In this document: positions 1 through 52,160 of the stretch, piece by piece
Position numbering within the stretch: the stretch's first letter is position 1
Layout of the letters: each line of letters opens with the position of its first letter
NCBI GenBank assembly: GCA_015061005.1
Contig: SUXJ01000014.1
Span: 1-52,160 of the forward strand
DNA from: Bacteroidales bacterium
GTDB lineage: Bacteria; Bacteroidota; Bacteroidia; Bacteroidales; Muribaculaceae
Direction: 5' to 3'
Length of the DNA: 52,160 bases
Notes under the pieces: model-generated
What the model was told of the DNA's origin: nothing
Seen by the model: only the letters and a program-made list of their open reading frames with translations
The model's database searches: none
Position numbers and translations under genes: made by a program

Positions 1-86
1 GTATCTATGACCTTCAGGGCCGTCGCCTGAGCGCACCCGTTAAGGGCATCAACATCATCAACGGCAAGAAAGTACTCGTTAAATAA
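1..86 (+). CDS. C-terminal fragment of a secreted protein with a type IX sorting tail
   Basis: Only the last 27 codons are in the window (reading frame from base 3, TAA at 84-86). They read IYDLQGRRLSAPVKG then INIINGKKVLVK, which is the short C-terminal sorting signal common in Bacteroidales secreted proteins: a 'YDLxGRR' strand, a turn, then 'IINGKKV' ending in lysine. The complete gene at 51121-52008 ends with the same type of tail, and the sortase PorU is encoded at 27812-31195, so export through the type IX system is a reasonable inference. The catalytic or binding part of the protein lies outside the window and cannot be judged. A strong terminator follows at 127-168. Confidence 0.75.
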   Translation, partial: IYDLQGRRLSAPVKGINIINGKKVLVK

Positions 87-126
87 TTCCCAAGAAATCA
101 GAAATCAAGCATTTATTTTAGTAATC

Positions 127-168
127 GAAGCAGGCCGCTCGCGAGAGTAGCCTGCTTCTCTTTTTTTT
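127..168 (+). terminator. Rho-independent terminator after the secreted-protein gene
   Basis: Perfect 9-bp stem GAAGCAGGC (127-135) with GCCTGCTTC (150-158), followed by a run of T to 168. It separates the upstream gene from pnp. Confidence 0.9.
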
Positions 169-188
169 GGGGGGGGAGAGGGTGGTTT

Positions 189-242
189 CTTATGTGGCTT
201 ATGTATCGTATAAGTCTTATGAGTCTTATAAATATTATGGGG
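189..242. repeat. Imperfect 9-bp tandem repeat (CTTATGNNN), six units
   Basis: Six consecutive 9-mers share the form CTTATGNNN: CTTATGTGG, CTTATGTAT, CGTATAAGT, CTTATGAGT, CTTATAAAT, ATTATGGGG. The array follows a T8-G8 stretch and the terminator. The same unit in reverse complement (CATAAGNNN, four units) occurs at 50750-50785, also just after a terminator. Function unknown. Confidence 0.7.
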
Positions 243-254
243 GCGGCACATTTA

Positions 255-286
255 TTTGCAATGGAGGAGAAAAATTCGTAACTTTG
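255..286 (+). promoter_or_regulatory. pnp promoter (Bacteroidetes -33/-7)
   Basis: TTTG at 255-258, a 20-bp spacer and TAACTTTG at 279-286 fit the Bacteroidetes housekeeping promoter. The expected start is near 290-293, leaving a leader of about 30 nt before pnp. Confidence 0.8.
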
Positions 287-322
287 CGCGATTTTAGACG
301 ATTATAACCTTTTTTTAACCAA

Positions 323-2545
323 ATGAATCCTATTAAGAAAACCATCACTCTGCCCGATGGTCGCGAGATTACGCTCGAAACCGGCAAACTCGCCAAGCAG
401 GCTGATGGAGCAGTTGAATTACGCATGGGCAACACCATGCTCCTTGCAACGGTAGTTTCTGCCAAAGAAGCAGGCGAAGGCGTAGATTTCATGCCCTTGA
501 CCGTTGAGTACAAAGAAAAATTTTCTTCAAACGGACGTTTCCCCGGCGGCTTCCTCAAAAGAGAGGGTCGCGCCTCGGACTATGAAATTCTGACCGCGCG
601 CTTGATTGACCGCGTTTTGCGTCCGCTCTTCCCCGACAATTATCATGCCGACACAATCGTTCAGGTAACGATGTATAGCGCAGACGGCGTAGATTGCCCC
701 GATGCACTTGCCGGACTTGCAGCCAGCGCAGCTCTGACCGTGAGCGACATACCTTTCCAAGGTCCCATTTCGGAAGTTCGCGTGGCTCGCATCAATGGCG
801 AGTTCGTTATCAACCCCACTTTCGAACAGCTTGCCAACGCTGACCTCGAATTGATGGTAGGCGCGACATACGATAACATCATGATGGTGGAAGGCGAGAT
901 GAACGAAGTTTCCGAACAAGTTCTGCTCGACGCCCTCAAGGCCGCACATGAGGCAATCAAGAGCCAGTGTAAGGCACAGGAAGAATTGGCAGCCCTCGTT
1001 GGCAACGCCAAGCGCGAATATTGCCACGAAGTCAACGATGAAGACCTGCGTGCCGACGTTCGCGAAAAGTGCTATGACAAGGTTTATGCCATTGCCAAGC
1101 AAGGCTGCGCCGACAAGCACTGGCGCGCCGACAGCTTTGCCGCAATTTGCGATGAATATATTGCATCACTGCCTGAAGAGGAACAAGACGAAAAGGCACC
1201 GTTAGTGAAACGTTACTATCACGACGTTGAGAAGGAGGCCATGCGTCGCTGCGTGCTCGACGAAGGCATTCGCCTTGACGGCCGCAAGACCACTGAAATT
1301 CGCCCCATCTGGTGTGAGGTTGACTATCTGCCCGGACCTCACGGCTCGGCAGTGTTCACTCGCGGCGAGACTCAGAGCCTTGCAACGGTGACCCTCGGCA
1401 CCAAACTCGACGAAAAGATTGTTGACGAAGTGTTGGATCAGAGCCACGAACGCTTCTTGCTCCACTATAACTTCCCTCCGTTCTCTACCGGCGAAGCACG
1501 CGCACCGCGCGGCACCTCACGCCGCGAGATCGGCCACGGCAACCTTGCACACCGCGCCCTCAAGCGCATGCTTCCCGAAGGGTTCCCCTACGTTACTCGC
1601 ATTGTGAGCGACATTTTGGAATCAAACGGTTCGAGCTCAATGGCCACTGTTTGCGCAGGCACGCTGTCGCTGCTCGATGCAGGCGTTAAAATGCGCCGCC
1701 CCGTTGCCGGCATTGCTATGGGCCTGATTTCCGACGGTCAGAAGTGGGCAGTGCTCTCCGACATTCTCGGTGACGAAGACCACCTCGGCGACATGGACTT
1801 CAAGGTGACCGGCACTACCGAAGGCATCACCGCCACACAGATGGACATCAAGTGCGACGGCTTGAGCTACGAAATCCTTGAAAAAGCGCTGATGCAAGCT
1901 CGCGACGGCCGCCTCCACATCTTGAACAAAATCAACGAAACCATTCCCGCACCTCGCGCAGACTACAAACCCAACGTGCCTCGCATCGTGACGATGACCA
2001 TACCCAAAGACCTCATCGGTGCGGTTATCGGCCCGGGCGGAAAGGTTATCCAAGGCATACAGGAAGAAAGCGGAGCGATTGTCAGCATCGATGAAATCAA
2101 CAATGAGGGCTACATTGAAGTTGCCGCTCCCAATAAGGACGCCATTGACCGCGCATTGTCGATGATTCGCGCCATAGTGGCACAGCCTGAAGAAGGCGAA
2201 GTTTACAACGGTAAGGTTATGACCATTCAAGACTTCGGCGCATTCGTGCAGTTCATGCCTAACCGCGACGGCTTGCTCCATATTTCCGAGATTTCATGGG
2301 ACAGACTTCCCGACATGGAAGCCAGCGGCCTGAAAGAAGGCGACGAAATCACCGTGAAACTCATTGAAATAGACAAAAAGACCGGCAAATATCGCCTGTC
2401 GATGCGTGCACTTCAGCCCAAACCCGAAGGCTGGGTTGAACGTCCCCGCGAACCTCGCCGCCCCCGTCCCGAGGGTGCGGAAGGTGAACGCCGTCCGCGT
2501 GGCGAACGCGGCGAACGCGGCCCTCGCTCGCCCCGCCGCCAATAA
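323..2545 (+). CDS. pnp: Polyribonucleotide nucleotidyltransferase (PNPase)
   Basis: PNPase degrades RNA 3' to 5' using phosphate and can also add tails; it acts in the cytoplasm as a trimer. The 740-residue protein has the full architecture: two RNase PH domains (roughly residues 10-140 and 320-460, the second containing [20 protein letters not shown]), a KH domain with the GPGG loop near residue 570, and an S1 domain from about 620 to 700 ([16 protein letters not shown]). The last 35 or so residues are very rich in Arg, Pro, Glu and Gly ([17 protein letters not shown]), a basic tail beyond the S1 domain that probably adds RNA affinity. The ATG at 323 is supported by the promoter at 255-286 and the [16 protein letters not shown] start. 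Monocistronic: a strong terminator follows at 2582-2621. Confidence 0.97.
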
Positions 2546-2581
2546 TTCGGGCGTCGATTCGATAAGTTAATGACTTCAAAG

Positions 2582-2621
2582 GAAGCTGCGTCTGAATCAA
2601 GGCGCAGCTTCTTCGTTTTTT
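2582..2621 (+). terminator. Rho-independent terminator after pnp
   Basis: Stem GAAGCTGCG (2582-2590) with CGCAGCTTC (2603-2611), 12-nt loop, then TTCG and six T. Confidence 0.9.
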
Positions 2622-2638
2622 AAAAAAAATGCCGCCGA

Positions 2639-3568
2639 ATGTTACCGATTCATTTTGCCCCTTTGCAGGGATATACCGATGCCGCTTATCGCAATGCTCA
2701 CTGCGCCGCTTTTGGTGGAATTGAGGCTTATTACACCCCGTTTTGGAGGATTGAGCGCGGCGAAATTCGCCGGAAAGACATTGCCGATTACTCCAACGAC
2801 ACTACGGGGCGAGTCATTCCGCAAATCATCGTGCGCGATGCCGCGGAGTTTTGCCTCCTCGTCGAGCAGTTGCGTCAACTCGGGGCACGCCATATTGACA
2901 TCAACATGGGCTGTCCTTTTCCGATGCAGACAAATAAAGGGCGCGGCGCCGGACTCTTGGAGCGAACGAAACAAGTCGGCGAGATACTGAAAGAAGTGAG
3001 CCACTCCTCCGACATTGACTTCTCCATAAAGATGCGCCTCGGCAATCAAAGCGGCGAAGAATTCAGAGCGTTGCTGCCGATGCTTAACGAAACTCCGTTG
3101 ACGCACATCACCGTGCATCCGCGCATTGGCAAGCAGCAGTATAAAGGAGCGGTTGACATGGACAGATTCGGCGAATTTCTTGCTCAATGCAATCATTCGG
3201 TTATTTATAACGGAGACCTGACTTCGGTTGATGACATAAAGCGCATAGAGCGCGATTTTCCCGATGTGAAAGGCATAATGCTTGGTCGCGGACTGCTTTC
3301 TCGCCCCTCGCTCGCCGCGGAATATCATAGCGGCGAAGAATTGGAAGAATCTGCGCTCAAACGAGGCATCATGGATATGCACCGCGAAATATTTGCCTAC
3401 TATTCAGCAACTCTGCAAGGTGAGGCGCAGATTTTGAGCAAAATCAAGGCGTTTTGGGAGTATTTGGAGCCGACAATAGGCCACAAGGCACACAAAGCCA
3501 TTCACAAAGCCGGCAATCTTCACAAATATACCGCCGCGGTTGACGGTATGAGGTATGAAAATTTGTGA
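2639..3568 (+). CDS. tRNA-dihydrouridine synthase family protein
   Basis: Flavin enzyme that reduces uridines in the tRNA D-loop. The 309-residue sequence starts straight into the TIM barrel (MLPIHFAPLQGYTDAAYR) and carries the family hallmark INMGCPFPMQ with the catalytic Cys at residue 92, the HITVHPR strand and the FMN phosphate-binding end GIMLGRGLLSRPSL. Which uridine it modifies cannot be told from sequence alone. The ATG at 2639 is preferred; an ATG at 2629 is out of frame. It starts 18 bp after the pnp terminator with no clear promoter box in between, so it may rely on read-through or a weak promoter inside the terminator region. Confidence 0.92.
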   Translation: MLPIHFAPLQGYTDAAYRNAHCAAFGGIEAYYTPFWRIERGEIRRKDIADYSNDTTGRVIPQIIVRDAAEFCLLVEQLRQLGARHIDINMGCPFPMQTNKGRGAGLLERTKQVGEILKEVSHSSDIDFSIKMRLGNQSGEEFRALLPMLNETPLTHITVHPRIGKQQYKGAVDMDRFGEFLAQCNHSVIYNGDLTSVDDIKRIERDFPDVKGIMLGRGLLSRPSLAAEYHSGEELEESALKRGIMDMHREIFAYYSATLQGEAQILSKIKAFWEYLEPTIGHKAHKAIHKAGNLHKYTAAVDGMRYENL

Positions 3569-3596
3569 AAAGTGTGAAGTTACGCATTTTTTTTTC

Positions 3597-3604
3597 TAAC
3601 TTTG
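3597..3604 (+). promoter_or_regulatory. -7 box of the surA-like/ostA operon
   Basis: TAACTTTG exactly matches the Bacteroidetes -7 consensus; the -33 region is weak. The TTG at its end (3602-3604) is in frame with the next gene but belongs to the promoter. It therefore cannot be the start codon, which places the start at ATG 3626. Confidence 0.75.
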
Positions 3605-3625
3605 CAGAAATATAATCAAAAGACG

Positions 3626-4987
3626 ATGAAAATTAAGACCTTACTATATATTGGCGTGCTGAGTGTGGCAGGCGCAGTGAGTGCAACCGGACCGGAGGAC
3701 AACGTTGCCGAAGAAGTTATTTGGATGATTGGCGACCAGCCCATTTGGCGATCGGAAGTAGAGTCGAGCTGGCAAGAGATGCGCCAAGAACGCTATCCGA
3801 TTATCGGCGACCCGTATTGCTTCGTGCCGGAGCAGATAGCCCTTGAGCGCATATATTTGCATCAAGCGGATTTAGACACGATTGAAGTGTCGCCGAGTCA
3901 AATCGCCGCGGAGGTTGATTCACGCATCAATGAGTGGGTGGCACAAGCGGGTTCTCGGGAAAACTTGGAGATGTATATGCACAAATCTCTGCCCGAATTG
4001 CGTCAATTTCTGACCGAGAGCATGACGAACAATTATAGGGTTAGCGAGGTGCAGAAGTCATTGGTTTCGAAAGTGAAGCCCACACCGGCTCAAGTGCGAC
4101 GCTACTTTGAGCGTTTGCCACAAGACTCCATCCCCTTTGTGCCGACTCAAGTTGAGGTGCAAATCATCACGCTCAATCCGGTGATACCACGTCAGCAAAT
4201 TGACGACATAAAAGAGCGTTTGCGCGGATATGCCGATAGAGTAAACAACGGGACATCGGAGTTTTCGACCCTTGCGGTGCTGTATAGCGAAGATGGTTCG
4301 TCGGCCTACGGCGGCGAGATAGGCTTCCGCACGCGAGCCGGTTTGGCACCGGAATATGCAGCGATGGCCTTCAGTTTGACCGATCCGAAGAAGGCATCGG
4401 CAGTAGTAGAAACAGAATATGGTTTTCATATTATTCAGCTGATTGAGAAGCGCGGCGAGAGAGTGAACTCACGCCATATATTGCTAAAACCAAAGGTGGA
4501 CTACAAGGACCTTGAAGCAGCTCGATTGCGTTTAGACTCTATCCGTAGTGACATTCTTGACGAGAAGTTCAGTTTTGAGGATGCCGCCTCGTATATTTCG
4601 CAAGACAAGGACACTCGCAATAACCAAGGGTTGATGACCCAGATGACCAACACCGGCACTACAAGCCTGTTTGAGATGAGCCAGCTTCCGGGCGAAGTGG
4701 CGCGCGCGGTTGCAGACCTTAAGCCCGGACAAATCAGCAAAGCTTTCGTCATGAAAGACCGCACGGGTCAAGACAAAGTTGCGATTGTGAAACTCAAAGA
4801 GCGAGTAGAAGCGCATCGCGCCAATATGACGAATGACTATCAGCTGATACGCAACATGGCAGTTGCCGCCGAGTCGCAAAGAATCCTCGACGAGTGGGTT
4901 GACAAGAAGATCTCCACTACCTACATTCGCATAGAACCAGGATGGCAGGATTGTCCTAACTGGCGTCATAATTGGCTTAAAAAATGA
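3626..4987 (+). CDS. Periplasmic peptidylprolyl isomerase, SurA-like
   Basis: Probable outer-membrane-protein chaperone and prolyl isomerase of the periplasm. From ATG 3626 the protein is 453 residues with a clear signal peptide (MKIKTLLYIGVLSVAGAVSA). An N-terminal SurA-like chaperone region is followed by two PpiC-type rotamase domains, the first around residues 170-285 (containing YSEDGSSAYGGEIGF and TEYGFHIIQLIEKR) and the second starting at NSRHILLKP. Its stop codon overlaps the start of the OstA-like gene by 4 bp (ATGA), so the two are translated together, which fits a joint role in assembling the outer membrane. An upstream TTG at 3602 is rejected because it lies in the promoter. Confidence 0.88.
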   Translation: MKIKTLLYIGVLSVAGAVSATGPEDNVAEEVIWMIGDQPIWRSEVESSWQEMRQERYPIIGDPYCFVPEQIALERIYLHQADLDTIEVSPSQIAAEVDSRINEWVAQAGSRENLEMYMHKSLPELRQFLTESMTNNYRVSEVQKSLVSKVKPTPAQVRRYFERLPQDSIPFVPTQVEVQIITLNPVIPRQQIDDIKERLRGYADRVNNGTSEFSTLAVLYSEDGSSAYGGEIGFRTRAGLAPEYAAMAFSLTDPKKASAVVETEYGFHIIQLIEKRGERVNSRHILLKPKVDYKDLEAARLRLDSIRSDILDEKFSFEDAASYISQDKDTRNNQGLMTQMTNTGTTSLFEMSQLPGEVARAVADLKPGQISKAFVMKDRTGQDKVAIVKLKERVEAHRANMTNDYQLIRNMAVAAESQRILDEWVDKKISTTYIRIEPGWQDCPNWRHNWLKK

Positions 4988-6756
4988 GCCATTGGAAACA
5001 ATTGTTTGTTCCCGTCGGCGCAGTTTTGATGCTGACTGCGGCATTGTTTGCCGAAAATCCGCTGTCGCGCCCTGACACAGTGCCGATCACGCCACAAGTG
5101 CCCCAAGCCGATCGGCATGCTCCCGGTCGCATCTTTTTGGAGCAGGCGGACTCATTGATAGTGGACCGCGATGCCCCGGATGTGCAAATCGTTGTGGGCA
5201 ACGTTATGTTTCGTCGCGGCGACATGTTGATGTATTGCGACAGCGCGCGATTTTATACCTCGTCTTCCATGCCAACAGACTCGATGGAGGCGTTTGGCAA
5301 CATACGCATGGAGCAGGGCGATACGCTGTTTTTGTTTGGCGATTTAATGGAATATTCCGGCTCGGAGGAGTTGACCACAGTGTGGGCGGAATATGGCCGA
5401 GAAGTTAAATTAATAAATCGCGACGTAACGCTAACGGCTCCGATATTGTATTACTCCTTGCGCCAAGAACTCGGGTACTATGACCAAGGAGGCACGCTGT
5501 CAGACCCCAAAAATCAGCTCACCTCATGGCGCGGAGAATATGCTCCATCGACCAAAGACGCGAATTTTTATGATGACGTGGAATTGGTTGGAGTAAGCAA
5601 CAAAGGGGACACAGTGCGCGTCTTCTCCGACATATTGCTATATAACACGGAGAGCCGCATAGCGGAATTGACCGACAGGTCGCGCATAGTCGGTAACGAC
5701 GGAGATATACTAACCACAAACGGCATCTTCGACACCGGCGCCAACACCGCAATTTTGCTTGATCGCTCATTAGTTCACACCAGCCGCGGCAACACCTTGA
5801 CGGGCGATTCGCTATTCTATGACCGCGGATTAGGATTTGGCGAGGCATTCGGCAAGATGGAGCTGACCGATTCAGCAAAACACATGACGCTTTATGGTGA
5901 TTACGGATTTTACAACGAAGTGACCGACAGCGCATACTGCACCGGACATGCGATAGCGACGGAGTACTCGAACTCCGCGAAGCCTCTGTTTCTACACGGC
6001 AAGGAGATACGCACGTTTATTGCCGGCGATAGCGCCCGATTGATGATTGCGAATCCGGGCGTACGCTTTTGGCGAACGGACCTGCAAGGCGTCTGCGATT
6101 CGCTGACATACGTTGACAGCGATTCGACCATTCGCATGGATTATGACCCGATAGTATGGAGCGAAAACCGGGAAATCTTCGGCAACCGAATTATTGTTCA
6201 CATGAACGATACAACGATAGAGAAGGCCGTCTTGCCCGATTTCGGGTTTATGACCGAGCAGATTGAAGATCCATATTACAATCAACTGAGCGGCAAGGAG
6301 ATGATAGCCTATTTCGTTGACGGCGAGCTGAAGCAACTCGATGTTAACGGTAATGTGCAAGCAATCATGCTCCCACAGGAGAATGATTCGACCTACAATA
6401 AAATCGCCAACATCGAGTCATCGTTCTTACAGGCCTTTTTCAAAGGCAGAGAGTTGGAGCGCGCCAAGCTATGGAGCGAATCGACCGGGGCGGTTACTCC
6501 GCTCTTCATGGCCAAACGCAGCCAGCTGAAATTGCCTCAATTCAAGTGGATGGAATCGATACGTCCGACGGGTCCCGATGATTTGATTCACGAATCCGAC
6601 AGTAACGGTGAGTTAATTGATGAGAGCATTTCGGGCGACACGGAAGTCATTGAACGCTCCGAAAATATCGGCCAAAGCAGCGATAGCATTGCGAGTTTGC
6701 GCATCGAAGAGGGAAGCGGAATTGCCGGAACCGGCAACGATGTGCCCGTGCAATGA
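4984..6756 (+). CDS. OstA-like / LptA-like LPS transport protein
   Basis: Family known for periplasmic LPS transport; the Bacteroidetes version is a long OstA-type protein. The 590-residue sequence has a signal peptide (MSHWKQLFVPVGAVLMLTAALFA), then repeated beta-jellyroll-like strands with alternating 'GD...D' patterns (GNVMFRRGDMLMYCDSARFY, GNIRMEQGDTLFLFGD, GNTLTGDSLFYDRG). Translation is coupled to the surA-like gene by a 4-bp overlap. The last 48 codons, an acidic low-complexity tail (SDSNGELIDESISGDTEV), lie opposite the 3' end of the convergent portal-like gene (144-bp overlap). That tail could be a late extension of the reading frame into the neighbour. The jellyroll core is secure; the importance of the tail is not. 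Confidence 0.85.
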   Translation: MSHWKQLFVPVGAVLMLTAALFAENPLSRPDTVPITPQVPQADRHAPGRIFLEQADSLIVDRDAPDVQIVVGNVMFRRGDMLMYCDSARFYTSSSMPTDSMEAFGNIRMEQGDTLFLFGDLMEYSGSEELTTVWAEYGREVKLINRDVTLTAPILYYSLRQELGYYDQGGTLSDPKNQLTSWRGEYAPSTKDANFYDDVELVGVSNKGDTVRVFSDILLYNTESRIAELTDRSRIVGNDGDILTTNGIFDTGANTAILLDRSLVHTSRGNTLTGDSLFYDRGLGFGEAFGKMELTDSAKHMTLYGDYGFYNEVTDSAYCTGHAIATEYSNSAKPLFLHGKEIRTFIAGDSARLMIANPGVRFWRTDLQGVCDSLTYVDSDSTIRMDYDPIVWSENREIFGNRIIVHMNDTTIEKAVLPDFGFMTEQIEDPYYNQLSGKEMIAYFVDGELKQLDVNGNVQAIMLPQENDSTYNKIANIESSFLQAFFKGRELERAKLWSESTGAVTPLFMAKRSQLKLPQFKWMESIRPTGPDDLIHESDSNGELIDESISGDTEVIERSENIGQSSDSIASLRIEEGSGIAGTGNDVPVQ

Positions 6757-7956
6757 GTCGCCCACTCCGGCAGCCCGGTCAAAGAGCTTCATTTGCAGAT
6801 TGACAAGTTCATAGGCGCCACTCGTTGCCGGATTCGTTACGATTTGTCGCGGACCGGGCGAACCGGGCATAGGATTATAGGGAAGCACACCGTCATAGCT
6901 TGCCCATAGCTTTTTCACATCGTTCCAGTCAAGTTGATCAGAGATTTCATCTTCGGGGAATAGCAACACACCTTTTGCCGACGATGACATCATGTTGTCG
7001 ATCAGAGTAATCAATCGATTGATGTATTTTTGTTGATCAACGAGCCCCTCCACGAAGGGATGAATTTCGCCGTCGAGAAGCGGATAAAACTTCACGGCAA
7101 AAGGATGGCGCGGTGCAGAAATCTTTTTCAACACATATCCCTCCGGAGTCATAAATCTTCCTACCCACGAAGTGGTGAACTCATAGCGAGTTTGAATGCG
7201 CGGCTGTCCGCGTTTGGCACGTCTGCGATTCATGTTCGAAATTTCGTTTTCACGAGAGGTCGATGCCGAATAGAGGCTTGCAGTCAGCGGATCATGACAA
7301 CGTAAACGTTCGGCAGCCTCAAGCGTCCACACCTCAATGACTCGGCATCTTCCGGCATCGCGCGGAGTCATAAACGCCGCAGGCGATTCCGTCCCGGAGG
7401 CATAGAGGCGTTTGATTTCTTCAGCCATTGCGCGAGAGCCGCCGGAAAATCGCCCTAAAGTTTCCGGAAGCGACCAATCATGAAGCATTCCGATAATTTC
7501 AATGTCGAGCCCACGGGGGTCGCGAATCTCATTGCAGAAAAATCTGTCGGGCGAGACATTGTCGATCCACACGCCGTCACCTGCCGGGCGTTTTTCGTTT
7601 ACCACTCGCTGCACGGCACACCCGCTTACCAAAAACTCCTCGAGCATTCGTGCATCCAGCTCCTCGATTCGATTTCGGTCATCATCGGCAATGGGCGCAA
7701 CAGCATCATCTCGGCTGCGAAAATGCCCCACAATGGTTTTCACCAACCGATTAATCATATTATTGGTCAAGGGCACACGTCCGACCTGAGCGGCGTATTC
7801 GCCTTCGGTCATCCGTTCGCCGGCCGGCGTTGTGATGATGTCAGCCCATTGTCGGCCAAAAGTGAAGCGTTTAAAGCGCAAGCGTGCGGAGCGAAAATCA
7901 GCCAATCGTTCATAGGCCTTGGCCGCCGCCGAGAGAATATCAGTACAAATTTCCAT
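6613..7956 (-). CDS. Phage portal-like protein
   Basis: 447 residues. The order of features resembles tailed-phage portal proteins: an N-terminal part with RLRFKRFTFGRQWAD and the VPLTNNMINRLVKTIVGHFRS segment, a middle beta-rich region (RVIEVWTLEAAERLRC, PRHPFAVKFYPL), then a long helix (VEGLVDQQKYINRLITLID) as in portal stem/wing helices, and a C-terminal helical part ending in ALADIFGAFNDFRVARN. I assign the family by pattern, not by a search. It is the last of four genes in a tight minus-strand run and starts 2 nt after the preceding stop. Its 3' end overlaps the convergent OstA-like gene by 144 bp. No terminase, protease, tail or integrase gene is nearby, so it is part of a reduced or repurposed module. 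Confidence 0.7.
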   Translation of the reverse strand: MEICTDILSAAAKAYERLADFRSARLRFKRFTFGRQWADIITTPAGERMTEGEYAAQVGRVPLTNNMINRLVKTIVGHFRSRDDAVAPIADDDRNRIEELDARMLEEFLVSGCAVQRVVNEKRPAGDGVWIDNVSPDRFFCNEIRDPRGLDIEIIGMLHDWSLPETLGRFSGGSRAMAEEIKRLYASGTESPAAFMTPRDAGRCRVIEVWTLEAAERLRCHDPLTASLYSASTSRENEISNMNRRRAKRGQPRIQTRYEFTTSWVGRFMTPEGYVLKKISAPRHPFAVKFYPLLDGEIHPFVEGLVDQQKYINRLITLIDNMMSSSAKGVLLFPEDEISDQLDWNDVKKLWASYDGVLPYNPMPGSPGPRQIVTNPATSGAYELVNLQMKLFDRAAGVGDSLHGHIVAGSGNSASLFDAQTRNAIAALADIFGAFNDFRVARNALIN

Positions 7957-7958
7957 TT

Positions 7959-8474
7959 CTAAAATCCGGGGGGTAAGAGTTTTTCAAGAGCACGATCATC
8001 AAAGCAGTATGCGTCTTCACTGAGGTCGGCGGCACACATCAGTTCAACAAGTTCACCCGAGGCATTTGCCACAACAACGGAACGCGCAGAACTATTGGCA
8101 ACCACGGGTTCGGTCCAAAACGGATTTCCCGCCCGAGCTTTAACATCAGCAAGAGAGTCGGTCGGAGCAACCGCAGCAGCCCAACCGGCAAACCTCACAC
8201 CGAGAATGCGGCGCACCTGATCAGGGGCAGTCACTATGGTCAAACAGCCGTCGGTCCTTATTTCGGCTTTTATTGCCATATCTATCGGCGCGAGAAACTC
8301 CACGGGAGCACAGTCAAGCAGATTGAGATACCACGCACGCATCTCAGCTTCGAGAATCAAGTCGCGATCCACGGCATCGGTTCGCGTGAGCGTACAGTCG
8401 AGCCTCAAAGGCTCGTCTGCACGCACAAGTCGCCACAATTCAAGCATGGCGGTTTTAGTCAATAGCTTTCTCAT
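7959..8474 (-). CDS. Unknown protein of the capsid/portal cassette
   Basis: 171 residues, no signal peptide, no membrane segment, and no motif I recognise. The N-terminal half is helical and charged (MRKLLTKTAMLELWRLVRADEP); the rest alternates short strands with Ala/Val-rich stretches. It overlaps the end of the capsid-like gene by 4 bp (ATGA) and is followed after 2 nt by the portal-like gene, so it is made together with them. A head-completion or connector role would suit the position, but this is inference from context only. Confidence 0.7.
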   Translation of the reverse strand: MRKLLTKTAMLELWRLVRADEPLRLDCTLTRTDAVDRDLILEAEMRAWYLNLLDCAPVEFLAPIDMAIKAEIRTDGCLTIVTAPDQVRRILGVRFAGWAAAVAPTDSLADVKARAGNPFWTEPVVANSSARSVVVANASGELVELMCAADLSEDAYCFDDRALEKLLPPGF

Positions 8475-9691
8475 TGAGAATCAGAGGTTGCAATTACTCT
8501 GACATGGGCCTCGGGATAGCGCAAAACCAAGCAGCTCACTTCGGTCAGCACTACTGCTTCAGTGTTTCGCTGTCCGCTGGTGCGCAAGTCCAAAGTATCG
8601 GCAGAGAATGGGATATGGACGTATTTGGTTAGATATTCCGGATCAATAATCAACCCGTCGGCACTATGACCGCATGAGTCCATAATTTCGGAATGAATCA
8701 CGTAGAGAGTGCCGAACTTTGAGTGCATCTCGGTGAAATCCAGTCCCCAACGGCTCACTACGTCACCGGGCAACATTACGCGCTGATTACCTTCGAGCAG
8801 ACTGAGTTGTTCGATGAGTTCGGTGCCCGCGATTAAGATTTTACGTGCAGAGCCGCCATGACCGGTGAACGCTTCGCTCATAATTTTCAGCCAAGCGGCT
8901 GCATTGAGTTTTCCGGAAGGATATGACGCCTGTTTTCCGGCTTGATTCCAAATTCCCCCGGTCAGGAACACTTCGCTTTTCTTGGCAGGGTCGGTTATGC
9001 GCGCCATATTGCCGAACAGGAAACTGCGCTCCATTCCCTGACGCATATCGTAGATTGCCACTTCCTCTTGGTCGGAGAAAGTCCAGCCAACCTCTTTATT
9101 TGCAGCCTTGAGCATGGTTGACTGCTCAATTTGCGCTTTAAATATTTGGCAATAATTCTGTTTCTTTTCGGGCAATGCCTCATATTGCGAAGTTTGCACG
9201 TCGAGTTCCGCTGCCGCTCTTCCCATTCGAATGACTTTTGCCCCGGCGTTAATGGCCGGCACCGATGCTACACATCCCGAAGCAAATACCGGATACAGAG
9301 TCAAGGCATCAGACGCCACGTCAGCCACATAGAACACCATTGGAGAGCCATTGACCGATTCGGAATCGGGAAGCATCACAGTGTCAGACGGTTCGAAGAT
9401 GCTCGCATCGTTCACGGCAAGGATTACCTTGGTTTGAGAACCCGGAGTGACGGTCACGGACTCTGAGTCGGCAGTTACCTTAGCTTCCGCGCCACGAGTG
9501 GCAACTGCATAGTAGTCAACGGTCATGCTGCGACAAGGTCGCGATGCGGCATATCGGCTGATTTGATCGACAGGAGTGGCCATGGGGCGCAGTTTGGTGA
9601 TGCGCACATCCACTTCATTACGAAGGAGTTCGGGTGCATTGCCGAGAGTGTTGGCAAGGGTAAGCGGTTCGCCTGAGATTTGTTTGCTCAT
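8471..9691 (-). CDS. Major-capsid-like protein (SU10/DUF5309-type resemblance)
   Basis: 406 residues. Several features resemble major capsid proteins of the group that includes SU10-like and many Bacteroidetes phages. The order is an N-terminal region with RPCRSMTVDYYAV, an inserted beta-rich domain (residues about 70-150), QIFKAQIEQSTMLKAANKE, then MERSFLFGNMARITDP and WNQAGK. A helix-strand core around SARKILIAGTELIEQL follows, then a C-terminal half containing GTLYVIHSEIMDSCG and LIIDPEYLTKYVHIPFSADTLD. The assignment is from the succession of features and from the portal-like partner downstream, not from a search. The gene is complete, without frameshift, and its codon use looks like that of its neighbours, which suggests maintenance rather than decay. 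Whether it still assembles into a shell is unknown. Confidence 0.65.
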   Translation of the reverse strand: MSKQISGEPLTLANTLGNAPELLRNEVDVRITKLRPMATPVDQISRYAASRPCRSMTVDYYAVATRGAEAKVTADSESVTVTPGSQTKVILAVNDASIFEPSDTVMLPDSESVNGSPMVFYVADVASDALTLYPVFASGCVASVPAINAGAKVIRMGRAAAELDVQTSQYEALPEKKQNYCQIFKAQIEQSTMLKAANKEVGWTFSDQEEVAIYDMRQGMERSFLFGNMARITDPAKKSEVFLTGGIWNQAGKQASYPSGKLNAAAWLKIMSEAFTGHGGSARKILIAGTELIEQLSLLEGNQRVMLPGDVVSRWGLDFTEMHSKFGTLYVIHSEIMDSCGHSADGLIIDPEYLTKYVHIPFSADTLDLRTSGQRNTEAVVLTEVSCLVLRYPEAHVRVIATSDSQ

Positions 9692-9729
9692 AAAAAATAA
9701 TATTATTTAAAAAGGTTAGTGATTGATTT

Positions 9730-9927
9730 TTACAGGTCCCAAATTGATTTTCGGGCAGAGGCAAGGATTTGAAATTCTCGCGGAGCATTGTCGGGTTCCG
9801 GCGCATTGCTTTCCCATACTGCCGGCTCCATCATTTTTGAAGTAATCTGTTCGTTTAAGCCTCGTTGATAGCCGCGCTGTTCGGCTTCGGCAAGTTGCTG
9901 ACTGAAATCATGGTTTTGTTCTTCCAT
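9730..9927 (-). CDS. Small acidic protein at the head of the capsid/portal cassette
   Basis: 65 residues from ATG 9927. The first half is a charged helix (QQLAEAEQRGYQRGLNEQI), the second half is acidic and Pro/Asn rich, and the C-terminus is SARKSIWDL. An in-frame upstream start at 9963 is less likely because it falls in the promoter region. It precedes the capsid-like gene by 38 bp on the same strand. The position just before a capsid gene and the helical charged composition would suit a short scaffold or cargo-tag protein, but there is no sequence proof. Confidence 0.55.
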   Translation of the reverse strand: MEEQNHDFSQQLAEAEQRGYQRGLNEQITSKMMEPAVWESNAPEPDNAPREFQILASARKSIWDL

Positions 9928-9965
9928 AGTAAAAAATTTGAGTTGGTTATACACGTTTGACAATG

Positions 9966-9994
9966 CAAAATTACGCCAAGGGAAAGGCGCAAAA
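9966..9994 (-). promoter_or_regulatory. Promoter of the capsid/portal cassette
   Basis: On the minus strand TAATTTTG (9973-9966) matches the -7 consensus. A TTTTG at 9994-9990 is a -33 candidate with a shorter than usual 16-bp spacer. It is divergent from the promoter of the CCA-family gene. Confidence 0.55.
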
Positions 9995-10026
9995 GCGTAG
10001 ATTTTCCGCAGTACACGATTTTTTTG

Positions 10027-10034
10027 TACATTTG
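10027..10034 (+). promoter_or_regulatory. -7 box of the CCA-family gene
   Basis: TACATTTG ends 9 nt before ATG 10044, so the transcript would have a leader of only a few nucleotides. The in-frame upstream TTG at 9957 would lie upstream of this box and is not used if the box is real. Confidence 0.65.
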
Positions 10035-10043
10035 CAGTTGAAT

Positions 10044-11303
10044 ATGACCACCAAGCTATATCACGTAATCTGCGAATGGCTTCGCGAACTGACGGAAGGC
10101 ACTCCTTGGGAGGGCCATCTCTTTGCTGTTGGCGGCTGTTGCCGAGATGAAATTCTCGGACTGGAAATCAATGACTTGGACTTGGCGGTGGACCTGCCAA
10201 TGGGTGGGGTGAAATTTGCTCGCTGGCTTGAGAAGAAGCGTCTCACAATCGGCCGCCCCATATTTTTCATGAAATACGGCACCGCCAAATTACGATTGCG
10301 CAAATTTCCGGATGACGAGATTGAGCTTGTGCAAACTCGCAAGGAACAATACACGCGCGAGACGTCGCGGTGTCCCGAAGTGGTGTTCGGCTCAATCAAA
10401 GAAGATTGCTATCGCCGAGATTTCACGGTCAATTCGCTTTATTATGATATTACGCGGCGAGTGATGGTAGATATCACCGCACAGGGCATTGCCGATATAG
10501 AAGCGGGCATAATCAGGACTCCTATGGATCCCGACGAAACGTTTAACGATGACCCGGTTCGTATCCTTCGCGGACTTCGCTTTGCCAATCGGTTTAACTG
10601 GCGCATTGAACCGGGAGTGTGGGACGCTCTGCTGCACCATATTCATCGGTTAGAAATCGTTTCGCGCGAAAGGGTGCATTCAGAGTTCTGCAAGATGCTT
10701 AACGGTCCCGCCCCCATAGAGATCTTGGAAACGCTGAAAGATATCGGAGCTCTCGAAGTGATGATTCCTCCGATTAAGGCACTATATCACGGGCGCGAAA
10801 AAAACGGCATCAACGCTTGGGATGCCGGACTTGAACGCCTCAGAGTCTTGCTTGAAAACGCCCCGGAAGCGCCAACCCGAATGCGCTTGGCGTGCTTGTT
10901 TATCGGTTTGACTCCGAACGCAACCGATGCATCGAAAATCACTCGGCTGATTATGCAAAATTTGCGTTTTGACCGCCCCATTATTTCCGATGTCAGCTTC
11001 TTGGTGCGCTATCATGCTCTACGCATTGAAGACCTTGACAATCCGCGTTATGTCAGAGCCATACAGAACCTTGCCGCCCTTCCGCGACGAATGGCTCTGC
11101 TTGAAGCTTTCCTTTCCGCTCAAAATTGCGGTCATGTTGCCGCAAAATTGGTTCAAGCCGACAAGGAACTCATCAGGTCCAACTCATCGGGTTATAATCC
11201 GGAGAAAGAAGCATCAGCCCGACATAAGAAACAAGAGCGTTTCGACAACCAACGACGACGTCGCCGCCGCCACGGCCGCCGTCGCAACAATAAACATGAG
11301 TAA
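10044..11303 (+). CDS. CCA tRNA nucleotidyltransferase / poly(A) polymerase family protein
   Basis: Class II nucleotidyltransferase that would add CCA (or A) to RNA 3' ends. From ATG 10044 it is 419 residues. The catalytic motifs are intact: GG at 30-31 followed by RD (34-35), the metal-binding pair D44 and D46 in NDLDLAVD, then RRDFTVNSLYYDI and the DDPVRILRGLRFANRF segment. The C-terminal half is where many bacterial relatives carry an HD phosphohydrolase domain. Here the expected 'LLHDIGK' is LFIGLTPNA and the preceding His motif is absent, so the HD activity is probably lost. The protein ends in a strongly basic tail (RRRRRRHGRRRNNKHE). It is followed by the sulfatase after 32 bp. Whether this is the main CCA enzyme or a paralogue cannot be decided here. 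Confidence 0.85.
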   Translation: MTTKLYHVICEWLRELTEGTPWEGHLFAVGGCCRDEILGLEINDLDLAVDLPMGGVKFARWLEKKRLTIGRPIFFMKYGTAKLRLRKFPDDEIELVQTRKEQYTRETSRCPEVVFGSIKEDCYRRDFTVNSLYYDITRRVMVDITAQGIADIEAGIIRTPMDPDETFNDDPVRILRGLRFANRFNWRIEPGVWDALLHHIHRLEIVSRERVHSEFCKMLNGPAPIEILETLKDIGALEVMIPPIKALYHGREKNGINAWDAGLERLRVLLENAPEAPTRMRLACLFIGLTPNATDASKITRLIMQNLRFDRPIISDVSFLVRYHALRIEDLDNPRYVRAIQNLAALPRRMALLEAFLSAQNCGHVAAKLVQADKELIRSNSSGYNPEKEASARHKKQERFDNQRRRRRRHGRRRNNKHE

Positions 11304-11335
11304 AATAAAACTTTAAATCAATACATTATCACGGA

Positions 11336-12913
11336 ATGAAAGCAATTTATTCACTCGGAACCGCCCTGATGGCGTTGCCATTGTGCGCTTGCACTCAGTC
11401 AGCCGACGAAAAGCAAGAGGCTCCGCGCTACAACATTGTATTCATCATGACTGATGACCACACCGCGCAGATGCTTTCGGCTTACGACACACGTTATGCC
11501 CAAACGCCTAACCTTGACCGCATTGCTCAAGACGGAGTGAAGTTTAATCACTCATTTGTGGCAAACTCTCTGTCGGGTCCGTCACGTGCATGTATGGTGA
11601 CCGGCAAACACAGCCACAAAAACGGCTATACCGATAATGAATCGGGCAAACCGTTTGACGGGTCACAGCCCACGTTCCCGAAGTACCTTCAAGGAGCAGG
11701 CTATGAAACCGCCATCTTCGGCAAGTGGCACTTGATTTCCGAGCCCACCGGCTTCGATACTTGGCGCATAGTGCCCGGTCAAGGCGACTACTACAATCCC
11801 ACGATTATCAATCAAGACGGCTCGCGCGAGATTATAGACGGCTATCTGACCAACATCATCACCGATATGAGTCTTGATTGGCTCGAAAATCGCGAGGACA
11901 AGACTCGTCCGTTTGCACTGCTCATTCACCATAAGGCACAACACAGAAATTGGATGCCCGACACGTGCAACCTTGCCCTGTATGAAGACATGACATTCCC
12001 GCTTCCCGAAAATTTCTTTGACGACTACGAAGGTCGCGAAGCTGCAAAAACGGCGGAAATGCGCATTGACAATCCGGACCACATGGACATAATCTATGAC
12101 CTGAAGATGCTTCGTCCGGGCGAAACGAGCCGTTTGAAAGCAAATTATGACGCTTTTATCGGTCGAATGAATGCCGAACAGCGTGCGGCATGGGATGCCT
12201 TCTATAATCCTATAATTGAAGAATATTACAGTTCAAACCTTCAGGGCAAGGAACTTGCGGAATGGCGTTTCCAACGCTATATTCGCGACTATTTGAAGAC
12301 GCTGAAGAGCTTGGACGACAACGTTGGGCGCGTTCTTGACTATTTGGAAGAAAAGAATTTGCTGGAAAACACCTTGGTGGTTTATACCTCCGACCAAGGG
12401 TTTTACATGGGCGAACACGGCTGGTTCGACAAGCGATTCATGTATGAAGAATCATTCAACACTCCGCTGTTGATGCACCTGCCCAAGGGCCTTGAAGCCC
12501 GCGGTGAGATTAATGAAATGGTTCAGAACATTGACTATGCACCGACTTTCCTTGAGATTGCCGGAGTGGAGATACCCGACGACATTCAGGGCAAATCAAT
12601 TCTGCCGTTGCTTCGCGGAGGAGATGAAAAGGTGCAGTGGCGCGATGCCTTGTATTATCATTTCTATGAATATCCCGCCGAGCATGCCGTTAAACGCCAT
12701 TACGGAGTGCGCACCGAGAGATATAAGCTCATACATTTCTATAACGACATTGACGTATGGGAACTGTATGACCTTCAGGAAGATCCGTCGGAAATGAACA
12801 ACCTCTACGGTCAACCCGGCACGGAAGAAATCACTCAGCAGCTGCGCACTCGCCTGAAAGAGCTTCAAGAGGAGTATGATGATCCTATTCGCCACAAATT
12901 CCCTATTGAATAA
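11336..12913 (+). CDS. Sulfatase lipoprotein, serine-type
   Basis: Removes sulfate from a sulfated substrate, most likely a host or dietary glycan, at the cell envelope. The protein is 525 residues. The signal peptide ends in a possible lipobox with Cys19 (LPLCAC). The sulfatase core begins with NIVFIMTDDH (metal Asp pair at 40-41). The formylglycine motif is S80-G-P-S-R, so the residue to be converted is serine and an anSME-type radical SAM maturase is needed; none is in the window. Later metal and substrate residues appear in VYTSDQGFYMGEHGWFDK. The exact substrate cannot be assigned; the C-terminal region (WELYDLQEDPSEMNNLYG) is usual for the family. No SusC/SusD pair is adjacent, so it is not part of a visible polysaccharide locus. 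Confidence 0.92.
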   Translation: MKAIYSLGTALMALPLCACTQSADEKQEAPRYNIVFIMTDDHTAQMLSAYDTRYAQTPNLDRIAQDGVKFNHSFVANSLSGPSRACMVTGKHSHKNGYTDNESGKPFDGSQPTFPKYLQGAGYETAIFGKWHLISEPTGFDTWRIVPGQGDYYNPTIINQDGSREIIDGYLTNIITDMSLDWLENREDKTRPFALLIHHKAQHRNWMPDTCNLALYEDMTFPLPENFFDDYEGREAAKTAEMRIDNPDHMDIIYDLKMLRPGETSRLKANYDAFIGRMNAEQRAAWDAFYNPIIEEYYSSNLQGKELAEWRFQRYIRDYLKTLKSLDDNVGRVLDYLEEKNLLENTLVVYTSDQGFYMGEHGWFDKRFMYEESFNTPLLMHLPKGLEARGEINEMVQNIDYAPTFLEIAGVEIPDDIQGKSILPLLRGGDEKVQWRDALYYHFYEYPAEHAVKRHYGVRTERYKLIHFYNDIDVWELYDLQEDPSEMNNLYGQPGTEEITQQLRTRLKELQEEYDDPIRHKFPIE

Positions 12914-12927
12914 CACTTCCGGAACAC

Positions 12928-14307
12928 TTGAAGGTTAATATCCATTATATTCGTCAGGGCAAGGAGTTGAACATCAGTCAGCAACTTGCCCTGACTGTCA
13001 GACTCGCCTTGCCGGCCATGCTTGCCATGCTGTCGAGCATATTAATGCAATATATCGACGCCGCCATGGTCGGACACCTCGGTGAGGGACCGTCAGCCTC
13101 AATCGGGCTTGTCGGGACCACTCTGTGGCTGTTTTGGGGCGTCTGTTCAATGGTCACCACGGGCTTTACGGTGCAAGTGGCGCACAGAGTCGGCGCGAAC
13201 GACTCTGAAGGAGCCAGAGACGTGTTGCGCCAGAGCATCGTTGCATGCTTTATGTTCGGTGCGGCAATGGCGTTGGCAGGAGTAGCCATTTCGCCATGGC
13301 TTCCTCAATGGCTTGGCGGCGAAGAGTCAATCAACCGCGATGCCGGACTCTACTTCGGCATTTTTGCCGGGGCATTGCCTTTGCTGACAATCAATTACCT
13401 TGCCGGGGGTATGCTTCGCAGCGTTGGCAACATGAAAGTGCCGAGCCTAATCAACGTTGGCATGTGTCTGCTCGACGTGGTGTTTAACTACGTGTTCATA
13501 TTTCTTTTAGACCTTGGAGTGCTTGGTGCCGCCATGGGAACCGTAATGGCTGAAATCGTTTCGGCGGCGGCAATGATGTACTTCATGTGGTTCAAGCAAC
13601 CGGAATTGATGCTCCATGGGCGTAGCGGCAGATATAAGCCTACACGTTCGATAATTCGCAAGGCAGGCATGATAGCCACACCGATGACCTTGGAACACGC
13701 AGTGCTTTGCGGTGCACAGATTGCCGTTACCATTATCGTTGCACCCTTGGGGTTGGTGGCGATTGCCGCTAATTCGTTTGCCGTGACAGCCGAAAGCCTG
13801 TGCTATATGCCCGGCTACGGTATCGGCGATGCAGCAACGGTGCTGACCGGCCAAAGCTATGGCGCGGCTCGGCCTGACTTAGTGAAACGATTCGGGTTTA
13901 TCTCCGTAGGCTTGGGAATGGCAGTTATGACCTTGATGGGCATAGTGATGTGGGTTGCCGCTCCGCAGTTGATGGCCATCATGACTCCGATTGAAGCCAT
14001 TCGCAATGCCGGCACTGAGATTTTGCGTATCGAAGCATGGGCAGAGCCCATGTTTGCCGCATCAATCGTGGCTTATGGAGCAATGGTCGGCGTGGGCAAG
14101 ACTCTGATGCCGGCATTGATGAACTTCGGCAGCATTTGGCTCGTACGTCTGCCCCTTGCATGGTGGTGGAGTCGAGAATTCGGATTGAACGGAGTTTGGA
14201 TGGCAATGGCAGTGGAATTGACGTTCCGCGGAGCGATATTCCTTGTGAGACTGTTCAGAACCCGGTCGTGGATACCGCCGGTTGAAGGTCTATCCGTAAT
14301 CTCATAA
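12928..14307 (+). CDS. MATE family efflux transporter
   Basis: 459-residue inner-membrane antiporter with about 12 membrane segments in two MATE repeats, expected to export drugs or metabolites using a cation gradient. Family features include LALPAMLAMLSSILMQYIDAAMVGHLG near the N-terminus and the matching second-half segment GYGIGDAATVLTGQSYGA. No ATG suits the start: TTG at 12928 gives MKVNIHYIRQGKELNISQQ, and the next Met codons are inside the first helix. The start is therefore uncertain. It follows the sulfatase after 14 bp, so the CCA-family gene, sulfatase and MATE gene probably form one operon, closed by a hairpin at 14322-14376. Confidence 0.92.
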   Translation: MKVNIHYIRQGKELNISQQLALTVRLALPAMLAMLSSILMQYIDAAMVGHLGEGPSASIGLVGTTLWLFWGVCSMVTTGFTVQVAHRVGANDSEGARDVLRQSIVACFMFGAAMALAGVAISPWLPQWLGGEESINRDAGLYFGIFAGALPLLTINYLAGGMLRSVGNMKVPSLINVGMCLLDVVFNYVFIFLLDLGVLGAAMGTVMAEIVSAAAMMYFMWFKQPELMLHGRSGRYKPTRSIIRKAGMIATPMTLEHAVLCGAQIAVTIIVAPLGLVAIAANSFAVTAESLCYMPGYGIGDAATVLTGQSYGAARPDLVKRFGFISVGLGMAVMTLMGIVMWVAAPQLMAIMTPIEAIRNAGTEILRIEAWAEPMFAASIVAYGAMVGVGKTLMPALMNFGSIWLVRLPLAWWWSREFGLNGVWMAMAVELTFRGAIFLVRLFRTRSWIPPVEGLSVIS

Positions 14308-14321
14308 AAAACCGCCGATAT

Positions 14322-14376
14322 TTCGCCATAACTCAAAAAAAAACACAGTTATGGCGAATTATCAATATATTTTTTG
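14322..14376 (+). terminator. Terminator-like perfect inverted repeat
   Basis: Perfect 12-bp arms TTCGCCATAACT (14322-14333) and AGTTATGGCGAA (14347-14358) around an A-rich loop, followed after some 12 nt by TTTTTTG. It closes the MATE operon and directly abuts the promoter of the next gene, so it could also serve as a regulatory site. Confidence 0.65.
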
Positions 14377-14384
14377 TATCTTTG
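14377..14384 (+). promoter_or_regulatory. -7 box of the ATPase gene
   Basis: TATCTTTG, exact -7 consensus, 21 nt before ATG 14406. The in-frame TTG at 14382 overlaps it and is rejected as start. Confidence 0.7.
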
Positions 14385-14405
14385 ACGCGTTATAATTGTT
14401 TTGAT

Positions 14406-15842
14406 ATGAAGATAATAGGCCGAAAACGAGAGATACAAATGCTGAAGGAATGCTACGATTCTGAAAAATCGGAATTTGTTGCTATATTTGGACGCCGTCG
14501 AGTAGGGAAAACATTCATTGTTCGCGAAGTGATGAGCAATAAACTTACTTTGCATGTGACCGGCATCTTCCAAGGCAGTAGAAAAGAGCAATTAGAAGCT
14601 TTTTATACTGCTGTAAATGATATTGGCGAGAAGGAAAAAACCACCAAGCCGAAGGATTGGTTTGATGCGTTTCAACTGTTAAGAAATAAACTTGAAAAAT
14701 TGCCCAAGCAGAAGCGAATAAAAAAAGTTTTATTTCTTGATGAATTACCGTGGATGGACACCCCGAAATCTGGATTTCTTCCCGCTCTTGAATACTTTTG
14801 GAATAATTATGCTGCGTGGGAACATGATATAATGCTGATTATTTGCGGTTCGGCTACAAGCTGGATTGTAAAGAAGATTATTCATAATCATGGGGGGCTG
14901 CACAATCGCTTAACTAAGCGCATTCATTTGAAACCCTTTACGCTGTCGGAAACCGAAGATTTTCTGAAGCAAAAAGGAATCAAATGGAGTAGATATGATA
15001 TTGCACGCTGCTATATGACAATGGGAGGCATACCTTATTATCTTGACTATCTAACTGCCGGTAGCCAAGGGTTGAATGCAAATATTGACGAACTTTTCTT
15101 TACAGAGCATGCCCCCTTACGAGAAGAATACGACATCTTATTCAGTTCTTTATTCCATAATTTCAAAGCTCACGTTAAAGTGATCGAAGCTTTGGCAAAA
15201 AAAAATTGCGGTATGTCCCGGAAGGAAATTATCAGTGCGGTAAACATGCGTTCGGGAGGCGAGCTATCGGAAGTATTGAACGACTTAGAGGCATGCGGAT
15301 TTATTCGTAGATATCATACTTACGGAAAGACTGAACGCGATGCTATTTATCAGTTGATTGACTTTTATTCGTTGTTTTATCTGCATTTTGTCAAGAATGT
15401 TTCTCCTTCAATAAACCGATATTGGACAGCTATTGCAAACACAGGAAAAACAAATGCATGGTTGGGATATTCGTTTGAAATTCTTTGCCTATTGCATATA
15501 GAGCAAATACGCCATGCACTCGGTTTTAGTGCCGTGGCATGTGAATACTCAACGTGGAGGGTCAAAGGCAATGAAGAATCACACGGGGCACAGATAGACC
15601 TTGTAATTGATCGCAATGACAATATCATAAATCTCTGTGAGATGAAGTTTTCACGCAATGAGTTTGAAATTACCAAAAATTATGAATCAGTGCTGGCAAA
15701 TAAAATTGAGCAATTCAGAACGCAAACTAAAACACGGGCAGCTCTTCATCTTACAATGATTACTACTTTCGGTGTGAAATCTAACATGCATTCGGGAATT
15801 GTGGATGCGGAGACTTGTCTTGACGATTTTTTTGCGACATGA
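14406..15842 (+). CDS. AAA ATPase with C-terminal PD-(D/E)xK-like region (DUF234-type)
   Basis: 478 residues from ATG 14406. Walker A is FGRRRVGKTFI and Walker B is VLFLDELPWMD. A winged-helix-like middle part follows (KKNCGMSRKEIISAVNMRSGG), then a C-terminal region with GAQIDLVIDR and INLCEMKFS, whose D...ExK spacing resembles PD-(D/E)xK nucleases. Proteins of this architecture are common, mobile and of unsettled function in Bacteroidetes. The gene is visibly more AT-rich than the neighbouring housekeeping genes and stands alone with its own promoter, which suggests acquisition. A related but distinct ATPase is at 22769-24115. Confidence 0.85.
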   Translation: MKIIGRKREIQMLKECYDSEKSEFVAIFGRRRVGKTFIVREVMSNKLTLHVTGIFQGSRKEQLEAFYTAVNDIGEKEKTTKPKDWFDAFQLLRNKLEKLPKQKRIKKVLFLDELPWMDTPKSGFLPALEYFWNNYAAWEHDIMLIICGSATSWIVKKIIHNHGGLHNRLTKRIHLKPFTLSETEDFLKQKGIKWSRYDIARCYMTMGGIPYYLDYLTAGSQGLNANIDELFFTEHAPLREEYDILFSSLFHNFKAHVKVIEALAKKNCGMSRKEIISAVNMRSGGELSEVLNDLEACGFIRRYHTYGKTERDAIYQLIDFYSLFYLHFVKNVSPSINRYWTAIANTGKTNAWLGYSFEILCLLHIEQIRHALGFSAVACEYSTWRVKGNEESHGAQIDLVIDRNDNIINLCEMKFSRNEFEITKNYESVLANKIEQFRTQTKTRAALHLTMITTFGVKSNMHSGIVDAETCLDDFFAT

Positions 15843-15910
15843 AAGCTCGCTTAAGAAACTCAGGGCTACGAATGCAATTTTTTAGCAAAAAATCCGTTTA
15901 ATGTTCAGAT

Positions 15911-17269
15911 ATGAAGAAGTTTCTGACATTGATTATTTCAGCAATCGCCTTGGTGGGGTGCATCGAGGACTCGTTTGACACGAGCCCTTCGGCGCAGCCT
16001 CAGTTTGACGTTGAAGAATTAGATATGGGGGTGCAATTCACCGAAAATCCGTCGCCCACGGCAAAACTGATGATTTATAACCCTAACAGTAAAAACATCA
16101 GTCTGGAGACCGTGAAGCTGCGGTCGGGTGAATACTTCCGCATGAACGTTGACGGACAGGCCGGAAAGGTTTTTCACGACGTTGAAATTCGTCCGAATGA
16201 TTCAATCTACGTATTCGTGGAGTGCACATTGCCGCCTACTCCGACCGCAGAGCCGGTAGTGATGAGCGACGACTTGGAAGTCACCACAAACGGCGTGATG
16301 AAGACGCTGCCAATCAAAGCGTTGGCACAGAACGTTGAACGCCATGTGCGCAAAGTACTTGAGAGCGACACTCGCTTTACCAACGAGTTGCCACACGTAG
16401 TGTTCGACACCTTGCGAGTGGCCCCGGGGGCAACGTTGACCCTGTCGCCCGGAGTCAGCCTTCTGTTTCATGACAAGGCTGCCCTCGTCGTTGAAGGGAC
16501 GCTGATCAGCGAAGGCACAGCCGAGCTGCCGGTGATTATGCGCGGTGACCGCACGGGCAATGTGGTTGCCGATATATCATACGACGTGATGTCAAATCAG
16601 TGGGAGGGGTTGCGATTTGCTCGCGAAAGCCGCAATAACCGGCTGAGCCACACTGAGATAATGAACACCTGTCAGGGCGTCATGCTCGACTCCCTGACGC
16701 AACTCACCATGATAAACTCCCGACTCTATAATAGCGGCAGAGTGCAACTCGCAGTGGGCGGCGACTCGGAAGTAACCGCACTTGGATGTGAAATATCAAA
16801 TGCGGCATCTGCCCTCTTGCTGCTTGAAGGCGGCAACTACGTTTTTGACCGCTGCACCATTGCCAATTGGTATCTCTTCACATGGCCCGATATGGCGATA
16901 ATTGAGTTCATAACGCCGGAAAATACCTCGGCAACGTTCTCGAATTCAATCATCAATGGGCGAGATTCCTCAGTAGGTGACTATGGCGACGTTGAAGCGG
17001 TCGACATTTGGTTCCGCCGCTGTATGTTTAAAGAAAACGGCACCGACGATGGCCGCTATCTGCAATGCCTCTGGGGCGAGGACCCGAAGTTGGACTACTC
17101 GCTGACAGACTATACCTTTGACTATTCACCAACCACGGGCTCACCGGCATTGGAGGCTGCCATGCCCGAATATGACTCAGAAGAACTGCCCGCACTCGAC
17201 CGCCGTGGCCGCCTGCGCGGACTCACACTCGGCGCCTATGCCCCGGCCCCCGAAGAGGCCGAGGAGTAA
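15911..17269 (+). CDS. Lipoprotein with predicted right-handed beta-helix
   Basis: 452 residues. The lipoprotein signal ends ALVGC with Cys17. The N-terminal 120 residues look like an Ig-like domain typical of surface lipoproteins (LMIYNPNSKNISLETVKL). From about residue 155 short strands and turns repeat (GATLTLSPGVSLLFHDKAA, VVEGTLISEGTAELPVIM, SHTEIMNTCQGVML), which predicts a parallel beta-helix of the pectate-lyase-like fold. The C-terminus ends ALDRRGRLRG...LGAYAPAPEEAEE. No catalytic residues are recognised; a surface-binding role is likely. No consensus promoter is seen in the 68 bp upstream. Confidence 0.8.
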   Translation: MKKFLTLIISAIALVGCIEDSFDTSPSAQPQFDVEELDMGVQFTENPSPTAKLMIYNPNSKNISLETVKLRSGEYFRMNVDGQAGKVFHDVEIRPNDSIYVFVECTLPPTPTAEPVVMSDDLEVTTNGVMKTLPIKALAQNVERHVRKVLESDTRFTNELPHVVFDTLRVAPGATLTLSPGVSLLFHDKAALVVEGTLISEGTAELPVIMRGDRTGNVVADISYDVMSNQWEGLRFARESRNNRLSHTEIMNTCQGVMLDSLTQLTMINSRLYNSGRVQLAVGGDSEVTALGCEISNAASALLLLEGGNYVFDRCTIANWYLFTWPDMAIIEFITPENTSATFSNSIINGRDSSVGDYGDVEAVDIWFRRCMFKENGTDDGRYLQCLWGEDPKLDYSLTDYTFDYSPTTGSPALEAAMPEYDSEELPALDRRGRLRGLTLGAYAPAPEEAEE

Positions 17270-17282
17270 GAAGACGTAGGGA

Positions 17283-17684
17283 TTAGAGCTTAAATAAAAC
17301 GAGGGAATAATCAGCCAAACCCTCAGTAACTGCGATTCGGGTATCTGAAATTTTTTCATACGTCCAGATAATGTCTTCATCTGAGGTAAATATTTTAATC
17401 TGACATTCTTCGGGATAATGGATATATGAGGCTTCATACGTGCCGGTTCCTCCGGATTCGATTTCTAATACTTTGTAGACACATGCACCATCTTTCTTAA
17501 ACGAATAGTCTTCGTGATATCCGTATTCTATAGACTCTTGAACTCGCCATGTGCCTATTAAGAAATCGGTGGGATCATCAGGTTCATCATCTCCACCGCA
17601 AGAAGTGAAAACAGGACTGAGCAAGGCGCAAAAGAAAACCAAAAGAAGAGAGTGAGCAAACTTTAGTTGAAATACTTTTTTCAT
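17283..17684 (-). CDS. Small lipocalin-like lipoprotein
   Basis: 133 residues with a lipoprotein signal ending SPVFTSC followed by GGDDEPDDP, the Gly/Asp linker typical of surface-exported Bacteroidetes lipoproteins. The mature part begins FLIGTWRVQESIEYG and continues with short strands (YSFKKDGACVYKVLE, IIWTYEKISDTRIAV), the pattern of the small lipocalin-like domains frequent in this phylum. Ligand unknown. It is convergent with the beta-helix lipoprotein, 13 bp between stops. First of a local set of SCGDDEP-type lipoproteins. Confidence 0.8.
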   Translation of the reverse strand: MKKVFQLKFAHSLLLVFFCALLSPVFTSCGGDDEPDDPTDFLIGTWRVQESIEYGYHEDYSFKKDGACVYKVLEIESGGTGTYEASYIHYPEECQIKIFTSDEDIIWTYEKISDTRIAVTEGLADYSLVLFKL

Positions 17685-17720
17685 AATTACTATTTGTGTT
17701 AAAATTCAAAAATTGCGCGA

Positions 17721-17738
17721 ATATATATATATATATAT
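17721..17738. repeat. (AT)9 simple repeat
   Basis: Eighteen bases of alternating AT in the upstream region of the lipocalin-like gene; a simple repeat that could vary in length. Confidence 0.8.
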
Positions 17739-17947
17739 CCGACCAAAAAAATTAATATGTTCTTTAGCATAAAGTCACAGATAACACAAGAAGAAGCGCT
17801 GAGAAAGTCCTATTTTCGGTAAATTTGACCTTTAAACCTCCTACCCACTAAAAATGTAGGGTTGAGACTTGTCGAAGGCACTGAAAAAGTCCGCAAATCA
17901 CATTTTTCGCCAACGCTCCCATCTCAAATGTTAATATTAGTTAAATA

Positions 17948-17979
17948 TTTTGTCAAATTCAAAAAAGTTGCTAACTTCG
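17948..17979 (+). promoter_or_regulatory. Promoter of a candidate small RNA
   Basis: TTTTG (17948-17952), a 19-bp spacer and TAACTTCG (17972-17979), one base off the -7 consensus. No coding gene follows on this strand before a terminator at 18020-18050. Confidence 0.6.
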
Positions 17980-17984
17980 CGGCA

Positions 17985-18052
17985 GTTTTTCATGGTATTA
18001 GATTTAAGGTAAGAAGATTATTCGTCGCGATGACGAGTAATTTTTTGATTTT
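17985..18052 (+). ncRNA. Candidate small RNA with its own promoter and terminator
   Basis: The 443-bp gap between two lipoprotein genes (17685-18127) holds no convincing protein gene. It does hold a well-spaced promoter (17948-17979) and, about 40 nt downstream of the expected start, a hairpin ATTCGTC / GACGAGT (18020-18026 and 18032-18038, one G-U pair) followed by AATTTTTTGATTTTT. The transcript would be about 65-70 nt. It contains ATGGTATTAGATTTAAGG and then TAA, so a six-codon leader peptide is also possible. I have the impression that similar blocks recur between genes in other Bacteroidales, but cannot verify it. Confidence 0.45.
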
Positions 18053-18074
18053 TGTAGTACTTACAAAAACTAAT

Positions 18075-18115
18075 GAGAGGCCGCTCCGCAAGGGGCAGCC
18101 TCTCTGTGTGTTTTT
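18075..18115 (-). terminator. Bidirectional terminator after the lipoprotein gene
   Basis: GAGAGGC (18075-18081) pairs with GCCTCTC (18098-18104). T-rich tracts flank it on both strands (TTTTT at 18111-18115 on plus, ATTAGTTTTTG on minus). It most likely ends the minus-strand gene 18128-18934. Confidence 0.75.
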
Positions 18116-18127
18116 AGCAATAGGGAT

Positions 18128-18934
18128 TTATTGCTTTGTGAAACTCATTTCATAATAATCGGATGTCACAATTGTCATTGAAGTAGGGGAATTAAACAGC
18201 ACTGTCCACGGGCAGTCCCCGATACCTTGCGCAAGCACTGATCCTTCTTCATCAATAAACTCAGTGATTTTCCCATTGGAATACTTGTAGGTCCCGACGT
18301 TTGTAAAACTATCATTCACCCTTTCCGTAGCTCTTCCATCACTATAGAATGTTAGGGTAAATTTAACTGTCGATTCAAGGCCCGGAGTGCCGTCATAGCC
18401 AACCCAAGTGCCTATTAATTTCTTAGCATCATCTTCCTGTTCATCATTACCGCCGCTATTCTCGCTATTTTTGCCATCTAAATAGTCATAGAATTTAGAT
18501 TCGCTAACTCGCGAGAATATATATGAAGACAGATGCTTTGCCTGACCTGAAGCATCTTCAAGTACCAACTTATTAAAGGAACTGCTTAAAACCTCTACAG
18601 CTACTGTATATTCCCCATCGGGCGTTAGAGCACCGAAAAAGTCATCACCGCCGCGATAGTATGACTCATTGGTTTTAATACCCTTCGATGTATATACAAA
18701 ATAGCGAACTTCACATCGGTCAGCATTATCTTCTATTATTTCCATTGCGCCGCTATAGTCCGAGTTTATCCAATACCCGTAAAGATCTTCAAATTCATCT
18801 TCTACTGGGTCCATATTCCCCGGAGGTTCGGGGTTTTCAGGGATTTCCGGTTCGTCATCGCCGCAGGAGGTGAGCACTGTGGGCATTGCAACTACTGCCG
18901 CCATTAGCAGTAGGGAAGAAAACATTTTTTTCAT
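18128..18934 (-). CDS. Two-domain lipocalin-like lipoprotein, SCGDDEPE leader
   Basis: 268 residues. The lipoprotein signal ends in VLTSC and is followed by a GDDEPEIPENPEPPG linker. There appear to be two small lipocalin-like domains: one starting DLYGYWINSDYSGAMEI, and, after an acidic Asn/Gly linker (SGGNDEQEDD), a second starting KLIGTWVGYDGTPGLES and ending MTIVTSDYYEMSF. The DNA of the signal and linker is almost identical to that of 19080-19943 and close to that of 24332-25105, while the mature parts differ. Probably outer-membrane anchored and surface exposed; ligand unknown. Confidence 0.8.
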   Translation of the reverse strand: MKKMFSSLLLMAAVVAMPTVLTSCGDDEPEIPENPEPPGNMDPVEDEFEDLYGYWINSDYSGAMEIIEDNADRCEVRYFVYTSKGIKTNESYYRGGDDFFGALTPDGEYTVAVEVLSSSFNKLVLEDASGQAKHLSSYIFSRVSESKFYDYLDGKNSENSGGNDEQEDDAKKLIGTWVGYDGTPGLESTVKFTLTFYSDGRATERVNDSFTNVGTYKYSNGKITEFIDEEGSVLAQGIGDCPWTVLFNSPTSMTIVTSDYYEMSFTKQ

Positions 18935-19079
18935 TGTTGATTGAATTTAAATATTTATAGATTTAACAAGATGATTGGTTTCATCAGGCATTTCCTAATT
19001 GTTAGTGCAAAAAATGGTAAAACATAAAAATTTTAAGTAACATGTAAAAATACGGTCTCTTAATATGTCTATTATTTAA

Positions 19080-19943
19080 TTAGTAATTAGTTATACATTT
19101 TGTGACCGACGTAGTAGTTGTACCTCCTTTACCCGTTGCTACACATTTCACATAATAGGTTGTACCGGCTTTCAGACCCGAAATGTTTGCTGTAATAAGA
19201 GATCCGCTTATGGTCGCTGTCTTGCTCGAAGATGGATTACCGCTTGTCCCATAATAAATTTTCGCACTGGTAACACCAGCCTCGTCTTTGTTGTATATTT
19301 TATATTGCACCTTCAAAGATGTTTTTGTTGCCGTAAAGTCATAAAAACCGACATCAGGTTTTTCATAGGAATCTGAACCACCTATCCCTCCTCCGGAATT
19401 TGACAATGCCGTGTAAATATGTTGAACATATTTTATCCCATCGCTATAAAACTCTTTTAAAATTAATTTTGAGTTAGTATGAGTGGTTATATATCCATCA
19501 AAAATACAGCCTCCACATGTACTCCAGCCTCCAACATCGGCAGCAGTCATATTCGCAAATCTATATCCATAATCTGTTGCTGAATAATCAACACCATTCT
19601 CATCAATATGCCACCAACAAGCCGCATTAGAATTCCCATTAACAATTAATCTATACTCATTATTGCTAAAAACCTCATTAGAAAATGTAAATGTAAATTT
19701 ATTAGCATAATCTGAATTCGTATGTGAGTAACGACCGTTATCTTTATTGTAAAATTCAGAATATTGATAAGTCCAACTTGTATTGAATAACTTAGATGAC
19801 AAAGATTTAATATTATCATCTATGGCTTGCTGATTTTCCGGGTTTTCAGGGATTTCCGGTTCATCATCGCCGCAAGAGGTGAGCACTGCGGGCATTACAA
19901 CTACTGCCGCCATCAGCAGTAGGAAAGAAAACATTTTTTTCAT
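19080..19943 (-). CDS. Lipoprotein with C-terminal fibronectin type III-like domain
   Basis: 287 residues. The lipoprotein signal and CGDDEPEIPENPEN linker are nearly the same DNA as in the gene at 18128-18934. A lipocalin-like or unknown N-terminal domain follows (NTSWTYQYSEFYNKDNG, with two Cys pairs in WSTCGGCIFDGY). After a Gly/Ser linker comes a fibronectin type III-like repeat from about residue 195 (VGFYDFTATKTSLKVQY ... ISGLKAGTTYYVKCVATGKGG). The gene is AT-rich in the middle, unlike the leader, which suggests the leader and the payload have different histories. A structured RNA or long leader lies upstream on the same strand (19985-20206). Confidence 0.8.
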   Translation of the reverse strand: MKKMFSFLLLMAAVVVMPAVLTSCGDDEPEIPENPENQQAIDDNIKSLSSKLFNTSWTYQYSEFYNKDNGRYSHTNSDYANKFTFTFSNEVFSNNEYRLIVNGNSNAACWWHIDENGVDYSATDYGYRFANMTAADVGGWSTCGGCIFDGYITTHTNSKLILKEFYSDGIKYVQHIYTALSNSGGGIGGSDSYEKPDVGFYDFTATKTSLKVQYKIYNKDEAGVTSAKIYYGTSGNPSSSKTATISGSLITANISGLKAGTTYYVKCVATGKGGTTTTSVTKCITNY

Positions 19944-19984
19944 TGTTGTGTTTTTGCGGTCTTACAGCCCTATCGACCTGCTTT

Positions 19985-20206
19985 TAAGAAATTAAAAATA
20001 AAGAAAACGCGGACTGAATCTGCCACATCTCCAAATGAAGGTCCTGAGAAAACCTGTGTGCGAGACATGAAAATAGCAGCCCACGCTATGGCGTGAGAGC
20101 CGCTTTGTTATCTCCTGCACACGTTGAAAATTTCTCAGGTTTTCATTTGCAAGATAAGCAAAACGCTCCTTTTATCAATTAGTATGTCGCGTCATTACTC
20201 GGAATG
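19985..20206 (-). ncRNA. Candidate 6S-like RNA (or long structured leader of the lipoprotein gene)
   Basis: The 413-bp gap 19944-20356 has no protein gene but a strong minus-strand promoter at 20243-20213. Downstream, one long imperfect hairpin spans 20147-20034. Its pairs are AATGAA/TTCATT (20034-20039 with 20142-20147), CCTGAGAAA/TTTCTCAGG (20043-20051 with 20131-20139) and GTGTGC/GCACAC (20056-20061 with 20117-20122). Then come a large internal bubble and an apical stem CACGC/GCGTG (20082-20086 with 20091-20095). A closing stem, a central bubble and an apical hairpin is the architecture of 6S RNA, which mimics an open promoter. The size (about 180-220 nt) also fits. No clear terminator is seen, so it could instead be a 5' leader of the gene at 19943. 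Confidence 0.5.
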
Positions 20207-20212
20207 ACTCCA

Positions 20213-20243
20213 CAAAGGTACGAAAAATTTCAATATTCGCAAA
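20213..20243 (-). promoter_or_regulatory. Strong promoter of the 6S-like RNA
   Basis: On the minus strand TTTG (20243-20240), a 19-bp spacer and TACCTTTG (20220-20213): full Bacteroidetes consensus. Confidence 0.75.
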
Positions 20244-20298
20244 TATAGTTCAGCAGCAAGCCGGCCGCACTGAAAAAAAGGTAATTTTTGAGGGAAGA

Positions 20299-20336
20299 TT
20301 TGGAAATGCCGAATATTGTTCGTAACTTTGCGAACA
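20299..20336 (+). promoter_or_regulatory. arsR promoter with operator wrapped around the -7 box
   Basis: TTTG (20299-20302), a 20-bp spacer and TAACTTTG (20323-20330). The -7 box is flanked exactly by an inverted repeat, TGTTCG (20317-20322) and CGAACA (20331-20336). A dimeric regulator bound here would cover the -7 box, which suits autorepression by the ArsR protein encoded 20 bp downstream. Confidence 0.75.
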
Positions 20337-20356
20337 TAATAAAAAGTCAATAGTAT

Positions 20357-20674
20357 ATGATCAGCAAAGATTATTCAATAAAGCAAGAGCAGCTGGCACG
20401 TTTTGCGAAGGCCATGGGTCACCCTGCCCGCATTGCCATTCTTCAGTTTCTCGCAAACCAAAAAGAATGTTGCTTCGGCTGCATACATGAGGCGTTACCG
20501 ATAGCCAAGGCCACTGTTTCACAACACTTAAAGGAGCTGCGTGAAGCCGGGTTGATACGAAGCGAGGAAGTGCCCCCAAAAGTGAAATACTGCATCGATA
20601 AGGAAAATTGGCAGTTGGCACGTGAATTTTTCTGCGAATTATTTGCAAAATGCCCTTGTCCCTCCAAGAATTGA
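20357..20674 (+). CDS. ArsR family transcriptional regulator
   Basis: 105-residue winged-helix repressor. The recognition helix is in ATVSQHLKELREAGLI, after FAKAMGHPARIAILQFL. Possible metal- or thiol-sensing cysteines are C38, C39 and C42 (ECCFGC, just before the recognition helix, the place of the classical 'ELCVCDL' site), plus C93, C99 and C101 near the C-terminus (FFCELFAKCPC). The promoter carries an inverted repeat centred on the -7 box. A terminator-like hairpin (20679-20707) separates it from the Fe-S membrane protein gene downstream, which may be its target. The inducer is not known: arsenite, another thiophilic metal, or redox stress are options. Confidence 0.9.
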   Translation: MISKDYSIKQEQLARFAKAMGHPARIAILQFLANQKECCFGCIHEALPIAKATVSQHLKELREAGLIRSEEVPPKVKYCIDKENWQLAREFFCELFAKCPCPSKN

Positions 20675-20678
20675 GTCA

Positions 20679-20707
20679 GGGGGGCAGAAATCTCCTCCCT
20701 TTTTTTA
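20679..20707 (+). terminator. Hairpin between arsR and the Fe-S protein gene
   Basis: GGGGGG (20679-20684) with CCTCCC (20694-20699, one G-U pair), 9-nt loop, then eight T. It may end arsR transcription or act as an attenuator of the following gene. Confidence 0.6.
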
Positions 20708-20764
20708 AAACCAATGTTCGCCATTCTACGAATTACAAACAAATAATATATATATCGATTGATT

Positions 20765-21397
20765 ATGTTGTACTGGATTTTAATCGCCTACTTGATTGTG
20801 GCGTACTTTGTGCCCGAAGTCGGCATCATCGCGCTTATCTGTATGATCGGCCCCGTGGCAATGGCCTTTTGGAAAGGCAGATATTGGTGTGGAAACATTT
20901 GTCCGCGCGGCAGCTTTTATGACAAAGTGGTAAGCCGCATTTCGCCACACAAGCCCATACCCAAGTTTGTTCGCAGCAAGGGATTTCGCATCTTTATGCT
21001 CGTGTTCATCTTTGCGATGTTCGGTGTGCAGCTCTATATTAACGGACTTACATTGGCAGGCATCGGCAGAACGTTTTGGACCATGATTTTGGTAACGACG
21101 ATAGTGGGAGTGGTGCTTGGCGTGATTTATGCCCCGAGAACGTGGTGCAGTTTCTGCCCGATGGGCACACTCTCGGCATGGGCGTCTCCGCGAAAACCGC
21201 GAAAGGGATTTCCTAACATCTACGTGGCGTCGACATGTCAAATGAAATGCAAACGCTGTGCCAAGGTATGCCCCATGCAGCTCACTCCCTACGATGCCCG
21301 AGGCGACGAGGGCGGCTATATGGACCCCGACTGCATCAAGTGTGGACGCTGCGTAGCCGGCTGCCCCATCAGCATAATGATGATGAAAAAAAGATAA
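20765..21397 (+). CDS. Membrane-bound 4Fe-4S ferredoxin-type protein (NapH/CcoG-like)
   Basis: 210 residues from ATG 20765 (an in-frame TTG two codons earlier is less likely). The N-terminus is hydrophobic with two membrane segments, followed by C42-G-N-I-C46-P. A second membrane pair (about 73-120) is followed by C128-S-F-C131-P, the CxxxCP/CxxCP pattern of NosR/NapH/CcoG membrane proteins. The C-terminus has two complete 4Fe-4S ferredoxin motifs: C158, C162, C165, C169 and C190, C193, C196, C200. Likely an electron-transfer protein at the inner membrane; the partner is not in the window. Its position behind arsR suggests metal- or redox-responsive expression. Confidence 0.88.
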   Translation: MLYWILIAYLIVAYFVPEVGIIALICMIGPVAMAFWKGRYWCGNICPRGSFYDKVVSRISPHKPIPKFVRSKGFRIFMLVFIFAMFGVQLYINGLTLAGIGRTFWTMILVTTIVGVVLGVIYAPRTWCSFCPMGTLSAWASPRKPRKGFPNIYVASTCQMKCKRCAKVCPMQLTPYDARGDEGGYMDPDCIKCGRCVAGCPISIMMMKKR

Positions 21398-21411
21398 CCT
21401 CCGCCATAGGC

Positions 21412-21455
21412 AAAAAATGCGCCCCAAAGGTCCGATACCGGACTTTTGGGGCGCA
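21412..21455 (-). terminator. Terminator of the ompA-type gene
   Basis: Long stem with arms at 21418-21434 and 21438-21455 (TGCGCCCCAAA paired with TTTGGGGCGCA, then GTCCG/CGGAC). On the minus strand the hairpin is followed by ATTTTTTG. It also lies just after the plus-strand Fe-S gene. Confidence 0.85.
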
Positions 21456-21499
21456 ATTCACAAAATTGAGATTATATATGGACCGCCGGGCGGAGATTA

Positions 21500-22654
21500 T
21501 CAGTCATTGAGCACGCAGATGCTGACGCGGTTCCAGCTATCTTCCTTAAACATTTCGCCAATGCCTTGTCCGTCGGCATGAATGCGGTCAGCCTTGATGC
21601 CGTAGCCCTTCACGAGCATGTTTTTGACGCTTTCGGCACGAGCTTTTGCCAAGCGAATATTGAAGTCGAGATTACCGTCTTTAGAGGCATAGCCCTTGAT
21701 TTCCACCGTTGATTCCGGATTGTTTTTCATGTAATCGGCTATCATTTCCACGTTAGGCTGTTGGTCGGCGGCAACTTTTGAAGAGCCGATGCGGAAAAAT
21801 ACGTAGCGCACGCTTTCGAGGGTGTTGTTTTCTTCAACAACGGTGTTGGTTACCACAGTGGCCGGCTGGTTTTGGCATTCAGCCAATTGCTCGGCAAGAA
21901 CAGCGTTGGCATTTTCGAGCATAAAGTTTGCTTCGGAACATTGGGCGAGCAGACCTCGCATTTCGTTAATCTGATCATTGTATTCCGAGAAATCACAATC
22001 ATAGAACGTGAAACTGTGAGTATCATTTGAGTTGCCGAAGTGATAGGTAACGCCGGCAGCGATCTCCATGATTGCGGTTCGCGAATCGACGATATTGTTA
22101 TTGTCGTTTGTGACGTTCCAAATAATTCCGGGTTTGAGACTAAGAGTCCATGCCTTATCCGCCCCGAGATTGAAATTAATGTTCATGCCCGATTTGAGGC
22201 CGATGTCGTTTGAATCATGCCCTTGACTCTTGGGCACGAAGTCATGGAGCCAACCGAGACCGCTGACAAGTTCGACTTCAACAATGCGAGGCGAACCGCT
22301 GTAACCGCCAATGACGTTCATCATGTTGAATGCCCCGAAGATGCCGATATAGGTCTTGTCGATTACATTGTGCATTGAGGGCATTTTGTTCCACGTTGAG
22401 GAGTTGAAAAACATTTCACCCTCGGCGCCGATGCCGAAATTCGGGGTGAGTTGCTTACGAAACTCCATGCCTGCCATACCGCGAAAATTCGAGCCCATTG
22501 AGCCTCTTTGCGGATTCAAAGGAGAAGCCATGCCACCCTTAATGGTAACCGACATGTTGTCAAAGGCCTTGCTTGGCGTAAGGGGTCTGAGTTCTGCATT
22601 TGCAGTACCTACCACCGCAAGAATGCTTGCGGTTGCGATGATAAATTTTTTCAT
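21500..22654 (-). CDS. OmpA family outer membrane protein
   Basis: 384 residues. Signal peptide MKKFIIATASILAVVGTANA. An N-terminal beta-barrel of about 200 residues ends in a typical aromatic strand (GVTYHFGNS). A short helical linker with LLAQCSEANFMLENANAVLAEQL follows. The OmpA peptidoglycan-binding domain from about residue 280 contains YVFFRIGSSKVAADQQ, VEIKGYASKDGNLDFN and LAKARAESVKNMLV. It anchors the outer membrane to peptidoglycan. Monocistronic on the minus strand with its own terminator. Confidence 0.93.
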   Translation of the reverse strand: MKKFIIATASILAVVGTANAELRPLTPSKAFDNMSVTIKGGMASPLNPQRGSMGSNFRGMAGMEFRKQLTPNFGIGAEGEMFFNSSTWNKMPSMHNVIDKTYIGIFGAFNMMNVIGGYSGSPRIVEVELVSGLGWLHDFVPKSQGHDSNDIGLKSGMNINFNLGADKAWTLSLKPGIIWNVTNDNNNIVDSRTAIMEIAAGVTYHFGNSNDTHSFTFYDCDFSEYNDQINEMRGLLAQCSEANFMLENANAVLAEQLAECQNQPATVVTNTVVEENNTLESVRYVFFRIGSSKVAADQQPNVEMIADYMKNNPESTVEIKGYASKDGNLDFNIRLAKARAESVKNMLVKGYGIKADRIHADGQGIGEMFKEDSWNRVSICVLND

Positions 22655-22730
22655 ACTTGAAATAGTTGGGTTATATTGACCATGCCATTATAACCGCTCA
22701 AGCCGTCACAAAGTTCTCACACCCCCCACA

Positions 22731-22762
22731 AAAAAAAGAAGACCCCCCGTTTTTTGGAGGGT
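22731..22762 (-). terminator. Terminator of the DUF4143-type ATPase gene
   Basis: On the minus strand ACCCTCC (22762-22756) pairs with GGGGGGT (22748-22742, one G-U pair), followed by CTTC and a run of T. It lies 6 bp after the stop of the ATPase gene. Confidence 0.8.
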
Positions 22763-22768
22763 ATATGT

Positions 22769-24115
22769 TTATAAGAACATGGTCATATAGACAGGGATAT
22801 AATCCACGCCATTTTCTCGCTTGTAATCCTTTGTATATATCACATATTTATTCATTATGCGATCGGAGAACTTAGTGCAAAACTCGTCCAATGATTTGTG
22901 CGCCCTATATCCGGATGATTTAACCTCAACGGGAGAAATTTTATGTTTTTCCGTGATGACAAAATCTACCTCGTAATACTTCTTTCCCTCCGCATAAGGC
23001 ATGGTATGATAAAATAGGCTCTTCCCTGTTGCTTTTAACATTTGTGCAACCATATTTTCATATACATACCCGAGATTGGTATTAAGTTTATCGCCAAGCA
23101 GTTTTTCGTAGATTATATTCTCTGTTATATCCCTATCCATGAAAGCAAGCGTGATGAATAACCCCGTATCCGATATATACATTTTGAAATAATTAGGATT
23201 TTTGGTCAACGCCAATCCAACATTCGGGTCATCAGAATGAAATGCTATGTTTGTCGTCATAGAGTCTTCCATATCCTTAATGATATTAAGTACTCTGCTC
23301 GGTTTCTCCGACGGTATGGCATTCCCGACTTGATAACGTGATGTGTTTCTACTTAGTTGTGCAGGAATTGCATCGAACATAGCCTTTGCGCGTCCGGAAT
23401 CGTCAATCTTGCCGAAATCTTCCTCATACAGAGCGATTATATCGCGCTTAGCCAAATCTACCGCAGTAAAATTATTGGTTTTAATGTATGCGGAAACGGC
23501 TTGTGGCATACCCCCCACGAGCATATATAAGCGGAAATCACGCATCAGTTTTCTGTGAGTGGCGTCACCAAGCGACATCTTTTTCTCAAAAGCATTACGC
23601 AACAAAGGTATGGTAGCCATATCGCCTAAAGCCCACCGAAACTCCTCATAGTCCATTGGAAACATATCAACCTTGGTTTCTTCGCTCGGGATAATGATAT
23701 TCCTGCTTTTAGACCTTACGGAGATTAAAGAACCGGTTTCTATATAATCATATCTATGGTCCTTGACAAGATGCTTGATAGCTTGTCGAGCCAATGGCTG
23801 TAGTTGTACTTCATCGAATATGATGACTGATTCCCTTTCGTGTAATTCGACCTGAAAGATGAATTGCAACCTAAGGAAAAGATAATTCAAGTCGGATATA
23901 TCATTAAACAAATCGCTTACTTCTTTCGAGACCTTGGAAAAATCAATCAATATGTAAGACTTATACTCATTTCGAGCAAACTCCTCGGCGATAGTCGATT
24001 TACCTACACGACGGGCTCCCTGTATGAGTAATGCAGTATCACCATTACGCTCATGTTTCCATTTGAGCATTGTGTCATACATCTTCCTTTTAAAACGAAT
24101 CATTTCCTTTACCAT
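22769..24115 (-). CDS. AAA ATPase with DUF4143-type C-terminus
   Basis: 448 residues from ATG 24115. Walker A GARRVGKSTI, Walker B VIIFDEVQLQP, an arginine-containing sensor region, and a C-terminal part with YYEVDFVITEKHKIS and PVEVKSSGYR, the D...ExK signature of the DUF4143 PD-(D/E)xK-like domain. Such proteins are widespread, highly duplicated and of unknown physiological role in Bacteroidetes. The alternative start at 24163 lies upstream of a good promoter (-7 box 24140-24133) and is rejected. More AT-rich than housekeeping neighbours, monocistronic with its own promoter and terminator, as expected for an acquired unit. Confidence 0.88.
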   Translation of the reverse strand: MVKEMIRFKRKMYDTMLKWKHERNGDTALLIQGARRVGKSTIAEEFARNEYKSYILIDFSKVSKEVSDLFNDISDLNYLFLRLQFIFQVELHERESVIIFDEVQLQPLARQAIKHLVKDHRYDYIETGSLISVRSKSRNIIIPSEETKVDMFPMDYEEFRWALGDMATIPLLRNAFEKKMSLGDATHRKLMRDFRLYMLVGGMPQAVSAYIKTNNFTAVDLAKRDIIALYEEDFGKIDDSGRAKAMFDAIPAQLSRNTSRYQVGNAIPSEKPSRVLNIIKDMEDSMTTNIAFHSDDPNVGLALTKNPNYFKMYISDTGLFITLAFMDRDITENIIYEKLLGDKLNTNLGYVYENMVAQMLKATGKSLFYHTMPYAEGKKYYEVDFVITEKHKISPVEVKSSGYRAHKSLDEFCTKFSDRIMNKYVIYTKDYKRENGVDYIPVYMTMFL

Positions 24116-24132
24116 GGTCGTTGATTTTGATG

Positions 24133-24164
24133 CAAAAATAAGACATTTTATATTTCCCTCCAAA
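24133..24164 (-). promoter_or_regulatory. Promoter of the DUF4143-type ATPase gene
   Basis: On the minus strand TTTG (24164-24161), a 20-bp spacer and TATTTTTG (24140-24133), giving a leader of roughly 12-15 nt before ATG 24115. Confidence 0.75.
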
Positions 24165-24270
24165 TATTTTAGCCAAAAATGCCGATTTCCACCATTTTAA
24201 CAGAGCCGCATTTGCCATTTTCCATCATTTTTAAACAACTCGATTGCAGCGACATGACAAATCAGACAAT

Positions 24271-24304
24271 AAAAAGAAGACCCCCCGTTTTTTTGGGGGT
24301 CTTC
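24271..24304 (-). terminator. Terminator of the lipoprotein gene
   Basis: Perfect 10-bp stem: GAAGACCCCC (24276-24285) and GGGGGTCTTC (24295-24304); on the minus strand followed by TTTTTATTG. Its sequence is closely related to the terminator at 22731-22762. Confidence 0.88.
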
Positions 24305-24331
24305 CCTGAACGTTGCGCTGTTGAGTATATT

Positions 24332-25105
24332 TTAATAAGCGGGTTCTTGGTGAATGGTGATAGGACACGTCACTCTTACGGAATTGTCAGCATTGGCAAA
24401 TTGAAGCTCGATGGTGCTAAGTTTTTCATGAGTAGTGTTGTTATCGGAGTAGCTAACCGACAAATAACAAGGGTTATCTCCGATAACTTCATATCCTATG
24501 CGATCATACTTATTAATGGTAGACTTCAGGGTGAGCGGCGGCAAGTTTTCATGCCAAAGAATATGAGGCTCAATATCAAAGTAGCACGAACCTGCTTTGC
24601 TATCAACATAATATTCATAGCACCGTTCTCCCCATTCTTCCCTAACAGGACCTTTTTCTTCAACATCGACAGTGACCAGCGGAGTTGTTTGACGAGCAAA
24701 CTTATACATTTCATCATCGTCACCTTCCTGCACTATTGCATACTCATCTGTAAAGGCAACAACATAATAAGTGTCTTCATACTCCCATGTGCCATCATCA
24801 AGTATATATATTATGAGCTCTTTAGACTCATCATCGTAGGTATATTTTATCTCGCAGAAATCCACTCCTCCGGGATATTCCTGGTAATCTTCAGCCAACA
24901 TTCCGGTTCCGTCAGCGCGAAACACGTAGCACAGGTCCCACTCGTCAACCCATGTGCCGACAACCGGACTCTGTGGTGTATCGGGGTTTTCAGGGGCATC
25001 GGGATTTTCAGGGGTTTCGGGCTCGTCGTCGCCGCAGGAAGTGAACACTGCGGGCATTGCCACTACTGCCGCCATTAGCAACAGAAAAGAAAATACATTT
25101 TTCAT
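24332..25105 (-). CDS. Lipoprotein, SCGDDEPE leader with lipocalin-like domain
   Basis: 257 residues. Signal MKNVFSFLLLMAAVVAMPAVFTSC, then a CGDDEPETPENPDAPENPDT linker, nearly the same leader DNA as in the genes at 18934 and 19943. The mature part starts VVGTWVDEWDLCYVFRADG, a small lipocalin-like domain. A second domain of about 115 residues is Ig/BACON-like (TTPLVTVDVEEKGPVREEWG ... SYSDNNTTHEKLSTIELQF ... VTCPITIHQE). Surface-exposed binding protein by inference. A longer open frame on the opposite strand exists but lacks a signal and disagrees with the terminator direction. Confidence 0.8.
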   Translation of the reverse strand: MKNVFSFLLLMAAVVAMPAVFTSCGDDEPETPENPDAPENPDTPQSPVVGTWVDEWDLCYVFRADGTGMLAEDYQEYPGGVDFCEIKYTYDDESKELIIYILDDGTWEYEDTYYVVAFTDEYAIVQEGDDDEMYKFARQTTPLVTVDVEEKGPVREEWGERCYEYYVDSKAGSCYFDIEPHILWHENLPPLTLKSTINKYDRIGYEVIGDNPCYLSVSYSDNNTTHEKLSTIELQFANADNSVRVTCPITIHQEPAY

Positions 25106-25120
25106 AGAGATAATAATAAT

Positions 25121-25159
25121 GGTTAAATTTTACTGCGCAAATTTACATAAAATTTAACC
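25121..25159 (-). promoter_or_regulatory. Lipoprotein promoter inside a perfect 12-bp inverted repeat
   Basis: The -7 box TAAATTTG (minus strand, 25145-25138) lies in the 15-bp spacer between two perfect 12-bp arms, GGTTAAATTTTA (25121-25132) and TAAAATTTAACC (25148-25159). The arms could be an operator or, in RNA, a hairpin. No -33 TTG is obvious. Confidence 0.6.
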
Positions 25160-25219
25160 TTTACCCCCTCCTATAGGGTTAAAATATGTTAACATTATTA
25201 GCTGGTTCTACTGCTATAA

Positions 25220-25438
25220 TTAAGGCACGGGGTCGTAACCACTGCCGCCCCAAGGATGACAGCGACAGATGCGCTTGATAGTGAGCCAAAGCCCTTTAAT
25301 GGGTCCATGTTTTCGCAGGGCTTCGATGGCGTATTGCGAGCAAGTGGGGGTAAATCGGCAACTTGGGGGTAAGAGCGGAGAAATGAAAGCCCGATAAAAT
25401 TTTACGGGCAATATCAACAATTCACTCAGCGGATTCAT
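25220..25438 (-). CDS. yidD: Membrane protein insertion efficiency factor YidD
   Basis: 72 residues from ATG 25438. Family motifs are complete: [28 protein letters not shown] and [17 protein letters not shown]. It helps the YidC insertase at the inner membrane. It overlaps the 3' end of rnpA by 17 bp, the arrangement found in most bacteria (rnpA-yidD). Last gene of the nine-gene minus-strand operon. Confidence 0.95.
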
Positions 25439-25796
25439 CTTCAGATGATAGTTTCGGCAACAGGCGTTTAACGGCACTTTCCACTCGGGCATAAGGCAAC
25501 GTTTCGGCTGCTACATAGATGAACGCCACATCAAAATCGGCACCATCGGGGAGCAGATTTCTGTTCAATCTGTATGCTTCACGTATGCGCCTGCGCATTG
25601 TTACGCGGTCCACGGCCTTCCTCAGCTTCTTTTTAGGCACTGAGATAAAAAACCTCACGCCCAAGGCACCGTCGGTGCGTTGCCTGAAAATGACACGCAG
25701 GGGAAATGCAAGCGCGCCCTTAGCGCCGTTTCCGGCAAAGAGCGCGTCGATGGCCGTTTGCGAACAGAGTTTTTCGCGTTTATGCAGTTTCAGCAT
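25422..25796 (-). CDS. rnpA: Ribonuclease P protein component
   Basis: 124 residues, the basic protein partner of the RNase P ribozyme that matures tRNA 5' ends. It shows the N-terminal [18 protein letters not shown] helix, the strand [17 protein letters not shown] and the RNR-type motif [15 protein letters not shown]. It overlaps hemD by 17 bp at its start and yidD by 17 bp at its end, so the three are translationally coupled. Confidence 0.95.
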
Positions 25797-26538
25797 CTCC
25801 GTTCACTTCGGCAATGAATTGGTCAAGGGTTGCCGTGATGGATTTTTGAGCTCCCGCGCTTCCGTCGAGGTCAAGGCGCAGTCCGGCGTCGATTACGCTC
25901 TGTGCGGTTGAGATACCGAAAGTGGCAATCTTGATGCCGCCCTGCTCAAAGTCCGGGAAGTTTTTCAGCAGCGATTTGATACCTTCGGGAGAGAAAAATA
26001 CGAGCATATCGTAATCGAATTTTTCATCGGGTCCGAAGTCATTGGGCACGGTGCGATACATTACCGCACGAGTATATTGCAGTTTGCTTTTTTCAAGGTT
26101 TGCCAATATGTCCTTATTGACATCGCTGACGGCAAACAGATATTTTTCTTTATGGTGTTTCTGCAGCAGTGGAATCAAGCCCTCAAACTTGCCGGTGGGG
26201 CTATGGAAGATTTTACGCTTGCGAAACGGTATGTACTTCTGAAGATACAAACCGATACTCTCAGCCGAGCAGAAATACTTCAAGGTGTCGGGAACCTGAT
26301 AGCGAGTTTCTTCACAAAGGCGGAAGAAATTATCGACCGCAGTGCGCGCGGTGAATATAACCGCAGTAAATTCCGGGATAGAAATTTTTTGGGCACGAAA
26401 CTCCTTAGATGACAAGCCTTCAACCTTGATAAAGGGACGAAAAACGATTTCTACATTCCGGTTCTTTTCTATATCGAAATAAGGCGACTTATCAGACTGA
26501 GGGCGCGGCTGAGATATGAGTATTTTTTTTATCGACAT
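25780..26538 (-). CDS. hemD: Uroporphyrinogen-III synthase
   Basis: 252 residues from ATG 26538 (MSIKKILISQPRP; an in-frame ATG at 26559 is possible). The fold is two alpha/beta domains; recognisable stretches are VIFTARTAVDNFFRL, the central KYLFAVSDVNKDILANL and DMLVFFSPEGIKSLLKNF near the end. It closes and isomerises the linear tetrapyrrole in haem and corrinoid synthesis. HemD sequences are poorly conserved, so the assignment also rests on the well-known Bacteroidetes context DUF4271-hemD-rnpA-yidD. No other hem gene is in the window. Confidence 0.85.
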   Translation of the reverse strand: MSIKKILISQPRPQSDKSPYFDIEKNRNVEIVFRPFIKVEGLSSKEFRAQKISIPEFTAVIFTARTAVDNFFRLCEETRYQVPDTLKYFCSAESIGLYLQKYIPFRKRKIFHSPTGKFEGLIPLLQKHHKEKYLFAVSDVNKDILANLEKSKLQYTRAVMYRTVPNDFGPDEKFDYDMLVFFSPEGIKSLLKNFPDFEQGGIKIATFGISTAQSVIDAGLRLDLDGSAGAQKSITATLDQFIAEVNGDAETA

Positions 26539-26582
26539 CAATAAGGCTGACTTGGACAATTGTCAGGTAAAAGACAGGTTAA

Positions 26583-27269
26583 TTAAGTAAATATGCTGAA
26601 AAAGAGCCCCTTAAGCGACCAAGCGACCAAAACGGGCACGATTTCGACGGTGCAAAGATACAAAAAAAAGTAGAAAAGGGAGGTCGGAGAAGTGTAAAAA
26701 AATGCAAAACTCCTGATATAGAACAAGATACGACAAGCGCATAGAACCACTACACAAACCGTCAGGAACAGTCCGACGGAATTGGGATAAAAGAGTCCCC
26801 CAAGTGCCGGAATTACAAGAAGGTATCCGGCCAAGGACTGAGTGGTCAAGAACGAACGTATCCACATCTGAGTTGACGCCGGCGACGAAAATGCGAATCC
26901 GATGGCATAATATGCACTCAGTTGAAACACCATTAATCCGATAGCCAACAGTGCCATGCCGGCAAATGATGCCAACGGGTCAGGTTCTCCATGAGTGGCA
27001 GTTACGCAAAACAATGCCAAGCCCTCCATGACTATCGTTTGCAGAAGCGACACGAAAAGCGCGACACGCTCATTAATGGTGCGTTCCACCTGCATCGTCA
27101 AATCGGAATGCGAGCGGACGAGTTGCTTGAAAAAGGCACGCCATAAACGCAACAAAGTCGGAAAAAGGAACGAGCAAACCACGAGCACCCCGAGGACAAC
27201 ACTCAAAAGCCCCGAATCGGCAGAAGTATTGACGGCACGCAATGCCGGTTCAATTCCCTGCGGTTCCAT
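26583..27269 (-). CDS. DUF4271 membrane protein
   Basis: 228 residues with about six hydrophobic segments (for example LLSVVLGVLVVCSFLFPTLL, MALLAIGLMVFQLSAYYAIG, FLTVCVVVLCACRILFYIRS). Function unknown; the family is usually found next to hemD in Bacteroidetes. The start overlaps the LOG-family gene by 20 bp; the first 20 residues are hydrophilic and an internal start cannot be excluded. Confidence 0.8.
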   Translation of the reverse strand: MEPQGIEPALRAVNTSADSGLLSVVLGVLVVCSFLFPTLLRLWRAFFKQLVRSHSDLTMQVERTINERVALFVSLLQTIVMEGLALFCVTATHGEPDPLASFAGMALLAIGLMVFQLSAYYAIGFAFSSPASTQMWIRSFLTTQSLAGYLLVIPALGGLFYPNSVGLFLTVCVVVLCACRILFYIRSFAFFYTSPTSLFYFFLYLCTVEIVPVLVAWSLKGLFFSIFT

Positions 27270-27819
27270 TGCCTAAAATCAGATTAACAGCCTCGGCCGG
27301 AGTCGTGGCAACGAGCCAAAGATTACCGGGCAAGCCCATGTGGCGCATCATGGAACACGCATCGGCATGAGCCAATTGCGCCAAAAGATTATCATAAAAG
27401 CCGTCAATATTTAGTATAACGACCGGATTGGAGTACATGCCTAACTGGCATTGGGTCAATAGGTCCATCAACTCATCCAGAGTGCCCAGACCTCCGGGAA
27501 GTGCGATGGCGCCACACCCCAATTCGGCAAGTTTCTGCTTGCGCGAGTGCATTGAGTCGGTCACGTAGAGTTCGGTCATTGCCGGATTTGCCCATCCGCG
27601 GTCAACCATGAACTGCGGAATCACGCCGATGGCTTCCGCCTCGGGGACCGACAGAGTGCCGCGCACCACTTCGCCCATCAACCCGGTCATTCCGGCTCCG
27701 GTCACTGTTGCCGCCCCGGCTTCGGCACACAGCCGCCCGAGTTCATAGGCTGCGTTGAGAAACTGTTGCGGCGCCTCGGGCGACGACGCACAATATATCG
27801 TTATGGCTTTTTTATTCAT
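27250..27819 (-). CDS. LOG family / TIGR00730 Rossmann-fold nucleotide hydrolase
   Basis: 189 residues. Signature motifs are intact: GAGMTGLMGEV, MHSRKQKLAELG and PGGLGTLDELMD. Members cleave ribose-5-phosphate from nucleoside monophosphates (cytokinin-type phosphoribohydrolase activity) and may recycle modified nucleotides; the natural substrate in gut bacteria is unclear. It overlaps porU by 8 bp and the DUF4271 gene by 20 bp. Confidence 0.9.
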   Translation of the reverse strand: MNKKAITIYCASSPEAPQQFLNAAYELGRLCAEAGAATVTGAGMTGLMGEVVRGTLSVPEAEAIGVIPQFMVDRGWANPAMTELYVTDSMHSRKQKLAELGCGAIALPGGLGTLDELMDLLTQCQLGMYSNPVVILNIDGFYDNLLAQLAHADACSMMRHMGLPGNLWLVATTPAEAVNLILGNGTAGN

Positions 27820-30800
27820 TTCCTACTGCTAATTTACGCGACGCCGTGGTCGATGTGCTGCCTTCGGCAGTTACCTCCGCACGATATACGTAGATGCCGC
27901 GCGCCACTCGCGTCCCGCCATTATCTTTCAAGTCCCACACAACCGGCGATGAAACTCCCATATTGGAGCGCGCATCGCTTTCGCCGCTCCAGATCAGAGT
28001 ACCAAGAAGATTATAGACTGATATTTTCACTTTCAACATCTGATCCGGGCGATTGTGTTTCACGTAGAACTTTGCTTCCGAAGTGGCAGTCATGGAACTT
28101 GCATATACTTCATAGATTTCGGGAGCAAGCCCTTCAATCACGTTGCAAGTCAGAGTTTTATCCGTAAAGTTGCCGTCAATGTCCCAAATGCGAAGTCTCA
28201 ACTCGCGCACCCCGGACGTCAAGCCGCTTAGAGGATAGGCTATGGTGCCGCTCATGGCTCCGGAGGTTGCCACGGGGTCGGGAGTGAAATAGCGGCTCAC
28301 GTCATTGAGGGTTTCACGTCCGTCAATGGTCAGCGTCATTTTTTTGCCGATACCGGCCGAAGCGAGATTCAGCCCGACGTTATCGCTGACAGTGGCCATC
28401 AAGAGCGGGTTTTCGTTAACATTACCACCGTTGGTGAAACCGTCTCCATTAAGTGTCATGGAATGAATCACCGGAACTTCAGTATCCGCTTCCGTGGTTT
28501 CATCATAGCCGAAGGCATAGACATCGCGACTGAGTCCGACAGCTTCACGCAAGTCGCCCTTAACCGTTGAGGCGGCATAAAGGCTTAAAGTTGCCGGGCG
28601 ATAGTTATCGGCCAGAGCCGACGGCATTTGCACAGTAATGGAGAACTTTCCTTTTTCAACCACTCCGCTAACGGAGAACAACATATCGCCTTTCTGTTCA
28701 AAAGTCACTTCCGCGCCATCACCCCAGCCATGTGAGGTAGTGGAAAACTCCGCATCGTAGAGAATGGCTTGGGCTACTCCGTCAAAGTCATCTGCGGCAG
28801 AGCCGTCAGGGTTGACCACTCGCCCTTTTATTTCAAGTTTCTGATGAGCCATGAGAGTTACCGGATTTTCAGCACTGACGGGCTCTCCGTTAATGCTTTC
28901 GAGAACCACTTGGGCCGACGGCATCGATAAGCGCAAAGCCGGATCCGCCATAAGCACATAGCGCATCTTGTTTGCATCGTTATTCACTCGGTTTTTGGCC
29001 CGGCGATACAGTTCACCCATGGTCGGCACCAATCCCTCGTCATCGAACTCTCCGAGCACTGCGCCGAAAGCCGCTGTCAGAGTGCCGTTTTGAGTGATAT
29101 AAACGGGGCGCAGAGCCGATATGCAGCCGATAATGCCGCCCGATGCTTGAAACATCAGACTTTCTGCTTGCGAAACGATATCTTTGTCCCATTCAAGGAA
29201 TGAGCACGTTGCTGCATAGAAAAACGGCAATTTGCGAAGAAAGAACTTCTCGCGGAAGTCATTGGGTCCGATTATTATTTTCGAACCGATAGCGGTTGGA
29301 GAGCCGTGACCGATGAAGACAAAGACCGAAGTTCCATCTGCAAAGCTGTTAAACAACTGCTCCTTAGCTTTCGGATAGGTGGAATTTTGTCGGGTAAACG
29401 CATCGCAATATACTTTGTTTACCACCATTCTCCTGCCGGACTCACCTTTTTCAAGGTTCTCAACCATAGTTTCCGACTGCAACATGTGTTGCCCTTGGTT
29501 TTCATCATCGGCAAGAATGGTGATTCGCGAACGCCATGCATCACGAGGCATGGAGTAGATATATTGTTGAATCTTGTCAACGGCAATCTGAGCCTCGGCT
29601 TCAGTAGTTGCCGGGATACGCCCTACGGCAATGTCCAAATCTTCGCGTGCGGGACGCAATCCATCATTGTCGGTAAGCAGCGCGAAATAATCGTCGGACG
29701 AAAACGAAGAACTTTCATTGAGCGACGCTTCGCTGACCCATAAAGGCATTGGCTGAATAACATTGCGCCCGATCGAAGTGAGTTGGCGATTATCGCACAC
29801 CCCCTTGCCTATCATCAGCGCATAGCGCAACGGGGTGCCGGCAGCGACTCCGCGATCATAGAGCATTTTAAAATAGCGACGCAGCGCACCGGGGTCAAAA
29901 GCTCCCGAGCCGAACTCATTCAGCACTGAACTGAGATTTGTCACCTCTACCTTAATCGGCTCTGCCTCATAGGTGCGATGAATCTCTGCAATTTGATTGG
30001 CGGCATTGATATAGCGATCGGGAGCAACGATTACCATGTCGGGCACTTCGGCAATTCCGTGCAGATTTTGATTGCGCACGTCCTGCACTTTTTTGGGCGC
30101 AGGCATGTTCTCATTTTCGCGCCAAACTACATAGTGGCGAGCTCCGGAGCCCTGCGCACGCCATCCGCCCGAAGCGTTTGGCTTGATGGAAATGATTTTT
30201 CGGGGATTTGTGACGTCCCAAACGTGAGTACCCTCCGCTGTGGAGTTATGGTGAGAGATTTCGCGAGCCACGGAATGATAGTCCATCGATCCGGAAAGGG
30301 TGCGGCAGTAAATCACCTCAATGTAATCGAGGTTGGCACTCTTAACCACGGACGAGTTTGTCATCGTGATGCCATAGGTCAGTTTCTCACTCTCCGCGGT
30401 GAAAGTCTTGGATATAATGTTAGTGTTCCCCCAGAAGCCGCCGCCCGAAGTGGTGATGTCCACCTTGTCTGCGGGGACAGATTCCAACGCTTTGCCGTTT
30501 GCGGTAAACGTCAAAATCGATGCTTGGGCATTACTATTCGCAAAAAAGCTCGTTCTCACCAACGTTTCAGACTTGGGCCACAGACCGCTAAGGTTGAAAG
30601 TAAACGAGCGCGAACGAGTGGCATTAAAATCCTCGCCGACCATCAACCGTCCGCTGGCCCCAGGCGAGACCAGTTCTTTTTCGTGAACGAGCATAACTTG
30701 AGCCGTGGTTTCCGGCTCTGATAGCTCTGAGGTTTCACTATATTGCGTGAGAACCGTAGAGTCAGAGCTTTCGGAGGTTTCTGTTAGAAAATAGTAACCG

Positions 30801-31195
30801 AAATTGCTATAGGGGTTAACCGTGTGCGACAATACTCCGCCGTCGTCCATATTTATCTGCATCGGTCCGACGGCATAAAATACCAATCCACGAGGAGTAG
30901 CCACCGATGCCGCCTCGGGCAAATCATCGATATAGGTGGCCGAATTCAGCACATCGTTAAGCGCACGCCCCCCATAACCGTAAACTTTTACGCGACTGGG
31001 GGAAGTGAAGCCCCATTGCCTCAAAGTGGAGGTGGGAATCATGTGCATTCCGCTTTCGGAAACGCTGATTTTCACCCACTTACCCTCAGCCAACACTGAT
31101 TTTTCGGCATAGGTTTCCACCGGCAGGGCTGACGCACAAAATCCCGACAGCATAATGGCAATCGAGCAACATATATGGCGAAAGAATAATTTCAT
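27812..31195 (-). CDS. porU: Type IX secretion system sortase PorU
   Basis: 1127 residues, the C25 (gingipain-like) cysteine peptidase that removes the C-terminal signal of type IX cargo at the cell surface and attaches it to the membrane. Signal peptide at 1-24. Long N-terminal beta region, then the caspase-like catalytic part: His630 in VFVFIGHGSPTAIG and Cys664 in FFYAATCSFLEWDKD. The C-terminal Ig-like part ends with VWDLKDNGGTRVARGIYVYRAEV, itself resembling a type A sorting domain. The sorting tails at 86 and 52008 are its likely substrates. It sits 30 bp after the lolD-like gene and overlaps the LOG gene by 8 bp. Confidence 0.93.
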   Translation of the reverse strand: MKLFFRHICCSIAIMLSGFCASALPVETYAEKSVLAEGKWVKISVSESGMHMIPTSTLRQWGFTSPSRVKVYGYGGRALNDVLNSATYIDDLPEAASVATPRGLVFYAVGPMQINMDDGGVLSHTVNPYSNFGYYFLTETSESSDSTVLTQYSETSELSEPETTAQVMLVHEKELVSPGASGRLMVGEDFNATRSRSFTFNLSGLWPKSETLVRTSFFANSNAQASILTFTANGKALESVPADKVDITTSGGGFWGNTNIISKTFTAESEKLTYGITMTNSSVVKSANLDYIEVIYCRTLSGSMDYHSVAREISHHNSTAEGTHVWDVTNPRKIISIKPNASGGWRAQGSGARHYVVWRENENMPAPKKVQDVRNQNLHGIAEVPDMVIVAPDRYINAANQIAEIHRTYEAEPIKVEVTNLSSVLNEFGSGAFDPGALRRYFKMLYDRGVAAGTPLRYALMIGKGVCDNRQLTSIGRNVIQPMPLWVSEASLNESSSFSSDDYFALLTDNDGLRPAREDLDIAVGRIPATTEAEAQIAVDKIQQYIYSMPRDAWRSRITILADDENQGQHMLQSETMVENLEKGESGRRMVVNKVYCDAFTRQNSTYPKAKEQLFNSFADGTSVFVFIGHGSPTAIGSKIIIGPNDFREKFFLRKLPFFYAATCSFLEWDKDIVSQAESLMFQASGGIIGCISALRPVYITQNGTLTAAFGAVLGEFDDEGLVPTMGELYRRAKNRVNNDANKMRYVLMADPALRLSMPSAQVVLESINGEPVSAENPVTLMAHQKLEIKGRVVNPDGSAADDFDGVAQAILYDAEFSTTSHGWGDGAEVTFEQKGDMLFSVSGVVEKGKFSITVQMPSALADNYRPATLSLYAASTVKGDLREAVGLSRDVYAFGYDETTEADTEVPVIHSMTLNGDGFTNGGNVNENPLLMATVSDNVGLNLASAGIGKKMTLTIDGRETLNDVSRYFTPDPVATSGAMSGTIAYPLSGLTSGVRELRLRIWDIDGNFTDKTLTCNVIEGLAPEIYEVYASSMTATSEAKFYVKHNRPDQMLKVKISVYNLLGTLIWSGESDARSNMGVSSPVVWDLKDNGGTRVARGIYVYRAEVTAEGSTSTTASRKLAVGNE

Positions 31196-31225
31196 ACTGA
31201 TTTCCTAACGGAAAACCGCGCAATT

Positions 31226-31876
31226 TTATTGCTTCCGGCCGTCAATAAGACGAATTGTGCGGTCGGCACTTGAGGCTAATGCTTCGTCATGAGTCACAAT
31301 CACAAAACTCTGACCGCGATCCCTGCGCAGGTTCAAAAACAGCTCTTGCAATTCCGCCCGATTATGCGAATCTAAAGAGCCACTCGGTTCATCTGCCAAC
31401 ACCACCGACGGATTATTCACCAGCGCACGTGCCACTGCCGCCCGTTGACGTTCGCCTCCGGACAGTTCTGAAGGACGATGCTGCGCACGCTCGCGCAAGC
31501 CCATGTAATCTATCAGTTCCATTGCTCTGCGTTCCGCCTCGGCTTTGCTCTCTCCGGCTATCATGGCCGGCAAAGCCACGTTTTCAACCATGCTGAACTC
31601 CGGAAGAAGGGAGTGGAATTGAAAAACAAAGCCGATGCTGCGGTTGCGAAACGCGGCAAGCTTGCGGTCAGACAGCGAAAATACATCTGTGCCGTCATAG
31701 AGCACTCGGCCGGAGTCGGGACGCTCCAGAGTGCCCATAATTTGCAGCAAAGTGGTTTTTCCGGCACCGCTGGGCCCCACAATGGCTACAATTTCCTTTT
31801 CATCTACCCGAAGTGAGACGTCGCGAAGCACTTCGAGCGAATCAAACGACTTTTTGATTTGGTTCAGTTCAATCAT
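31226..31876 (-). CDS. ABC transporter ATP-binding protein, LolD/MacB type
   Basis: 216 residues with Walker [13 protein letters not shown], signature [15 protein letters not shown], Walker [14 protein letters not shown] and the H-loop VIVTHDEAL. Closest to LolD (lipoprotein release) by size and the [11 protein letters not shown] stretch, but the membrane subunit LolC/E is not adjacent, so the role is inferred. It overlaps ribBA by 4 bp. Confidence 0.88.
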
Positions 31877-33081
31877 AAGTGCAGATTGTGGCCCATACGG
31901 GTACGCTTGGTGCGCAAATAGTTGCGATTGTATTCGTTCGGTTCGATTTCAATGGGCACTGTTTCCACGATTTCGAGTCCATAACCTTGAAGTCCTACTC
32001 GTTTCGACGGGTTATTGCTCATAAGGCGCATGCGCGTAACGCCGATTGCACGCAAGATCTGTGCGCCCACGCCATAATCGCGTTCGTCGGCCTTATGTCC
32101 GAGACAGATATTGGCGTCAACAGTGTCCATGCCCTCCTCTTGTAGTTTATAGGCCTTCATTTTTTCCATCAAACCAATGCCGCGACCTTCCTGCATGAGA
32201 TAAACAATCGCGCCGCGACCTTCTTGCTCAACGGCTTGCATTGCTCGATGAAGTTGTTCGCCGCAGTCGCATCGACATGATGAGAAGATATCGCCGGTGG
32301 CACACGATGAGTGAACTCTGACCAAAACGGGCTCATCGCCGCCGAGTTCACCTTTGATTAGCGCAATGTGTTCCAAGCCGTTGCTTTTCTGGCGGAAAGG
32401 AATTGCGCGAAAGTTGCCCCACTGAGTGGGGAGGTCCACCTCAACGCCCTTTTCCACCAATGATTCCGTGCGATTTCGGAATGCAATCAAATCAGCTATC
32501 GAAATCAGCTTGAAGCCCCATTCATCGGCCATCTTGCGCAATTCGGGCAGGCGTGCCATAGAGCCGTCATCGCTCATGATTTCCATCAGAGCAGCCACCG
32601 GCTGCAAACCGGCCAGACGCGCCAAGTCCACTCCGGCCTCAGTATGACCCGAGCGTCGCAACACTCCGTTGTCCTGTGCATACAGAGGGTTAATATGACC
32701 CGGACGCCCGAAAGTGGCAGGCGTGGAAGTCGGGTCGGCAAGAGCGCGAATCGTTGCGCAACGATCCTGAATGCTCACCCCGGTGGAGCATCCTTCGAGT
32801 TTGTCAACGGTGACGGTAAAAGGAGTTCCGAGCACCGAAGTATTATCCTCGACCTGTCGGTCAAGGCCCAATTCGCGAGCGCGGCTGATAGGCAGAGGCG
32901 CACACAGCACTCCGCGCGCATTTTTGAGCATGAAGTTTACTTGTTCGGGAGTGATTTTTTCGGCGGCAACAATGAGGTCTCCCTCATTCTCACGGTCTTC
33001 GTCATCAACTACAATAACGAACTTGCCCTGACGGAAGTCTTCAATCGCTTCCTCTATTCTGTCGAGTTTTATCTTATCCAT
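31873..33081 (-). CDS. ribBA: Bifunctional DHBP synthase / GTP cyclohydrolase II
   Basis: 402 residues; makes the two precursors of riboflavin. The N-terminal RibB domain (1 to about 205) has [18 protein letters not shown] and [14 protein letters not shown]. The C-terminal RibA domain (about 206-402) has [20 protein letters not shown], with the three zinc-binding cysteines, and [12 protein letters not shown]. No upstream FMN riboswitch: the gene is inside an operon, 3 bp after the lptF/G-type gene and overlapping the next by 4 bp. Confidence 0.96.
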
Positions 33082-33084
33082 GTG

Positions 33085-34968
33085 TTACAAAAGCGGAATT
33101 ATTTCTGGTATGATATTTTGTATTTTTACTATACGTTTCCGGAGGCGAGTTTCAAATGGCAATGCCAAGATGCGGACAACGATGCCGACCGGGAACACCC
33201 ATTTACATATACTGCTCAACCGTCCGGGAGTCGGGTGCAAGATGCGGAAATTCTCCAATAGCGGAAGAGTTGATACTCTATTCAGCAATCGGGTTGAGCG
33301 CGAATTGGAGAGATAACTTACGGTATGTTCAAGCGCGGCGTTAAGTTGAACAATGTCGGCCGAAGAAATGCCGCCCGACCAATACTGATTGTAACTGCAA
33401 ATACCGCGATAGCGAAGACGGAAATCCGCACACTCACGAGCGAGGTTATCAAGCAACTCGCGTGCCACTTCGGGATTGAAGTCCTCAATGACGACTTCTT
33501 TGACCGACAATGCGGCTCGCACGTTCTTGCCTGTGGCAATGCGCCACAGTCGCAAATAGCTGTCGGCATTAAACACTGCGGAATCATGAACCGCCTTGTA
33601 GGTCAAGAATATGCCCAAGGGAAGCAGCACTCCGGAGCTGAGCCAAGTGCCTTCCCAGACCGGAATCTGACCGTCGCGAGCCATACGATAGCCCGTATTG
33701 TCGATTATATAGTATATGATAAAGAGAATCACGGAGACAATCAACGGAGTGCCTATGCCGCCCTTGCGAATAATTGCGCCTAACGGAGCCCCGATGAAGA
33801 AGAAAACCAACACTGCCACCGACAGAGTAAACCTTCGGTGAAGTTCAATGCCGGTACGACGCATGATTTTATACTCTCCGGCCATAATTGATGAACGCGC
33901 AAAGTTTTCCATGCGCCGCGCATTCAGATTGCGCTGAGCCGTTTCTATGATTTGTCGGCGTGATGCCGGGGTGAGACTATTGCGAATGGAGTCCGGATCC
34001 AAAGTCATCTGCGGACGTGCAGCCGGAGTCTTGATTTCCGCGGGAATCTGCTCGGGAGTCAAACTGATTAATCGGCTCCGACTCAATTCCTCGCCAACGG
34101 AGATGCCGATTGAATCGATTCGATGATTCATTGAATCAATCGTATGGGTGAGCTGCTTAACGTTTTGCCCGACGTAGAGTTGACGCATATCGCCCTCATC
34201 CATTTTTTCCAAATTAATGTCGAAAGCAACCGAAATCATCTTGTTGTCAAACATTTCTCGGCGATAGAGCATGTTTTGTGCTCTGCCCTTACCAACCGCT
34301 TCGCGAAGATTTTCAAACAATTCACCCCGGTATAAGTTCAGTATCATGTGAGTATTATCGGCTGCCATGCGCATAGTAGCACTATCGGCCAAAATAACCC
34401 TTGACCGGTCAAACCCTTGGCGCACATCATAAATCATCACGCCGTGAAGCACTCCGGTTTCCCTGTTTTTGTTTTCAACGTAAATATTAATGTTCGGAAG
34501 CTGATAATTAAATTCTCCCTCCACTATGTCAAGCTCCGGAGTTTTATGGCGTATGGATTTGAGCAGCGTCCACATTTTTGTTTGAGCCACCGGAAGCACA
34601 TTGTTTTGGAAAAAGAATGCACCAACCGACAGTAAAACCATGAACACAATCAGCGAACGCATGACCCTAAACAGAGATATGCCGCCCGATTTCAACGCAA
34701 TCAACTCAAGACTCTCGCCCAAATTGCCAAATGCCATCAACGATGCCAATAAGACCGCCAACGGCAACGCCATGGGCACCATCGACAAGGCGGCATAGCT
34801 AAACAATTCTGCCAGAACCGGCAACTCCACTCCCTTACCCACGAGGTCCTGTAAATGAAGCCACAAGAACTGCATCAACACTATGAAAGTGCAGATGAAA
34901 AAAGTCATTACCAACAGCGGCAGAAATCGCTGAAGAATGAATGTGTCAAGTCGCTTGAGGCCTAACAT
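33085..34968 (-). CDS. LptF/LptG (YjgP/YjgQ) family permease
   Basis: 627 residues from ATG 34968 (MLGLKRLDTFILQRFLPLLV). An upstream in-frame ATG at 34989 would lie upstream of the -7 box and is disfavoured. Three N-terminal membrane segments, a long periplasmic jellyroll region (about residues 130-370), then three more segments near VAVLVFFFIGAPLGAIIRKGG, as in LPS export permeases. A C-terminal extension of about 140 residues follows the last membrane segment, longer than in E. coli LptF/G. With OstA-like and LptE in the same window this suggests a complete route for LPS. First gene of the nine-gene operon. Confidence 0.9.
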   Translation of the reverse strand: MLGLKRLDTFILQRFLPLLVMTFFICTFIVLMQFLWLHLQDLVGKGVELPVLAELFSYAALSMVPMALPLAVLLASLMAFGNLGESLELIALKSGGISLFRVMRSLIVFMVLLSVGAFFFQNNVLPVAQTKMWTLLKSIRHKTPELDIVEGEFNYQLPNINIYVENKNRETGVLHGVMIYDVRQGFDRSRVILADSATMRMAADNTHMILNLYRGELFENLREAVGKGRAQNMLYRREMFDNKMISVAFDINLEKMDEGDMRQLYVGQNVKQLTHTIDSMNHRIDSIGISVGEELSRSRLISLTPEQIPAEIKTPAARPQMTLDPDSIRNSLTPASRRQIIETAQRNLNARRMENFARSSIMAGEYKIMRRTGIELHRRFTLSVAVLVFFFIGAPLGAIIRKGGIGTPLIVSVILFIIYYIIDNTGYRMARDGQIPVWEGTWLSSGVLLPLGIFLTYKAVHDSAVFNADSYLRLWRIATGKNVRAALSVKEVVIEDFNPEVARELLDNLARECADFRLRYRGICSYNQYWSGGISSADIVQLNAALEHTVSYLSNSRSTRLLNRVSTLPLLENFRILHPTPGRLSSICKWVFPVGIVVRILALPFETRLRKRIVKIQNIIPEIIPLL

Positions 34969-34976
34969 ACCGATTG

Positions 34977-34984
34977 CAAAGATA
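34977..34984 (-). promoter_or_regulatory. -7 box of the nine-gene operon
   Basis: TATCTTTG on the minus strand (34984-34977), only 8 bp before ATG 34968, so the message would be almost leaderless. It lies next to the divergent promoter at 35001-35032. Confidence 0.6.
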
Positions 34985-35000
34985 AGCATTTTTGCCGGGT

Positions 35001-35032
35001 TTTGGAAAATTGACAAAGAATGTGTAATTTTG
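35001..35032 (+). promoter_or_regulatory. Promoter of the small barrel protein gene
   Basis: TTTG (35001-35004), a 20-bp spacer and TAATTTTG (35025-35032); leader of about 25 nt to ATG 35062. Divergent from the lptF/G operon promoter. Confidence 0.75.
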
Positions 35033-35061
35033 AGGTGCTTATTTGCGTTATATCATAGAGT

Positions 35062-35637
35062 ATGAAAAAACTGATTATAATGACCGTGGCCATAGCGGCC
35101 GCATTGTGCTCTCAGGCAGCAGAACTGAAGCGTTACACAAATCTATATGACAAAATTCCGGCTGAAGGATACGTTGGATTCGGCGGAGTCGAAATCGTTG
35201 CGCCGGGATTCTTCGGCGATGGCGGATATAGCGTTGGCGTCACGACATCACACGGTTGGATGGTACGCCCGACCATATTCCTCGGACTCGGTGCCGGATA
35301 CATCCAAGACTTCGATGATGACCAAGGCGTCGTCCCGATTTTTGCCGAAGGACGCATCTATTTCGCATCGGAATATATGCGCCGTATCTATCCCCACATC
35401 GGCGCAAGAATTGGCGGAGTGGTTGCAACAGAAGGCGGCGGCGGAACGTATATTCAGCTTGCCGGAGGATTCCGAGTGCCATTCAGCAACAAAGTGGCAC
35501 TGAATGTTGAAGTCGGCCCGCAGTATGCCACCAAATTCGAGCGACAACACGACCTGAACCAAATCGGAGTCAACACCCCTTTCAAATCCAAAGGCATGCG
35601 CTTCAGTTTCTTTGGCCGCATCAACATCGAATTCTAA
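35062..35637 (+). CDS. Outer-membrane-type small beta-barrel protein
   Basis: 191 residues. Signal peptide MKKLIIMTVAIAAALCSQAA, then Gly- and aromatic-rich alternating strands (EGYVGFGGVEIVAPGFFGDG, RPTIFLGLGAGYIQDF, PHIGARIGGVVATEGGGG) and a terminal strand MRFSFFGRINIEF ending in Phe, the usual outer-membrane barrel C-terminus. About eight strands are predicted. No specific function recognised. Confidence 0.8.
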   Translation: MKKLIIMTVAIAAALCSQAAELKRYTNLYDKIPAEGYVGFGGVEIVAPGFFGDGGYSVGVTTSHGWMVRPTIFLGLGAGYIQDFDDDQGVVPIFAEGRIYFASEYMRRIYPHIGARIGGVVATEGGGGTYIQLAGGFRVPFSNKVALNVEVGPQYATKFERQHDLNQIGVNTPFKSKGMRFSFFGRINIEF

Positions 35638-35646
35638 AAAATTTCG

Positions 35647-35654
35647 TAAATTTG
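35647..35654 (+). promoter_or_regulatory. -7 box of dapA-rsmA
   Basis: TAAATTTG, 25 bp before the dapA start; -33 box not evident. Confidence 0.55.
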
Positions 35655-35679
35655 CGAGCAAATAGCAGCTCCGTCATTT

Positions 35680-36564
35680 ATGTCACGAATAAATCTCAGG
35701 GGAATGGGCGTTGCGCTCATAACTCCTTTTAAAGCCGACAAGTCAATAGATTTCAATGCTTTGGCTCACTTGATTGAACACCAAATCAAGTGTGGCATAG
35801 ATTTTTTGGTAGTTCTCGGAACAACCGCCGAGACTCCGGCATTGTCGGCCGATGAGAAACGCGAAATTCGAGAGTTCGTGGCCCAAAGAGTGGCCGGGCG
35901 CGTTCCATTGGTGCTCGGACTTGGCGGCAACAACACCGCCGGACTCTGCGAAGAAATGCGCAATACCGACCTGTCGGACTATCAAGCCATTCTTTCAGTA
36001 GTTCCTTATTACAACAAACCGAGCCAAGAAGGCATATACCAACATTATGCGGCTGTTGCCGAAGCTTCGCCGCTACCGGTGGTGCTCTACAATGTGCCCG
36101 GGCGCACCGGAGTCAACATGACAGCAGAAACGACCCTCCGCCTTGCCAAGGATTTCCCCGACAAGATTGTCGCCATCAAGGAGGCATCGGGCAACTTTAC
36201 GCAAATTGACGACATAATCAAGCGCAAACCGGCGGACTTCATGGTCATCTCGGGCGATGACGGCATAACATTCCCCTTGATTACTCTCGGTGCGGTCGGA
36301 GTAATTTCCGTTATCGGCAATGCGTTTCCCAAGGAGTTCAGTCGAATGGTACGCCTCGCCCTTGAAGGAGACTTCCCCAGCGCATTGGAAATCCACCATC
36401 GGTTTACCGAACTGTTCTCATTGCTCTTCGTTGACGGCAATCCCGCCGGAGTGAAGTGCCTGCTCCACGCAATGGGATACATTGAAAATGAATTGCGACT
36501 CCCCTTGGTCCCGACTCGCATAACCACTTACGACAAGATTCGCAACGTACTCGAACGCCTCTGA
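35680..36564 (+). CDS. dapA: 4-hydroxy-tetrahydrodipicolinate synthase
   Basis: 294 residues; condenses pyruvate with aspartate semialdehyde in lysine/diaminopimelate synthesis. Motifs: VVLGTTAETPALSADEK, the proton-relay Tyr in VVLYNVPGRTGVNM, the Schiff-base Lys in IVAIKEASGN, and the ISGDDGITFPLITLGAVGVI strand. Followed after 7 bp by rsmA, so the two are co-transcribed. Confidence 0.95.
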   Translation: MSRINLRGMGVALITPFKADKSIDFNALAHLIEHQIKCGIDFLVVLGTTAETPALSADEKREIREFVAQRVAGRVPLVLGLGGNNTAGLCEEMRNTDLSDYQAILSVVPYYNKPSQEGIYQHYAAVAEASPLPVVLYNVPGRTGVNMTAETTLRLAKDFPDKIVAIKEASGNFTQIDDIIKRKPADFMVISGDDGITFPLITLGAVGVISVIGNAFPKEFSRMVRLALEGDFPSALEIHHRFTELFSLLFVDGNPAGVKCLLHAMGYIENELRLPLVPTRITTYDKIRNVLERL

Positions 36565-36571
36565 CAATATA

Positions 36572-37333
36572 ATGCAGAAAGTTAAACCCAAAAAGGCTCT
36601 CGGTCAGCATTTCTTAACCGACTTGAACGTTGCCGCACGCATAGCATCAACCATTGACGACTTTCGCGAGCTTCCAACCCTTGAAGTAGGGCCGGGCATG
36701 GGCGTGCTTACTCAGTTTCTGCTGGAGAAGGACCCGAAGGTGACGGTTGTTGAACTCGACTCGGAGAGCGTGGTTTGGCTGCGCGAACACTATACCGACC
36801 TGCGCATCGTTGAGGCGGACTTCTTGCGCCTCGACTTGGCTGAAACAATGAACGGGAATCCATTCACCGTTATCGGGAACTATCCCTACAATATTTCCTC
36901 CCAGATTTTCTTCAAAGTCTTGGACTATAAGGACATGATTCCGTGTTGTGCCGGAATGCTACAACGCGAAGTCGCCGAGCGACTTGCCGCTCCGCCGGGA
37001 ACCAAGACTCGCGGCATATTGAGCGTACTGCTTCAAGCATGGTACGATGTGAGCTATCTCTTCACCGTGAGCGAACACGTGTTTAATCCGCCGCCAAAAG
37101 TTAAAAGCGGAGTTATTCGCATGGTGCGAAACTCACGCACGGAACTCGGAGTAAACGAAGCCCTGTTCAAGTCTGTGGTGAAAACCACATTCGGACAGCG
37201 ACGCAAAACAATTCGCAACTCAATTCGCGCCATCTGCCCGAACTTCCCGGCAGACCACCCCTTGGCAGGAAAACGCCCCGAACAGCTATCGGTCGAAGAC
37301 TTCATTGCCCTGACCGCAGCCATTGGTTGCTGA
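36572..37333 (+). CDS. rsmA: 16S rRNA (adenine(1518)-N(6)/adenine(1519)-N(6))-dimethyltransferase
   Basis: 253 residues (KsgA). Starts KKALGQHFLTDLNVAARI, then the SAM-binding LEVGPGMGVLTQFLL, the catalytic GNYPYNISSQIFFKVLD and the C-terminal VFNPPPKVKSGVIRM. Dimethylates two adenines of 16S rRNA during small-subunit maturation. Second gene of the dapA operon. Confidence 0.96.
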   Translation: MQKVKPKKALGQHFLTDLNVAARIASTIDDFRELPTLEVGPGMGVLTQFLLEKDPKVTVVELDSESVVWLREHYTDLRIVEADFLRLDLAETMNGNPFTVIGNYPYNISSQIFFKVLDYKDMIPCCAGMLQREVAERLAAPPGTKTRGILSVLLQAWYDVSYLFTVSEHVFNPPPKVKSGVIRMVRNSRTELGVNEALFKSVVKTTFGQRRKTIRNSIRAICPNFPADHPLAGKRPEQLSVEDFIALTAAIGC

Positions 37334-37399
37334 CTTCAGCATGTAGCTTATGCAGAGAATGCAATATTCCGGCAAATTGACATCGGAAATATATAATTT

Positions 37400-38401
37400 A
37401 TGAAAAACGGAAATATCGTCATATACCAAAGCGAAGATGGACAAACACGCATAGAGGTGCGTATGGAAGATGAAACCGTATGGTTGAGCCAACAACAAAT
37501 GGCAGAATTGTTCCAAACGTCTCGCACCAATGTTGTTGAACACATCAAGCATATCTATGAGGATAGAGAACTGAAAGAGCCGGCAACTTGTCGGAAATTC
37601 CGACAAGTTCAAACAGAAGGCACCCGACAAGTAAGCCGAGAGATACCTTTCTATAATCTTGATATGATTATCTCCTTGGGCTACAGAATTCGTTCCGGCA
37701 TTGCAACGCATTTCCGACAGTGGGCGACTCAGCGTCTCAAAGAGTATATTATCAAAGGATTCACTATGGACGATGAGCGTCTGAAGCAGTTGGGTGGAGG
37801 CAATTATTGGAAAGAGTTACTCGATCGCATCAAAGACATTCGCTCATCGGAACGTGTGCTCTATCGTCAAGTTCTTGATCTCTATGCTACCGCTGTAGAT
37901 TACGATCCAAGAAGCAGTATGTCGGTCACATTTTTTAAGATCGTGCAGAACAAACTCCATTATGCCGCTCACGGACACACGGCCGCCGAAGTGCTGTTTG
38001 ATAGAGCAGATAGCTCAAAGCCATTTATGGGAATGACCGCATTTAAGGGAGAGTGGCCCACACTACAAGATGCAAAGGTGGCAAAAAATTATCTTTCGCA
38101 CAATGAACTTAAAATTTTGAACAATCTTGTATCCGGTTATTTTGACTTTGCCGAAATTCAAGCTATGCGGCATCAACCGATGTATATGGAAGATTATATC
38201 CGACAACTCGACACCATTTTGACATCAACGGGACAAGAGTTGCTCACGGGGGCCGGAACGGTAAGCCATGAAGATGCAATGATCAAGATAAAAACAGAAT
38301 ATGACCAATGGCGAGAACACACATTATCTCCCGTTGAACAAGCATATTTTGATACTATAAAACAATTGAGTTCCAAAAGTAAACGAAAAGATAAGGAATA
38401 A
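37400..38401 (+). CDS. RhuM family protein (orphan)
   Basis: 333 residues. The N-terminus is the RhuM/Fic-like DNA-binding type pattern (IEVRMEDETVWLSQQQMAELF, then TSRTNVVEHIKHIYED). The middle NLDMIISLGYRIRSGIATHFRQWATQRL and FTMDDERLKQLGG are typical of the family, as is the C-terminal half with SHNELKILNNLVSGYFDFAE. RhuM proteins were named as virulence-associated in Salmonella but their activity is unknown; they often lie near restriction or toxin genes. Here it stands alone between rsmA and the sigma-54 activator, is more AT-rich, and has no consensus promoter, suggesting an insertion. Confidence 0.88.
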   Translation: MKNGNIVIYQSEDGQTRIEVRMEDETVWLSQQQMAELFQTSRTNVVEHIKHIYEDRELKEPATCRKFRQVQTEGTRQVSREIPFYNLDMIISLGYRIRSGIATHFRQWATQRLKEYIIKGFTMDDERLKQLGGGNYWKELLDRIKDIRSSERVLYRQVLDLYATAVDYDPRSSMSVTFFKIVQNKLHYAAHGHTAAEVLFDRADSSKPFMGMTAFKGEWPTLQDAKVAKNYLSHNELKILNNLVSGYFDFAEIQAMRHQPMYMEDYIRQLDTILTSTGQELLTGAGTVSHEDAMIKIKTEYDQWREHTLSPVEQAYFDTIKQLSSKSKRKDKE

Positions 38402-38460
38402 TTATAGCAATCGGGAAACCGGTTCATCAACGCAGCAATTCAAGCACCGACTGAGTGGCA

Positions 38461-38493
38461 TTTTTGCCAATTCGAGGGATTTTCGTAACTTTG
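38461..38493 (+). promoter_or_regulatory. Promoter giving a leaderless sigma-54 activator message
   Basis: TTTTTG (38461-38466), a 19-bp spacer and TAACTTTG (38486-38493). The start codon ATG 38499 lies 5 nt after the -7 box, so transcription probably begins at or within a base or two of the ATG. Confidence 0.8.
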
Positions 38494-38498
38494 CAGAG

Positions 38499-39680
38499 AT
38501 GAATCAAATAACTTCGGCAGATATTACGGCAGTAAAACAGCGACTCGGCATAGTCGGTTCCTCACCGGCCCTGACCGAGGCAATAGGTCGCGCCCTGCGA
38601 GTGGCGTCTATTGATTTGTCGGTACTGATTATCGGTGAAAGCGGCTCCGGCAAGGAATTTTTCCCAAAAGTGATTCACTCCGCAGGAGCACGCAAGCACT
38701 CGCCATACATTGCCGTTAACTGCGGTGCCATTCCCGAAGGCACTATCGACTCCGAACTGTTCGGACACGAAAAAGGAGCTTTTACCGGAGCGGTAGCCTC
38801 CCGAAAAGGATACTTCGAAGAAGCCGATGGAGGCACGATATTCCTCGATGAAGTTGCCGAACTCCCCTTGACCACTCAAGCCCGCCTGCTGCGCGTCCTC
38901 GAAACAGGAGAATTCATTAAAGTAGGCTCATCTCAAGTTCAAAAAACCAACATTCGCGTCGTTGCGGCAACGAACGTTGACATGGCCAAGGCCGTTGCCG
39001 ACGGCAGATTTCGTGAGGACTTGTTCTATCGACTCAGCACAGTGCAAATCAACGTTCCCCCACTGCGCGAGCGCGGAACCGACATATCATTGCTCGCCCG
39101 AAAGTTCGCTGCCGACTTTGCCGAAAAGTACTCCACTCCGGAACTCACCCTGACCCCCGACGCCATTTCTCTGCTGCAAGCATATCGCTGGCCCGGAAAC
39201 GTGCGTCAGCTCAAAAACGTAGTGGAGCAGTTAGCTATCTTTGAAGCCTCCGAACCCGTTAACCGCGAAAAACTGCAAGAGTATCTGCCATCAACGGTCT
39301 ACACTCCGACCATCGCAGCTGCTCCTGCCGAAGCCGACCATTCTTACCGGCGCGAACGCGACATGCTGTTCAACCTGATTTTCAGACTCCGTTCGGAAGT
39401 CGACGAACTCAGAGCCGAACTGTCCGGACGTGACACTGAATTTGAACAAACCAAACTCGGATTGATGCACTCGCATCCGCCCTTCACCACCTTTACCGAA
39501 GACAAACCGGCTGCACTTCCGGAAGCAGCCGTGACTCCGCGCAGCCTCGAAGAAAACGAGCGCGAAGCAATTCGCGAAAGCCTTGAGCGAAACGGTGGCC
39601 GCCGCAAAGCCACCGCCGAGGAACTCAACATCAGCGAACGCACCCTCTACCGAAAAATTCGCGAATATGGTTTGGAATAA
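38499..39680 (+). CDS. Sigma-54-dependent transcriptional activator without receiver domain
   Basis: 393 residues. AAA+ domain from about residue 20: Walker A GESGSGKE, the sigma-54 contact loop GAFTGA at 93-98, Walker B GGTIFLDEVAEL, and the arginine finger region FREDLFYRL. A C-terminal Fis-type helix-turn-helix begins near residue 355 (RKATAEELNISERTLYRKI). There is no N-terminal response-regulator or sensor domain, so activity must be controlled by level or by a partner, as in PspF. It overlaps lptE by 14 bp; a link to envelope stress is therefore plausible but unproven. A sigma-54-like promoter precedes dnaK in this window. Confidence 0.93.
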   Translation: MNQITSADITAVKQRLGIVGSSPALTEAIGRALRVASIDLSVLIIGESGSGKEFFPKVIHSAGARKHSPYIAVNCGAIPEGTIDSELFGHEKGAFTGAVASRKGYFEEADGGTIFLDEVAELPLTTQARLLRVLETGEFIKVGSSQVQKTNIRVVAATNVDMAKAVADGRFREDLFYRLSTVQINVPPLRERGTDISLLARKFAADFAEKYSTPELTLTPDAISLLQAYRWPGNVRQLKNVVEQLAIFEASEPVNREKLQEYLPSTVYTPTIAAAPAEADHSYRRERDMLFNLIFRLRSEVDELRAELSGRDTEFEQTKLGLMHSHPPFTTFTEDKPAALPEAAVTPRSLEENEREAIRESLERNGGRRKATAEELNISERTLYRKIREYGLE

Positions 39681-40194
39681 AAAACTGAAAGCCGCTATCC
39701 TCGCAGTTGTTGCCGCAGTCGCCGTAAACGGGTGCATTCCGGTCTATAAACTCAACGGCTCCGCAATAGACTATAATGTCTATAAAACCATTTCTATCGA
39801 AAACTTCCCGATAAGGGCCGCCTTGGTCTATGCCCCCCTGCAAGTCACGTTTGAAAACACTCTGGTCGATTACATCGAGCGCAACACTCGTCTGCAAACC
39901 TCAGTGGGCAACAGCAATGCCGACCTTCAACTCGAAGGAGAAATAACCAATTACGCCCTAACCCCTCAAGCAGTAGGCACAGATGCCTATGCAACGCGAA
40001 CCCGACTGACCATCAGCGTCAGAGTACGATATATCGACAACAAAGCCGAAGGCAAAGACATTGATCAAACATTCTCAGCCTATCGCGACTTCGATTCCAA
40101 CGAAATGCTCACCGACGTGCAAGACCAGCTCTGCATGGAAATATCCGAAGAGCTCGTGGAACTGATTTTTAACGCAACCCTTGGCAACTGGTAA
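39667..40194 (+). CDS. LptE family LPS assembly lipoprotein
   Basis: 175 residues from ATG 39667. Lipoprotein signal ending AVAVNGC (Cys at about 24), then IPVYKLNGSAIDYNVYKTIS and the LptE/LptE-like core IENFPIRAALVYAPLQVTFENTLVDYIER. It forms the plug of the LptD translocon in the outer membrane. The start overlaps the sigma-54 activator gene by 14 bp; longer in-frame starts run inside that gene and lack a signal peptide at their N-terminus. Confidence 0.88.
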   Translation: MVWNKKLKAAILAVVAAVAVNGCIPVYKLNGSAIDYNVYKTISIENFPIRAALVYAPLQVTFENTLVDYIERNTRLQTSVGNSNADLQLEGEITNYALTPQAVGTDAYATRTRLTISVRVRYIDNKAEGKDIDQTFSAYRDFDSNEMLTDVQDQLCMEISEELVELIFNATLGNW

Positions 40195-40199
40195 AACCT

Positions 40200-40967
40200 A
40201 TGTTAGTATCAAACGAAGAAATACTATCTTGGCTTAACGGTGAAGCCCCCGACGAAGAACTCTTGCAAATGCTTCAGCGCGAAATGCCGGCATGGCTGCT
40301 TCCGGTGGCTATGAGATTGCGCAATTGCCCGAATCTGACACCCGAGGAACGCGCCGCACTGACTACGCGCTTGGCTGCGGGAGCTTCCGACATCGAGCAA
40401 ATGTCGATGGCAGCCAATGCCGACCTTGCAGCTGACCTTGCCCGATTCTACCCGATAGAACAACCCTCGACCCTCGACACGGAAGAAACAATTGAAAAAT
40501 TCCTATCCACATACGGAACCCCCGACAAGCACGAAAGCGAAATGCTTGAACGCTTGATTTTCAACCCCACTCCGGACTACGCCCAGCTTCTTGCTCAAGA
40601 AGAGGAAGCCAGCGTGCCAAAAGCCGACGATGCTCCCGAAGGCTCTGCCGACGCGCTAATTAACTCTTTCATTATCAAAAGCAAAGCCTCCGGCGGACAA
40701 TTTCCGACAACAGCCAAAGCCGAAGAACCGGCTCAAGTGCTCAAGCCGGAATCAACCGTTAAAAAACCCACCGCAACAGACGATGCCATGCTTAGCGAAA
40801 GTTTGGCTCAAGTTTACATAAAACGCGGCAAATATTCCAAGGCTTTTGAAATTATAAGCCATTTAAATTTGAATTTTCCCGAAAAAAGTATTTACTTTGC
40901 AGACCAATTACGCTTCCTCCGAACGCTCATAGCATTGGAGGAGCGTATTAACACGTCAAAAAAATAG
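40200..40967 (+). CDS. TPR-like protein between lptE and secG
   Basis: 255 residues, cytoplasmic, acidic. Helical N-terminal half, disordered middle with many Ala/Pro/Glu, and a C-terminal tetratricopeptide-like hairpin (SESLAQVYIKRGKYSKAFEIISHL ... YFADQLRFLRTLIAL, shown in parts). Commonly conserved between lptE and secG in Bacteroidales. It follows lptE by 5 bp. Function unknown; a scaffold for envelope machinery is one possibility. Confidence 0.75.
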   Translation: MLVSNEEILSWLNGEAPDEELLQMLQREMPAWLLPVAMRLRNCPNLTPEERAALTTRLAAGASDIEQMSMAANADLAADLARFYPIEQPSTLDTEETIEKFLSTYGTPDKHESEMLERLIFNPTPDYAQLLAQEEEASVPKADDAPEGSADALINSFIIKSKASGGQFPTTAKAEEPAQVLKPESTVKKPTATDDAMLSESLAQVYIKRGKYSKAFEIISHLNLNFPEKSIYFADQLRFLRTLIALEERINTSKK

Positions 40968-40996
40968 AACAATAATAACTTATAAACCAATAAATT

Positions 40997-41380
40997 ATGA
41001 TTTACACTCTGGTAATCGTTCTTACCATCATCGCCGCAATTTTGCTCATCGGCGTAGTGCTGATTCAAAAGTCAAAAGGTGGCGGTTTGGGCTCAACCTT
41101 CGCTTCCAGCAACTCAATTCTCGGCGTTAAACGCACCAACGACGTAATTGAAAAAATCACTTGGTGGCTCGCAGGCATCGTTTGCGTTTTGAGTATCGTC
41201 AGCGTATTCTGCGCTCCCGCTCTCACCTCGCAAGACGACGCTCTCATTCAAGAAGCTCAACAGAGCGTTCCCGCTGCCAACATCCCCGCTATGGAAGTCC
41301 CCGCAGTGGAAACTGAAGCCGCTGAAGTGCCTGCCGCCGACGCAGCTGAAGCCCCTGCAGCTGACGCTCCCGCCGTATAA
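40997..41380 (+). CDS. secG: Preprotein translocase subunit SecG
   Basis: 127 residues. Two membrane segments (IYTLVIVLTIIAAILLIGVV and WWLAGIVCVLSIVSVF) around the conserved loop IQKSKGGGLGSTFASSN. A C-terminal extension of about 45 residues is Ala/Pro/Glu/Val rich, longer than in E. coli SecG. It forms the SecYEG channel in the inner membrane. Last gene of the sigma-54 activator operon, 29 bp after the TPR-like gene. Confidence 0.93.
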   Translation: MIYTLVIVLTIIAAILLIGVVLIQKSKGGGLGSTFASSNSILGVKRTNDVIEKITWWLAGIVCVLSIVSVFCAPALTSQDDALIQEAQQSVPAANIPAMEVPAVETEAAEVPAADAAEAPAADAPAV

Positions 41381-41420
41381 TCGACCGCTATCAAGTCTTT
41401 ACACACTCATTCCCTGACGC

Positions 41421-42540
41421 ATGATCACTCAGGAACAGCTAAAAGAGACCTTTGAGCGCAAGCTTGCGCTGAGGAGGTATCTTTGACATCGACAGCAAAA
41501 AAATAGAAGTCGAAGAAGAAGAACTGCGCACACACGTGCCCGACTTTTGGGAACACCCGAAAGAGGCTCAGGCGCAAATGAAAAAAATCAAAGACCTTCA
41601 AGCTTGGATTAAAGGCTACGAAGACGTTGAAAAGGCTTGCGAAGAACTTCAACTCTCGCTCGATTTCTTCAAAGAAGAACTCGTCAGCGAAGCTGAAGTC
41701 GATGCTATTTATGCCGATACATTGACGAAAATTGAAGCCCTCGAACTGCGCAACATGCTCCGTCGCGAAGAAGACAAGATGGACGTCGTGCTGAAAATCA
41801 ACTCCGGAGCCGGAGGCACGGAAAGCCAAGACTGGGCGTCAATGCTGATGCGAATGTACCTGCGCTGGGCGGAAAAGAACGGCTATAAAACATCTATCGC
41901 CAACCTGCTCGAAGCCGAAGAAGCCGGAATTAAATCCGTCACCATTAATATTGAAGGCGACTTTGCCTATGGCTACCTCAAAAGCGAAAACGGAGTCCAC
42001 CGCCTTGTGCGCGTCAGCCCTTACAACGCTCAAGGCAAGCGCATGACATCGTTTGCATCTGTGTTTGTGACGCCTTTGGTCGACGACACCATCGAAGTGA
42101 AAGTCGAACCCGCCCTACTCTCTTGGGACACTTTCCGCTCAGGAGGTGCCGGAGGTCAGAACGTCAACAAGGTAGAATCCGGTGTGCGACTCCGATACCA
42201 ATACACCGACCCTTATACCGGCGAAAAAGAAGAAATCCTCATCGAAAACACCGAAACGCGCGACCAACCTAAAAACAAGGAAAACGCCATGCGACAGCTC
42301 CGCTCAATTCTCTACGACAAGGAGCTGCAACACCGTTTGGAAGAACAAGCCAAGGTGGAAGCCGGAAAAATGAAAATTGAATGGGGTTCTCAGATTCGCA
42401 GCTACGTATTCGACGACAGACGCGTCAAAGACCACCGCACAAACCATCAAACATCTGACGTTGGCGGTGTGATGGACGGCGACATCGATGACTTCATCAA
42501 GGCGTACCTAATGGAATTTGCAGGCTCTCAAGATGCGTAA
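41421..42540 (+). CDS. prfB: Peptide chain release factor 2 with programmed +1 frameshift
   Basis: Releases peptides at UAA and UGA. ATG 41421 opens a 21-codon frame (MITQEQLKETFERKLALRRYL) that ends at an in-frame TGA (41484-41486). Translation continues in the +1 frame from 41485 to the stop at 42540, about 372 residues in all. The catalytic GGQ is in SGGAGGQNVNKVESG. The frame downstream of the shift has no good start codon, which supports the frameshift. Release factor 2 sets its own level by this shift. Confidence 0.94.
41472..41487 (+). other. prfB +1 programmed frameshift site
   Basis: AGGAGG (41472-41477), TAT, then the slippery CTT followed by TGA C. The Shine-Dalgarno-like hexamer lies 3 nt before CTT as in E. 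coli, and TGA-C is a weak stop. All elements of the classical RF2 autoregulatory site are present. Confidence 0.95.
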
Positions 42541-42541
42541 A

Positions 42542-42573
42542 TTTGCATAACCGAAATAATTTCAATATCTTTG
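42542..42573 (+). promoter_or_regulatory. Promoter of the ppiD-like gene
   Basis: TTTG (42542-42545), a 20-bp spacer and TATCTTTG (42566-42573); leader of about 40 nt. Confidence 0.8.
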
Positions 42574-42619
42574 CGCTTCATTTAACAACACTCTCAGAAA
42601 ACATAGCATAACAGACATA

Positions 42620-44599
42620 ATGGCAACACTTGAAAAAATCCGCGCGCAGAAGAAGCTACTCGTTGGAGTAATCTTCACTGCACTTGTACTCTTTATTTTC
42701 ACCTGCATTGACGACCCGTTCAGCATCTTCCAAGACCGCACCACGGCAGTGAAAGTTGACGGCAAGAAAATCTCTATCGAAGACGTGACCCGACGCAGCA
42801 ACCTGCTTCAACAGCAAGAACAGATGATGAACCAGCAGCGTCGCGCTCAAGGTCTTCCTGAGCAGAACTCTTCCGCATCGGAAACAGAGTTCAACGCAGC
42901 AGCTCAGCTCATTGACGAGACCCTTCTCCAAAAGGAATATGAACGCTTGGGACTCGCCGTGACACATAACGAAGCGGTTGAATTCACTCGCAACCTCTCG
43001 CAAGTCGAAATCGCTCAAATCCAAGCCAACGGCTTCAGCGTCGCTGAAGAAGCCAACAACCAACTCATGAACTTCAAGTTTATGACCATGCTCCAAGGCG
43101 GACTCAACGCCAACAAGCTCGATAAACTCGCTTTCCACAACGAAGCAAGCACCACCTACGCCATCGACTACGTCGGCACCTCGGTATATTCAAATCCCGA
43201 ACCCGCAACCGATGAAGAAATCGAAAAATACTATGCCGGAAAACGCGCCGAGTTCAAACTCAACGAACCCAAGCGCTATGTTCGCTACGTATATCTCGAC
43301 ATCGAACCCAGCCAAATGGACTTCGCCAACGCTCAGCAAAAAGTAACCGCTGACGTTGACACCCTCCAAGCAAACCCCGCAAAATTTGACGAAATCGCCT
43401 ATAACGGCACCTACGAAGTGCGCCGCAACGCTGTTACTGCCGACCAACTCGCCGCCGACAAGACTCCCGGCGTCAGCTCTTTCGCTAAGGAAGCCAAGCC
43501 CAACGACGTAAAAATCCTCAGCAGCCGTGCCGGTGGTGAAAACCCCGAAATCGTATTTGCAAAATTCAATTCGATGGAGAACAAAGTGGTTACCGCCAAG
43601 GTTAACCAAGTAATCCTCGACGGCACCGTCGAAGCTGACGCAATTGTCGCTCAACTCAATGAAGGCGCAAACCCCGAAGGACTTGCCGGTGTTGCTCAAG
43701 TTTCACCCATCGACCTCGAACTCGAAGGCGACCTCAAAATCCTGATGGACTCCGTCCTGACCCTTGGCGCCGGCAAATACCTCGCGGCAAACACCCAAGT
43801 ATTGGTTGGACTCCTGAACCTCAACGAACCTGAAGACGTTTATGACTACACAGTGGTGAAATACTCCGTTTTGCCCTCGTCTGCAACAATTGAAAACCTC
43901 ACCAACCGCATCAACGAATTCCTCATTGCCGCTTCCGATGCAGAATCTTTCAACGAAGAAAATGCCATCAAGAACGGACTGACAATGAACTATGCCCTCG
44001 TTGGTCAATCAGACTTTGCCCTCAATCAGAACCTCACCGATGCTTCTGACCTCGTTTCGTGGATCATGAACACTGAAGTGGGCAAAGTATCCAAACTGAA
44101 AACAACCGCTTCCGGCAACCGAATGATTGCCGCTGCCGTGGTAAGCGAATTCAAAGACTACATCCCCGTTAACTTCCCCGACATGCGCATGCGTCTCGCA
44201 TCGGAAACTCTTGCCGACCGCAACGCTAAAGCAATCATCGACACCGTTGCCGGAAAGGGAACCACCCTCGCCGACTACGCCGCAGTCATGAACACTGAAA
44301 ACATCCAGAAAACGTCGCGCATCAACCTCTCATCGCCCGCTCACTATCAGCTTGGCGAACTCCGCGGTCGCAAAGTTGGCGACGTTGTCGGTCCTCTCCG
44401 TTGGGGCAGCCAAGTAATCGTTGCCAACATCGTTGAAGCCAACGCAAGCGAAATCCCCTACGACGAAGCGGAATCCGAACGTCAATTCACCTCCACTGTG
44501 CTCCGCCCCATCTACAACGGCGGCCTGCGCGGACTCCTCATCAGCGACGGCAAAGTGGAATATGACATCCACCGCTTCCACCGCTCCGGTGAAGAATAA
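42620..44599 (+). CDS. PpiD-like periplasmic folding factor (SurA N-terminal type)
   Basis: 659 residues, anchored in the inner membrane by one N-terminal segment (KKLLVGVIFTALVLFIFTCI) after a short cytoplasmic stretch (MATLEKIRAQ). A SurA_N-like chaperone region follows (residues about 40-200), then parvulin-like domains that look degenerate: the rotamase histidine-containing pattern is weak, so chaperone activity may dominate. The gene has its own promoter (42542-42573) and no partner gene. Confidence 0.88.
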   Translation: MATLEKIRAQKKLLVGVIFTALVLFIFTCIDDPFSIFQDRTTAVKVDGKKISIEDVTRRSNLLQQQEQMMNQQRRAQGLPEQNSSASETEFNAAAQLIDETLLQKEYERLGLAVTHNEAVEFTRNLSQVEIAQIQANGFSVAEEANNQLMNFKFMTMLQGGLNANKLDKLAFHNEASTTYAIDYVGTSVYSNPEPATDEEIEKYYAGKRAEFKLNEPKRYVRYVYLDIEPSQMDFANAQQKVTADVDTLQANPAKFDEIAYNGTYEVRRNAVTADQLAADKTPGVSSFAKEAKPNDVKILSSRAGGENPEIVFAKFNSMENKVVTAKVNQVILDGTVEADAIVAQLNEGANPEGLAGVAQVSPIDLELEGDLKILMDSVLTLGAGKYLAANTQVLVGLLNLNEPEDVYDYTVVKYSVLPSSATIENLTNRINEFLIAASDAESFNEENAIKNGLTMNYALVGQSDFALNQNLTDASDLVSWIMNTEVGKVSKLKTTASGNRMIAAAVVSEFKDYIPVNFPDMRMRLASETLADRNAKAIIDTVAGKGTTLADYAAVMNTENIQKTSRINLSSPAHYQLGELRGRKVGDVVGPLRWGSQVIVANIVEANASEIPYDEAESERQFTSTVLRPIYNGGLRGLLISDGKVEYDIHRFHRSGEE

Positions 44600-44652
44600 T
44601 TTGACTCAAAAATTACAAAGAAGTTATATTTCCCCAAACATCCCTCAGGGGC

Positions 44653-44687
44653 GCGTCGACGTGATGTCGCTGCGTCCCACTTTTTTT
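44653..44687 (+). terminator. Possible terminator of the ppiD-like gene
   Basis: Hairpin around 44653-44673 (CGAC with GTCG plus flanking pairs, one mismatch) and seven T at 44681-44687, separated by a few bases. Confidence 0.4.
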
Positions 44688-44752
44688 AGAACAATTCCAC
44701 CGCTCCGGAGGTTATAACCATGAACTAACAATCATCAATACTCCCCTTCCAA

Positions 44753-45025
44753 ATGACTATCGTCAACATCATAGGCTACCTCGCCTCAATATGCATGATT
44801 TGCGGATACCTCCCGCAAGCCATCACAACTATACGCACCCGCGACACCGACGGAATTGCCCTCCCGACATTCCTCGCAATGGGTGCCGGCTCAATATTCT
44901 TTGCCCTGCAAGGATTCCTGATTGACAACATGCCGCTCATCATCACCAACGTGATTACCGCAGTGTGCTCTGCCATTATTTTCGGAATCAAGATTCACAA
45001 CGATAGGCGCAAAAAGAAACGCTAA
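44753..45025 (+). CDS. SemiSWEET family transporter
   Basis: 90 residues with three membrane segments. The PQ-loop motif GYLPQAITTIRTRDTDGI is complete, followed by AMGAGSIFFALQGFLID and a third segment. SemiSWEETs dimerise to form a facilitator for small sugars; the substrate here is unknown. No promoter box of the usual kind in the 60 bp upstream. Confidence 0.92.
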   Translation: MTIVNIIGYLASICMICGYLPQAITTIRTRDTDGIALPTFLAMGAGSIFFALQGFLIDNMPLIITNVITAVCSAIIFGIKIHNDRRKKKR

Positions 45026-45035
45026 ACTGCCAAAC

Positions 45036-45079
45036 TGTCAGTTTTCGTGTCAGTCAACATTTTTGGCACGCTATTTGTT
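45036..45079 (+). promoter_or_regulatory. Sigma-54-like promoter upstream of dnaK
   Basis: TTGGCACG (45063-45070), CTAT and TTGTT (45075-45079) give the GG-N10-G(C) geometry of sigma-54 promoters; the -12 element reads GT instead of GC. Two TGTCAG hexamers 12 bp apart (45036-45041, 45048-45053) lie just upstream. No TAnnTTTG box is found between here and dnaK. Confidence 0.5.
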
Positions 45080-45139
45080 ACTTCCGAGAGCGAACATTAA
45101 TTTGAACTATTAAAAAACAACTAAAACATAACGAAAATT

Positions 45140-47044
45140 ATGGGAAAAATCATTGGTATCGACCTCGGAACAACCAATTCATGTGTTTCTGTACTCGAAG
45201 GTAAAGACCCCGTTGTTATTCCTAACAGCGAAGGTCGCAACACAACCCCCTCTGTTGTCGCTTTCACCGACGGCGGCGAACGCAAAGTCGGAGAACCCGC
45301 AAAACGCCAGGCCATCACCAACCCTAAGCGCACCGTCTACTCTATCAAGCGCTTTATGGGCGAAACCTGCCAAGACGTGGCTGCCGAAATGAAGCGCATG
45401 CCCTACCCGGTAGTGTGTGGCGCTAACAACACCCCTCGCGTTGACATCGACGGCAAAGAATACTCTCCCCAAGAAATCTCCGCAATGATTCTTCAGAAAA
45501 TGAAGAAAACAGCTGAAGACTACCTCGGACAAACCGTAACTGAAGCCGTAATCACCGTGCCCGCTTACTTTAACGACGCTCAGCGTCAGGCAACAAAAGA
45601 AGCAGGCGAAATCGCAGGTCTCACCGTGCGCCGCATCGTAAACGAACCCACCGCCGCGGCTCTCGCCTATGGTCTCGACAAAGACGGCAGCGACCAAAAA
45701 ATCGCAGTATTCGACCTCGGTGGCGGCACATTCGATATCTCAATTCTCGAACTCGGCGACGGAGTATTTGAAGTGAAGTCCACCAACGGTGACACTCACC
45801 TCGGCGGCGACGACTTCGACCAAGTAATTATCGACTGGCTCGCCGAAGAATTCCTCCGCGAAGAAGGTCTCGACCTCCGCTTGGACGCTATGGCTCTCCA
45901 ACGCCTCAAAGAGGCTGCCGAAAAAGCCAAAATCGAACTCTCAAGCTCCACTTCTACCGAAATCAACCTCCCCTACATCATGCCCGTTAACGGCATGCCC
46001 AAACACTTGGTAAAAACTCTCACTCGCGCCAAGTTCGAGCAACTTGCCGATCGCTTGATTCAAGCCACCGTGGAACCCTGCCGCAAGGCTCTTGCCGACG
46101 CCGGCTTGACTGCATCGGAAATCAGCGAAGTAATCCTCGTGGGCGGTTCAACTCGTATCCCCGCAATCCAAGCCAAGGTTAAAGAAATCTTCGGCAAAGA
46201 ACCCTCTAAGGGCGTAAATCCCGACGAAGTTGTCGCTGTTGGCGCAGCTATCCAAGGTGGCGTACTCTCCGGCGATGTCAAAGACGTGCTCCTGCTCGAC
46301 GTTGTGCCCCTGAGCGTTGGCATCGAAACCCTCGGCGGTGTGATGACCAAACTCATCGACGCTAACACCACTGTGCCCACCCGTAAGAGCCAAGTATTCT
46401 CCACCGCGGCCGACAATCAGCCCTCCGTTGAAATCGTAGTGCTCCAAGGCGAACGCCCCATGGCAAAAGACGATAAAACCCTCGGCAGATTCCACCTCGA
46501 CGGCATCGCGCCCGCCCCTCGTGGCATTCCGCAAATCGAAGTAACCTTCGAAGTCGATGCTAACGGCATCTTGAACGTGTCAGCGAAAGACAAAGCAACC
46601 GGAAAAGAACAAAGCATTCGCATTGAAGCATCTTCAGGTCTAACCGACGCTGAAATTCAGCGAATGAAGGACGAAGCCGCTGCAAACGCTGCCGCCGATG
46701 CTAAAGAAAAAGAACGCGTTGACACAATCAACAAGGCCGACTCAATAATCTTCCAGACCGAAAAGCAACTCAGCGAACTCGGCGACAAGATTCCCGCCGA
46801 CAAAAAGTCCGCTATCGAAGCCGCACTCGGCAAACTCAAAGATGCTCACAAGGCTCAAGACATTGCCGCTATCGAAGCTGCCATTAAGGAAATTGAAACT
46901 ACATTCGGAGCCGCTCAGCAAGACATTCTCAATGCTCAAGCCCAAGCGCAGCAGCAAGCCGCAGGCGCTCAACCCGGTGCTCAACCCGGCGACAATTCCG
47001 CAAACGAAGGTCCCACCGACGTTGATTTCGAAGAAGTGAAATAA
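45140..47044 (+). CDS. dnaK: Chaperone protein DnaK
   Basis: 634 residues, Hsp70. The ATPase domain begins [18 protein letters not shown], with [35 protein letters not shown] and [14 protein letters not shown]. The substrate-binding domain follows the [19 protein letters not shown] linker. The C-terminus has the [12 protein letters not shown] tail recognised by co-chaperones. dnaJ and grpE are not adjacent. The upstream region carries a sigma-54-like element rather than the common -7 box; a strong terminator follows. Confidence 0.98.
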
Positions 47045-47069
47045 CCCCGTTAATAACATAGCTGTAATC

Positions 47070-47115
47070 AAGAAGGTGTGAAAATGCTATCATTATTCGC
47101 ACCTTCTTCTTTTTT
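47070..47115 (+). terminator. Rho-independent terminator after dnaK
   Basis: Perfect 9-bp stem AAGAAGGTG (47070-47078) with CACCTTCTT (47100-47108), then CTTTTTT. Confidence 0.9.
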
Positions 47116-47148
47116 AGCAAAATTTTAATTTAATATCTAAGCCATCGC

Positions 47149-47179
47149 TTGACGCACATTCATTATTTTAGTAACTTTG
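47149..47179 (+). promoter_or_regulatory. Promoter of the prohibitin-tail-like gene and calcium ATPase
   Basis: TTG (47149-47151), a 20-bp spacer and TAACTTTG (47172-47179), giving a leader of about 20 nt. Confidence 0.8.
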
Positions 47180-47205
47180 GAGTCTAATTCTAACCCTAAT
47201 TCATT

Positions 47206-47637
47206 ATGAGCAACTACAATCAAACCAATTTCAATCTCTCTTCAAAACACATCAAAGGTATAATCTGGTCTATCGTAGCAGTTGTGTTCCTAATCGTATC
47301 TATGGCATTTATCCGCCCTTGGTACAACGTTTGGAAACAAGAAATGGAAGGTAAAGCCGAATTTGCCAAAGCCGAACAAAACCGAAAAATCAAGATTGAA
47401 GAAGCGCGTGCTAACCTTGAAGCGGAAAAACTCAACGCTCAAGCCGAAATCGAACGAGCCAAAGGTGCTGCCGAAGCTATCCGCATCGAAAACGGCTCTA
47501 TTACCCCAACATATATTCAATATCTTTGGGTTCGTCAGCAAGGCGATCTGGACAATAAAACCCTTATCTACATCCCCACCGAAACCAACCTCCCCATTCT
47601 CGAGTCCACTCGATTGCTGACAGATACTGACAAATAA
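47206..47637 (+). CDS. Membrane protein resembling the C-terminal part of SPFH/prohibitin proteins
   Basis: 143 residues. One N-terminal membrane segment (GIIWSIVAVVFLIVSMAFI), then a charged Ala/Glu/Lys-rich coiled coil (residues about 50-95), then AAEAIRIENGSITPTYIQYLWVRQQGD and a short IYIPTETNLPILE end. The coiled coil and the AEAIRI...YLWV segment resemble the region that follows the PHB/band-7 domain in prohibitins, but the PHB domain itself is missing. It is 12 bp upstream of the calcium ATPase gene, so it may modulate that pump or its turnover. The family call is from resemblance only. Confidence 0.65.
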   Translation: MSNYNQTNFNLSSKHIKGIIWSIVAVVFLIVSMAFIRPWYNVWKQEMEGKAEFAKAEQNRKIKIEEARANLEAEKLNAQAEIERAKGAAEAIRIENGSITPTYIQYLWVRQQGDLDNKTLIYIPTETNLPILESTRLLTDTDK

Positions 47638-47649
47638 ACGCAATCGAAC

Positions 47650-50493
47650 ATGAATCTTCGCAACGGGTTAACCGATGCCGACGTACTGCAAAGTCGCGAG
47701 CGGCATGGTGCTAACGTTTTGACCCCTCCGGAACGAAAGCCTTGGTGGAAAGAGTTCCTGTCCAAATTCACCGACCCCCTGATTATAATCCTACTCGTTG
47801 CCGGCGTTCTCTCCATTGGCATATCGCTTTATGAATCAATCGGACTGGGTCATGGATGGAAAACGTTTGTCGAACCCATCGGAATTTTTGTGGCCATTGC
47901 ATTAGCCACCTCTCTTTCTTTCATCTTTGAACAAAAAGCAAATAAAGCTTTTCGAATACTCAATCAAGTTAACGATGATGAGCCGGTCAACGTTATCCGC
48001 AACGGCACCGTAACCACAATTGCACGAAAAGATGTCGTCGTTGGCGACATTGTTTTGCTTAACACAGGCGATGACGTCCCGGCCGACGGAGAGCTCCTCG
48101 AGGCCGTAACCTTGAGCGTTGATGAATCCTCTCTTACGGGCGAACCCTTATGCTCAAAAACCGTTAACCCCGAACAATTTGACCCCGAAGCAACCTATCC
48201 CGGCAACCACGTTATGCGTGGCACAAAAGTAATGGAGGGACATGGCATAATGCGCGTTTTCAAGGTTGGCGATGAAACTGAAATGGGAAAAGTATTCGTT
48301 GAATCCCAAATAGACAACTCCGTAAAAACGCCTCTCAATGAACAACTTGAAGGACTCGCCGCTTGGATAACCAACGTAAGCTATATTATTGCCGGAGTGA
48401 TTATTCTAAGTCAGCTCGTAATATTCCTTGGGTTGACCAATTGGCAGTCATATTGGACGGTACCGCTCGTTGCAATTTTCATGTTGCTTTTGACCAAAAA
48501 GTTCAAAGTATGGTCCAAAACGGCATGTATCGTTACTATCATATCATTCTTTTTGCTCTTTATCGCTGCAGTGGCAGGAGCATTCTCAATGATACACCCG
48601 GAGGCCGACGCCAACGCTTGGTCTGAACTCTTGGCCCACACCCTACAAACCCTTATGGTGGCTGTCACCCTTTTGGTCGTAACAGTGCCTGAAGGATTAC
48701 CGATGGCGGTGACCCTGTCTCTATCCTACTCGATGAGCCGAATGCTCAAAACCAACAATCTGGTGCGCAAGATGCATGCGTGTGAAACAATGGGAGCGAC
48801 CACCGTGATTTGCACTGACAAAACCGGCACTCTCACTCAAAATCAAATGCGCGTGTATCAAACCAACTTTACACCCGATGCGCCCGTCGATTTGATTTAT
48901 GAAGGCATCGCGGCGAATTCCACCGCCCAACTCGACCTATCCGCAGAAAAACCCACGGTACTCGGAAACCCCACTGAAGGGGCACTCCTGCTGTGGCTCA
49001 ACAGTGTAGGCATTGATTACCGCACCCTTAAGGAAAAAACCGTGCGCATCAGCGAACTTCCGTTCTCCACGGAACGAAAATATATGGCCACGGTGGTCAA
49101 ATCCGCCTCTGGCAAGAAGATTCTCTACGTGAAAGGTGCTCCCGAAATCGTATTCGCCATGTGTCGGAACACTTCAGGTATCTCTCGCAAAGAAATTGAC
49201 GCTCAACTGCTTGAATATCAAAATCAAGCAATGCGCACTCTCGCATTTGCCTATCAAATTCTTGAAGACGGCGACCCCTCGATCGACAATGGTAAAGTCA
49301 TTGCCGAAAATCTAACATTCATTGGATTTGTCGCTATATCCGACCCGGTACGTAGCGATGTCCCCGCAGCAGTTAAAGAGGTGATAAACGCCGGCGTAAA
49401 CATCAAGATTGTAACCGGCGACACCCCCGGAACCGCCAAAGAAATAGGACGACAAATAGGTCTATGGAACGATGCCATCGACTCTGACCGTAACATCATC
49501 ACCGGAACGGAATTTGCCGCTCTATCATACTCTGAATTAAGCAAGCGAGTGACAGACCTCAAAATCATTGCGCGCGCCCGACCGTTAGACAAAAAGCGAT
49601 TGGTGGGAACCCTCCAAGAACTTGGAGAAGTCGTGGCCGTAACCGGCGACGGAACCAACGACGCACCCGCCCTGAAAGCAGCCCACGTTGGACTATCCAT
49701 GGGTGACGGAACCTCCGTCGCAAAAGAAGCCTCCGACATCACAATTATCGACAACTCTTTCGCATCCATAGGTCGCGCCGTCATGTGGGGACGCTCGCTC
49801 TACAAAAACATTCAACGCTTCCTCCTGTTCCAGCTCACCGTAAACGTAGCCGCATGCTTCCTCGTGCTTTTCGGCTCTTTTATGGGAACTGAATCACCCC
49901 TCACCGTCACGCAAATGCTATGGGTAAACCTGATCATGGACACCTTCGGAGCTATGGCATTGGCATCTCTCCCCCCATCGCCCAAAGTGATGAATGAAAA
50001 GCCGAGAAACCGCATGGCGTCTATTCTCACCAAACCCATGCTCACAGAACTCCTCGCAGTAGGCACCATTTTCTTCTCGCTAACCATCGGATTTTATTGG
50101 CTCTTCAACCATGCCGACATCACATCCATCCCTCAAATGCTCAAGGCGACAATAGGAGAAAAATCACCAATGACAGCCTACGAATCCACCCTCCTTTTTA
50201 GCATCTTCGTGTGGACTCACTTCTGGTACATGTTCAACTCTCGCTGCTTCGAAACCGGCAACAGCGTGTTCACCGTAAAAATGAGCCGCGAATTTTGGAC
50301 CATAGTTGGAATTATCATTGTCGGACAACTGTTCATAACCGAAATTGCCTACGAATTTTTCAACGTCGAGCCAATGCTCCACACCCTCGATTGGCAATTC
50401 AACCCATCAGGAACACTCGACCTGATAATAATCATCGCTGCATCCTCGCTCGTAACTTGGACGCGCGAAGCCTACCGACTCATCCGAAAATAA
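47650..50493 (+). CDS. Calcium-translocating P-type ATPase, PMCA type
   Basis: 947 residues. N-terminal cation-ATPase domain, paired membrane helices from about residue 45, the actuator loop with SVDESSLTGEPL, the membrane motif VTVPEGLPMAVTLSLSY (Ca site helix), the phosphorylation site D390 in CTDKTGTLTQNQM, a nucleotide domain with KGAPEIVF, and the hinge VTGDGTNDAPALKAAHVG. The C-terminal six helices are complete. It exports Ca2+ from the cytoplasm. Co-transcribed with the prohibitin-tail-like gene 12 bp upstream. It ends about 55 bp before the RNA locus. Confidence 0.95.
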   Translation: MNLRNGLTDADVLQSRERHGANVLTPPERKPWWKEFLSKFTDPLIIILLVAGVLSIGISLYESIGLGHGWKTFVEPIGIFVAIALATSLSFIFEQKANKAFRILNQVNDDEPVNVIRNGTVTTIARKDVVVGDIVLLNTGDDVPADGELLEAVTLSVDESSLTGEPLCSKTVNPEQFDPEATYPGNHVMRGTKVMEGHGIMRVFKVGDETEMGKVFVESQIDNSVKTPLNEQLEGLAAWITNVSYIIAGVIILSQLVIFLGLTNWQSYWTVPLVAIFMLLLTKKFKVWSKTACIVTIISFFLLFIAAVAGAFSMIHPEADANAWSELLAHTLQTLMVAVTLLVVTVPEGLPMAVTLSLSYSMSRMLKTNNLVRKMHACETMGATTVICTDKTGTLTQNQMRVYQTNFTPDAPVDLIYEGIAANSTAQLDLSAEKPTVLGNPTEGALLLWLNSVGIDYRTLKEKTVRISELPFSTERKYMATVVKSASGKKILYVKGAPEIVFAMCRNTSGISRKEIDAQLLEYQNQAMRTLAFAYQILEDGDPSIDNGKVIAENLTFIGFVAISDPVRSDVPAAVKEVINAGVNIKIVTGDTPGTAKEIGRQIGLWNDAIDSDRNIITGTEFAALSYSELSKRVTDLKIIARARPLDKKRLVGTLQELGEVVAVTGDGTNDAPALKAAHVGLSMGDGTSVAKEASDITIIDNSFASIGRAVMWGRSLYKNIQRFLLFQLTVNVAACFLVLFGSFMGTESPLTVTQMLWVNLIMDTFGAMALASLPPSPKVMNEKPRNRMASILTKPMLTELLAVGTIFFSLTIGFYWLFNHADITSIPQMLKATIGEKSPMTAYESTLLFSIFVWTHFWYMFNSRCFETGNSVFTVKMSREFWTIVGIIIVGQLFITEIAYEFFNVEPMLHTLDWQFNPSGTLDLIIIIAASSLVTWTREAYRLIRK

Positions 50494-50547
50494 AAAAATT
50501 TTACCCCTACCGACGAAAATCTACGCTTTCACCCTCTGTTCCCTTCT

Positions 50548-50555
50548 TAACTTTG
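50548..50555 (+). promoter_or_regulatory. -7 box of the structured RNA locus
   Basis: TAACTTTG, exact consensus; the -33 region (TTTC at 50527-50530) is weak. It is mirrored by CAAAGTTA at 50570-50577. Confidence 0.65.
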
Positions 50556-50569
50556 CAACATCAGAATGT

Positions 50570-50599
50570 CAAAGTTAGTACATTGAAATGCTGGAACAA
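50570..50599 (-). promoter_or_regulatory. Opposed promoter inside the RNA locus
   Basis: On the minus strand TTG (50599-50597), a 19-bp spacer and TAACTTTG (50577-50570): full consensus and ideal spacing. It would transcribe leftward, antisense to the end of the calcium ATPase gene. Together with the plus-strand -7 box it makes an 8-bp perfect inverted repeat. Confidence 0.55.
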
Positions 50600-50666
50600 G
50601 AGGGTGAATGATCCGTCCCGGTCATTCCAAACACGCCGCCGGGTAGGCCGCGGTCGGCAAAAACTC

Positions 50667-50723
50667 AAGGGGGACTCCGTCGCTGCAAGCCTGGGAAACT
50701 TGCACCGACCGAGTCCCCCTTTT
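50667..50723 (+). terminator. Strong terminator of the RNA locus
   Basis: 11-bp perfect outer stem (50667-50677 with 50711-50721) with internal pairing, ending in a short T run (TTTT at 50720-50723). Confidence 0.8.
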
Positions 50724-50749
50724 GTCATACATACCCCCTCTCCCCCTCA

Positions 50750-50785
50750 CATAAGCAACATAAGTCACATAAGTTACATAAATCT
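50750..50785. repeat. 9-bp tandem repeat (CATAAGNNN), four units
   Basis: CATAAGCAA, CATAAGTCA, CATAAGTTA, CATAAATCT. It is the reverse complement of the CTTATGNNN array at 189-242 and also follows a terminator and a C/G-rich tract. Confidence 0.7.
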
Positions 50786-50813
50786 TAAAAAAACAAAAAA
50801 CTAGCCAATCCAC

Positions 50814-50845
50814 TTGCAAAACCGTCTTTCGGTTTCGTATATTTG
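50814..50845 (+). promoter_or_regulatory. Promoter of the secreted-protein pair
   Basis: TTG (50814-50816), a 21-bp spacer and TATATTTG (50838-50845); leader of about 60 nt to ATG 50911. Confidence 0.7.
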
Positions 50846-50910
50846 GGCACACAATTCTCAAGCGTGAGATAAAAATCCAATCATTAACCCCTTAAATCAA
50901 CACTCGAACC

Positions 50911-51114
50911 ATGAGAAAACAACTGCTCGCAATCCTCCTGCCGTTGTTCCTCCCGATGGCAACTGTGAATGGTGCTGCAACCTCCGACGTGCAGACCGCT
51001 AACAAAGCGTTCCTTGACGCTGACCGGGATTTTTGTCACAAATACTTTGACCATTTGGCTGATGCCTGCTTAGTCAACGCTTATCAAGCAGTTATTAACA
51101 CACCTAAAAATTAG
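50911..51114 (+). CDS. Small secreted protein of unknown function
   Basis: 67 residues. Signal peptide MRKQLLAILLPLFLPMATVNG, then a 45-residue helical part with two Cys (RDFCHKYFDHLADACLVNAY). No motif recognised. It could be a complete small secreted protein or the remaining head of a longer one. It precedes the next gene by 6 bp, so the two are co-transcribed. Confidence 0.6.
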   Translation: MRKQLLAILLPLFLPMATVNGAATSDVQTANKAFLDADRDFCHKYFDHLADACLVNAYQAVINTPKN

Positions 51115-51120
51115 AATGCT

Positions 51121-52008
51121 ATGAAACGGATTTTTGTTCTCGGCTGCATATTCAGCATAATGATGTCGGCAAGTGTAAATGCTCGCAGTTTAACTTTCGA
51201 GACTTTAGGAAGTGGACGGCACGACTTAACGCGCTATGAATTTATTTTCCCTTTGAAAGTAATTGAAATGATCTTTGACGAAGAAATCAAATTGAATAAC
51301 AATTGTAGAGCGCAAGTATTATTAAACGGTGAAGTATATGTAAAACCTCGCAAGTATAGCGTTGAGAATTGGCATAATACGTCATACACTCGTGAACAAG
51401 GCTCCCTTTTGCTGGATTTTGATTATTTGTCATTGCCATTAGGGCAAACCTACACATTGCGATTGGACGCCGGAAGTGTTGCGGATTTAGAAGATGCAAC
51501 TATTGTAAACGAGGAGTTAAATTTCACCCTCACAGTCCCTGAGAATCTCAATCATTTCTTTGATGAGGCTGATCCTCAAATATCCGGAGACTCTCCAAAA
51601 ATATGCACCGGCTGCCGAGTCAGTATAGGCACAGAGGTTGAATCGATATATTCCCCGATTATTTACTTGAAACGCAATGGGGTAACTATCGGTGAATACA
51701 ATGTCTCTATAAGGATAGAGGATTGGGATTTCAGCAGTTGTCAAGCCTATTTCCCGGCGGTGACGCTCGATGAGGGCGCGGAATATACCCTTGTGCTGCC
51801 GGCGAATAGCTGCTACTCGATATATCGCGGGGACCTGACCAACGATGAACTGACCTTTGTGATTCAAGAAGGCTCAAGCGCAATCACCGAAGTGGAACTC
51901 ACCGACTCCGACCGCAATCAGCCCATATACGACCTGACCGGCCGCCGAGTCCTCAACCCCGACAAAGGCCTCTACATCATCAACGGCCGCAAAACCCTCC
52001 TCCGCTAA
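51121..52008 (+). CDS. Secreted protein with type IX C-terminal sorting tail
   Basis: 295 residues. Signal peptide MKRIFVLGCIFSIMMSASVNA. Two Ig-like or beta-sandwich domains (about 25-140 and 145-250) with similar strand patterns ending in LNFTLTVPENL and LTFVIQEGSS. The C-terminus ITEVELTDSDRNQPIYDL followed by TGRRVLNPDKGLYIINGRK is the sorting tail, as at the left edge of the window. Probably exported by the type IX system and processed by PorU. Ligand or activity unknown; no catalytic motif seen. Confidence 0.82.
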   Translation: MKRIFVLGCIFSIMMSASVNARSLTFETLGSGRHDLTRYEFIFPLKVIEMIFDEEIKLNNNCRAQVLLNGEVYVKPRKYSVENWHNTSYTREQGSLLLDFDYLSLPLGQTYTLRLDAGSVADLEDATIVNEELNFTLTVPENLNHFFDEADPQISGDSPKICTGCRVSIGTEVESIYSPIIYLKRNGVTIGEYNVSIRIEDWDFSSCQAYFPAVTLDEGAEYTLVLPANSCYSIYRGDLTNDELTFVIQEGSSAITEVELTDSDRNQPIYDLTGRRVLNPDKGLYIINGRKTLLR

Positions 52009-52032
52009 CTCCCCCGCTCAAAATGTGACAAC

Positions 52033-52075
52033 AAAGAGACTGTCTAACAATAAAAAGTTGGGGAGTCTCTTTTTT
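52033..52075 (+). terminator. Terminator after the secreted-protein gene
   Basis: AAAGAGACT (52033-52041) pairs with AGTCTCTTT (52064-52072), then further T to 52075. Also T-rich on the other strand, so it may work both ways. Confidence 0.75.
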
Positions 52076-52160
52076 GTGCAAAAATTGCAGAAATTAAGCA
52101 GCCTTCGTTACGTAAAAGAATTCTGTTGCGTAACAACATAAATCGAGGGGCATACAAAGC
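52044..52160 (-). other. Open minus-strand frame at the window edge, possibly a mobile-element end
   Basis: On the minus strand 38 sense codons run without a stop from the window edge to TAG at 52044-52046, ending AQKRDSPTFYC. The GAGACTGTCT-type sequence at 52036-52045 resembles ends of several Bacteroidetes insertion sequences, and an imperfect repeat GTTACGTAA/TTGCGTAAC lies at 52107-52134. The evidence is thin and the rest is outside the window. Confidence 0.2.

Follow-up and report, generated by a model that had tools for sequence, protein, structure and literature searches.

The window, a 52,160-nt stretch of DNA from a member of the Muribaculaceae (contig SUXJ01000014.1), contains a cassette of four tightly packed genes resembling phage head genes and two exact copies of a promoter-like site:

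6613-7956, minus strand: portal-like gene (447 aa; P22-like)
7959-8474, minus strand: neck/tail-ring-like gene (171 aa; 2-nt gap to the portal-like gene)
8471-9691, minus strand: capsid-like gene (406 aa; 4-bp overlap with the 171-aa gene)
9730-9927, minus strand: small gene, putative scaffold remnant (65 aa; 38-nt gap to the capsid-like gene)
9965..10003, minus strand: promoter-like site of the head cassette, AATCTACG-N22-TAATTTTGC (exact pattern match; common to the system's unlinked loci)
50518..50556, plus strand: another exact copy of the site, at the start of a repeat element that seems to be non-coding (four copies aligned)

Gene coordinates and spacing agree with an earlier, sequence-only reading of this DNA, as does base use resembling that of the surroundings (GC content of 51.5% in the cassette and of 50.6% and 50.9% in the flanks). 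That reading had also credited the cassette with its own promoter, and a conserved two-part promoter-like site is indeed found upstream, at 10003-9965. Its description of the genes as intact calls for a reservation over the portal, which stops ~200 residues short of the end of phage portals. The housekeeping flanks, which it took as the setting of the cassette, are not a conserved address, as the CCA-type flanking gene recurred only at the locus of a close relative (L033) among 43 cassette loci surveyed. The 3′ end of the portal gene overlaps a convergent ostA-like gene by 144 nt; at L033 the ostA match sits antisense within the portal gene. A weak dus match was present at one further locus of the 43.

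The 406-aa protein is an SU10-type major capsid protein. It matched SU10_MCP (PF17236; E 8.1e-48, 163.8 bits versus a curated Pfam cut-off of 24.1), phrog_26635 (E 1.5e-79) and the solved VP1 capsid 9in6 (E 4.9e-8), and is 37.9-38.0% identical to the capsid proteins of three Bacteroides phages. The Pfam family Phage_capsid (PF05065) had no match in the window's own genome, and plasmids searched with the capsid gave none. The portal-like protein matched P22_portal (PF16510; E 3.7e-17, 62.5 bits versus a curated Pfam cut-off of 26.1) and phrog_156 (E 2.7e-26). A single-sequence search of the PDB with it returned nothing useful; matches came from the profile and from a structural model (pLDDT 79) that fits solved phage portals (best Foldseek E 7.4e-15). 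The resemblance to capsid and portal proteins noted earlier is thus well founded.

The portal covers the PF16510 profile only up to position 428 of 594, the missing part being the C-terminal third of phage portals. The 22 Muribaculaceae portals of one alignment (A4) all stop at about the same place, so the shortening looks ancestral and not a product of decay. By comparison, 74 closed portal frames on viral contigs (L291-L365) encode 624-686 aa. In the portal tree, a branch supported at 100/100 sets the cassette portals apart from the others, and the portal of a genome from another family (G363) groups with phages. Many genomes of g4, g7 and g30 have two portal matches each.

The family of the small gene aligned with the C-terminal end of a phage pre-capsid gene (hhalign probability 87, E 3.9e-6, 56 columns). 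Of the two roles suggested previously, scaffold and cargo, this favours the former. A version of 251-279 aa occupies the same place in three genomes of other families. We infer that the 65-aa protein is a scaffold remnant of which the C-terminal end alone was kept, probably still with a scaffolding role. The family of the 171-aa protein aligned with a phage family that includes gp13 of Bacteroides phage BS-TP4 (hhalign probability 99.1, E 4e-19); the gene itself had no tblastn match in phages. The top five PDB matches of its AlphaFold model (pLDDT 92.4) were neck/tail-barrel chains of phicrAss001, although these all fell short of E 0.001 (best 0.033, TM about 0.4) and unrelated folds appeared from rank 7. 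Together these data point to a neck/tail-ring-like homologue of BS-TP4 gp13. Assignment of the gene to fam7, fam41 or fam8 was rejected, as it matched none of them.

At a threshold of E 1e-5, the capsid was matched in 268 of 297 Muribaculaceae genomes (240 strongly, 28 weakly), the portal in 277 and the phage large terminase in 275. Among the 204 high-quality genomes the counts were 190, 194 and 194, leaving ten with no terminase match. The weak capsid matches (E 3.6e-11 to 8.4e-6) fell in genus g30 (23) and g4 (5), and most of those genomes have strong portal and terminase matches. The terminase is clade-restricted, occurring in 4 of 395 genomes of the class. Trees of the capsid, the terminase and YchF (29 genomes each) required 8 label changes for 9 groups, which is the minimum (shuffled mean about 17); the capsid and terminase trees broadly follow the host. 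The dN/dS values obtained for genes of the system were all low: 0.024-0.194 for the capsid, 0.032-0.180 for the portal, 0.108-0.302 for the 171-aa gene and, from one pair each, 0.072 for the terminase, 0.106 for fam5 and 0.192 for the small gene. Both dN/dS on the capsid and portal genes and a survey of relatives for head genes had been proposed as checks by the sequence-only reading. Occurrence in a single strain is ruled out, and the prevalence of the capsid, the low dN/dS and the host-like trees bear out its suggestion of domestication under selection.

Genes of the system occupy at least four unlinked loci in the window's genome, the cassette among them, so that its description as stand-alone was wrong. 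Likewise, the reported lack of a terminase and of lysis genes does not extend beyond the cassette: this genome encodes both elsewhere. Its terminase has intact ATPase (motor) and nuclease motifs. With the terminase of phage BS-TP4 as query, homologues were found in 14 of 15 chosen genomes, which rules out a stand-alone capsid system. Pfam Terminase_6N gave matches in 4 of the 15, four of its five matches being other terminases, and the terminase of the window's genome scored 18.2 bits against it, under the cut-off of 22. In that genome the terminase gene alone has been copied to a second site (97% identity over 1841 bp). At loci L036 and L056 the terminase lies downstream of the portal on the same strand. 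The large phage structural protein fam5 was present in 23 of 24 chosen genomes, in some of them upstream of the cassette or adjoining the terminase. Bacterial fam5 members in alignment A6 are 15-43% identical to the G000 protein; the fam5 profile had no match in the PDB, and the fam5 protein encoded in the window's genome, searched by itself, matched no PHROG family. Three genomes that are 99% complete (G005, G052 and G104) have capsid and portal and lack the terminase; G005 also lacks fam5. Neither a small terminase nor a full tail was identified. The cassette is neither stand-alone nor debris.

The promoter-like site is common to the unlinked loci. Seven genomes of the same genus as the window, chosen for showing the site, together had 110 matches to AWTCTACG-N22-TAWYTTTGC versus 6 control matches (per genome 35/4, 14/0, 7/0, 8/0, 7/0, 18/2 and 21/0). 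Among the loci examined, 12 distinct places had the two parts 22 nt apart, and one had them at a different spacing within the range 8 to 39. Set off by one base, the pattern had 7 matches in nine genomes, none at a known site, which serves as a rough background only. In the window's genome, where the site takes the form ATCTACG-N22-TAnnTTTGC, the eight exact sites outside the repetitive R type precede the two terminase copies, the head cassette, fam5, a lysis cassette and three Lin1244-type genes, the last two categories having taken no part in deriving the pattern. Nine R-type and nine R2-type sites precede elements without a known phage role, among the few examined. The site was not found in three genomes of the same genus (G041, G061 and G110). 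A within-genome test of promoter similarity, which took in these three, was clear outside the ATCTAC group for G007 only, with few usable sites and no shift allowed. The link of the second site in the window to the system is uncertain; positions 50400-50900 matched no Rfam family over its cut-off, and we read the sub-threshold microRNA matches as chance.

A lysozyme gene (PF00959, E 1e-39) lies behind a site in all seven chosen genomes. It is the centre of the lysis cassette, which also contains genes for a holin-like protein and a lipoprotein, neither with a match over a cut-off; the cassette of G080 lacks the holin-like gene. The Lin1244-type genes behind the site resemble replication initiators, and no neighbour downstream of them is common to most of 16 loci.

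As in a gene transfer agent, the phage-derived head genes reside in the host chromosome and are inherited vertically, they are kept by selection rather than decaying, and a large terminase with ATPase and nuclease motifs accompanies them. We therefore think it likely that the head locus in the window belongs to a dispersed, co-regulated gene-transfer-agent-like system kept by the host, and propose as its source a phage captured before the Muribaculaceae diversified, the surviving genes of which became scattered over the chromosome. Of the functions previously put forward (nanocompartment, transfer particle and interference device), a transfer particle is the best match, since the genome retains at other places an intact terminase, lysis genes and a structural protein, all sharing the cassette's site; the other two fit less well. 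With virus-like parts and lysis genes under one switch in the window's close kin, these bacteria may make particles carrying their own DNA. In the working that we propose, a host signal would turn on all promoters of this type at once. The head locus would then supply scaffold peptide, capsid, ring protein and portal for a small podovirus-like head. The terminase would cut DNA and pack it into this head and, with the genes so dispersed, fragments of the host chromosome are the expected cargo. fam5 may act as a tail or receptor part, and the holin-like protein, lysozyme and lipoprotein would open the cell, releasing particles that could deliver DNA to relatives. A bolder version, which we consider rather improbable, is a fully dispersed agent united only by a dedicated promoter type that shifts in step across unlinked loci in each lineage, in which the Lin1244-type genes fire local replication and the host thus chooses the regions amplified and packed.

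An identical list of parts would serve a PBSX-like particle that packs host DNA, lyses its producer and kills competitors instead of transferring genes. PBSX itself is reported to pack random host DNA of ~13 kb and to act like a bacteriocin without transfer (PMC7667829), and the diverse fam5 (15-43% identity) could be the receptor-binding part. Yet no tail-tube or sheath gene was recognized among the genes examined, and since most of the family keeps the system, immunity should be expected in the majority of relatives; we regard such a killing particle as unlikely. An anti-phage device, in which truncated head parts poison the assembly of incoming phages, would make sense of the shortened portal and scaffold as dominant negatives, and related full phages do exist in Bacteroides. 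It seems scarcely plausible, however, as the portal is only 31-34% identical to theirs, which makes co-assembly unlikely, and as it leaves the kept terminase and lysis genes unexplained.

An encapsulin-like nanocompartment consists of shell and cargo only, with no portal or terminase. A DNA-free protein shell would account for the capsid and the scaffold-like peptide at the head of the operon, but would leave the portal, terminase, ring protein and lysis genes without a use. Here the portal lies in the capsid operon, most of the family retains portal and terminase, and in seven genomes the common site precedes terminase and lysis genes, so that we hold this reading to be very unlikely. The shortened portal and scaffold, and genomes in which a part is missing or weakly matched, might also suggest a decaying prophage or independent phage remnants. 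Decay is extremely improbable in view of the low dN/dS, the uniform end point of the portal, the common promoter site, trees that resemble the host's and the retention of capsid, portal and terminase in 268, 277 and 275 of 297 genomes. Scarcely more credible is a phage or satellite that is split yet mobile and puts its genome back together in order to transfer: the positions of the loci differ between genera and the terminase gene has been copied alone to a second site, but the trees broadly follow the host and no integrase was recognized beside the loci, the neighbours of which were looked at unsystematically.

The gene-transfer-agent-like system has several counterparts. RcGTA-type agents of Alphaproteobacteria are likewise vertically kept, host-controlled sets of phage-derived genes with extra genes at other loci, but they have one main head-tail cluster, a siphovirus-like tail and different capsid and portal families. 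PBSX of Bacillus subtilis occupies one locus and has a contractile tail. It too is a domesticated particle that packs random host DNA, but is described as killing rather than transferring (PMC7667829). The closest precedent is FpGTA of Faecalibacterium prausnitzii, also from a gut bacterium, with podovirus-type portal, capsid, scaffold and TerL, and with its genes likewise split, in one strain, between two operons that lie ~125 kb from each other and of which the second includes lysis genes (PMC12946183). FpGTA belongs to another phylum and has two compact operons instead of at least four loci; its particles and ~9-kb packaged DNA come from experiment, whereas the Muribaculaceae system is known from sequence alone, and the available portion of that report describes no shared promoter site (PMC12946183). 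The same human-gut study, in that portion, reports lateral transduction for Bacteroides, and the gene-transfer-agent events that it itemizes (23/25) are in other phyla (PMC12946183). The Bacteroides phages BS-TP4, BKO1-TP3 and BF1-TP2 (PQ571277, PQ571269 and PQ571263) encode homologues of the capsid (38%), portal (31-34%), scaffold, ring protein and TerL, in BS-TP4 also of fam5, and share the scaffold-capsid order with the cassette. These are complete phages of 64-68 kb with the genes together and portals annotated at 622-657 aa; BKO1-TP3 and BF1-TP2 are annotated with an integrase or tyrosine recombinase and a repressor.

Our literature search found no gene transfer agent for Bacteroidota. 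If the proposed function is correct, this would be the first candidate that we have found for the phylum, kept by most of the Muribaculaceae, a family common in the mouse gut, and would offer a mechanism for gene flow within the family and a possible source of chromosomal DNA in gut virus-like particles. It would also indicate that a phage can break into unlinked host genes and yet be kept as one set. A route to discovery is suggested as well, in that, with no recourse to gene order, the common promoter site led to genes for head, motor, structural protein and lysis.

The head cassette probably belongs to a co-regulated, dispersed, gene-transfer-agent-like system, a reading built on sequence comparison in which packaging and delivery of host DNA are predicted. 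Judged by titles and the openings of abstracts in an open literature library, no listed paper describes such an agent for Muribaculaceae or Bacteroidota; the nearest precedent is the gene transfer agent of Faecalibacterium prausnitzii (FpGTA; PMC12946183). In a study of the mouse gut, 83 of 805 Bacteroidetes contigs are reported to show transduction patterns; generalized-transduction or gene-transfer-agent patterns are given for 46 contigs of all taxa together (PMC7667829).

The four minus-strand genes at window 6613-9927 are all present with the spacing that the sequence-only reading gave, and the GC content of the cassette is that of its flanks, as that reading held for base use. The portal (PF16510, E 3.7e-17; phrog_156, E 2.7e-26) and the capsid (PF17236, E 8.1e-48) are securely identified. 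Neither the 171-aa gene nor the small one found a match in PHROGs or Pfam; the best that NCBIfam gives the small gene is a match at chance level. The 171-aa family corresponds to the neck/tail-ring-like gp13 family of Bacteroides phage BS-TP4 (hhalign probability 99.1, E 4e-19). The match of the small gene is to the C-terminal end of the phage scaffold-like gene (hhalign probability 87, E 3.9e-6). Each gene of the cassette thus has a counterpart in phages. A confident structure was predicted for the 171-aa protein (pLDDT 92.4); its five best PDB matches are chains of phage necks and tail barrels, none reaching E 0.001, a level that three viral predicted structures do reach. The neighbouring ostA-like gene extends 144 nt into the convergent portal gene (window 6613-6756), its last ~48 residues being an antisense reading of that gene.

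Capsid matches in phage records number only four, three of them Bacteroides phages (38.0, 37.9 and 37.9%) whose portals match at 31-34% and whose gene order is scaffold-like gene, capsid, small gene, gp13 family. Three phage portals, and that of G363, a genome of another family, are ~200 residues longer than the Muribaculaceae portals of our alignment (22, drawn from 35 loci with a portal frame); these 22 all end at about the same point, two of them adding a short tail. Among the viral contigs searched, patterns built from the window's capsid recovered no relative, and a viral-contig scan for portal relatives found 188, of which 80 were kept. In this kept set, the 74 closed portal frames from L291 on are 624-686 aa long, with none of 530 aa or less. 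The five best viral-contig portals (L286-L290; 39-43% identity) have 470-521 aa. Each of these contigs also matches the window's capsid: identity is 52-54% across about 400 residues in three and 36% across 198 residues in a fourth, and the fifth gives just a 31-residue piece. We take all five for parts of bacterial chromosomes that were filed as viral. The 53-portal tree places the 30 cassette-type rows (26 bacterial and 4 from these contigs) on one side of a branch with support 100/100, and the G363 portal groups with the phages.

The cassette is widespread in the family. Capsid matches were found in 268 of 297 genomes of the same GTDB family (190 of 204 high-quality genomes) and portal matches in 277 (194 of 204); both genes reach 29 of 30 genera. 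Most capsid matches (240 of 268) had E 7.3e-22 or better; the 28 weak ones (E 3.6e-11 to 8.4e-6) came from genera g30 (23) and g4 (5). The portal query matched twice in many genomes of g4, g7 and g30, where the portal may thus be split or duplicated. Portal and capsid lie on different contigs in five genomes (G017, G023, G024, G040 and G082). The 43 named loci bear titles such as Muribaculaceae bacterium and Duncaniella muris, several carrying other Bacteroidales names. An order-level sample gave a capsid match in 22 of 295 genomes: 4 of the same family, 17 from six other families (46-52% identity) and G315 (39%), whose capsid may, like second copies in G526 and G430 (31-35%), be a phage copy. 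The capsid had no match among plasmids. A further common gene of ~135-185 aa stands directly behind the portal at L038, L039, L041, L043 and L053, and a different one at L067-L069. Other families retain a longer head locus (L115, L118 and L132 in G552, G585 and G317; L131 in G363), in which the scaffold-like gene is full-length and the capsid gene is followed by extra genes (fam7, fam8); G363 has a portal frame of 709 aa near the terminase and fam5.

Trees of the capsid, the terminase and the housekeeping gene YchF (29 genomes each, nine groups) all required 8 label changes, the minimum possible, against a shuffled mean of about 17. The window's genus is one clade in each (support 100/99, 100/100 and 97/92, respectively); the order in which genera branch is poorly resolved, and neither the capsid nor the YchF tree has g6 as a single clade. 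Distances correlated for capsid-portal (0.815), portal-YchF (0.421) and portal-terminase (0.366) over 23 genomes, and for capsid-terminase (0.637), capsid-YchF (0.441) and terminase-YchF (0.369) over 29, all with p 0.003 or lower. The selection that the sequence-only reading suggested from intact head genes is supported by dN/dS of 0.024-0.194 for the capsid and 0.032-0.180 for the portal (18 pairs tried, one identical and several saturated; L044 equals L045 in sequence). The 171-aa gene gave 0.108-0.302, and single pairs of terminase, fam5 and the small gene gave 0.072, 0.106 and 0.192, respectively; flanking genes fell some below and some above.

A terminase is encoded elsewhere. Of 15 chosen genomes, 14 encode a homologue of the BS-TP4 terminase. 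The protein of the window's genome matches phrog_2 terminase (E 4.9e-24) and the solved T4 gp17 (E 1.8e-8), its motor and nuclease motifs aligning with the phage protein. In its phage record the BS-TP4 gene is annotated as tail spike; the phage genes with tail-spike annotation that are terminase homologues lie at L097:20340-22436, L098:12873-14987 and L099:15118-17145, and the printed notes of two of these three name terminase structures. Among the 297 family genomes 275 matched (194 of the 204 of high quality), but only 4 of 395 did so in a class-level sample (the window's genome, G317, G315 and a weak one). Absences of portal (20) and terminase (20 listed of 22) coincide in at least six genomes (Fisher p 0.0009), which incomplete assemblies can cause; G005, G052 and G104, 99% complete, have capsid and portal without a terminase match. 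The window's genome holds two terminase copies at different places, 97% identical over 1841 bp. Both (L113:8798-10638 and L114:8637-10471) are open; the gene was copied alone, its site included.

Fam5, which is related to BS-TP4 gp26 and has 623-959 aa, occurs in 23 of 24 chosen genomes; 10 of 17 members matched phrog_32516 (unknown function) and up to four of 17 weakly matched structural or tail families. It directly precedes the cassette at L035 and L037 and adjoins the terminase gene in several other genomes; at L036 and L056 terminase lies behind the portal in the same orientation. The same parts thus stand apart in some lineages and together in others.

The cassette, fam5 and the two terminase copies of the window's genome are each preceded by ATCTACG, 22 bases and TAnnTTTGC. 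The second half resembles the -7 element that Bacteroidetes promoters carry, and the usual -33 TTTG is replaced by the first half. Across 0.99 Mb of loci, most chosen for carrying these genes, the spacing of 22 occurred at 12 distinct places and any other spacing from 8 to 39 at one. A whole-genome search of seven genomes of the window's genus with the site before the cassette, allowing up to 2 mismatches, gave 110 sites, compared with 6 when the pattern was reversed; of those with two mismatches, many may have arisen by chance. The site heads the cassette in all seven, fam5 in all seven (with two mismatches in G147; 0.7 kb upstream in G020 and G096, a Lin1244-type gene intervening in G096) and the terminase in the four where it stands alone. 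No such site was seen in the loci read from G041, G061 and G110, of the same genus. In other genera many cassettes retain the TAnnTTTGC half with differing upstream blocks: in G007, the one clear case of a within-genome comparison, cassette and terminase have their own block in common (matching at 19 of 20 bases, against at most 10 with other genomes), and G031 and G010 are alike by eye. A one-mismatch site in G080 (L031:6094, minus strand), just before what is presumably a histidyl-tRNA-synthetase-like gene, reflects either chance or wider promoter use.

The window's genome has 17 exact sites, nine of the repeated type R and these eight others:

Terminase, two sites
Head cassette, one site
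Fam5, one site
Lysis cassette, one site
Lin1244-type genes, three sites

In all seven genomes the site heads a phage lysozyme gene (PF00959, E 1e-39 to 1.1e-38 in the three genomes checked) followed by a small lipoprotein-like gene; in six, a 63-75 aa membrane protein comes first. With E up to 1 allowed, that of the window's genome has matches in 77 phage records, of which 56 are Bacteroides, 18 Porphyromonas and 3 unnamed. The best of them has E 5e-13; in the one record read the homologue directly precedes the endolysin gene. From position and make-up we infer holin and spanin roles; neither gene had a Pfam or PHROGs match over cut-off.

The Lin1244-type genes are solitary (four examined in the window's genome, six each in G020 and G096). 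All four scanned matched Lin1244_N, one below its cut-off, and also phage replication-initiator families, weakly in one. The repeated elements are as follows:

R, window 50518-50735, with copies at L255, L256 and L257: promoter-like site, then ~170 nt of conserved sequence
R2, L258 and L259, window's genome: ~1.05 kb, 92% identity between two copies

R, with nine sites assigned by sequence and four copies examined and aligned, had no Rfam match over cut-off; it is strongly structured and apparently non-coding, with a terminator-like hairpin. R2, with nine sites by sequence and two examined, carries a ~210-aa ORF behind a one-mismatch form of the site.
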